A stretch of 64,000 bases of DNA from the NCBI GenBank assembly GCA_963669155.1, contig OZ022588.1:17977285-18041284 (forward strand), read 5' to 3'. The notes beneath the pieces were generated by a model. It was given only the letters and a program-made list of their open reading frames with translations, was not told the DNA's origin and did no database searches. The DNA is from Arbacia lixula (taxonomy: Eukaryota; Echinodermata; Echinoidea; Arbacioida; Arbaciidae). The translations under genes were made by a program, and so were the position numbers. Positions 1 through 64,000 of the stretch are shown here, piece by piece. Numbering within the stretch: position 1 is the first letter of the stretch; every line of letters starts with the position of its first letter.

Positions 1-565
1 TAATCAAATGGTAATAATTAATCTCATCGATTTCACGAATGCTTCTTTAATTATGACAGTCAGTCCTTAGCAGCGTACTCAATTATACGAACATAGAAAC
101 CTGGGATACGCACACATAGTAACGACCTAACATGACCTTGAAAAAGATGGCTGCTGCTACCTCGTTCACCTGATTTATTGATGAAATTTATAACTTTATC
201 CTTAATCAATTCAGGAGATTAGAATTCATATTCCAAATAAATATTGTAGCTCGGTGTTCATAGCTATCCATGTTATTGCTATATTACTATTACTGAAATA
301 TAAATCTTCATTTGATGAAGGAGATATAAAAACAAACATTTCAGTTTTCTTCTTTTTGTTACGTAAACGCATACGCGCACAGTATTACGCGCTTGAAGTT
401 GTATAAGGACGGACAGGGCGCATTTGAGGATTCTTCAGTCTATCTTTTTTCGTGAGACTTTCAGAGCTATTACTAGCATCCTTACTTTGCTGTCTTTATA
501 GCGATTTCGTTTGTTCTTGTAACAGTCTTCTTTGACTACTGCGAACATTCTAGATAGTTTCAGCT
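1..565. other. 5' flank of the first gene
   Basis: AT-rich sequence with no reading frame I can support. It lies directly upstream of the start codon at 566 and presumably holds the promoter and 5' UTR of that gene. A CTTTATAG stretch near 495-502 resembles a weak TATA element, but nothing else supports a start site. Confidence 0.3.
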
Positions 566-1750
566 ATGGGTTGTAATGAGTCAAAGATTATCATTTTGCC
601 AGCGGGGCAACGTGAGCAAGAAATACAGCAACGTCGCGAGTCAAAGTGTCGACGTGACTTTCGCCCTAGAGACCGCTGCTTGGCTTCCAAACGTCCACAT
701 AAGGTAAAAAAATATATAATCAAACAAAATTTACCATTATTGATACGTCAATCAAGAAATACATATATTAACATATATATGGCAATATCAATATGGTAAT
801 ATATGCATTATGGCAATAGGCCCTATGGCTGTATGAAATCACAACGCTTTTGTTTGCTTCTTGTTCCTAAGGTGGCCTCAACTTGGATACCAATTGTGAC
901 GTCACCAATTGGGTTTCAGGCTACGCGCAGTACATCACGCACACCATGTTCAACTGCCGTCACAGTACCTCCGTGCTGGACTGAAGTGAGAAAAGCCACA
1001 ATGTCAGGACCCAACGTTGTCAAGAGGGTCCGCTTTGATGACGAGGTGGACGACCATTATTGCCAAGCGGAGGTTGATATAGAGATCGAGCGCATTCTCT
1101 GCCCTGTAGTTGGTACGCCCCCTCTCTTCTCTTGAACTCTTAATTTCAATAACTTAACTATTAAATTTTAAGTTTTGTGAAAATAAAATCTTTAATGCTA
1201 AATATGTTACTCATTGCGGATAGATGGCTACTGATAATCGTTTGTCTCGCAATGTGAGGTAAACGGTATCGAAAAGATCACGACGTTTCGTGTGCCGCTG
1301 CAACACTTCGTCAGGTGTGATACAAAATTGTAGTAAGCAGGGGTCAATAAAATCTTTAATTGCAATTTAAAAGGAGCAGAGCTTGTGAGCCAAGCTACAA
1401 AGTAATTATGATTTTTATACCTTATTTACATTCGACCTCACTGTTTTACGATCTTGTGCTTCATGCAATGTTTTAAAGAATTTGATGTTATCTGCAAAAG
1501 GCATTTGCACTAGGGAAACTGTGCAATAAAGCAGACCAAAATGTTCCGAATGTCGTATTAGAAATAAAGGATATTCACATTATCACTTACTAATTCATAT
1601 TTTCCAGACAACTATGACGATCTTGTTCTGTGTTCATTTCTCCATGCAGAATACATATCGTTCGACTACACGTGTTCAACGGATCAGCCACCAATCTTAC
1701 GTTACCATGGCAACGAGATGCCCGATCTACCAGGAGTCGTGTGTGGCTAA
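566..1750 (+). CDS. Predicted 173-aa protein with MGC N-terminus and RVxF-like motif
   Basis: I do not recognise this gene. Three exons join in frame: 566-703, 872-1112 and 1608-1750. Supporting signals are a good AAG|GTAAAA donor, a pyrimidine-rich acceptor ending CTAAG, a weaker donor GTACGC, a clear TTTTCCAG acceptor, a TAA stop, and AATAAA 38 bases further on. The protein begins Met-Gly-Cys-Asn-Glu-Ser-Lys, a plausible N-myristoylation and palmitoylation signal. A basic stretch rich in RR and KCRR follows in exon 1. In exon 2, KRVRFDDEVDD matches the RVxF docking motif of protein phosphatase 1 regulators with its usual acidic flank. The last exon is acidic and aromatic (YDDLVLCSFLHAEY) and ends PGVVCG. 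I infer a small membrane-tethered cytosolic regulator, possibly PP1-binding; both ideas rest on short motifs. The alternative is a chance chain of open frames in non-coding DNA. Confidence 0.5.
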
Positions 1751-1787
1751 ATGCCCCGTGGGTGATCTGCACTTGACCAGTCAAATG

Positions 1788-1793
1788 AATAAA
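1788..1793 (+). promoter_or_regulatory. Candidate poly(A) signal of the first gene
   Basis: AATAAA sits 38 bases after the predicted TAA stop, a normal distance for a very short 3' UTR. It supports the terminal exon of the 566-1750 model. Confidence 0.4.
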
Positions 1794-1870
1794 TCATTAA
1801 TCAATACAATGATGGCTGGACATGTATGTGACGTTCCTTAAGTATTTGCTTGAGTGTGAAGGACGTGGGT

Positions 1871-2170
1871 GATCATGAGAGAGGGAAAAAAGAGAAGAAT
1901 ATGAGGATGAACGGAGGGAGAAAATAGAAGAAACTGAAAGAACAGCAAATCAAGGATAATAGTAATACAAGAAAAAGAATAAATGAGTGAGGAAGAACAA
2001 GAAAAGGAGAACAAGAACAAGAACAAGAAAAGGAAGAGGATGATTTTGAGGAAAAGGCAAGACGGAGAGAGGATAAAGAAAATGCTGAATCAGGAGGAGA
2101 ATACGAACTATAAAAATCATAGAGATGACACAAAGAAAAACAATAAGAAGTAGAAGAAAATTTTGAGGAG
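1871..2170 (+). repeat. Polypurine tract (GA-rich)
   Basis: About 300 bases are nearly all purine on the plus strand, built from degenerate GAGGAA, GAAGAA and AAGAAC words with few pyrimidines. Open frames on the complement are low-complexity Ser/Leu/Phe strings and are not genes. Such tracts can form triplexes. Confidence 0.7.
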
Positions 2171-2273
2171 ATAGATTGATGACAATTATTCCTGACACCA
2201 TTCTCTTATCAGCATTAAGTGACAAATATGTACATGTATATCGAATGATTCACTCACGCGCGTGCGCACGAAC

Positions 2274-2284
2274 ACACACACATA

Positions 2285-2343
<59 letters not shown>
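2274..2343. repeat. (CA)n microsatellite
   Basis: An almost pure CA dinucleotide run of about 70 bases, preceded by a CG-containing CACGCGCGTGCGCACG stretch that could adopt Z-DNA. Confidence 0.9.
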
Positions 2344-2346
<3 letters not shown>

Positions 2347-2484
2347 GCAGAAACAAGGTAAAACACCTTTACAAGACGGCATCAGATACAACAATTTTGT
2401 TCACTGCATGTTGACTAATTTTCACTACAGGGGTCCATACAAGTGGTAAGACTGCGGATACTAGTATGCTGCGTTTACACTGTT

Positions 2485-2578
2485 CAGTGGTTTGAAAAAA
2501 ACCACTGTACTTTGTCGAGAACGTTTTGCCAGAGCATTTAGATTAAGCGATCTTTAAAACTTAAAGATCGCTTAATCT
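2485..2578. repeat. Two short perfect hairpins
   Basis: CAGTGGTTT at 2485 pairs with AAACCACTG ending at 2507. AGATTAAGCGATCTTTAA at 2540-2557 pairs perfectly with its complement at 2561-2578 across a 3-base AAC loop. The second has the form of a MITE remnant or a cruciform site; it does not look like a tRNA or other RNA gene. Confidence 0.5.
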
Positions 2579-2639
2579 GTACATGTATTTAATACACAGA
2601 CAGTCAGCTCCTTCGCTGGAGTCTGAAAGGCTCTATGGC

Positions 2640-2995
2640 CCGTATGCATAACCGTGGTTTAACCAGGGAGGTGTTTCTATTACTTATAAAATTGACTGAT
2701 TTCTTCACTTTCCGACATCTTGTGCATTTGTGGGATTCAACCATTCTCAGTCAAAATGATATATTAAGCTGTGCATTATCATTAACGGTGTTTGTGTGCG
2801 TTTGCGTGCAGCGGAGATATTTTGCTTGACAAAAAACTTGTTTATTTGTGTTTGCTGATACCTATTATGCTCATTGAAGTATTGCTGTCATTAACACAAC
2901 TTGACAAGCGAAACGCGACTCTGAATTTCTTTTCTTCTCTCTGAGAAACTGTTGCCACTCAATCATGTTCGTCATTGTTCAAACACCTGAAGAGC
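2640..2995 (-). repeat. Dispersed repeat family A, distal block (inverted)
   Basis: The reverse complement matches 22330-22680 and 19720-19910 over most of its length, including the TATCAGCAAACACAAATAAA segment and the SQRE...SKHK reading frame seen in the other copies. Here that frame carries a TGA. It probably belongs with 5070-5735, which is the proximal block of the same inverted copy, the two having been separated by about 2 kb of later sequence. Confidence 0.6.
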
Positions 2996-4538
2996 ACCTG
3001 GTAAAACACATAACTTTTAAGCGGCGTGGAGCATGGGTCCAAAGAAAGAAAGTTGTTTTATATCCTTCCATAATAGTATCCCTTGTTTAACGAAGACCGC
3101 ATACTAAACGTAGACTCACTTTATGTGGCGCAGAATCAATCTTCTGATGCTGTCACCAAATCACTGATTTTCATGACAAACTCACAACAATCGGTGATTT
3201 CAATTACTGTAATTATTATGTGGATAAACTCAACGTACCACAGTGATTCTGAGGAGAAAGTCAATTATATTGAATCAGTTATAATGTTAAATGCTGTTTC
3301 ACTGTTAGTCCAAGTTTAGTACACTGCTTGCGTTAAACCTCTGTTCAGAATGCAGGCCAATAATGACAAACCACTTGCGTGAGAACCTACCTTTGCTGTA
3401 CTTTTCTTGATTGATGTGTGAATTACTAGTACATCAAACCTCTTGTAAAGTGCATATCGATGCTTTGAATGGCTTCGCGTTATAGATTGTAGAGGATTGG
3501 GCTGTGCAAAATCGAGGGCTTGCTTTTAATAGACGGGCATTCGGTCGCACAATAAATGAGCACTTGAACCTGGGCACTGTGGACGGGTAAAAGCACATTA
3601 CGGATCGCACGACCTACTCCAAAGACAGTAAAATTGAATAAGATCGTGTTGTATGTACTTTCGTGGTTAAGTGGCTCTCGAATACAATTTACGACTTGGC
3701 AACATTTACAATCAACTATATATGGGGACACGAATTGGGGCCAATTTATATTAGACGGGCTACATCTGTAACGATAATGCTTTCTGAAAGGTTCTGAAAC
3801 ATATCTGCAAAGCAATGTGAAGTTTTTTTTTTCTAACAGTGTGTTTCTCTTTTTTACTATTGACCAATAATTGTAGGTGTTGTTTGCCTTAACCATGATG
3901 TGCCATCGGTGTTTTTTTTTTTTTACCATTCACACACACACACACAAATCCCGTAGAATAGTATTTTGTCTGGCAAACGGAGCGCAGTATAAGAAATAGG
4001 CTTAAGTCAAAATGATAACATAATTATCGGGCGGGATTTTTATACCGACCCGGTGCATTTTGCACTTGTGAAGTTTCTATTAGCCATTCTGAGAATCCAT
4101 TTGTATGCTGTTGCCTACTTCTGATTCCAAGAGTGCCTTTATTTCTTTCCTTCGCGAGATAAAATTGAAAGGTGACAGCCGTTGTGAGTAGGACATGCTT
4201 AATGTTGTTTGAAAAGCCGGAGTTCCGTTATTTAGTCATTTTGCGTAAACGCGGTATTTTTGCACTTGCAATACACACCGTACCTATACCGCAGTATTGA
4301 GTCTGTAAGAGAACGGATTAGTATAACATTAATACACTTTTGGTAGGAATGTAATGATAGGTTAATACTAAACATAAAACATACATTATTTTGAAGAAGA
4401 TAAAAACATTTCTTTTCGAAAAGGTTTGTGGCACAGGTGTTTTTCGAGAAAAAAAAGTTGAGCATATTGACGTTTAGTTGATACTTTGAGCTGTAACTTC
4501 CATGACACTATTCATATAATCAACAAGCAATTTAACCG
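2996..4538. other. Unassigned AT-rich stretch
   Basis: It lies between the two inverted family A blocks. A 149-codon minus-strand open frame at 3480-3929 is AT-driven, lacks recognisable domains and has no supporting splice context. A short CA run lies at 3930-3947. Otherwise I see nothing specific. Confidence 0.4.
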
Positions 4539-4918
4539 TTAAAGGGAATATACCGTACTGGGAAGACAAAAAACTTCAAAAGGGTGATCGTGAGCAATCT
4601 TCTTGCCGATGGTCTTCATGTATTGTGCATTATAGAAACGTGCTAAAAGTTTTTTTGCCCTCGAATGATCCACATTTGAGGTATAACTAGTGATTAAATC
4701 ACAAATCCTCAAAATGCTTGGGACGAACATTTTGAGGATTTGAGGATTTTGAGGATTTAATCACTTATTACTAGTACTCCAAATGTGGATCATTTGAGGG
4801 CACATAACTTTCAGCACGTGTCTACAATAGACAATACATGAAGACCATTGGCAAGAAGATTGCTCACGATCACCCTTTTGAAGGTTTTTGTCTTCCCAAT
4901 ACAGTATGTTACCTTTAA
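4539..4918. mobile_element. TTAA-flanked palindromic MITE, copy 1
   Basis: The whole 380 bp folds back on itself. It begins TTAAAGGGAATATACCGTAC and ends with the near-complement, with TTAA directly outside both ends. TTAA target duplications are typical of piggyBac and Kolobok-type transposons, so this is probably a non-autonomous foldback relative. A second copy of the same family lies at 58935-59307 inside the PNPLA gene. No coding sequence. Confidence 0.75.
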
Positions 4919-5069
4919 CTTCCGTATTCTATTGTTTCTCAGTTTTCCCCACATCGGTTGCTCTGATCTGTCTACTTTCATTGGATTCATTCATGCAATA
5001 CTATCAGGGTGTCACTGCCATGTGAGAACACATCATACATGTCATACGACATGATTGACCATTTGTGTG

Positions 5070-5735
5070 TCAGACAAAACAAGGAGGTACTAGGCGAGCT
5101 GGAGATACAGCTCGCGGAAATTCTTTCCAGCAACTTCGAAGCCGCCTCGTACTAGCTGCTGCTCTCAACAACATTATGATGCATAAGCGATTGCGTCACG
5201 TTCACCTGGATTTTATAATACGTTATACACATTCCTATACATGCAAACATTTCAGCTTTCGCTGCTGAAATTGTAATGTTGTCACCAGGTGCTTGTTATG
5301 TAGTTAATGAGAACAAGCGAACACGAAGTTTGATCCTTTTTGAGATGAAAATACTAGCTTGAGTGGAGCTGAGCACGTTTTTCATGTTATTTGTCTGCAA
5401 GGGAAATATCTCAAAGTAACGTTTCATGCAATTTTTTAATGGAATATCATGCGAAACATTGTGAAATTGAGACTTTTGTACTGCAACTTGATACCACGTT
5501 GAGAACCTTTTTGCCATATTTTAACAGTATTCCTCGATTGAATCTTTATAGATGCATCGTAGGTATTACATGTCACAACTGCGCAAGCATATATTGAGGA
5601 TATTTCCCTAAATTCTTCTGCGCATCCGATTTTGTTCATACGTCAAATCCGGGCAAAAATCTAAAATCTAAAATCTTTGTAAAGCATTATTTTGTGACCA
5701 GAAGGAGAGTGCAATGAATCTGCATTAATTAAACG
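5070..5735 (-). repeat. Dispersed repeat family A, proximal block (inverted)
   Basis: The reverse complement aligns by eye with 18850-19470, from the ATTAATGCAGATTCATTG end through the conserved frame containing CNTYDAS to the GCAGCGAAAGCTGAAATG segment. It is an older, more diverged copy than those at 18.8 and 20.4 kb. Confidence 0.65.
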
Positions 5736-6312
5736 GCTGATGACACTAAATGTGCTTAAAGATCCATGGACAAACTTGCTGCCCTATGGCAATTACGTGT
5801 AATATAAGTGCGTGTATATATCGATGGCACATACAGAGATAATAAATGATTATATTGATTAATCAGAACGTGTTTTTTTTAAAACCTTTTAACAAATTCA
5901 GATCAACATGGATATTTTCACCCTTAATGCGCCATTGGTGCATTTTTGCACAAGTTATACATACAAATCTCATAGAGCAGCAATTTTTCCGCAGGCACGA
6001 AGAGGTAATAAACCAATTGCAGTAACCATTCCCTTCAGATTCGTGTTCTCGAAAACACCATATCCTCTCCCAAATAGTTGTGTTCCCTCTACTCCTCTTT
6101 CAATTTCATCAGAATTTTACATGACACTGTCGAATATGTTTTGTTATAAAGCTAAGGCAGATACTGCCTTTGCATTGGGCATGACAGTAACGTAATTAGT
6201 GTTAGTATCATGTTCATTCTTTTGCGTGTTGTTGAAGTGCGAGGTTTACAAAGAAACCACTGAGAAATATCTGTCACTGTTTCTTATTCCGCGTCATGTT
6301 TTAATGCAATAA
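5736..6312. other. No recognisable feature
   Basis: AT-rich sequence. A 95-codon open frame at 5908-6195 has no recognisable domain. I see nothing else. Confidence 0.4.
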
Positions 6313-6489
6313 TAAGCAAATAATCAACGTCGGTGAAGGTAATGGGACGAAATATCACTTCCGAGGCGATCTGGATGTAGCTATCTTTCCGAAGCTTTTA
6401 GCTGAGGAAAGATAGCGTATACATTCAGATCGCCGAGGAAGTGATAGTTCGTCTCATTGCCTGAAACCAAAAGTTGATTATTTGCTTTA
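6313..6489. mobile_element. Small palindromic MITE
   Basis: TAAGCAAATAATCAAC at the left end matches the complement of the right end. The inner arms (ATCACTTCC, GGCGATCTG, CTATCTTTCC) pair almost continuously to a short central loop near 6394. No coding capacity. It is a different family from the TTAA element. Confidence 0.65.
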
Positions 6490-9400
6490 TATTCCACATC
6501 TGATACCAACAATCTATAAAATAAATGACAATTTAACGTACAAAAGCATTCGTGTCGGTGCGGCTACATATTCACGCGACGCTCCGAAACCCGGAAGCAA
6601 ATTGACTTTGTGCACGCTATATAGACTCTACAAATTCCAACGAACACTATGACATGGTGATGCTAATTTGTAAGATTTTGACGGAAAAGCAAGAAGTAAT
6701 CGAAATTCTCTTACCTGTGCGGTATCGGTGAGAACATAGATCCTCCGAGAATGCTCGTCATAATTCTAAGAAATTACAGGCAAGTGAAATTCTAGGTCAA
6801 TTTTGGTACGAGGTGGTAGAGAATTGCACACTTGCTTTGGTGAAATACTGTGTGGGGGAAATGGAAGGCTTGCACTGCTTTGTACGTACGCGCGCGGCGC
6901 AGCGCGCTATAACCAAAAATTTTAATTTCCGCGCGCGCACCGCGGTGTCGTCTGCGCCGATAGTCCTTGCTACGCACTTTTATTTCGCGCGTACTCAAAA
7001 TATTGATCACGCGTTAGGACTGTGAGGAGTGAAGAGATCAGCGAAACCAAAAAGTACTATCACCTAGAGTGTAACGAACTTTCCTTCTCAAAAAAGTACT
7101 ATCACCTACAGTGTAACGAACTTTTCTGCTCAGGTGATCAGATGGGAAAAACTACGCTTCATCACGTGATCAAATCTTGACCAATCATATAGCAACATTC
7201 TTAGTATGTGGAATATAACAATGAATATAAAACCACCCGTCCATCTATTCTCTGTTTACTTGTGATGTGCGGGATATCGTGGACCATTCTCAAATGTCGA
7301 TGTATGTTTGAACAACCCATCTCTTCTTCACTCCTTGAGCCTGATTCGAATGTGATAACATGAAATTATGGGATGTCAATAGAGCTGTTTTTGTTCTGCT
7401 GTATGTTCTCCTACCGCTTGATCGCAATTCGTTTTGTATACCCTTACATTTCATGACAGGTCGTTTTTGTCGAGCGTAGGTGTTATTCTTTGCGTAGTTT
7501 GCCCTCCGTTTTTGCTTGTTTTCCTCCTGGCTTGTTTCCGCCTACTCCATTCGTTGTTCCTATGATCATTTCAATATTTCAGTCTTCATCGCCTTCTCTC
7601 TCACTCTTTTAAATCTTTCCTTTACATATATATTGTTTGTGCTTTTTATTAAGGAATCTAAACATATTATACAATGTACATGAGGATTTTATGTAATTTA
7701 AACTGAAAAATAATAATAAAGACAAATTACAATACTTACAAATGATTGGGATGATGAGTGGGGGAAAAGGAAAAGAAAAAAAAGGCACAGTACAAGAAAA
7801 TGTAAGTATATTGTTGTATAAGTAATTGTGCCAATTACTTGAGCAAGAGCAACCGATATAGATTTTCTTTATATCTCATTTTCATTTCCCCCTCTTATTT
7901 GTACCTCTCGTATTTTGTATCTTCGTCTCCTCCTTCTCTCTGCCATTACGGGAGAGGTGATGCCTTAAGCTTCCTGTGATTCTAATACTGGCTATCACAG
8001 CCCTTCCTGTGCCAAATTAAATACTGGTCTTTCGAATGTATGCGTTTGACTGGTGAAAAAAAAAAATATGTATATGGTATATAAAAAGTTGAACCAAAAA
8101 TGTTTCAGTATTCGTATTAAAGGTGAGTTTTTTTTCCTTTGGGAATGGAAGAGAAAACCCTGGGATAGGAAATAAGTAATTTCCAATGAAAAGAACCTAT
8201 CAGCGGAGAACCCCTTCCGTGCACTGAAAGCCGCTATCGATGCCATTCCTTGTATGCATTGAATCTAAGTTAACCAGGGTAACGAATTGAACACGCAAAA
8301 GAGTGTCGGGTCATCCCATGGGACCCGGGGTGGTGTGGGGGAGTCAGGTGTTGGTAGGGATTGGTGTGTGTGTGTGGTGGTGGGGTTGTAGGGGAGGGAT
8401 ACTTTTTAATTAATTAAAGTGTATACAAAAATATGAACAACAACTTTTTCACATATGGTTCCAAGTGTAAATATAATTTGTTCACTTATGAGACAACGTG
8501 TACGTATAAAAGAGAAAGAAAGAAATAGAACAAGCTATAATTGTCATGATGGCAGTAATACGTGATATTAACCCAACGTGAATCGTACAACAAACATCTC
8601 AGTGATTGGAATATTTGAAAATAAAATCAAACTAATTAGATATAACGAGATAATGGTGATTTCGATTAGATCAGCGACGGGCGGCTTGGCGGGAAAACCA
8701 TTCCCCCCCAAGTATTCAGGCTTCTCTCGCCTCTAATGGATTAAAAAAGAATGAATAGGAAAGGATACCCTGGAGAATGTCGCAAGTGAGTGATGATACT
8801 ACAGAATTGATCCCTAAACGTTTCGGTCACTTTCATCATGTTCATGGTGGATCGACAACGGCTCACCAGTTACCAAGTGTTGTCATGGTAACCACACGAA
8901 ACATTGATTGCGTTTGAATTTCGATTGCAAAACGATTTCCCCCGACGTGTCTTCCGGATTCAACCATAGCCGTAGATCTTGTAATTGCGTTAACCTAAAT
9001 GTATCAAATGAAGTGCGAGAACGGAACAAACACGTTTTTCAACAGCTTCGATCCATCACGTGACTGATTTTTTTTCCGCAGTTTGCTGTAAAACATGATT
9101 GTGCTCCGTGTAGAATAGTTTCCATTAACTGAAGTTCAAACATGAAAACGGTTATTTAAGAAAAAAAAGTGTTTTCATTAATTTATCAAAGTTACCACGA
9201 GAAAATGAAATCAATAAAAGGACACAAGCCATGTGGCTCTTCCAAACGAATTTGATTCAATCGGGTCAATTGCTTTTATGTTGCAGATGTAGAATTGTTG
9301 CAAAAAGTTTTGAACGTGGTCCAGTATAACGATGTCCTTTGATGAAATTATTGAGATACAAGTTTAAATGAGTTTACGAAAAGGACGCTACATGTATGCG

Positions 9401-10652
9401 TATTTTTAAACGAATTGGCACTGCTCCATTATAAGTTTGTCAATGTAAAATACATTGTCGCAAACATGAATATAACATGTAAAAGTGTTTTCATGAATAG
9501 GTGTATAATCAAGATTGATATTGAATATTGCTTTAAAATGGATAATAATTTTAACATAATTATGCATGAAGTAACTCCCTCAGTCTTAATATTCTTTGTG
9601 GAAATAAATAATCCCATCCCCTCCATTTATCATATTTAATCGTAATGATCGCATCATTCAATGTGTCATGCTAGATTAGAGTGCTTTTTCAAAACTGATT
9701 ACACTGCAAACTTAAGGCAGTAGAGTTTGACACGTGTTGATGTCGGTGTATCATAGTTACGAAGAAGGTGTTCCATTTTATACGAATAGTGTGATATTTA
9801 ACATAAACATGATAAACGGCGTATTAAGGATTCAAAGAATGGGTGTTGGATTCTCTTTGGCATTTAATACCAACGGACTTAAATCCAAAATTCTTAGTAT
9901 CGGATTGTATTTTATTAATCTCACTCTTCATAATGAGACAACAAAACCAAATAATAACTGATAACATATCTCCCCCTGTCGTCTGTTTGTTCAGATCATT
10001 GACCAAACTAGTAGGGTCTATATGTTAAGAGGATATGTAATAACATACCACGAGCCGCTCCCCCTTATTGGACGTGGGCCTATGATATCACTCTTTTTAT
10101 TTCTTCAAACACGTGTATTATTAAGCAAACCAATATTACAAATTTTGGCTTCCTGAAGACTCCGAATTTAGACTCGGAATATTTGCGAAAATGATGATTA
10201 AACCCCGAAGTTCGTACAATATACTTAGCCTTTACGCTGAGCCACCGGTACATGATCTAAGAGCTTGACAACTGCCCTAAATGCCCTTATTACCCCTTTA
10301 TGGAGATCCCAAATTGGGGGGGGGGGGGGGGTAACCCTTCGAGACCCACCTTTGTATCTATTTTGTTTAAATTGGAGATTTCAATGGGGAAGGGGGGGGG
10401 GGAGTAATCCAACCTCCTAGATCCACCACTGTGTTTCCATTTAAAAGCATTTTCCACCCATTCTACAACAACAACGCTTACACGTCATGAAGATTATCTT
10501 TAATTCGTAAAGTGTATAATTCTTGTAATTTTGTAACAAATACTTCATACAGCTTTCTGGATAAGAGATCTTTGAGCAACATTATGTTTCAAAAAAATTT
10601 CAATGAAATACTATAATTTTTATTCCTGTACATCAATTGAGTAGAAGTCATA
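6490..10652. other. Intergenic region without a supported gene
   Basis: Mostly AT-rich sequence. A GC-rich patch at 6880-6980 is made of GCGCGC words. G-rich sequence at 8325-8398 and G runs at 10317-10331 and 10393-10402 could form quadruplexes. Small open frames have no domains or splice support. Confidence 0.4.
7051..7134 (+). repeat. 42-bp tandem duplication
   Basis: Two adjacent units beginning AAAGTACTATCACCTA and containing GTGTAACGAACTTT, differing at a few positions. No known function. Confidence 0.7.
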
Positions 10653-12537
10653 TAAACGCAACAAAAAAGTAATCCCCCCCCCCCCCCTAAGCAAAGTGGC
10701 ATGACTTTTCAACGAAGCAGTTTTGGAGAAAATAATTTGGCAGGATTGTTCCTTAACTTATTGACTAACTAATCCAATTAGTCATGCATGAGTGGGCAAG
10801 TTTTAAATGAAAAATGTCACTTTTCAAAAGTCACAAGGGTAATTTTGGAATTTTGTCATATGAATTTTTGATGAATTCCACTTCTGGTGCATAATTTATG
10901 TCCTTTTAATGTTTATCATCCATCTCTCGATGCACTAATATCTATCCCGACACTACACCCGTTGTTCTGGTTGAGTGAGCACCGTTTAAAGGCTTTCACG
11001 CGTCGTACGCAGGATATATCCTTAGCACGCTGCCATATTGCGTACGCCGTGCGTTCCGTGCAAAACGCACACTTACCTATGTGAATTGTTTCTCGGTCAC
11101 TTAAGCCCCTGTCCCACCATTGCGTGCAAGCGTTGCGTATGACTTGCGAGGAACAATTTTCAAGAACGCAGTGTAATTTCTGCGGGCTGAAAAGAATTTT
11201 GACAAGTTTTGCGTGCTTCTTACCTGCTGGACGCGAGCTAATTACGTTCTACTTGCGTGTATTCCGTGTGATCTGCGTGTCAGGCGCGGTGGTGGCGCGT
11301 GAGAGCTTCGAAGCTGATTCGTGTTAGTTACGGGCGACATACGAGCGCTGCGAGTTACCTGCGTCACAACTGCGTGTTACATGCGTGAGAGTTGCGTGCA
11401 AGTGCGAGCCTCTCAGAACGGCACCATCTTGGCCGCAGCCGACCCTCAACTAACCAGCAGAAAGGTAGTAACTGACCCGTAATTTGCTCGTATATACCTC
11501 GCTCCACACCCGCAGAAATGACCAGCTACACGCATGTTGGCTGTATCGACACCGTTCCTTGCCCGTAAAACACCCGTATTATGCTAGAAGAATACCCGCA
11601 GATGACTCGCGTTTCCGTTGCATAGCCACAGCTCCACGGGCAAGCTGCGTACTTCATGCGAGTTAACTACTTGTGACTTGCAGCCGCTACGGGCCTCCTA
11701 CTGGTGTTCTGCGTGGACCTCTGCGGCCAATCCCCCCAACTCACCCGGAGCAAGTTTTGAACATGCTCAAAACTTGGCTGCGGGTAAATCAGACTTGCAT
11801 GCGCACCTCCGGGCAACTACAGGCGAGATACGTGCGAGGTATTGCTACGTGCGGGCCATTTGCGAGTACCTGCGTGTGGCAAAAATGGTTCCTCGCAAGT
11901 CACACGCAACGCTTGCACGCAATAGTGGGACATTGGCTTTACGCAGTTACCCGCCTGGTTAGAATGCACGATCCTTACCGAAGCTAAACCTTCGGCCATG
12001 ATCGTGGCTATATCCATTTCGCTGCGTGCCGCATACGTGCGTTAAGTTCGCATGTAAGCGTAGCAGCTAAATAGTGACGTCTCCCCTCAGAATCGACGCG
12101 TGAAAGCCTTTAACAATTACTCATCCCTCTTGAGTTTAACACTTTTAAAAACCCTTTATTTTGGTGAAAAAAATAAAACTGGATATTTTGACAAAAAGTG
12201 TAACATGACCTGTTATGTGGGCATAAGAAGTCATTTTCGTGTCATGGTTGAGTGAAAACACCTTAAAAATTGCACAAAAAATGTCAAAATGTATTGTTAA
12301 AACGGCATAAACAATTACCCTTGTGACATTTGAAAAGTTACATTTTTGCCTTTAAAATGTGCCCATTCATGCATGACTAATTGGTTTCATTTGATTTTCA
12401 CACGGAAGTTAGTCAAGAAGTTAAGGAACAATTCTGCCAAATTATTTTGCCCAAAATCTCTTCGATACAAAGTTATGCTATTTTGCTTAGGGAGGGTGGG
12501 GGAGGGGGGGGGGGGACTTACTTTTTTGTTGTGTTTA
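10653..12537. mobile_element. 1.9-kb palindromic foldback element
   Basis: The ends match as inverted repeats (TAAACGCAACAAAAAAGTAA at the left), followed by G/C runs. The arms then pair in blocks: 10670-10855 with 12320-12500, 10973-10995 with about 12090-12113, and 11105-11155 with 11885-11935. The interior (11000-12050) is GC-rich and built from degenerate TGCGTG/CACGCA words on alternating strands. No transposase or other coding sequence is visible; open frames in the core are compositional. Probably a non-autonomous foldback DNA transposon. Confidence 0.65.
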
Positions 12538-14025
12538 CATTCCATTTGTATTTCCCACTTGTTAAAATTGCATTACATGTTTCCAAATCTTTCAATATCT
12601 TTTCAGCTCCTAATCCTAAATTTTGAAAATATGTAAATGTTTTTATTTGATTTTTTTCAAGAATTTGATTAAATAAATATATATTTTTCTCAAATAAATA
12701 TCCATGATAAATCATATTACCCTCACACAAATACTCCTTATTGTTAAAAAAGATTGGATTAATCTTTCCTTCTTTAAAGTTCCTAGTATACTCCATATCT
12801 TGCCATAACATTAAAATGTCTAAATAAAACTGAGAAGTTTTTAGTTTCAATAATTTTTTTCTCACAATTGCACAGAAAAATAAATCTTCCCCCACTGTCG
12901 TTAAAGATTGTCCGTCCCTTTTGCAAGCTTAAAATTTGAAATCGTCTATCACGATCGTAAATTGAAGAAAGTGTGATTCAAGACTGTTTCTAAGAATATA
13001 GCATGTTGAAGCTTTCTGTAGATGTAAAAATTTTAGCCGTTAAATTTCAAACCGACTTTTTTCGTACTACGAAAAAAGTATTAGTCTTTGTGACAGCATC
13101 TATGTGATTATTATGCATGTGCGAAATCCTAATTTTATGAGTAATTACAAAACTTTGGAGATGATTCCTTCTAAAGACAGTTTCTTTTCATAATGCGTTT
13201 TATAATTTAATAAACAGATTAATCAATAAAGCAGATATTTCAACACAAACTGCTAAGAGCCTGAGGTAAAGACTATTAATCAGACGTTGTTTACGTGCAT
13301 TATTTGAATTTTACACTACGTATCAGTTTCAAATTATGAATATACAGCTTGCTCACACTTCTCGATATGTTTTGCCAATGTTTCGATGGTTTTGTGGTGA
13401 TCTGCAAAAGGGACGGGCTGTCTTTAAGGTGAAGTAAAAAAAAAGTTTCCATCCCATTCTCTTTTCACCATATAAAAGCCTATTTAACGACATAATTCTT
13501 TTGAGTTCATAGTCTATCATTCTCAATCCACCATCACCATAGTCCTGGAAACAAATATATCTTTTGATTCGATCTTTCCCATTCCATATAAATTCAAAAC
13601 AGATCTTATTGATCTCAGTCACTACCCACTTTGGAACAACTAATGATTAGACAAAGCATAAGTATTCAGTGAATGTACTTTCCCCATGATAGTTAAATCT
13701 CTTTGTTTCCACCAACCAAGAAGTCTCTTTATTTTACGTAGTACATGTACATGTATCTCTTTGTAATATGATTCCTCTGTGATTTCTCTATCCATTGAAA
13801 AAATACACCCACAAAAAATGTCATTTTGGTAACCAAATTTCCTAACTCCTTTTTATTTTTCCCTATCCTCATTATATTTGTTTTCTCTGTATTAACTTTA
13901 AGTCCACTTAATAAAAAAAAGCCTTGCAAATTTCCTGCATTCTTGTAATCGATGTCTTATTTCTAACGAACAAAGTCATATCATCAGCATACAGTATGAG
14001 ATTTGCCATACTTCAAAATTTTCAA
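12538..14025 (-). pseudogene. Decayed non-LTR retrotransposon (LINE) reverse transcriptase
   Basis: Collinear fragments read on the minus strand. ILYADDMTLFVRN at about 13966-14003 is the reverse-transcriptase catalytic box, with the YADD aspartates present. SGLKVNTEKTNIMRIGKNK follows after a frameshift in an A8 run at 13913-13920. FEFIWNGKDRIKR and DYGDGGLRMIDYE lie at about 13480-13600. A C-terminal piece containing LWQDMEYTRNF lies at 12546-12895. Order and motifs fit an L1/Tx1-like element. The 5' part (endonuclease) is absent: the element stops at a CA microsatellite. About 450 bp at 12900-13350 show no LINE match and may be an insertion. Dead copy. Confidence 0.75.
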
Positions 14026-14028
14026 TCT

Positions 14029-14051
14029 GACACACACACACACCAACACAC

Positions 14052-14084
<33 letters not shown>

Positions 14085-14194
14085 AAACCCCCTCTCAACA
14101 TCTTTTTCCACAATCTTCCCTCTTCCTCTCCCCAAACCAACTTTTAATCTCTCTTTGACCCTTTAACCAATCCACACACACACACACACACACA
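14029..14194. repeat. (CA)n microsatellites
   Basis: Two interrupted CA runs (14029-14083 and 14173-14194) joined by pyrimidine-rich sequence. They mark the 5' truncation point of the LINE fragment. Confidence 0.85.
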
Positions 14195-15410
14195 CGCGCG
14201 CAAACAACTTATCCACTCTCTTAATCTCTTTCTATCTCTCTCCCAACCAACTCTCAATTTGATCTCTCTCTTTCTATCTCTACCCTCTCAATATGCCCCT
14301 CTATCCAATCCATTTCGAATCGTATATCCCACTCCCCACGCCTTGCCATAGTCCGTGTAATAATTAGGCAATTAGTTTCACACGAGGTTAATAAAGCTAT
14401 TTTATTATCCACTGCTATGTGGCTAGTAATGGGAATTTCTCTACCCGACTGCACTTTAACACGTCATAATTCGGTAGGATTAAGTTCATTATTAGACAAT
14501 AATTGATGTTGTTTGCTCGGCAGTGACCGACCTTCTTTGTGTTCACTTTTTCCCCACGTCTTGTGCCCCAATAAAAGTAGATCAGTTATTAGTCTGCACA
14601 AACCACCCACACAATCGACCTTCGCCTTTCCCCTGATAGAAAACCCTTGTATTCAGATATACAAATTATACTTCCCCAAAACATCAGTTAGGTTTTCGCT
14701 ACAGTAAAAATCAATTATTAAAAATTTACTGAACCTTTATCATTTTCACTTGTCACAACACGAGGGCATTGCATGAAGCAAAATCAGACATTGATACAAT
14801 AATGTTCATATACAGTATAAAATATGTTAATAGTGTATAATTATCATTAGTACTTACTTGGTTCATGATCGCCTTACAAGTTTATTCTTTTAGTTTATTA
14901 AATGTATTAATGTAAGTTGTACCAAAACATTGTAATCACCAAATCGTCAATGTGCCGGTAAGTAGCACTCATCCAGAACCCGGAAACTCAAAATGCCCTT
15001 TCTCTTAATTAAAGGGAGCGTATAGTCGTCATACATAACGTGTGCGAACCTGGTGGAGTCCTATGTTCTGATACGCATCGGGAACTCGCGCAACAATTGA
15101 GCGACCAACAACTCGTACCCACTGCACTCATGAGCATGAAGAGGGTAGCTAGACTAGGCCTACATGACTGTATGCTGCCGCCGGCCGCCGGAAACCTTCC
15201 CGATTCGAAAGGGACGATAACTACCTACTCCCTTTAAGCTAGGCCACCGCAGATAGACAACACGATCTGATAAATCGTACGACTTTGAGACTGGCTAACT
15301 AAATACGACCCACTCTGGCGTCGCACTGCCAGTCGTAAGCCTGTACGACTGAAGAATATCGTGGCCATATCGTGTCGTCTGCGGTGACTTGGAACCGAAA
15401 TAAGGCAGTT
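14195..15410. other. 3' flank of the sulfotransferase-like gene
   Basis: No coding feature seen. The part next to 15411 should be the 3' UTR of the minus-strand gene. The remainder is AT-rich sequence with CT-rich patches around 14220-14290. Confidence 0.4.
14881..14899 (-). promoter_or_regulatory. Candidate poly(A) signals of the sulfotransferase-like gene
   Basis: Two AATAAA hexamers on the minus strand (14881-14886 and 14894-14899) lie about 520 bases beyond the stop codon at 15411. They would give a normal-length 3' UTR. Confidence 0.35.
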
Positions 15411-18244
15411 CTATTTGACATCTGGCTTGACTCTGTGGCGGGCCATCTCTTGGTAGTAGTCTTGTGTAGCGTCGACGCACTTGACCACGTCTGGGGTCAT
15501 TTGGTCACGTGGGACAGGCGGCTTCGGGGGTTTGAAGCACGTGCTGTTGAGCGCCATCTCATGTATTCCGCGTCGGCCGCTGTTCTTCTTGTGTATCGAG
15601 TAGAGGCTGCGCCAGCTCTCGCACACGTCCGGGGACGCGTCCCACTGGAGGAGGCTCTCGTTGTACGGTAGCCCTGCCGCAGCGCACAGTTTGGGCAGGA
15701 TGTCGGCGGGGTACATCGCCAGCTCGTCGCAGTCGACGAACACCGGGTTGGGGTCTAAGTTCTCGCTCACCACGTGCTTCCACAGGTCGTACTGACATTT
15801 ATATGTGTAGCCCTGCTGCATGAACGTCACATCCGTGGTTATGTCGAACGTTGCCTCGTCAGGTTGCTTAGACATATCGGTGCGAAAGGTCGGATTCTTT
15901 GAGAGCTGTTTGATCAGCAGATTCCGCCATGATGGAAACATGCACTCGGGCTTGCGGATGAGGAAGACGTGTCTGAAGTTAGACTCTTTGCAGGGCAGCA
16001 TGTCGTGGAAACCAGTAATGGAGAACGCCATATCCTTCACGACACACGACTGGCCGGCTGGTAATGAGTCTAGTTGTATCCTCGCACCGTCACGACTGCA
16101 TTGGGAAAGGAATGGAGAAACCCCACAAAAATAATATACACCGATTTAAAACAGTACTCTTGATAGGCAACTACGTTTTCACTCTCGAAGCAGAATATGA
16201 AGGCATATGAAGTATTATAGTACCACACTACCCCGCCAAGACTAAGTAAAAAAATATATAAAAGTTTATTAGTCGGGCATGTAATACGTACTCGTAAAAG
16301 TAAACTTGGTACATTATGCATGTAGATTCGTTATACATGTATAGTTTTGGTAGTAAGATTCGCATGCCAATATAAGTAGTCGTAAGCATGACTGCTATAT
16401 AGTAGCCACCGTTCTAGTATAGGCTGTAGGCTTCTTTGTTCTATACAGTCATCACAATCATCTAGGGCCCGTATTTTTTTTTACTGTCATTGGCCCAACA
16501 ATATGTGCCGACATTGGCCCAACATAATTTTTTGGTCATTGGTCCAACCAGGGAGGTGGGAGTCTCAACTGCCACCTCCCTGGTCCAACATGGTTTTTGG
16601 TCACTGGCCCAACATCATTTTTGCGGCATTGGCCCAACATCAAAATCTGACGTTGGCCTAACGTTAAAATGTATGCTGGCCCAACATCATTTTGCGACAT
16701 TGCCCCAACACCATTTTGCGACATCGGCCCAACATCATTATGCAAACAATGGCCCAACCATCAAAACGACATAATTCACGCAAGAGCTACAATTGATCGT
16801 ACGATTGATAGATTGACCGTACGACTGAATGTATTGACCGTACGACTGAATGTATTGATCGTACGATTGATATCGATCGTAATTTGTAATCGATATTTAA
16901 AAAAAGAAGATATTGATCGTGGTTTGTATGGATCAATCATAACTTATGCCATTGATTGCAAATTCATGCATAGGCTTGGACGTGCAAAAGAGAGCAATGA
17001 TGGTGTGTGATACAGCGAGTTGCAATAGATAGCAAACAATGCAATTGATCGCAAAGTTGCTATCGATAGCAACTCTTAGTGATACAGGACTCAGAAATCG
17101 CAAGTCCAACCCCCTATATCTAATGAACGTAGCTACGATGATTCGTATATCAAGCACAAGTCAATTTTTTTATGAGACGGGGTCTAGAATCTATAGATGG
17201 GCTAACCTAACTCTATCTGTTTAACGTGAACTCACGTGAAGAGCGAATTATCAATGTCGTCCGCGACCATAGCACTGGCGTCCATGCCAGCGGCCTCCAT
17301 TCGCTGTCGCACCTGCTCGTGTATCTTCTCCTGGTCGACATCCTTGAGTAACCGCGGGATGGTTATCCCCAAACCCTGCAATGTTCTTTCCGTCATGTCG
17401 GCCAGACAGTAAGGCTCAAACCACGTCTGTGTCAAGTCAAGAAAGGAAATAACTTCACCTTAATCGTATGCCATCTTGACTCTTGTAATAGCTTGATGTT
17501 GGTAGTCCGTCTTATCAAATACAAGATACAAGATATTTTATTCAGTCCAAAATCAAGGAAATTTGCTTTTCATCAGCACAATAACACAAAAGTATATAGC
17601 GATACTATAGACATAAATAATGAGTTAGAAAAACATGTCTAAACATGGTTGTAATTCGTCTGTGCAATTGTAAATTATGTACTCTATAATAATTAAAGAC
17701 TGAAAAATCATTAGCTGCGGAATTGGGGCATATTATTAGTTTCTTTCTCACTCTACTCCTGATGTAATAATATATATTAGATTTACTTTGTTCATGTTGT
17801 TTATTCGTCAATTTTAATACATTGTCCATGTTGTCATCTATACAAATGAACAAAGAGTATAACTTAGATAAAATACAGCAGCTCGGCACCTGTAGATGTC
17901 AGTACTTACATACACAAAATGGAGCTACACCATGGAAACCGGCCCAGTATGGACCACACCCAATTTTTTCATAATTGAAAATATGCTTCAGTCTCTAAGG
18001 ATCTTACGCGATTGTAGGTCATTATGTAGAGAGAACACACTTTTGTTTAAATCAACAGTTAACCTTTAAAAGAAAAAAAGTTTAAAAAATATGCCATTTC
18101 TTCTAATTGCCAGGATGCTCCAAGTTCACTACCATGACCACTAACCTGACAGTCTGGAAGAAAGCTCAAACACTTGAGCACGCATGTTGAGATCGACCGG
18201 GGCACGCCCCAGATAATGACGCGAAAAGGCTTGTTGTCTTCCAT
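15411..18244 (-). CDS. Sulfotransferase-like P-loop protein, 324 aa
   Basis: Three coding exons on the minus strand join in frame: 18244-18146, 17426-17236 and 16095-15411. The splice sites read TTTCTGCAG|, CAG|GTTAGT, GACACAG|, CAC|GTGAGT and AATGCAG|. The ATG lies 12 bases inside its exon, so a 5' UTR intron exists. RVIIWGVPRSISTCVLKCL at residues 9-26 fits the 5' phosphosulfate-binding loop of PAPS-dependent sulfotransferases, with Arg-Ser in place of the usual Lys-Ser. HVFLIRKPECMFPSWR at about 139-154 fits the 3'-phosphate loop. FEPY after residue 33 matches the W/FHEP segment of the same fold. There is no signal peptide or membrane segment, so a soluble protein is expected. The family includes proteins labelled branched-chain aminotransferase-like, whose substrate is unknown. 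Activity is inferred from the fold only. Confidence 0.75.
16490..16765 (+). repeat. Degenerate minisatellite of TTGGCCCAACATCATTTT units
   Basis: About eleven imperfect units of roughly 24 bases built on GGCCCAACA plus TTTTGCGACA, in the second intron of the sulfotransferase-like gene. It can be read through in both strands because the unit is near a multiple of three, but the translation is only a repeat. At 16547-16584 a 13-bp perfect hairpin (ACCAGGGAGGTGG and its complement) interrupts the array. Confidence 0.75.
16785..16880 (+). repeat. Short tandem repeat of CCGTACGACTGAATG type
   Basis: Three to four units of about 21 bases containing ATTGACCGTACGACTGAATG or the variant ATTGATCGTACGATTGATA, rich in ATTGAT and CGATCG words. 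Intronic. GATTG/ATCGATAGCAA words continue to about 17080. Confidence 0.6.
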
Positions 18245-18259
18245 TGTGGTAATCTGCAG

Positions 18260-18840
18260 AAATACACATAAAATAAAAGCAGTCAATAGTAAATACAACC
18301 AAGATACCAAGTCGGCCATAATAAGGCAAAAGAACGTAACCCAAATGTTTTTACTTTTTAGTTGAGTTGTTTTGGTAAATAGATGCGCTCTTTCCAATGG
18401 TGAATGGTGAAAGTCCCAAATCTCATCTATCTATAATTTTAGAGATAGATGGACGTAACTTTCACATTTTGTCATAACTTTGTCATTTCTAACTAGGCAA
18501 AAGAGCGTATACGTATAAAAAAAAATGCAAAGAAAACATTCGAGTTGGCACAGGAAAAGAATGTATATTTACATAACCGACAAATACATGAGATGAAATA
18601 ATAAAGCAGCAGAAAAAAATGTATGCCAACATACACTGTTCTGCCATATGAATGCACTCTCCGGAGGAGCGGTTCTAATTAGCCAAAAGAACGTATCCCA
18701 CTTACTTCGCACAAGTATTCTCCCGTGGACTAAGTGCAAAATAACCTTGAAACTAAGATTCGCCTTTTGACAGCGTGGGAGCAAGGTCCAGCGATGAACT
18801 AGTGAAAAATCAACCAAGGATGTTTCACCAATGAATATCC
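18260..18840. other. Upstream of the sulfotransferase-like gene
   Basis: It should contain the 5' UTR exon and promoter of the minus-strand gene, but no exon can be placed. A short inverted repeat around 18424-18452 (ATCTATCT...AGATAGAT) is visible. Nothing else supported. Confidence 0.35.
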
Positions 18841-19910
18841 AGCTGCCGTGTAATTAATGCAGATACATTGTACTCTCCTTCTAGTCACAAAAGAACGCTT
18901 CACAAAAATTTTCTCTTTGATCCCCGATGTTCGAATCCGCCGATTCTCTGGATGATTTTTCCCTGGATTTGATGTATAAACAAAATCGGATGCGCAGAAG
19001 AATTTGGGGAAATATCCTCACCCCATATGCTTGCGCAATTGTGACATGTAATACCTACGATGCATCTATGAAGATTCAATCGAGGAATAGTGTTACAATA
19101 TGGCAAAAAGGCTCTAAACGTGATATCAAGTTGCAGTATAAAAGTCTCAATTTCACAATGTTCCGCATCATACCTGCTTACAAAATTGCATGAAACGTTA
19201 CTTTCAGATATTTTCGTTTCGGACAAGTAACATGAAAAACGTGGCCAACCGCGCCCAAGCTAGTATTTCCATCTAAAAAAAATATCAAATTTCGTATTCG
19301 CTTGTCCTTACTAACTACATAATAAGCACTTAGTGACAAAATTAGAAGTTCAGCAGCGAAAGCTGAAATGTATGCATGTATACGAATGCGTATGACCTAT
19401 TATAAAAGGCAGTGAACGTGACGCAATCGAGTATGCATCATATTGTTGAGAGCAGTTGCTAGTGATGAATATTAAGTGGCGGCATCAAACCTTGTTCAAA
19501 GCGATGTGCTTAAACATCCTTGGTGGAACCACACCATTGCAGTAAAAAGGGCGAATTAGTCGAGAGGACAATCAAGAACAACTAGGGATTTGATCATGAA
19601 ACTGTGTAGATGCAGGGATATGTTATTGAAGGATCGGAAGCAACTTTCTTTCTTTGAACTCATGTGCCAAGCCGCTGAAAAGTTATGGTGTTCTCAACAG
19701 GTGCTGTTCAGGACTGTGTTTGAACAATTATGAACATGATTGTGTGGCAACGTTTTCTCAGAGAGAACAAAAGAAATGTACAATCTCACTTCGCTTGTCC
19801 CGTTCTGTTAATGACATTAATACTTCCATGAGCACAACAGGTATCAGCAAACACAAATAAACAAGTTTTTCAAGTAAAATATCTCTGCTTCACGCCAACA
19901 CACACTACAG
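18841..19910 (+). repeat. Dispersed repeat family A, most complete copy
   Basis: About 1.07 kb, closely matching 20425-20760 plus 22122-22540 and, inverted, 5070-5735 plus 2640-2995. Two open frames recur in the copies. The first, at 18927-19193, contains ADSLDDFSLDL and CNTYDAS. The second ends near 19860 with SQREQKKCT and NDINTSMSTTGISKHK. The element type is unknown. It has no obvious terminal repeats and no recognised transposase or RT motif. It may be a fragment of a larger unannotated transposon or a captured gene piece. Confidence 0.7.
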
Positions 19911-20072
19911 TAGTAAACCGGTCTCTTGCACTTCTATTCGCGATAACCTAGAACCTAGACTATACATAGCGCGGCAGCATGCAATACATGACTCCACACC
20001 TATGAATACATCCGTATTCTGCAAGTGTGTTTGTATAACGATTTGTGAATCGAACTAGCCTAGGTACTAGGC

Positions 20073-20263
20073 TGTGAGGTGCATGGACATAACCCAGTCT
20101 GTTAACAACTATGTCTGGTAAAACAGACTATGCCCCAATCCCATCCTCACTCCTCCTAGAGGGGAAGAGAGAAGAAGCCAGAAGAGCTATGACGTCATTA
20201 GGGCATAGTCTGTGTTACCAGACATAGTTATTAACAGACAGGATTGTGTCCATGCACCTCACA
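20073..20263. mobile_element. MITE family B, copy 1
   Basis: 191 bp with inverted ends TGTGAGGTGCATGGACA and pairing arms that include CAGTCTGTTA and ACTATGTCTGGTAA. The asymmetric loop contains TCCTCCTAGAGGGGAAGAG. A second copy at 27065-27256 carries the loop in the opposite orientation. No coding sequence. Confidence 0.7.
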
Positions 20264-20746
20264 GCACAAGAGGTACTTACTTATTGCACAATAATGTAAT
20301 GTGGGGAACAGGCAAGAATATACTGGGTTCATATAAGAGAGAGAGAGCGAGAGGAAGAGAAGAAGATACTGGTGACCATGGTGGCGTGTAAACAAGGATG
20401 TTTAAGCACATGGAGTGCCAGCAGCCATTTAATTAATGCAGATTCATTGTACTCTCCTTCTAGTCACAAAAGAACGCTTTACAAAAAATTTATCTTTGAT
20501 CCCCGATGTTCGAATCCGCCGATTCTCTGGATGATTTTTCCCTGGATTTGATATATAAACAAAATCGGATGCGCAGAAGAATTTGGGGAAATATCCTCAC
20601 CCCATATGCTTGCGAAGTTGTGACATGTAATACCTACGATGCATCTATACAGATTCAATCGAGGAATAGTGTTACAATATGGCAAAATGGTTCTAAACGT
20701 GATATCAAGTGGCAGTATAAAGGTTTCAATTTCACGATGTTCCGCA

Positions 20747-21013
20747 TCATACCTGCTTAAAACAAGGCATTAGCAATATTGTGTCTCGCCCACTTGCGAA
20801 AATAACCATAATACAAGAATATGAATGCAACACTTGTTTCCTGGTAAACTGCTTCCCACATTTGTAGCAAATATTACATGAATGTTTCTGGAGGTTCGCT
20901 CTCAACTGGAATGACTTTCCACATCTATTACATGTATACGCCATGTTGCCATAAAATAAATGGGCTCCTTTGTTGCCTAAGAGGTAGTGCCTGCCTGTAA
21001 AACCTGTGAAAAA
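20747..21013 (-). pseudogene. C2HC/C2H2 zinc-finger exon fragment
   Basis: Read on the minus strand after a good acceptor (GTTTGTTTCAG|) at 21014. YTCNRCGKSFQLRANLQKHS has the C-x2-C and helix pattern of a C2H2 finger, although its second zinc ligand pair reads H-x-C. The next unit CYKCGKQFTRK ends in HSYSC. Two degenerate fingers in tandem suggest a terminal exon of a zinc-finger gene. The frame runs out of the insertion into the family A repeat, where it meets its stop at 20747, so the natural C-terminus is missing. Best read as a captured or truncated fragment; a functioning gene is not excluded. Confidence 0.45.
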
Positions 21014-22121
21014 CTGAAACAAACAAATAAGCAACTTTAAACAGACAACATCAAAATCAGGTGCAAAATAGTGACTTTGAATAAATTTGCATAAATGTGC
21101 ATGAGTAATGTTTGCCTAATTCTACATCAGTAATGCTCACACATGCTCACACAATTCTGTGCACAAGTTAGGAAGCCTTCACCAAGAGTCTTGCAAGTAA
21201 ACTTTAATGTATGACCTCAAATGACCTTTGACCTTATCCTGTGACCTCCAACAGCACCATAACATGAAGGTACCCCCAGTGCATCTATGACCCAAGTTAG
21301 GTTGTAATCCAAGCAACCTATGTGAAGTTATTTGTCAAAAGAGAGTCTTGCAGGTAAACTTTAACGTATGACCTTAAATGACCTTTGACCTTATCCTGTG
21401 ACCTCCAACGGCACCATAACATGAAGGTACCCCCAGTGCATCTATGACCCAAGTTAGGTTGTAATCCAAGCAACCCATGTTAAGTTATTTGTCAAAAGAG
21501 AGTCTTGCAGGTAAGCTTTAACGTATGACCTCAAATGACCTTTGACCTTATCCTGTGACCTCCAACGGCACCATAACATGAAGGTACCCTCAGTGCATCT
21601 ATGACCCAAGTTAGGTTGTAATCCAAGCAACCCATGTGAAGTTATTTGTCAAAAGAGAGTCTTGCAGGTAAACTTTAACGTATGACCTCAAATGACCTTT
21701 GACCTTATCCTGTGACCTCCAACGGTACCATAACATGAAGGTACCCCCAGTGCATCTATGACCCAAGTTAGGTTGTAATCCAAGCAACCTATGTGAAGTT
21801 ATTTGTCAAAAGAGAGTCTTGCAGGTAAACTTTAACATAGAAAAAGAGAGTCTTGCACATACTCTTTAATATATGACCTCAAATGACCTTTGACATCATC
21901 ACATGACCTCTGACAACACCATAACATGAAGATACCCCTAGTGCTTCTATCAACCAAGTGTGGCTGCCATTGCTGTAACAGTTGCCAAGTTATGGATCAT
22001 AAGAGAGTCTTGCAGGTAAACTTTAACATTTGTGACGGACGACGGACGACGGACGACGGACGGACGACGGACGGACGCCATTTGGATCCCTTAGTCTCGC
22101 CTTCACCTCCGGTGGGCGAGA
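20761..22121. mobile_element. 1.36-kb insertion carrying a zinc-finger fragment and a minisatellite
   Basis: Its limits are defined by comparison with the uninterrupted family A copy near 19185. TGTCTCGCCCAC at 20782-20793 is exactly complementary to 22112-22123, so the insert is bounded, or nearly bounded, by 12-bp inverted repeats. Inside are zinc-finger coding sequence (minus strand, up to 21013), a 157-bp tandem array, a GACGGACGACGG stretch and a terminal hairpin. It has the make-up of a non-autonomous transposon. No transposase is seen. Confidence 0.6.
21185..22035 (+). repeat. 157-bp minisatellite with DR1-type half-sites
   Basis: Units start GAGAGTCTTGCAGGTAAAC near 21185, 21343, 21500, 21657 and 21814. 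A 34-bp truncated unit and a more diverged unit (21848-22003) follow. The units are highly similar, pointing to recent amplification. Each holds TGACCTTTGACC on the plus strand, i.e. AGGTCA-x-AGGTCA-type direct half-sites on the minus strand, plus further TGACCT words. Confidence 0.85.
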
Positions 22122-22123
22122 CA
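22033..22123 (+). repeat. GACGGACGACGG tract and terminal hairpin
   Basis: A simple GACGGAC(GAC) tract at 22033-22077 precedes GTCTCGCC (22094-22101), which pairs with GGCGAGAC (22115-22122) across a 13-base loop. Together they form the right terminus of the inserted element. Confidence 0.65.
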
Positions 22124-22727
22124 AAAATTGCATGAAACGTTACTTTCAGACATTTCCTTTCAGACAAGTAACGCGAAAAACGTGCCCAGCCGCGCCCAAG
22201 CTAGTATTTCCATCTCAAAAGGATCAAATTTCGTATTCGCTTGTCCTTATCAGGGATGTGTTATTGAAGGATAGGAAGCAACTTTCTTTCTTTGAACCCA
22301 TGTGCCAAGCCGCTGAAAAGTTATGGCGTTCTCAACAGGTGCTGTTCAGGTGTTTGAACAATTATGAACCTGATTGTGTGGCAACGGTTTCTCAGAGAGA
22401 ACAAAAGAAATGTACAGTCTCACTTCGCTTGTCCCGCTCTGTTAATGACATTAATACTTCCATGAGCACAACAGGTATCAGCAAACACAAATAAACAAGT
22501 TTTTCAAGTAAAATATCTCTGCTTCACGCCAACACACACAAACGCCGTTAATGATAACACACAGCTTAATATACCATTTTGAGGGTGGTTGAATCTCCCA
22601 AATGCACAAGTTGTCGGAAAGTGAAGAAATTGGTCAATTTTGTAATTAATACAAATAGCTTATAATTATGTCCGGTTTTTAATGATTCCTCAATACTTTT
22701 CGAAACAAAAGCAGAGTATTAGGATCT

Positions 22728-25720
22728 GGGTCAATCCACGTGAAATCAACCAATTTTCAGACAATTTGTAACCCAACCCCCTTCAATTTTCTTCAAACTC
22801 GCACCAAATGTTCCCCCAAGTGTCTGACGGAAGATTTTGAAATATTTTGCCCCAAGGTCAAATGGTTGCTAAGATACGGCCTCCCTTAGCAGCCAATGCA
22901 TGATCGAACAACTGAGTTTAAATAAAATTTGCTATTTTTGATTGACCGCTGCAGCCAAGTTAGATGAGTTACATTGCTCATTTCCTGAAAATTAAAAGAA
23001 CTTTATAGTCTTAACATGCACAATATATTCTGGTGCCGATCGGACCACCCATTCTTACGCATGACGTCAAGGAAAATGGTGTTAAGCGTCAATGGCAATG
23101 TGTTCGGGTGCATGTTTGGAAGCTGATAACTTTAAAACTCAATTAGTTTAGAACCCACTATTTTGCAGATATATAGCCTTTCACTTGCTCTACCAACCTT
23201 CCAAAAATTGATCAAAAAACATTCATCATTTTCTCGTAGAGCGCCCTCAAAGTTTGATTTTTTTAAAAAGTTGCCAAGTTCAATGTCTCAAATCACCACT
23301 CGTCCCATCGAGGATTGACACCAATTTTGGTGTGTTGATAGACTTTTACCTATATTTTTATAGGATACCTAAACACTTTTGTGACCTAAATGTTAACTAG
23401 CAGATTTAAGCATTTGAAAATGGTTGTAAACACCCCAAAATCTATGTAAAATGACACATTGGAGTTTAAGCACATTTCAAATTGTGATAACTCAGAGATG
23501 AAAAGCCAAAATACAATGATATCTTCTGTGATAATAGTCTGTTATTAGTACTAAAAGAATATACATCACAAATACTTTTGTTTTTTTGTCAATGACCTAA
23601 AAAAGCGCCTGAAAATCACAAGAAGCAATAAATCAATCAATTTTTCGTAACCATGGTTACCACAATGGTGTTAACGTGTGTTTACATTGATTTCTAATTG
23701 TGTGTCATTTCAGTACTAATGGTGACTTTAAGCTGATAACTGCATATCATGTTTTAATATATATTTTCTTTTAGCTTCACATAGTATCTTAAGTCATATT
23801 CATATCCATTGACCTTGACACCATTCTGAAAGAGCTGTATAAGCCTAAAAATTAGCATATTCTCAACACCAGTGAGCTTTACATCACATTTCAAAATCAT
23901 TTTCCTCTCGGACAGAATGCCTGATCATGTCGATATATGCAGTATTGGTAGTCTGGAATTAGTATTTAGAGGATCTAGTATTATTTGATTTGCCTAAAAT
24001 GACAATGAACTTGAAAATACACCTGGAAATCATAACAAAAGCAACAATCATTCAAATTTCCAATAATAATAGAATATGGAAACCGGCTTTGAGTTGTGTG
24101 CCATTTTAATATGAATACTGACTTAACTTTGATAATTGCAAATCTGTTGCCCTTTTTGTTCCATTTTGAGCTGCAAATAATATTTAAAGTAAAAATAACA
24201 TTGACCTTGACATAATTGTAAGATTAGTCGTAAATGTCTCCAACTGAGCATAAGTCACAACATACATGAGTTTTACACTTTTATTTGTAGCTTAAAATGG
24301 TAGAAAATGGAACATGATTAACAATTATCGGCTTTAAATTCACTATTGATATTTAAATGATACAATTTTATTTTATTGAAAGTCTTTGTAAAATGCCTTA
24401 CAATAGAACTATTGATTTTTTGTGATTTTCAGCTGTATATTCAAGGTCATTGTTATGTTTGATGAATTAAATAATACTAGATACTCTAAACACTTATCAA
24501 AGTATACCACCACTGCAAATATCGACATGATCAGGCATTCTGTCCAAGAGAAAAAATGATTTTGAAATATGATGTAAAGCTCACCAGTGTTGATAAAATG
24601 CTAAATTTAAGGCTTTTACAGCTCTTTCAGAATGATGTCAAGGTCAATACATATGAACATGACTTAAGATATTATGTGTAGCTAAAAGAAAATATATATT
24701 AAAGCATGATATGCAGTTATCAGCTTAAAGTCACCATTAGTACTGAAATGACACACAATTAGAAATCTATGTAAACACACATTAACACCATTATGGTAAC
24801 CATGGTTACAGAAAGTTGACTGATTTATTGTTTCTTGTGATTTTCAGGCGCTTTTTTAAGGTCATTGACAAAAAAACAAAAGTATTTGTGATATATATTC
24901 TTTAAGTACTAATAACAGACTGTTATCACAGAAGATATCATTGTATTTTGGCTTTTCATCTCTGAGTTATCACAATTTGAAATGTGCTTAAACTCCAATG
25001 TGTCATTTTACATAGATTTTGGGGTGTTTACAACCATTTTCAAATGCTTAAATCTGCTATTTAACATTTAGGTCACAAAAGTGTTTAGGTATCCTATAAA
25101 AATATAGGTAAAAGTCTATCAACACACCAAAATTGGTGTCAATCCTCGATGGGACGAGTGGTGATTTGAGACATTGAACTTGGCAACTTTTTAAAAAAAT
25201 CAAACTTTGAGGGCGCTCTACGAGAAAATGATGAATGTTTTTTGATCAATTTTTGGAAGGTTGGTAGAGCAAGTAAAAGGCTATATATCTGCAAAATAGT
25301 GGGTTCTAAACTAATTGAGTTTTAAAGTTATCAGCTTCCAAACATGCACCCGAACACATTGCCATTGACGCTTAACACCATTTTCCTTGACGTCATGCGT
25401 AAGAATGGGTGGTCCGATCGGCACCAGAATATATTGTGCATGTTAAGACTATAAAGTTCTTTTGATTTTCAGGAAATGAGCAATGTAACTCATCTAACTT
25501 GGCTGCAGCGGCCAATCAAAAATAGCAAATTTTATTTAAACTCAGTTGTTCGATCACGCATTGGTTGCTAAGGGAGGCCGTATCTTAGCAACCATTTGAC
25601 CTTGGGGCAAAATATTTCAAAATCTTCCGTCGGACACTTGGGGGAACATTTGGTGCGAGTTTGAAGAAAATTGAAGGGGGTCGGGTTAACACCATTGGTT
25701 GATTTCACGTGGATTGACCC
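22728..25720. mobile_element. 3.0-kb giant palindrome (foldback element)
   Basis: The left end GGGTCAATCCACGTGAAATC is the exact complement of the right end. The complement can be followed by eye through both arms to a centre near 24225. The outer 1.15 kb is about 95% or more similar between arms; the inner 300 bp per arm is clearly more diverged. ATCT abuts both outer ends and may be a 4-bp target duplication. There is no coding frame and hardly any unpaired loop. Sea urchins have a described class of foldback transposons with long inverted repeats (TU elements); whether this is related is unknown. Confidence 0.85.
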
Positions 25721-25935
25721 ATCTGTCATTAACTTCCTCACAGTTTGCAAACGAATTTGTCAAAAACAAAACGTCTACAGACAAATGGGAAATTAAAGAA
25801 GACAAAGCATTGTCACGATAATGGATTCCTTGGACATTCATGAGCACGCTTTAGATACAGATGTTTGAATGTATTATGCTCGAGTTTCTACTCCTTTCTA
25901 TAACACTTCCCTGGTAGGTGTGTTATTTTACAGCG

Positions 25936-26383
25936 TGCCCATGTCAACAATAGAAGCAGGTGCACATGGTGGAATGTTCTTTCACTACACAGAGCTGAAT
26001 CGCTGTTGTCGTACCTGCATTTTAACGTGGTCCACCAATATCTATGGAATTTCCATTTTACTCTCTGCTCATGCGCACATTGCAACTATGAATTCGCTTA
26101 TAGGATTGCATAATCTGTGTTACGTTACCAGACTGTGTTGTGGCCATGCACGCATGCACCTTACAGCCTAGTACCTAGGTTATTTTTAAAAATCTACGCA
26201 TACCCATGTTTTGTATGAGCATATTCACTAACTTACTATACAAAATATGGCTGTACAAAATATTGTGGCATTCTTGGCTCTGCATAAGAATCCGCCAGCT
26301 AAACGTATACGGGCTGATAGATTATCGTAGATCGCGCCATCAATCGTTCGACTTGTTGCGCTCACTGAATCCTACATTACGTA
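25936..26383 (+). repeat. Long inverted repeat, left arm
   Basis: Matches the complement of 29801-30130 (from GTGCCCAT through the CAGAGCTGAATCGCTG segment to the TATACGGGCTGAT segment) and of 28482-28553 (the remaining 70 bp with ATCGTTCGACTTGTT). It contains a half copy of MITE family B around 26140-26172. Confidence 0.65.
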
Positions 26384-26839
26384 GTAGTGAGTAGTGTAGC
26401 TTAGCTGATCTAGTGGAGTAGTGCTGTACGCGGTTCATGCCTCGATCCGCATAATATGCCAGTCATGTTTGATGCGGTTATTGCCAAAGTACTTTAACTG
26501 TTAGATAACTATTCAGGAGCCAATAGGCATAATCATTACACATGTAACGGTCCAGCTGTGTGTATAAATGATGAACTCACCTCGTCTCGTTTTTGCTTGT
26601 ACGACAGGGATTGACGGCACGTATAGTGGCGGTGTAACGCGGGCGCGCATGCAGACTAGCTACACTAATACTTCTTGCAATGTGAAAGAGAGGGGCATGT
26701 GGGAAACGTATTTGCATGGTGAGAGAAACGTATTTGCATGGGCAAGGCTTATCCATGCAGACACGCCCACTCTCATAAGCACTTCTCTGAGTATGCACTT
26801 ATTCATACTCCAGTGAACAGTGCATCACGAGTACGTTGT

Positions 26840-27006
26840 CTGTTTTTCCCTCTCTTCTTTCTCTCTCCACCCCCCCCCCCCCCCCCCGCATTGGTACACA
26901 GCAGCGCGCGACGAAACTCAGCGATCGCGCGATTACTCGATGAATCCTTATCGTATTGTCTGTCTTTCCCTCTCTTCTTTCTCTCTCCACCCCCCCCCCC
27001 CCCCCG
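26840..27006 (+). repeat. Duplicated pyrimidine tract with C18 and C16 runs
   Basis: TCCCTCTCTTCTTTCTCTC followed by a long C run occurs twice (26846-26887 and 26966-27005). Between them lies a 70-bp segment (26888-26957, CCGCATTGGTACACAGCAGC) that recurs almost unchanged at 27385-27456. Confidence 0.75.
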
Positions 27007-27064
27007 GCTCTTCTGTCCACACTCACACGTCAATAGCGAGTTCGCTTCTAGCCTCAGTACTAGG

Positions 27065-27256
27065 CTGTGAGGTGCATGGACACAATCCTGTCTGTTAAGA
27101 ACTATGTCTGGTAACACAGACTACGCCCTAATGACGTCTTAGCTCCTCTGGCTTCTTCTCTCTTCCCCTCTAGGAGGAGTGAGGATGGGATTGGGGCATA
27201 GTCTGTCTTACTAGACATAGTTGTCAACAGACTGGGTTGTGTCCATGCACCTCACA
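27065..27256. mobile_element. MITE family B, copy 2
   Basis: Same inverted ends and arms as 20073-20263, with the central loop inverted relative to that copy. The right flank (27257-27372 and 27632-27678) is the complement of 19912-20072, so element and flank were duplicated together. The flank is interrupted by about 260 bp that includes the 70-bp direct repeat. Confidence 0.7.
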
Positions 27257-27679
27257 GTCTAGTATTTAGGCTAGTTCGCTTCACAAATCGTTAGACAAAT
27301 ACGGATGTATTTATAGTGGTTGAGTCATGTATTGCATGCTGCCGCGCTATGTATAGTCTAGGTTCTAGATGTATTTTATCAGCCCGCATTGGTACACAGC
27401 AGCGCGCGACGAAACTCAGCGATCGCGCGATTACTCGATGAATCCTTATCGTATAATGATATATGATAATGCTTGGGGTAATACTCTCTGTTATGCCACA
27501 TATTGCTCTACAGACATTTCACATATGTTCCATGAGTTATAGATTGTTTTGCTTGCATGTGTGTCTGATTAACGGAGAGAAAACGTTGGCCACATATTTT
27601 TGTATTTTTTATTTACAAGGTGGACAAACGGGTATTTCGAATAGAAGTGCAATAGACCGGTTTACTATACTGTAGTCAA

Positions 27680-28480
27680 ATATATGACTGTTTCTTCCCT
27701 CGGGGCCTAGAAACGAGTTATTCCATTAACCTGTACCTAACATTGGTACATGTATTTCAGTGCTTGGAATTCACACTGCGTACATTAGTTGTCGGGCAAA
27801 CCTCGGGCAAGCTTTCCGGTTGTCAGGGGCAACCTTTGTTAAACTGGTATGCATAAAATTTGAACATGTTAGTAGACCGGTCTACATGTATTGAAGGTAA
27901 ACGTGGAAAAGGCCGTCCAGCCGGGTGTCGATCTCGGGCTTGTGATATGAAGAGACTGTCAAGAGGATGGACGATTATACTAGGTGCAACCCACTGGACA
28001 GAGAACAGAGAAGATTCTTGTGAAGATCATAGCAACACTCTAGCATCAGCTGAACATGAATAATAATTTGTCTGAATTTAGATTTTTACAGACGTGTATC
28101 AACCTAGCCTTGCTACCAGGCTGTTAATGGTATTTCTAAACCAAACTATATTCGATAAAACGATTTGGCTGCAGGAGACCAATCATTCTAGATTTCTTCA
28201 CTACTTCCCCTGATTGAAAAAAAGAGGCGCATGATACAGCGATGACCAGTATTAGAATAATAATCATAATCTATGTGTCAATTTGAATTATAAATGTACA
28301 TCAGCCTGGATATGTTACTGTTGTTAGACGGCGTCTGTCGATTCTAAAATGAACCTGACTGACCTCCTCTACACTAACCTCCCACCGAGCAAGCCGAGAG
28401 GAGTTCGGTTGAGGACAATCCCGTCACCACTCTACAGTAGTCTAGGTTCTAGACGCATTTTGAGTCCAGTCGAGCGTACA
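27680..28480. other. Repeat-zone spacer, no supported feature
   Basis: A 67-codon open frame at 27860-28063 (GKRGKGRPAGCRSRACDMKR, then a stop) resembles the Arg/Gly/Pro-rich tail of non-LTR retrotransposon polyproteins, but it is too short to assign. Confidence 0.3.
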
Positions 28481-28553
28481 CTACGTTGAGTAGGGTTCAG
28501 TGAGCGCAATGAACAAGTCGAACGATTGATGGCGCGATCTACGATAATCTATC

Positions 28554-29800
28554 ACAGTCACTGTTAGTGGGGAGATCAGTGATCACAGTCAATCGGCAGC
28601 GCTCGCTCGTTCTATAGAAATCGTGAGCGTTTTATTTTGTTGCACCTAGATTACGAAGGAATTTGACATGCTCGCGAGATCTTTTGCTGGTGTCTTCTGT
28701 AAGCATACTGATCAGAAATTTTTTAGACAGGGATTGAGATTATATGTTTCTTAATAAATATTTTCATTTTTTTTTTCGAAATCTGCAAAGGAGTTTTTAT
28801 GTTATTTGCTTTCAAAAACAGGCCTCAATTTTTTTTTTGAAATATGTAAGCTCTCAGACCTTGCTGGATCCTGACCCTTCTATGGATTTCACGGCAACGA
28901 CAGTTACGGCTCTAAAAAGCCAATACTTCAGCGGAGATTTTGATTCCAATATTGTTTGGGCTCAAAAAGAAAACATTTATGCTATTCGTCTTCAAAGTGA
29001 CGCGAGATTTCAGAAATCGTACGGACTTCGCAACCGATATATATGTAAGCTCTCAGACTTTGCTGGATCCTGACCCTTCTACAAATTGGACGGCAACACC
29101 AGTTACACCTTTGGAAAGCCAGTACTCTAGCGGAGAATTTGATTCCAGTTTTGTTTAGGCTCGAAAATAACACATTTGTGCAATTCGTCTTCAAAGTGAC
29201 GCGAATTTTCAGAAATCATACGGACTTCGCAAACGATATTCGTCCGCAGGCAGCAGAAAACACAGGATTTTATTTTCAGTGAGGTAGTCGTGACCTTCAT
29301 TAGTATTTCGTTATTATCGTGGACTATGATTGGCTGGGTAGGATCGTTCACAACTTCGTCATATCTCGCTCATTTTGGATTTGAACATGGTTGATGTTTT
29401 GCTGGATCCTGACCCTTCTATGGGGGAGGTTGAAAAATAATGGTATCTCCATAAAGTGCAATAAATTCCGCTTCAGATGACCTCTAAATGTTAGGGGCTC
29501 AAAAGCGATTGACATTAGAATATAGAGTTTATTCTTCTTTTTTTTTCATTAGAACCACATATTTATCTCGAATTTACAATATTTTTCTGCCTATTTTAAT
29601 GAAATGTTTTATCACAGTTGGTAAATTTCGACCTCCAACATACAGTTACAAAAGAAAGTGTACGAAAATATGGTATATTCATGAAGATATCGCAGTTTGA
29701 AAAGGAGACGTTTTCCGCGGTTCTAGAGGTCAAGTGAAGGTCCCGACTACCTCGCTGAAAATAAAATAAGCGTATTTTCTGGTTCCTGCCATTTGACTGT
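28554..29800. mobile_element. 1.25-kb insertion with short inverted ends and ATC duplication
   Basis: The insert begins ACAGTCA and ends TGACTGT, exact complements. ATC lies immediately outside both ends (28551-28553 and 29801-29803) but once only at the empty site in the other arm. The target duplication and inverted ends are what a DNA transposon leaves; the superfamily cannot be named. It contains two 197-bp direct repeats and no transposase. Confidence 0.6.
28845..29238 (+). repeat. 197-bp tandem duplication
   Basis: Two adjacent units starting TATGTAAGCTCTCAGAC and containing GCTGGATCCTGACCCTTCTA, AGCGGAGA and TCGTCTTCAAAGTGACGCGA. A third partial hit (GCTGGATCCTGACCCTTCTA) lies at 29400-29420. 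Unit 1 can be translated (SQTLLDPDPS, then SQYFSGDFDS) and unit 2 keeps most of that frame before a stop, so a decayed coding origin is possible. Confidence 0.7.
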
Positions 29801-30130
29801 ATCAGCCCGTATATGCAGAGCCAAGAATGCCACAATATTTTGTATAGTAAGTTAGTAAATATACGCATACGAAACATGGGTATGCGTAGATTTAAAAAAA
29901 TAAGCTAGGTACTAGGCTGTGAGGTGCATGCATAAATGGACACAACACAGTCTGGTAACGTAACACAGATTATGCAATCTTATAAGCGAATTCATAGTTG
30001 CAATGTGTGCATGAGCAGAGAGTAAAATGGAAATTCTATAGATAGTGGCGGACCACGTTAAAATACAGGTACGACAACAGCGATTCAGCTCTGAGAAGGT
30101 AGTGAAAGAACATTCCACCATGGGCACGCC

Positions 30131-30778
30131 ATTGCTTTAAATGGCCTTGAAACCCTTTCCCTCGCTGTGGGCATGCACAAGATGTTGTCGTAGGTTATTT
30201 TATATGATTGTTTAATGATTTGTTTAACAAAGTGGGCATTTAATTCGCTGGAACATCTTGAAATAACTATCGGACAAAGAATATCACATTCCCAGACAGT
30301 GACTAAAAACTAAACTCTGACTTCAAAAACGTTCCCGCCATGCAGATGTAAATCTTGCGCCACCTGAGGTGCTAGAGTTGGATGTCAACCAACGAACCTT
30401 GCAGTACTCAGAGGTGTGGTTGTCATACAGCACACTTGCCGTGTACTATCTATTGTTCCTGTCATGCATAGTCAAACTGTCAAAACCCCCACAACAATGA
30501 TGTAAAAAATGGGGTAGATGATGAGAATTCAGAGGTTTCTTATGAAGTAGAAAGTGAAACTGACTTGATGATGGAATGAATACTGGGTGTTTGCTGAAGA
30601 CAGGTTAGTATGGTGTATGGTGTGAATTACGGCAAATAATTGTACAACTGTATGTGGTATTACATGATGACTTATCCCTTCATAAACCAACAAGATGGTT
30701 TACACTGCATCATTTCTTTTCCATGGAATGTCATTCATAATACCGGTGTACATGGTTATTAGCCAATATGATACCCAA
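30131..30778. other. No recognisable feature
   Basis: AT-rich sequence between the inverted repeat arm and the next tandem array. Nothing supported. Confidence 0.4.
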
Positions 30779-31450
30779 GTAGCATAATTATGCATACACA
30801 AATGACCAAACCAGATTTTGATTGGTCTAATCTGAATCAAATGCCATTAAACATTGAAGTGGACACTACATTTGCTTTGTCATCCTTTATAGTATTCGTG
30901 TTGTATGCCAAAAATGGAAGTTAGAAAATGGCTGCCCTAATTTGCATATCATGAATATGCAAATGAGCAAATCATTTTGGCATTGGCCTAATCTGAAATC
31001 AGAGAGCCTGAAAACCTGGGGAAAGACACACGAAAAAATCATACATTTATCTTTTCAAGTGAGGAGGTTATGGTCGAATAATAAAATGTCAAAAATAGCA
31101 GCCCTAATTTGCATATTGTGAATATGGGAATGAGTAAATCATTTCGTCATTGGCCTTATCTGAATCAGAGACCCTGAAAACCTGGGGGTAGGCACAAAAA
31201 TCATTACATTTATCTTTTCAAATGAGGAGGTTGTGGTTAATGAAATTTCAATAATGGCCGCCCTAATTTGCATATTATGAATAGGCAAATGAGTAAATCG
31301 TTATGGCTTCGGCCTAATCTGAATCAGAGACCCTGAAAATCTAGGGGTGGACACAAAAATCATATGTTTATCATTTCAAATAAGAAAGTAACGGTCAAAT
31401 TAAGACATTTCAGTAATATATGGCCGCTCTAATTTGCATATTACGCAAAA
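30779..31450 (+). repeat. Tandem array of about 160-167 bp with octamer motifs
   Basis: Units begin at CCCTAATTTGCATA (30935, 31102, 31261, and about 31427 as CTCTAATTTG), with an older diverged unit upstream. Each unit has AATCTGAATCAGAGACCCTG, AAAATCAT and TTTATC in the same order. The best-kept unit pairs ATTTGCAT with ATGCAAAT 17 bases later, an inverted pair of POU octamers. Confidence 0.75.
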
Positions 31451-31554
31451 TGCCCAAGGGTGCCAAGCTGGCATCATCCAGATTCTTAATCAGCACACCT
31501 CAAAGATATAAAATCCGCAAAAAAAAAAAATTGTGGGGACGCGAAAACCACGTT

Positions 31555-31765
31555 AAGTGCCAAACTTCTGGACTAAAACGAAATGGGATAGGAAGACACT
31601 GAAATGGATCAGAAATCAGACTAAAATAGCAGACACAATACTATGTATTCGAAAAAAAGAAATGGAAGTAGGCTGGGCAACTTACAAGAACATAATAGGC
31701 AGACCAAACGTATTACAGAATGGAGACTATGGTTGGGTTCAAGACACAGTAATAATGCTGATAAT
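31555..31765 (+). pseudogene. RTE-like LINE C-terminal remnant
   Basis: KWDRKTLKWIRNQTKIADTI reads in one frame. After a frameshift the sequence resembles KKKWK-x-AGQLTRT followed by QTKRITEWR. This order fits the WAGHVAR...RWTKRITEWRP tail common in RTE-like non-LTR retrotransposons. In-frame stops and the shift show it is dead. Confidence 0.5.
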
Positions 31766-31989
31766 GATAATAATAATAATGTAAAAAAACATAACTATAG
31801 TGATAGTGATTATCATTATTTTGTAACAAAGTAGAGATAAGAATAAGAATTGCAAATAGGAAGTATAGCATATCCACACCTTTAACTTGCAACAAAACGA
31901 ATAACGTCAATAATAATGGCAATCATCGTCATAATTCATGAGAGCAGGGATGGGGGACAGAAGGAAAGTAACGGAAATAGAAAAAGTGT

Positions 31990-32372
31990 TGAGATAAACT
32001 TTGGTAAAAATAAAAATTGAAGTATTTTATTTTAAGGTGTAGAAGGTCTTTCCATCTGGATACTGAATTTAGAGGGATGCTATAAATACAACCCTGGTCG
32101 CAAGATACAGGAAAGTGGCATGCACATTTATATGTGCACCATCTCCATTCCCTCGGAAGTATTTCTTGCCCGCTGCACCATATCAGCGCTGGGTCAAGGT
32201 CAATCAAATAATCACCAACCTCCCACCAGGTACCCATTTATACTCCTGGGTGGAAAGCAGCAATGTGGATAGTGTATCTTGCTGAAGGACACACGTGCCA
32301 TGGGTGGGATTGAACCCGGGACCTCGAGGTCTTCAATTAAAGTCCACAGTCACAACACCACGACACCTCCAT
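31990..32372 (-). mobile_element. SINE-like element with tRNA-type B box
   Basis: On the minus strand GGAGGTGTCGTGGTGTTGTG is followed 40-50 bases later by GGTTCAATCCCAC, a near-match to the tRNA B box. A tail containing CCCAGGAGTATAAATGGGTA and an AT-rich 3' end comes next. This is the pattern of a tRNA-derived SINE; the A box is weak. It is not a functional tRNA gene because the cloverleaf arms cannot be closed. Confidence 0.45.
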
Positions 32373-32489
32373 GAAAATCTGTCGAAAGAAAGAAAGCAAC
32401 GGAAAATAAGGACATAACATTAATTGTCCTGGCTGACAGCCTAACGTATATGTCTACTGGATGTTCTGGAGTCTCTACCTCACCCATTT

Positions 32490-32665
32490 ATGCTTCTCCC
32501 TTCTTTCAATACTTCCCCTCCCCCTCCTTCTTGACCCACCCTCTCCCCCCCCCCCCCCCCCCGGTTCTCTCACTCCTTACCCCTTCCTCATTTTCCCTCT
32601 CTCTCCTTATCCCATCTTTCTTTTTGTTTCCTCTTTCTGTTGTCTCTAAGCCCACCGGTTCCATT
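32490..32665 (+). repeat. Polypyrimidine tract with C run
   Basis: CT-rich sequence with a run of about 17 C residues at 32547-32563. Translations are low complexity. Confidence 0.7.
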
Positions 32666-33048
32666 TTCATCATTTTTTTTTATGGCAGTGGAGGAGCTTT
32701 CAATTGAGTCCACTATACATTTACTATAAACTTCTTAAAGTCAATACGTGCATTTAGACATGTTAGAGGAATGGCAAGGAAATCACATGAACTATTTTGA
32801 CAGGAGTGAGTTATTAATGAATGTGTTCAATCGTGATGGAATGTTATTTAACTCTTTATGCGGCACTATGCATTTTTACACATAGAGCAGCATTTAATCG
32901 GTAAGCAACCAAGAGTGTCTACACACAGTCAAAAGCTGGCGCTATACAATTAATTGCTAAAAATCAGATTGCGTAGCGCGATGCAAATAGTGATAATAAT
33001 GATCCGCGAGCTTGTTGTACAAAGAGTTGCACGGAGCGTGAGAATCCA

Positions 33049-33223
33049 GGGGTCCGTTTCATGAAAGTTGTCAGCACTGACAAGTTGTCTTTCTCCGACA
33101 GTTACCATGGTAACAGTCAGAGGCTAGTGCCTCTCAGCCAATAAAAACTGAGGAGTTCACTGAAATAATGTTGGCACTGACTATTTAGTCAGTGCTGACA
33201 ACTTTCATAAAACCTCGGCCCCC
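33049..33223. mobile_element. 175-bp MITE with perfect X-box palindrome
   Basis: The left arm (GGGGTCCGTTTCATGAAAG, then TTGTCAGCACTGAC) pairs with the right arm ending GGCCCCC. Inside, GTTACCATGGTAAC at 33101-33114 is a perfect palindrome matching the RFX X-box consensus. No coding sequence. Confidence 0.7.
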
Positions 33224-36200
33224 AGAACAGACTAACCAATCTTTGTCACAGCATAGTCTTAACCCTCCCATTAATACGCAAAGAAAATTCTATTGACTGT
33301 ATACACATATCATGCCTACAAGGTACTGAAAGGCCCGGGTTTAACCATTCATACGCTATGACTTTTTATGGGTTTTTTTCACCAATAATGCACACAAATC
33401 CTGATTTTGTTTGCCACAGTCACAAAATATTAATATCACATATTTGATTATTTTGTACAGGTAAGCTTAACTATAAAAAATAAATGATAGGCCTCGGCCT
33501 ATATTTTTCTAGGATCAATTTCTTACAATCTCACTTTCTTAAAGCTTATATCGCAGATATACAGTTTTCAAAATTAAAGTGGTCGTTTAAAAGCTTTGAA
33601 ATATCATGTCATACTCACCAGTAAGTTTTCCTATGCGGACATACACCAAGCTTGCATACATCGGCGAATTGAAAAGATGTTATGATATTGAGAAGGTGAA
33701 ACATAAGGTAATAAACATTAATGGAGTTTGCATTTTTTTTTTACAAATACAAAATCAAGTCAAAAAGTATAACTATTAGGCCTATGATTTTACTTTATTA
33801 TTTCAGGCATAGAGTTTCAAACAGAGAGACAATTGAAATCAATTGCATAATGATAATTTCACAGAGTGATATTTTACGAATGCAAGAGTAGGCCCATTTC
33901 TTTTTGAATTTTTGCCAAACAAGAGTAACACAGAGGCCTATTTTATTGCCATAGAGATAGGTTGTGTTATCATAATGATATCATGACTATATTGCAATAT
34001 TTCGTGCATTTATTTGATGTACTTTCTTCAAGTTGACTTTGTATTTTTGTATTTACTAAGAAAAATTGTGGAAAATAATGAATTACAAATTATATGACGA
34101 TTTCAAAAAAAAAATCAGCTCGTTTTGGGATTTCCTTTTTTCCCTACATGATCATGAATTTGTATCTAGAGAAGACCAACGATCGATGAATATGCAGGCA
34201 CAGATCTTTAACCCGTAACGTGCAAGCTGTGGATTATTCCACCATTATACCACTCACACATACCATAGAGGCTGGCATACACAGGGTCAATATCGTTGGA
34301 ATGAAGTAAACTAAAGTAAATTAAGCATCGTTGCTAAGTTAATAAATGGTTGTTGTTTTGCTCATATCATCATTACCAGTGCGATACCCGTTTTATATTG
34401 AAATCGCATTTGCAAGTAGCTTACGGTGCTGTTGCTGGCACTTTAAATTAACTCTCATGATTAATAAGCCATTTCGTAATTGTAATTTTGTGCATGACCA
34501 GATTATTGCTGGTAGAACATGACCTCAGGTCAATTTCACTACTCACAGAGTAATGGAAATTCATTAATTAGATTGTCGACCACGTTTTACACTGTAATAA
34601 CTATTATCACGCAAGTATGGCAATTAACCGTGAGAGCTATTCAGCTCTGAGAAGGTAGTGAAACAACATTCTACCATGTGCACCTGCTTTTAATGTTGCT
34701 CCGGGCACACTGTAAAAATGTCTTTACATCCATCATCCAACACAGCTTCATGAAACTATCCCAGTTAGCAGTCTAGAAGTATTTATTCAGTGGATATCAT
34801 TGTCCGACCATGGTGTAATTACGAACTGGTGTATTGGGCAGCTCGTGTTGGGATTTCTTTTTTCCCATAAGTTAGAACCATAGGCCATAAGTTAGTACGT
34901 CCGGTATGTAGTTTTACGCCCCAATAGAAAGCTTCAAGGCCTTTAATCAGCGAACCTTTGTCGGATGAACGTACACCATAAAACAGGAACAATATTCCCG
35001 AGCGTTTCTAGGCCTGCGATATCATCTAATCTTCTATTGAAAAGCAATTAGCATTATTCCGTTCAATTACCGCATGGTACTTCGACAAATAGGCCTAGAT
35101 CTAGGCCTAATTGTGATTGAATTCATTTCGCAATTTTGTATTCATTTCTTTATGTTGCTTACCATCTGGATGTTTGGACGACGAAAAGCCCAAACTAGCC
35201 ACCACCTCCACTACCCCTCCGCCCAATCCCCTGGCCCCCACCCGGCCCAATTAAACTCATCGACTGTCATACGAACTTCATAATATGATACGTTTTGATT
35301 AAGATAGAGTTTTTGCTGACTTCTTGTCTGACGATGGCGATCAGAAACGACGTGATGTGTCATTATTCGGAATTTTGAGGAAAGCCATCTTCATCACCTC
35401 ATTAGACCCCACCCTAGTGTGTCGCAGCTGATCATATGACGTCATCACCGAGAGGAGGATCCATACAGTCGCCATATTGTACGATGGAACGGTCTCCCTC
35501 TTACGATAACGCCTCTTCCGTGTAATTCCGAGTCTGAAATACCGTCTATTTTGTTCCATTATCACCTTTGATTGCCGATGTGGGCGGGAGACAGGACTAT
35601 TTTGCCGTTGATCTACTTATTGTCCACATTTTGAGGCAATCATTCGTCTTTATATTCACGTATCGTAAGTTAATCTCATTCAAAACACCATTTCTGTGTA
35701 ATCGTCAATTGTGTGTTGGCTTCGTGATCGTGTTAACGTTGTCGCTATTGCGGTCTATGCAGTGCATAGTGCAGCGTACATGGATCGCCGCTGCACTGAA
35801 CTGAATGGTGACACCGGTAAATTAGTTCTACATGTAAGACTAAGCCTGTGGTAGAGCATTACTTCGATGTAGTATGGCCAGGGGCCCATAAGTATATGTG
35901 GCATAAGATGATGCAGCCAGGTGTACACATTGAAATTTCAAAGTAAATAATGTGTTAATTGATGGCAACAAACAATGACAAAACTAAAACTCTTAAAGAG
36001 TAGACAAAGCCAATTCTAATTTTTGTTCGCATCTCCATGGCATTGTCCGTCTCACCGCATTTTTAAATCACATAGTTATGTGAGTCATAGACATGGACGG
36101 TGATGGACCCCACGTTAAATTTCATGGCCACAATGATTAAGAGAGAGTGAGAGTTGCGCTGAGGTATTATTGGTCATGAAAACATTTGATTTTAACTACA

Positions 36201-36619
36201 CGTCATAGTCTTGGTAAAACGTAAAATACTCAGAATCAAATATTGAAGCAAGTTTCAGTTAGAGTCTACTATAAATAGTATAATTTATAGTTAAATCTAA
36301 TGCAAATGTTGCCACTTGTTACTCTGTCTTTTTAATATCGTCCGTTTGGATTTTGGTTATTGGAAAATGGCCAAAAAATTACCTGACTTCGTGTGTTGAT
36401 CATGACAATTTACATGAAGTTGAAGGATTGGATAGTCTAGTGATTGTTTTTAATTTGACCAATATCTTTTTTTTTTTTTACAATGCCCTAAACGTACATT
36501 TTCGAAAACAGTGCAAGAAGTGTCCCAATATGCAGTTTCTGATTTCACCAACGATCAAACAGTGGTAAAGCCTTCATCTCTGTGATTCATGCTTTTCTTT
36601 TCTCTCTCCTTTATTTTAG
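33224..36619. other. Upstream region of Rab14
   Basis: No coding feature. The Rab14 start codon lies 12 bases after a splice acceptor, so a 5' UTR exon and promoter must be upstream. The best candidate is the less AT-rich stretch 35390-35820, which contains GCCATATTG (35471, YY1-like on the minus strand) and several CpGs; this is a guess. 34635-34700 repeats a segment of the inverted repeat arm near 30080-30130. Confidence 0.3.
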
Positions 36620-42589
<5,970 letters not shown>

Positions 42590-45500
42590 CAGAGTGTCGC
42601 CCTCATAGCTTCCGCTTCGTTTTCTTTTGTTCTCATGTATCTTTCTGTAGAGGAGGGAGGAAGGGGGCAGTAGGAGGAGGGGGTGGGGAACCTTGACAAT
42701 GGTTCACCAGTGTTCACAGGTTTTATGAAGTATGTCACTCATGTCATGTTACGATGCATCACAAGTAAGGCTTTCTGAAAGTTCTCAGAGTTTACGAGGG
42801 TGTCAGTTTTCCAGTAGAACCATGAAGACAGACCCTGGCGCATCATATCTCGCCCATGTTTAACTTTTTTTTTAGTGTGTGTGTGTATAAATGGATTCCT
42901 AAGTGATGTTCAAGCAACTGGTATCCCTGAGCTTGAATAACCACAACATTTGTATTACGATTTACATGCAGTTGTCTTTTTGCCAGTGCTTTTGAAGAGA
43001 TTTTATCAGCTCAAAATGTTACCGATATCTATTTTTTTTTTTTTCTGGTCATTCTGACACGAGGAACAATCCATTTCCTCTTGCGTAATGCTCACATTGA
43101 CTCATATTTTCCAAATAACATAGTTCTGGGAGTTTCATCACACATCGCGCCCCTTTCAAGCACTGAAACATACACTCCAGAACTAGGGGAGGTATGCTGA
43201 AAGAAACATAAGTCCAAAACTATCCTAGCTATTGGTGCAAGAAACCAATCACGGTTGTGGATCTTATAGGACTGAAGTCAAAATTTATGTTTTTCTTTCA
43301 GAATACTACTACAGTTCATACAAGCTTATCATTATAAAAGCAATTCTGTGGTGTAAAAATACAGCATTAAACTCTCTACCTGTACAGTGCACTAACAAAT
43401 TTCAGTGACTTGTGATTCTTCCATTACCTGTGGATATTGGTGTAAACTTTGCGTGGACACAGAAAAAAGGAGACTGCTAAATTCTTGTCCAGAGCCCCAT
43501 CTTCTCAAAAGTGAGAGAAAAATATTTCTTTTGTTTCCCATTCTCCTAGCAAATGGCACCCCCCCCCCCATTTTGCTCATATCCGTTCCTATGAAGATGC
43601 AATATGTGTACATTTTCAAATTATGAATAGGAACATATAAAGATATGACATACAGTTCTATGTGCGGTGGTGAAGTGATTTGACCCCACAGAAATATATT
43701 TGCTTCATTCTCTGCCTCCCGTTTTGTAAATGTGATATTGGTGTATGGACGGATTGAGCTATTGCTTGGCCGAGAAGTGGAAACAAAGGAAATATTGGTA
43801 GCAGAATACGAGTGTAGTTTTATGTCCATTTTTCTATTAGTTTGTCTGGAGTCGACACAGTAAGAAGCGCCATTAAGTATTCCAGTGCTGGTGATTTATT
43901 GTGCTACAATTCTTCAATGTTCTACAATTTTCTCAATGTTGTGAAATGAGACGAAGAAGAAGAAGGTGATGATGATGATGATGATAACCCTGTTCATAGT
44001 TCAATGGCCAACAGTTCGTACACTGTACATTCAGCCCAAAGCTTATGATGAGAACCTAATGTATTGTGTAAATACTTATATATATTATATAAATGGTACT
44101 TGTAGCATAACAGCTGTGCACCTACTCCGTGATTTCTTGCTGAACAGCATACTTTGCTTTTGAGTGCAACCCTTGCACACTTCGTTGCCGTTCATGAAGG
44201 TCCGTTTGCATTTAAACACATGAACTGGCTGCAAGAGTAAAGGGGGTTGTGACCATTCAGAGTGTGTTGTACATCAAAAATTTACTTGTCTATGGGAACA
44301 GCTCTATTATTAAAAGGGATGTGTAAAATGTGTAAATCATGGCTTTGCCAATCTGTAGAAAATTGTGCTGTTTTTGTACAATGAAAAAAAAAGAGTATCG
44401 TACCAAACATTTTGTATTGATAGCATAGATTTCAAATATAAGTTATACAGTGTATTTTGAATTGTCAAACAACTTTAATAGAAGAATGCATACATTTTAC
44501 CCAAGAACAGTGATATTTAAGGGAAGTGATTGAAAAGAGTGCATTTCCATAATCTTTTTCAATGACAAGCTCATATCAGATGCATTTTGTTACAATATAG
44601 TGCATGCTCAGTCCTCATTATTTAGCCTTTTTTGTTACATGACATATCTTGTATGTGAGAGACTTAAAACGTGACAATATCAAGGAGGTTTTTAGTATGT
44701 CTGTTAGTTCCATGTATGAAAGTTGTCGATGAGATGATTTGAAGTGAAATGCTGGGACAAGATATCCAGGAAAGAAAATGATTTATTTCTTCTTTATTTC
44801 ATTCATTTTTATTTCTCTCCCTAGGGATAAACCTTGCTAAGGGCAGCTCACATTTTGTTTATAAATCAGTGTTCTTAATTCCTTGTACATGTCAATCTCA
44901 TTCATAACATCAACCCTACATTTTTTTAAAAAAACAGCACGTGACTGCACAATGATTACATTCCATTCAAAGGGCTGAAATTCAGATGCATGAAACTCGA
45001 CGAAATGGCCCCAAATCTGTGTTCTTGTTTTTTTGTAAGTTATTCATGTACAAAAATACAAATATGTAATTACTACATGTAAACAGGAACTCAACAAAAT
45101 CCAGATTAATACATATTATGCAATCAGTAGGGTTTAAGCTCAGCTTGTTAATGACTCTGGATTCTGACTTGTATAGTGTATATGTTCAGTTTTCAAAATG
45201 TTGTTGAAGTACATGTGCGATATTCAAGAATCTCAGTTTTACAGGTATACTTCTTTTGTTGTCTTGTTATTCTTTGCTCATAGTATATAAAGAACATATA
45301 AATTACACCTATATTTTACCACACATAACATGTGTTCATGTTTACTAGCCAGCTCTAAAGTTTTGTTGGATAATGGTTGGCGTTTTTCTGAACCCCTAAT
45401 CACAACAAAACTTTTGAAGTTCTGAAATTATTCTCAGTACCGATTTGGTCATTGTGATCCCATCCTTCATCTACTTGTCTCAATTTTGTTCCTTTCTTTC

Positions 45501-48094
45501 TATATTTGGATTTGTAAGACGCATATTACCTATTTCATTCATATAGGTTTTCTTTTGCAGTTGTAAACACTGAATGTATGGAATGCATTTAATGTGAACA
45601 TATTGAACACTGTGTGACTGGATGAATGTATTGTTTTCATCAAAGTTATGTTGCATCACACTTTTTGGTATCATATGTAGAATTTTATATACAAAAATCA
45701 GTATCAAGTTCAAGTTTGCTTTCATTTTTTAAAAAAAAATCAAATTGATTCGAGTTAAGAATCACATTTATGGTACACTCTCACCTTTTTTTTTTTTTTA
45801 TTAAGTTTGACATTTTTACAGGAAGGCTTGCCATAGGGGATCTCTCTTAATTATGTTATATCGGCACTGCATTCATTGCCCTTGTGACAGTTCCAGCAAC
45901 AATCCACATCATGATTTTCTTTACATGACAGAATATTGTGATCTGGATTTTTGAAGAAAACTTCCTGATATGCTGACACGGTACAGGAAATTGGTAGAAT
46001 AGTAATGCGAAATAAACATTATTTTGTTCCTAAGGGAATGGCTTAACTTGTTGCAAGCAAGAGTTGTTTGGTTGCACAATAAATGTGCACAATTCCAAAA
46101 GAGCGGCATTTTATCTGGCACACAGTTGGGGTTAGACTCGATCTGTTACAGGAAAACTAGTTACTTTTTTGTTGCTTTCAAAATGAAATGTTAGTCCAAG
46201 AGTAAGTTCCCAGTGTATTAAAGAAAATTCACTGTTTTAATAGTTTTTATAGCAATCACATTCCACTTTTACTGTAAATGATAGCAAAAAACATTTTTGG
46301 AGGTAGATTTATTTGAAGAAAAGTGTAATATTACTTGCTCCATCAGGTAGATTAGAACCCCTAACTTTGTTACGGCCATGTCGTGAAGTTGTCTACCTGC
46401 TCCGCTGCTGTTGCAGAGATATTACAATGTGAAATCTGTTTTATTTTGTCTGTGATGTAGTAATTTATATATTGGTATCAAGAGTAATTGCAGTATTAAC
46501 CAAAAGACTGACCAGATAGTGAAGATGTTGTATTCAACAGTGGGAATACTACAAGTTAGACTGGCAATGTGACAAACATTTTTTTTGTGTGAGGAGTTGT
46601 TGAACAGAAAGAAAAGAGTGGAAGTGAGAGCTATTAATTGGGTATTTTTTTCTATATGGTAATAAAATGTAATCTTATGTTGGTTATAATGCAGTTGTGT
46701 TCCTTGGTAAAAACCTGTACTAGATATATATTTCCTTGTTAACATTTTTACATGTAGAATAAAACATACAGCATTTACATAACTTATCTAGGTCGTTTGC
46801 GTGGGTTTGGAAAACTTTTTTTTGTCAGTGATAATTATTCTCCCATCCATACCCATGTAAACAGTTGTGGATTCAAAGTGTATAGCAAGCAATTTATGTG
46901 TATGAAATACATTTATTGAATGGTATTGAAGATGATTCTGTTGAATAATGACAATTAAAATATGATGAGAAACACGTCACAATGTGCAAGTTGGCTAATC
47001 ATGTGTACATTATGTTAATAAGGGATCATTCCTTTTATGTTTTCAGTGTCTCATTACCATTTTCAGTATTGAAAACTTAAAACTACACATCAATGAACTG
47101 ACCACCAGAAAATGTGTATGATTGTGTATGTGTTTATTTGTGTTTTTCTTCTGTATGTGTGTTGTATATATGTGTGGGCATGTATGCATTGCGTATGTGC
47201 TCGCTGTGTAAGTTTGTGTGTGAGTATGTATGTACGTGTGTTTCTTCTACATGTCTGTTGTGTATGTTTGTGTGTGCATACATGCACAATAGGCTCAGTA
47301 AGTGCTGGTTTACAAAATTTCTAAGTTTCTAAAAAGCAGCATTAGGTTAGATGAAGTAGAAAGTAACTGGCATTTCACCTTTTATGGATACAACTAACCA
47401 AAAAAAAAAAAAAAAAAAAAAGGGCTATTGGGGGTTGTGGAACAAATATCATATGATTTACCAAATCTACCGTGTGAAATAGTTACAACATACAGTAGAA
47501 ACTGAGAACAGACAGTAGGCAATAAGTGTTGCTGTTAATTAAGACGGAGGGAAATAAATGAGCTGTATTATTACAATGACCATCCACGTACATATTGACT
47601 GTGTTCAGTTGACCTCATATTGAAAATGTCAGATGTTCTTGACACAATATTTCACCAATGGTTTTCCTGCATCCTTCAGAGGTAAATCAATCATTTTGGT
47701 GCTTCTATGAAACATTTGATAGAGAGCTGCACTAACTGAGGTCAAGTTTGACATCTTTCCTATGGTTAGCGTTGAAGCTGTGCCATAGCAGACGACGGAA
47801 ATCGCGTGAGACTGAGTTTAGTACTAAAACTAATCTAATTATTGAATTTCACATTTTTTTCATAACAAAACAGTATAAAATACATTTGAAAATAATTATG
47901 ATAAAATTTTTTATGACAAAATATGATTATTCCACAAGAAAAAATATGAAATAAAAATATAATAGCTAGGCCATAAACAATTATTTGAACGAGCCTGCCA
48001 CTTAGCTACCACTGACGCTAATTGAACTCCTGTGCTATAATCGTCCTGACAAATAACTAAAATTTGGACTCAAAGAACAATCTAATTTGCAAAA
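42590..48094. other. Rab14 3' UTR and intergenic region
   Basis: No coding feature supported. Plus-strand AATAAA hexamers at 46011, 46078 and 46758 are candidate Rab14 poly(A) signals and would give a 3' UTR of 3.4-4.2 kb, long but not unusual for this gene. A degenerate TGTGTATG tract lies at 47106-47282 and an A20 run at 47401-47420. A GATGAT run is at 43961-43984. A 145-codon minus frame at 43392-43829 has no domain. Confidence 0.35.
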
Positions 48095-51000
48095 ATGGCA
48101 GTTGATGGTGAAGCTGCTCAATCTGTTTCGTCGGCTCAGGGTTCGAGACGATCAGCAAAACGCCTCAATATCGTCGTCCAATGCGCCGCAAATGGAGATA
48201 CGAGTCGGCTGCTCGAGTGCTTTGCTAACGAAGAAGACCCCTACCACGACCGCGTAGAGGGTCAGCTCAACTCCGTAGATGAGGACGGGCGGTCTCCAGT
48301 GGAAATCGCAGTCACCGAAAACCAGATTGAAATGCTGAAACTGTTGCAGGAGAAAGGATCCGACTTGAATACAAGGAATGTGAACTCAGGCCGGTCTCCC
48401 CTCGATATGGCGTGCATTCTTGGGCGGACGGAAGCCTTACGAGAGCTGCTGGAAAGGGGAGCTGATGTTGACTTTGCTACGAAAAGAGGTGAATACTGCA
48501 TGATAGAGATGAAATGATAAAATGGACAGATTTGTTGATAGTTCCCTTGTCTGACATGAAGTTATGAAGAAGTTAAAACTTGGTATAGATATTGGATATT
48601 TCATATCCACCATCAAATCACATCACTAGCTGTTCATACATTCAAACAGGAAATGAAATATGCAATATTATACTCAAATATGTGACTAATATTTAATGAT
48701 TTTGATATTATTTGAGAAGAGGTTAATTTTCTTTGATGTTTTTAATGTTAAATTAAAATTTATCAGCTGCAGAACCTAATGAGACATCAACTGGGAACAA
48801 TTTGTTCATGTTTGAACAAGTACATGTACTCAAATATTTAAGGCCATGTTACAAGTAGAAACCTCAAAATGTAGACAAATAGGGTCTACACTTACTACTA
48901 AGTCAATATTTTTTCTCCGCAAAATCCAGGCTACACAGCTCTCCACCATGCAGCAGCCTGGGGACGGAAAGATTGCTTAAAAATCCTGGTCAGTCATGGA
49001 GCTAGTTTTGGTATCAAGACCAGTCATGGAGAGCGTGCTCGTGATACAGCTCTGAGATACAAGCATGATGACTGCTCCTACTACCTCGACTGGTCTGGTG
49101 AGTAGGATTTGTTGTTGGATGATGCTATACTTCATCAAAGAGCAATTTTCCCTTTTTCATGTTTTGTGGCCCAAGCGTCACAAAAAACCCTTATTTTAAC
49201 ACGCTGTTCAGTATGCAGGTACACACTCAAATGTATGCATGTCAGATGGAGTTTGAATTCCCCTGCTGTTGGGAATTTAGGGTGTATTTGCAATTGAATA
49301 GGATGAAATATACATGCTGGCTCTACATTCCCTTAGATGTTACATTGACATGCCGCCAGATATGCCAGTCAGTGGGCCTGGCTGCCGACTTGGTGCACTT
49401 TTTGTCCAGAGGCACGTTACCACTGCACACCCCTTTGCTGACTCTCTGGAATCGAGTCGACACTCTGAACAATGTTTTCTTGTGTGATATTGATCTATTC
49501 TCTCTAAATAAGGACCTTTTTTCACCAATCACTAAAATATATCTTTCTCTCTCTAAACAATTTTCTTGTTAGTACTTTTATCATGAAGTGGACCCTGTAT
49601 GTCGTAGATGTTTGTGTTCCACTCTTCTTCTTCTTCGTCTTTCTCATCTTCACCTCCCACTTTCTTCCTCTCCCTTCCACATCCTTCTGATCCTTCTTTT
49701 CATTCTCTTTCTTTCTCTATCATCTTCTCATATTCCTATTATTCTCCTATACAGGCCAACATTCTTCACTTAAGGTACAAAAAAAACAAAATATACACAC
49801 ATATTAAACATTGAGGGGAATACAACATCCACAAATACGCTAGTGGAACAACGGGCTTTTAGTCTTTCGTATAGGTTCTGTTATCTGTGTTCTCCCCATT
49901 GTGTTTTCTCTGTAGAAGCAAGACGTGGCCTGGTGTCTATTCTAACTGAGACCAAGGAGACTATTGAGGACCCCCAGAAGCTACAGGGAAGACTGGCCAA
50001 GGATGAGAAGGTAAGAAAGTAAAAGAAACAAACAGTGTGATGAATACATCGTTGGCTCACAGCAATTCAATTCCTGAAACACAAACAACCCCCCCCCCCC
50101 CCCCCCCCCTGTTAGAAATAACCCCTGTGAAACTTTGTTCATGGGATGTAATGCACAGCTTAGTTCAGTGTGCTTGTTTTGGGACATCTGGCCTTAAAGG
50201 TATCCCATACAGATTTTTTTTAATTCAATATTTTTTGTGAATACAAACCATAATTAACAAGGAAGCTGTAATAAAATCTGGGAATAAACAAACTTATTTT
50301 TTTCTTGCATCTGATTGTAAATGTTTTCAATGTTTTCAATCATTTGATATAGAGGTATGAAAAATATAGCCTACACAAATATTTTTTTTGTTGCCTAACC
50401 ACCCACCATTTTTTCTGTGATTTCTGTTATACTTGATCATCACTGCTACACACATATACATGTGCATGTAGATGATGAGTCTGAATGACTACCGGTACCC
50501 ACAATATTTGAATTATTTTTTTTTTTGCCTGATCATCAGTGTTAAATGTATGTGTGAGTAGATGATGAGTCTAAACATGATTTTTGTTTTGCCTGATCAT
50601 TACTGTGACATGTATGTACGTTTAGATGACGAGTCTGAACATGATTTTTTTTCCCTGCCTGATCATCACTGCTACATGTATGTGTGCATAGATGACGAGT
50701 CTGAACGTGTGCATCGGTAAGCAGGAGTGGCTGGATGCTAACCCGAACGCAGCCATCGAGGACTTCAAGAAGCAGGAAGAAGATTTCAGGACCAGCTTGG
50801 AGGCTATCCTCATCAAACTCTCTGAACCACGTAAGGAACATTACCTCGCTGCATAAAGGGAAAGTCCACCCAGAAGTTAAATTTGATTTAATCAAAGCAG
50901 AAGAATGAAATTAACATATTAGTGACAATTTGGCGTAAATCCGTTGAAGGATAAGAACACTATGACTTTTTAAAGCCTTGATTTTGTGACGCCATAATAT

Positions 51001-51373
51001 GAGATGGGCCCCCGCATGTTATGTGCTGAATACTTTCTATTAATTGCTCTTTTTCCAATTTTAGATGAAGGAATAAATCTTTTTCAGAGAGGTATGTGTG
51101 TAAAAACATGTGTCTAATGATATATCAAATGCACAGGTAAAATGGTAAAGTGTATATCTTTTTAAGAAAATTGGCATTTTCCAAAAAAAATTAGTAAATG
51201 CATTATCGTCCTGATAATGTGATGAGTGGTGATTGTAATAATACTTTTTATCACTGTGAGATGTGGCTTTAAGATGCATCTTTGTCTTGATTCACTACCA
51301 TGTTTTTCTTTTCGTCCCATTTTGTTTCTTCCATTTCATTATTGCAGCTCCAGAGAAGCCTCACAGGCGATGA
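48095..51373 (+). CDS. ANKRD45: Ankyrin repeat domain protein 45, complete, 273 aa
   Basis: Five coding exons: 48095-48488, 48930-49097, 49916-50010, 50692-50830 and 51348-51373, ending PPEKPHRR-stop. Phases agree throughout (822 bases). Ankyrin repeats lie at about 62-93, 98-130 and 132-164, with a partial fourth to about 187. RGYTALHHAAAWGR, GERARDTALRY and YYLDWSEAR are the landmark segments of ANKRD45, and the length is close to that of the vertebrate protein. The C-terminal third is a charged helix with IGKQEWLDANPNAAIEDF. Vertebrate ANKRD45 has been linked to ciliated and dividing cells; its molecular role is poorly known. The acceptor of exon 4 sits at the end of a tandem array of near-identical acceptors (see 50420-50691). 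Confidence 0.88.
49605..49765 (+). repeat. Polypyrimidine tract in ANKRD45 intron 2
   Basis: CTTCTTCTTC-rich sequence of about 150 bases. Translations in all frames are low complexity. Confidence 0.65.
50089..50109. repeat. C21 homopolymer
   Basis: An uninterrupted C run in an ANKRD45 intron, 79 bases after the exon 3 donor. Confidence 0.85.
50420..50691 (+). repeat. Tandem copies of the exon 4 splice acceptor
   Basis: The 3' end of this intron contains diverged copies of a 64-90 bp unit. It has TGCCTGATCATCA, a TACATGTATGTG word, then TAG|ATGA(T/C)GAGTCTGAAC. Acceptor-like TAG|ATG junctions occur before 50472, 50562 and 50626 as well as at the coherent exon start 50692. The last spacer (66 bases) is a multiple of three and ends in TAG. 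Use of the 50626 site would therefore add 21 codons and then stop exactly at the true acceptor. Confidence 0.75.
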
Positions 51374-54300
51374 TGTGATATGGACGTCACGTAAAGAGTC
51401 TTGATGTGTTGAAGAGAAGTTCAAACTAGGTGTTAATTTTTTTTTTATTGACACAATATGAAAATGAATTGAAAATAAGCTACAAATCGAATCAAGCTGA
51501 AATTGGCACATCATAAAGTCAAGGGTTGTCATATTATATTCTATAAGCATGTTTTGTGACATTTTAGTAATTACTTTTCTTGTAATAATCTTGTGAATAT
51601 TTTGTGTTTTTCAATTTTGGACACATTTTTATTTAAAAATGTGTGTGTATGAGATCATTGATTCAGAACACAACTATGGCTATAGTGCATCACACATGTC
51701 AACCCACAATGTCTTTTTCTGCCAGAAGCGTCATGCATTATTAATAACATTGTGATGGCAGTTGCTAGTGGATTGACAGGTGTGGCACACAATGGCCATT
51801 GTTGTGTTCTGAATTAATTATCTGATACACAAACATTGTTATGTCCAAATTTATCCATAAGTGAAAATCTGATTGAATCTTCCAAGGATTATATTACGAG
51901 AATGATAATTGATGAAATATTACAAAACCTGCTTTGAAAATATTTGACATCCTTTGTCTTTGTGATATGTCAATTTCAGCTTGATTTGAGTTTTCAATTA
52001 TCATTTGTAATTATCAAGTATTTTTTTATACCTAGTACAAATTCATATCTATTCCTCTGGATACTCTTAGACACAAACACCCATTCTCTTTCCATTGTCA
52101 TCCAGACTATATAGACCAGCAAAGAAATAATGTGCCGTGAAACCCTCAAGAGCATCAACATATGCTGAGATGATGCATTTTAAAACTCCAGATGTTTCCT
52201 TGTTTTTTTCCTCTATAACATTTTGGAGTTCGGCGATAGTTACAAGTCAAATTTTGGCCTTAAGTTGGAAGAGATTCTCCAGCTTCTGATATGTTGATAT
52301 TTATATGCCATTGAGGCATTTTGCACTTGAGTTACACACCATTCCCATAGGTCAGTATGGAGTCAGGCAGAGAAGGGGTTTAAAGTCCAATCCAGTCTTT
52401 AGGTCAGCGTGAAAGCCGATGAGTTGTGTGCAGATTCCATTGACATCATAATTGTGTACAGTATGGTGTATCACTGACCTATATTTTATTTTGTTTATAA
52501 AACCCTATGTTCAGGTATGCCATGCTCAGCAGTCACTCATTATATCCCACTTTCTTTGCTTTGTCTTTCATTTTATTGGTCTCCCCTCTTTCCTTTTTTT
52601 TCTTTCTCTCCCATTTTTCTGTCCTTAAACTGTATACATGTCCTTGTCTTACAATGAATGTAACATTGACACTATAACGTGCCTGACCCCTCCCACCCCA
52701 TGTCCACTTCCAATGTTGATTTTGTGATGAGATCCTTTGACCTCTGCTAGCGTGAGGTGATTTCATTACTCTTTCCTGTTGGAAAGGGAAAACATGCTAC
52801 AATTTAACAAAATGCATCTTGTATTTTATATGATTGTTGAGGAGGGATTACGGGAAGTGTTTACAATTTTGTCTTTTGCGGTGTAAACATTTCTGATATC
52901 CCTCTGTTTAAAATTGATGCAAATGAGAAAATAGTGTTGCAAGCTTTTGATATGGAGAAACAGACAAAATGAAACGATTCACAAATCACTTTTTGTCATT
53001 GATAAGACAAGACAGTATTTATTGCAATTCAACCAGAAGTCTGCCTCCAGCTTTAATAATATGTTTGCTCCAGCAGCAATAATACAATACAGACTCTTAG
53101 AGATATAAATAGACAGAGCAAGAAAGAGATCAAGAGAAGGAAAGGGAAACTGCAGCAAAAAGATACGAGACAAACAAAGTCTTTGAGCTTGAAGCAAGGT
53201 CATCTAGGGGTCAAAAGGTCAAATGATATGATGTCGTTTGCATTATTTTCCTCAAAGTTTTCGTTTTCGTTTGCTTTCATTTCTTTATTTCTGCATCAAT
53301 TGTGATTACACTTGGTACAAAATGATCCTTGGGTAATACCACACGTGTCTCCATGATGGGGTCAAAGGTCATCTAGGGCTCAAAAGGTTTGAAACGAATA
53401 TTTGAAAAAAAAGCTTAGCACTGATTATCGATTGCGAAATCAGGGGAGACTCGTGGTTCGCGAACCACCTTGTTTGTTTTTGTTTTCTCAATAATACACT
53501 GTACCATTTTTGTACTATAATACATTACCCAGTATATATGATGTACATATCTAAATTAGAAACAAATATGTACCAGTAAGTGGCATGGCCATGTAATATA
53601 TTTTACATTTGTTAATGTATATATTTTACATTTGTTAATGTATATATTTTAAATGATGGATTTCTAATGACCATTGATATTGTTGTTTGTACATTATGTG
53701 TATATTTAATAAACATTCTGCAGTATATGAACATCAAATGTATAGAGCAGTTTCACCAGTTATTACGCCTTACTCCATGTTACGTGGTATACGCTTAGCC
53801 CAGAGAAAGTAGAGGGGGATAGAGGCAGTGACAAGGGGAGGGAAGAGGGAGGAATAGACGGAAGGAGAGGAATGGGGAGGAGAGATGTGGGAGGTGAGAG
53901 GAAATTGGAAGAAAGAAAGGCAAGGCAAGGAAAAAGAAAAGTCCCCGAGACACTACATGGACATGTCCTACCATTGTAATATTAGATTGCATCAAATTTT
54001 AACAGTCTTCGTCATAAGATCACAGATACCCATTTATTATATATGATAGGAAATCTATGACATGTACCATGCATGAGTTACAATGAATCTGAAGCAACGC
54101 TGAGGATTACTCAACACGGCAACATTCAAAGATTTATCTGAAAGCATCGCATGTGTGGATTGTTTTGCCGCTATTCGTAAAGTCATTGCAATACACTTAC
54201 AGTAGGAAGCACTAAAATCAAATCTCAACTTGGAATTCTTTAAAATGGTTCACATTGCAATCAATAAGCTGTGCAGGTGTCCTCGACAAGTGTGGAGAAT

Positions 54301-57300
54301 TTAATTAAATGGACGTCAGATAAAATATTGCAATTTGATTCTGAATGTAAAATATATCTTGAAGATTCTATACATATACAACATATAACATACAGCACAT
54401 AGTCATGTGATTCGGGACATGTTACAGAAACATTTAAATGTACAATCAGTTGTAGTAGTACATGTACAAAGGAACTGTCTCACTGCATTCAATGCATAAT
54501 TACAGTGGAGATACCATCAATTGTAATAATCACAAAAGTCTGCAACATGCCCTGGACAAAAGATGGACGTCTACAGCAAATAAATTACCAACATTCACAA
54601 ACTGTATCAAGTGTAAGAATATACGTGTATTTCTATTCATCTCACATTAAAATGGCCAGGTCAAATCAACAGCACACTTTTATTAAAATTTAAAGGCAAG
54701 GATTGCGTGGTATCCACAACTCACTCACATAATGTAAATCAAGAAGGGGATGAAACCCTGGCAATAAATTGAACTGAATAAAAGTACAAATTTCAAAGAA
54801 AAAGATTGGGAAGTCTGAGGAAACTTTGACCGTACAAGAAACCATTTTTGAAAATGACAACTAGCACTGAATTCTTTGTTTGATGCACTGTAGAGAGTTT
54901 GCATTGTTCTCGTGTACCATTCATAAACAAAACAATCCCCAGAGCAATCTACTTTGACATTACAAAGCCAAAAAACATGTGATGCATGATGATTAGCACA
55001 AATAACTTCCATATAATATGACCTTTCCTATCAAACTATTCCCAAACTTTTTCTCTGATTTTCTTCCTTTATTCAAGATTATTATTACAGGGTTTGATTC
55101 CCTGTAATTGCGCCAGGAATCATCGTTTTTGATGACTTAATCTCTCAAAATTATTTGAACTATAACAATTGTATAAACCAGCAAATGGTTTCATGCACAG
55201 CTTGTGTTGGGTAACTCCAATGTGTTTGATGTTGTTTACAACTTCAGCATTTGCTAGTACATTTGAAGAGTTTATTTCCATAAGAGCTAAATCCACTGTG
55301 AAAACTGGAGATAAACTCCAGTTTCCTAATCTGATTTTGTACAGGTGCCTATGGAAAACTTCACTTTTTATACTTGGGTCTTGCTCGATCTATTACTCTG
55401 GAATTCTTACTCCACTTTCAGACTCCTCACAGTGCTGATATTAAAAACTCCAGAAAAATGGATTTTTACCCTTTTGGAAACAAGCTCTTGATAAGTTCAT
55501 GTATAGCCATTTGATGGTGATTTTTGGCACCCAGGAAAAAACATAACAAGGAACATACATGTACGTGAGTGCACCATACCCCCACTTCAATCATCCGTCT
55601 CCGAACACACACACAGCATACAGTGTATATTGCTTACAGCAATGTTTCCCCAACTCATCAAATCACAATTAACTATTATACCAACACCCGGGCACAAAAT
55701 AGAGGTGATTCAATTAAGAGTTGCACAATCAAACTACAACAACAAACGTGCACTATTAAGAAATACTTTTCTTATGTTTGTCAGTCACATGCCACATGGC
55801 ACAATTGTTCCTCTTAGCAACTGACTTAATGTACACTTGATTGCTTGTTGTATCATTGACAAACAATATGTGCAAAACCTCAGGCACATGTAAGATAACA
55901 CCATTTGGTTGTCTTATGTAGCTGCATACAATTGTATCCAGGGAAGAGCATAACAGCAAAGCTGCCAAATAATTTAATTATTTTGCTGTCCAAAAGTTGA
56001 CATCAGCTTTTCCCCCATTTAATAAAATAGAACTAAATACAAATTTAATGAAAAAAAAATCAGTATTTTTCACTAAAACCAGTCTTCAGGTTAACTTTCA
56101 GTACAAAACAAAACCAGTTCGCCGCTCTGTAATATCCATTTCAGGTTAATTCATCAAAAACAAATTTATTTTGGTTTTTCCTCACAATATGACTTTCTAA
56201 AGGTCTAAAATTAACACACCCACCAACATATCAACAACATTATTTCAGTGTAATCAGAAATAAATCATACTCAAAAGGGACAGCAACATGACTTCACTCC
56301 CCTAACTCGTTTTCAATTCAAAAGACTTCAGAAAACTTCAAAGAATTTCACTGATAGTCACTACTTTCCCTGGTTCTCTGAAAAAAAGGGGGGGGGGGCG
56401 ATAAACCCTCTGAGTTCCAGCAAATCAGCCCTATTTGACCCTCTTTTCAGTTCATTACCATCTCTCTTTGGTGATGAAAATGATATACTATTAATCTCAC
56501 ACCTGTTAAATTAACTGAACTGAAGTCTATGATAGGCAAGTTATAAAGGTCTTTAACACATTGAAAACATCTCTGCAGCTATCTCATCACCCTAGTCAAC
56601 AAAATATACATGCAGCTCTGTTTAAACAAACTTTTCCACTTCTTTGAGTCTTCCTTAACTAGAAGAATGAGCATAGAAGCTCACAGTTTTTCAAACTGAT
56701 TCTCAAGCAAATGAATTCACAGATTTTCCCTAGGTCGAATAGGGAGAGAAATTCATACAAAACATGTAAACAGAAATATCCCTTCCAAATCTTACACATG
56801 TCTTCATTCTAGCTGGAATTGGGATAGAATCCAATGCAATATATTATTCTATATTTTCTATCAAACATTAAAGTAACACAAATTCATTCAAGCACCATAA
56901 CAACTATATAAGAAATTTTCCATGTTCTAATTTCTTCAAAGGCTACAGAAAACAATTTTGTTTTTATTTTGCAGCGTATCCCGAGGTAACATGTAACCCT
57001 GCATCCAAATTTACAGTCATGACACTTGAAGACATTACTGCAATTAAAATACATGAACCATTCTTGCTCTTGGACAGATAACACAACACAATTGATGAAT
57101 GAGGAGATAAACAAGTTTGCCTGAATCATCAAAAGCTAAATAAGTTAAAACTGGCCTTAACTAGATAAGAGTGTAATGAGAAATGCACATTAAATGTATT
57201 TTTCTATAAAGAAAGAATGTTTGTGTGAAGGTGTAGTCAGTCCTTAATTGTTTGCAATCACCTCATAATATACCAGTATCTCTCTGCTTTTAGTACACAC

Positions 57301-57615
57301 ACACTAATTCCTGCTAGTTCTATTTAAGAATCAATAACATAGAGCCCGCTTTCTCTACTTTGTACACAGATTATTCTTACCGTAACAGTTTGCAATTGAT
57401 TAGACACACAAATATTCCACTTACTTTCATCAAAAGACATCCCCTTAGAGTCTGCTTGCCATACCTCACACAAGGTTTGCACAAATACGGTTGTGCGAAT
57501 AAGGACCACAGACTTCAAGCTCCGTTTAAGCCCCTCAACACCAAACCATGAAAGCCTACTGAGTTATTACACATGCGATGCACCCGTGGTCCTGATGGGA
57601 TTAATTCTGACATGC
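51374..57615. other. Convergent 3' UTRs of ANKRD45 and PNPLA
   Basis: No coding feature seen. Candidate poly(A) signals are AATAAA at 53708-53713 on the plus strand for ANKRD45 and AATAAA on the minus strand at 54679-54684 for PNPLA, giving UTRs of about 2.3 and 2.9 kb. A pyrimidine patch lies at 52550-52620 and a polypurine tract at 53806-53945. A G9 run lies near 56389. Confidence 0.35.

Positions 57616-64000
<6,385 letters not shown>

Follow-up and report, generated by a model that had tools for sequence, protein, structure and literature searches.

A 3-kb palindromic transposon family in Arbacia lixula whose arms exchange sequence within single copies

The palindrome and its surroundings

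The window analysed here, a 64,000-nucleotide stretch of Arbacia lixula contig OZ022588.1, contains a 2993-bp palindrome at positions 22728-25720, delimited by local alignment of its two halves. The left arm (22728-24194, forward strand) and the right arm (24271-25720, reverse strand) make up 2917 of the 2993 bp and are separated by only 76 bp (24195-24270), in agreement with the first-pass annotation of this DNA, which had described a giant 3-kb palindrome with almost no spacer. The aligned span is 22727-24194 and 24271-25721. Its outermost pair consists of the T and the A of two ATCT copies that directly flank the palindrome on both sides (22724-22727 and 25721-25724), as that annotation had also recorded, and the element proper is therefore 22728-25720. 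Each arm begins with a perfect 27-bp terminal inverted repeat (22728-22754 on the forward strand, beginning with GGGTCAATCC, and 25694-25720 on the reverse strand). The repeat is followed inwards by a subterminal block, which comprises 14 bases at the left end (22755-22768, forward strand) versus 5 bases at the right end (25689-25693, reverse strand).

Read along the left arm from the outside in 100-bp steps, the identity between the arms is 93, 98, 98, 100, 99, 100, 99, and 100%, and then, in the next steps towards the centre, 96, 93, 93, 90, 78, 80, and 79%. Identity thus stands at 98-100% over 22827-23526 and at 78-80% in the inner 270 bp, and the gradient noted earlier, high outside and lower towards the centre, is confirmed with one added detail. 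The outermost 100 bp are lower again (93%), because a 9-bp length difference and a few mismatches lie just inside the 27-bp repeat. A repeat search returned three inverted blocks of 836, 306, and 140 nt at 99, 92, and 81%. Within 22728-25720 there is no tandem array at score 150, and the only direct repeat is a two-copy one of 37 nt. The element was also said to code for nothing, and we found nothing to contradict this: the longest stop-to-stop frame lying wholly inside it has 80 amino acids, and six of its longer frames, those that only overlap it included, have no Pfam match at E ≤ 1.

Other repeats and a few frames surround the element in the window. A second palindrome at 58935-59307 has 186-bp arms, 87% complementary, with 1 nt between them. 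One inverted pair (20027-20265 and 27064-27302, 94% complementary) encloses the element, and another lies to its right (25985-26248 and 29835-30098, 92% complementary). A 43-bp inverted pair at 26315-26357 and 28512-28554 is 100% complementary, its members being 2154 bp apart. About 0.9 kb upstream of the element, a tandem array (21185-21836) comprises 4.2 copies of a 157-bp unit with 97% matches. The frames include ankyrin repeats at 48086-48514 (E 4e-17), a weak sulfotransferase match at 15414-16145, and a C2H2 zinc finger at 20750-21115.

A dispersed family with 4-bp target duplications

The genome that we searched comprises 607 Mb in 590 contigs. In the search with one arm that the first-pass annotation had proposed, the left arm gave 79 matches from 40 scored places out of 320 candidates, a palindrome being able to give two matches each. 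The central part (query 24100-24330) has 74 candidate places; 40 of them, the window included, were scored, and all 40 matched. Allowing up to 2 mismatches, the genome contains 224 occurrences of the terminal 24-mer and 0 of its reversed control.

Forty places were fetched with their flanks and more were added later, giving 38 copies with both ends readable; L018, L025, L043, L044, L045, and L048 have one readable end only and stand outside the 38. Immediately outside the GGGTCAATCC ends, a 4-bp target duplication is exact in 35 of the 38 two-ended copies and deviates by one base in the remaining three. The duplication is mostly ANNT, with A at its first position in 30 and T at its fourth in 30 of the 35 exact cases, and it differs between copies at dispersed places. 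A comparison of the flanks gave 173 partial matches, a number that includes those between the two flanks of one copy; judged from the matches listed, we read them as other repeats. Five derivatives of 1178-2416 bp (L042, L046, L047, L051, and L053) are devoid of the centre and keep both ends and the duplication. Two further copies, L085 and L090, resemble lone arms but have a rightly oriented centre 1.3 and 1.7 kb, respectively, further than expected, so the apparent lone-arm copies are in part interrupted ones.

The family thus combines a 27-bp terminal inverted repeat with a duplication of fixed length, which defines a cut-and-paste DNA transposon, and its long inverted repeats form most of the element, which defines a foldback element. 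The palindrome in the window is one insertion of a non-coding, non-autonomous, foldback-type DNA transposon family whose member is itself a 3-kb palindrome. A foldback transposon had been suggested from the long ends, and the target duplications uphold that suggestion.

Further relatives match the arms at about 80-98% over their most similar stretches. Some of them are again palindromic, and they share ends in which C replaces G at base 15. Five of these relatives have the same left flank: the composite of L083, L079, and L084 (G000:C18:13595724-13602423), L055, L080, L081, and L082. The common flank is complete at about 990 bp in four of them and breaks off after about 800 bp or less in L079, which indicates that one insertion was multiplied inside a larger repeat. 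In C18 the unit of this larger repeat stands in tandem with a period near 1.6 kb. Its frames we take to resemble a zinc-finger protein with a tyrosine-recombinase-like C-terminal end; Pfam returned nothing for a 337-aa part of the frame. Two other loci, L088 and L089 (G000:C9:4249391 and 4283493), represent the same insertion with its flank, 34 kb apart and 99.5% alike over 1300 bp, and are a duplication that carried the element along. The 500-bp pieces fetched further in from these two are not a second arm. A sequence of 517-521 bp, about 95% alike between its occurrences, is inserted once in the palindrome of L033 (2467-2983) and twice in L050 (2163-2679 and 2926-3446), one of the three in opposite orientation, and is perhaps a second transposon that prefers these palindromes.

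A relative that has these ends and codes for a transposase was not found among the ends that we read inwards over 0.5-2 kb. All 11 exact-match ends without a listed partner, and likewise all 25 ends of a second set, mostly of the C variant, begin with arm sequence in the 0.5-2 kb covered; the ends listed cover 100 of 224 and 100 of 196. By visual comparison, none of the 150 listed DDE_Tnp_4 places falls within the ends listed. Beyond the arms of L055 there is a frame resembling a tyrosine recombinase, which we read as a nested host repeat, and just inside the arm of L086 a 109-aa frame, gag-like in appearance, which is probably an unrelated insertion. A literature search with the terminal 10-mers returned no transposon-titled paper among the matches listed, and searches on foldback elements in starfish, on superfamilies with 4-bp duplications, and on Patiria repeats returned nothing naming this family. 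Target duplications of 4 bp are known from Sola, Academ, Ginger, and Chapaev. The family, with its ANNT duplications, may belong to an undescribed transposon superfamily.

Exchange of sequence between the arms of a copy

A consensus was obtained from 30 aligned full-length copies. One of these, L041, was included in the wrong orientation; its centre aligned badly and it is excluded from all counts over 29 copies. Divergence from the consensus is 1.2-3.2% among the 29 copies. Between positions 100 and 1100 the two consensus arms are identical; their similarity is 96% at 1100-1200, 81% at 1200-1300, and 70-77% further in, the divergence setting in beyond about 1150. Since a consensus of 30 copies already has identical outer and diverged inner arms, the identity gradient is ancestral. 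In the window copy, the homogenised outer arms (consensus about 50-1150) correspond to 22777-23877 on the forward strand and 24579-25680 on the reverse strand, and the diverged inner arms to 23878-24194 (forward) and 24271-24578 (reverse).

When the arms of the 29 copies are compared in 100-bp bins, a copy's left arm on average resembles its own right arm more than those of other copies in each bin as far as 1200, and from there inwards no such difference is seen. The variants found in exactly two of the 58 arms are distributed in a corresponding manner. In the outer arms (50-1150), 91 of 149 such variants form a mirror pair within the same copy, where 1.75% would be expected; the remainder links arms of different copies (19 left-left, 21 right-right, and 18 left-right). 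In the inner arms (1150-1490), none of 33 two-arm variants is mirrored, and the pairs, all between copies, are 6 left-left, 15 right-right, and 12 left-right. The 91 mirrored pairs are spread over 23 of the 29 copies, the other six having no copy-specific mirrored variant. Mirrored departures from the symmetric consensus occur in each of the 29 copies, at 2-22 per copy versus an expected 0.09-0.65. The window copy has 17 of them versus 0.5 expected, and nine, seen in no other copy, lie at 109-588, inside its most homogenised stretch.

Phylogenetic trees separate the two parts of the arms in the same way. In a FastTree tree of the outer arms, both arms are sisters in 18 of 29 copies (17 with support of at least 0.79, and L010 with 0.04) and 11 copies are without sister arms. 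The inner-arm tree has no sister arms in any of the 29 copies, and all 58 arms split into left versus right (support 0.76). The nearest neighbour is a copy's own other arm for 29 of 58 outer arms versus 0 of 58 inner ones. The mirrored variants and the sister arms, both confined to the outer arms, support arm-to-arm gene conversion, which had been offered as the alternative to a foldback transposon; both readings hold.

The ends and the centres provide a further record of exchange. In a set of 33 copies, all combine a left-type with a right-type end, as defined by the subterminal blocks, and none is like-ended. The phase of the ends relative to the centre is the usual one in 28 of these copies and the opposite one in five (L035-L038 and L052). 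The simplest origin of an inverted centre is a crossover between the inverted arms, and a single event may underlie all five. Judged by its centre, the window copy clusters (support 0.89) with a group of 12 copies that carry C at base 15 of the right end; its own base 15 is G at both ends, a hint of exchange at the very end that a single mutation explains equally well. Together, the mirrored variants, the sister arms, the inverted centres, and the absence of like-ended copies among the 33 show that the arms of one copy exchange sequence, and that the centre and the subterminal block of 5-14 bp escape. Because the mirrored variants are copy-specific, they also show that exchange continued in separate lineages. 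The subterminal blocks are never alike while the neighbouring kilobase is, and they are probably kept unlike by a transposase that needs one end of each type.

Several other origins of the palindrome and of its mirrored changes were considered. Long reads with missed adapters can produce palindromes, and such a chimera could in principle have entered the assembly, but the same palindrome with the same asymmetric centre recurs at dozens of scattered sites, and the 4-bp duplications around it differ. Because the left arm, the centre, and the terminal 24-mer all have copies elsewhere in the genome, chance and assembly error are both excluded; all 40 scored places carry the centre, and for the family an artefact has a practically negligible probability. 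A recent birth of the palindrome, in which the arms are identical simply because they are young and the centre diverged for another reason, would fit outer consensus arms that are identical over 1 kb. It is very improbable, given that the inner arms differ by about 19-30%, with left and right types in all 29 copies, and that relatives already equipped with arms differ from them by about 13% (L056) and 17% (L054); diverged inner arms and arm-bearing relatives make the palindrome older than its outer arms look. It is scarcely conceivable that the mirrored changes are independent parallel mutations at sites of the same context. Mirrored sites do share their neighbours, and hot spots such as CpG could hit both arms, but CpG transitions account for only 3 of the 91 mirrored pairs. 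Moreover, both arms changed to different bases at 7 sites in total over the 29 copies, as against the 2-22 same-base mirrored changes per copy, and left-right pairs number 18 between copies versus 91 within a copy, none being mirrored in the inner arms.

Another possibility is that the arms are reset only during transposition, for example by foldback synthesis or by gap repair after excision, and do nothing but diverge once inserted. The copy-specific mirrored variants would then be explained as changes in the donor, and the copies with 3-4 arm differences (L038 and L036) would be the youngest. As a proxy of lineage age we used the inner private changes, 'private' referring to the 29 copies compared, in a family that numbers at least 40. 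Private one-arm changes show a weak upward trend with this proxy (rho 0.32, p 0.09), of the kind that plain divergence would give. However, arm differences show no dependence on inner private substitutions (rho -0.07), and L038 has 16 inner private changes but only 3 arm differences; mirrored changes correlate with the inner private substitutions (rho 0.41, p 0.03). The arm differences are also more clustered than a null taken from the remaining copies predicts (combined p 4e-5), significantly so (p<0.05) in 6 of the 29 single copies and not in the other 23, which again speaks against a reset confined to transposition. Lastly, of the 58 cases in which two copies have a one-arm variant in common, 40 place it on the same arm, against an expectation of 50% (p 0.005; inverted-centre copies not turned), which implies that unmirrored differences survive transposition rather than being wiped out by it. 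Clustering, the age proxy, and the shared one-arm variants point to conversion in tracts rather than to a reset of the whole arm with every move, and support an exchange that acts on tracts shorter than the arm. A reset confined to transposition is thus unlikely, though it retains a real share of probability.

Proposed mechanism and known systems

Based on the above data, the whole is probably best explained by a non-autonomous palindromic transposon whose arms are homogenised by recombination within the insertion. A transposase supplied in trans by another element would cut at the 27-bp ends. Within a single insertion, homologous recombination would then homogenise the two inverted arms, with pairing by a hairpin, a cruciform, or the sister chromatid leading to conversion tracts and occasional crossovers. 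Exchange would fade towards the centre, where the tip of the fold could not pair and where diverged arms would stop recombining. Copies with ends of one type only would be dead and hence not seen. The exchange may take place after insertion or in the donor lineage; that recombination is ongoing after insertion, in each insertion on its own and in a family of a possibly undescribed superfamily, is a tentative proposal that falls slightly short of being probable.

Conversion between palindrome arms is known best from a few sex-chromosome palindromes, whose inverted arms are kept alike by arm-to-arm conversion and whose spacers are unalike. The present family differs from these in that it is a small, repeated, mobile element, in which the process is replicated at many loci. 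With the same palindrome at dozens of sites, the rate of exchange, the tract length, the homology threshold, and the ratio of conversion to crossover would become measurable with replication. The family also suggests how foldback transposons could keep their arms from decaying. If exchange does occur after insertion, each insertion is an independent replicate and the family is an animal-genome assay of palindrome gene conversion, in which tract lengths, the divergence limit, and, from the centre inversions, the crossover rate can be read, with the inner arms as a built-in control; selection for one end of each type would then keep the subterminal blocks unlike.

Of the described transposons, the closest in behaviour are foldback-type elements, especially Galileo of Drosophila (PMC3573991; PMC2775673). 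Galileo has long inverted repeats, the longest being those of non-autonomous copies without transposase; the repeats of one copy are 98-100% alike, and recombination or conversion between them has been proposed (PMC3573991). Long inverted repeats that are similar within a copy are thus common to Galileo and the present family. The same paper describes Galileo as a member of the P superfamily by its transposase, with internally repetitive repeats and 7-bp duplications, and reports copies with two repeats of different groups, whose 7-bp flanks, however, are unlike (PMC3573991). Our family departs from this in its 4-bp duplication (35 of 38 exact) instead of the 7-bp duplication of the P superfamily as given there, and the window element is without the tandem-repetitive arms that this paper attributes to Galileo and to Drosophila Foldback (PMC3573991).

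Kolobok and KolobokP, the latter reported from echinoderms among other phyla, are characterised in PMC9587614 by 5'-RR ... YY-3' termini and by a 4-bp target duplication (3-5 bp in KolobokP). The GG...CC ends of the present family fit the RR...YY rule of that description, and its 4-bp duplication has the length given there (PMC9587614). The TTAA target duplication of Kolobok, however, is found in 0 of the 35 exact duplications, and the long terminal direct repeats with their own short inverted repeats, which that description gives for KolobokP, are absent, the arms of our family being inverted and not direct.

This kind of element is already known, and the family described here is an unusually clear example of it. 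Beyond a similarity of the repeats such as Galileo also displays, exchange is shown here by mirrored variants together with an internal negative control; the strength of the family lies in this evidence of arm exchange and in the many loci at which it is replicated.
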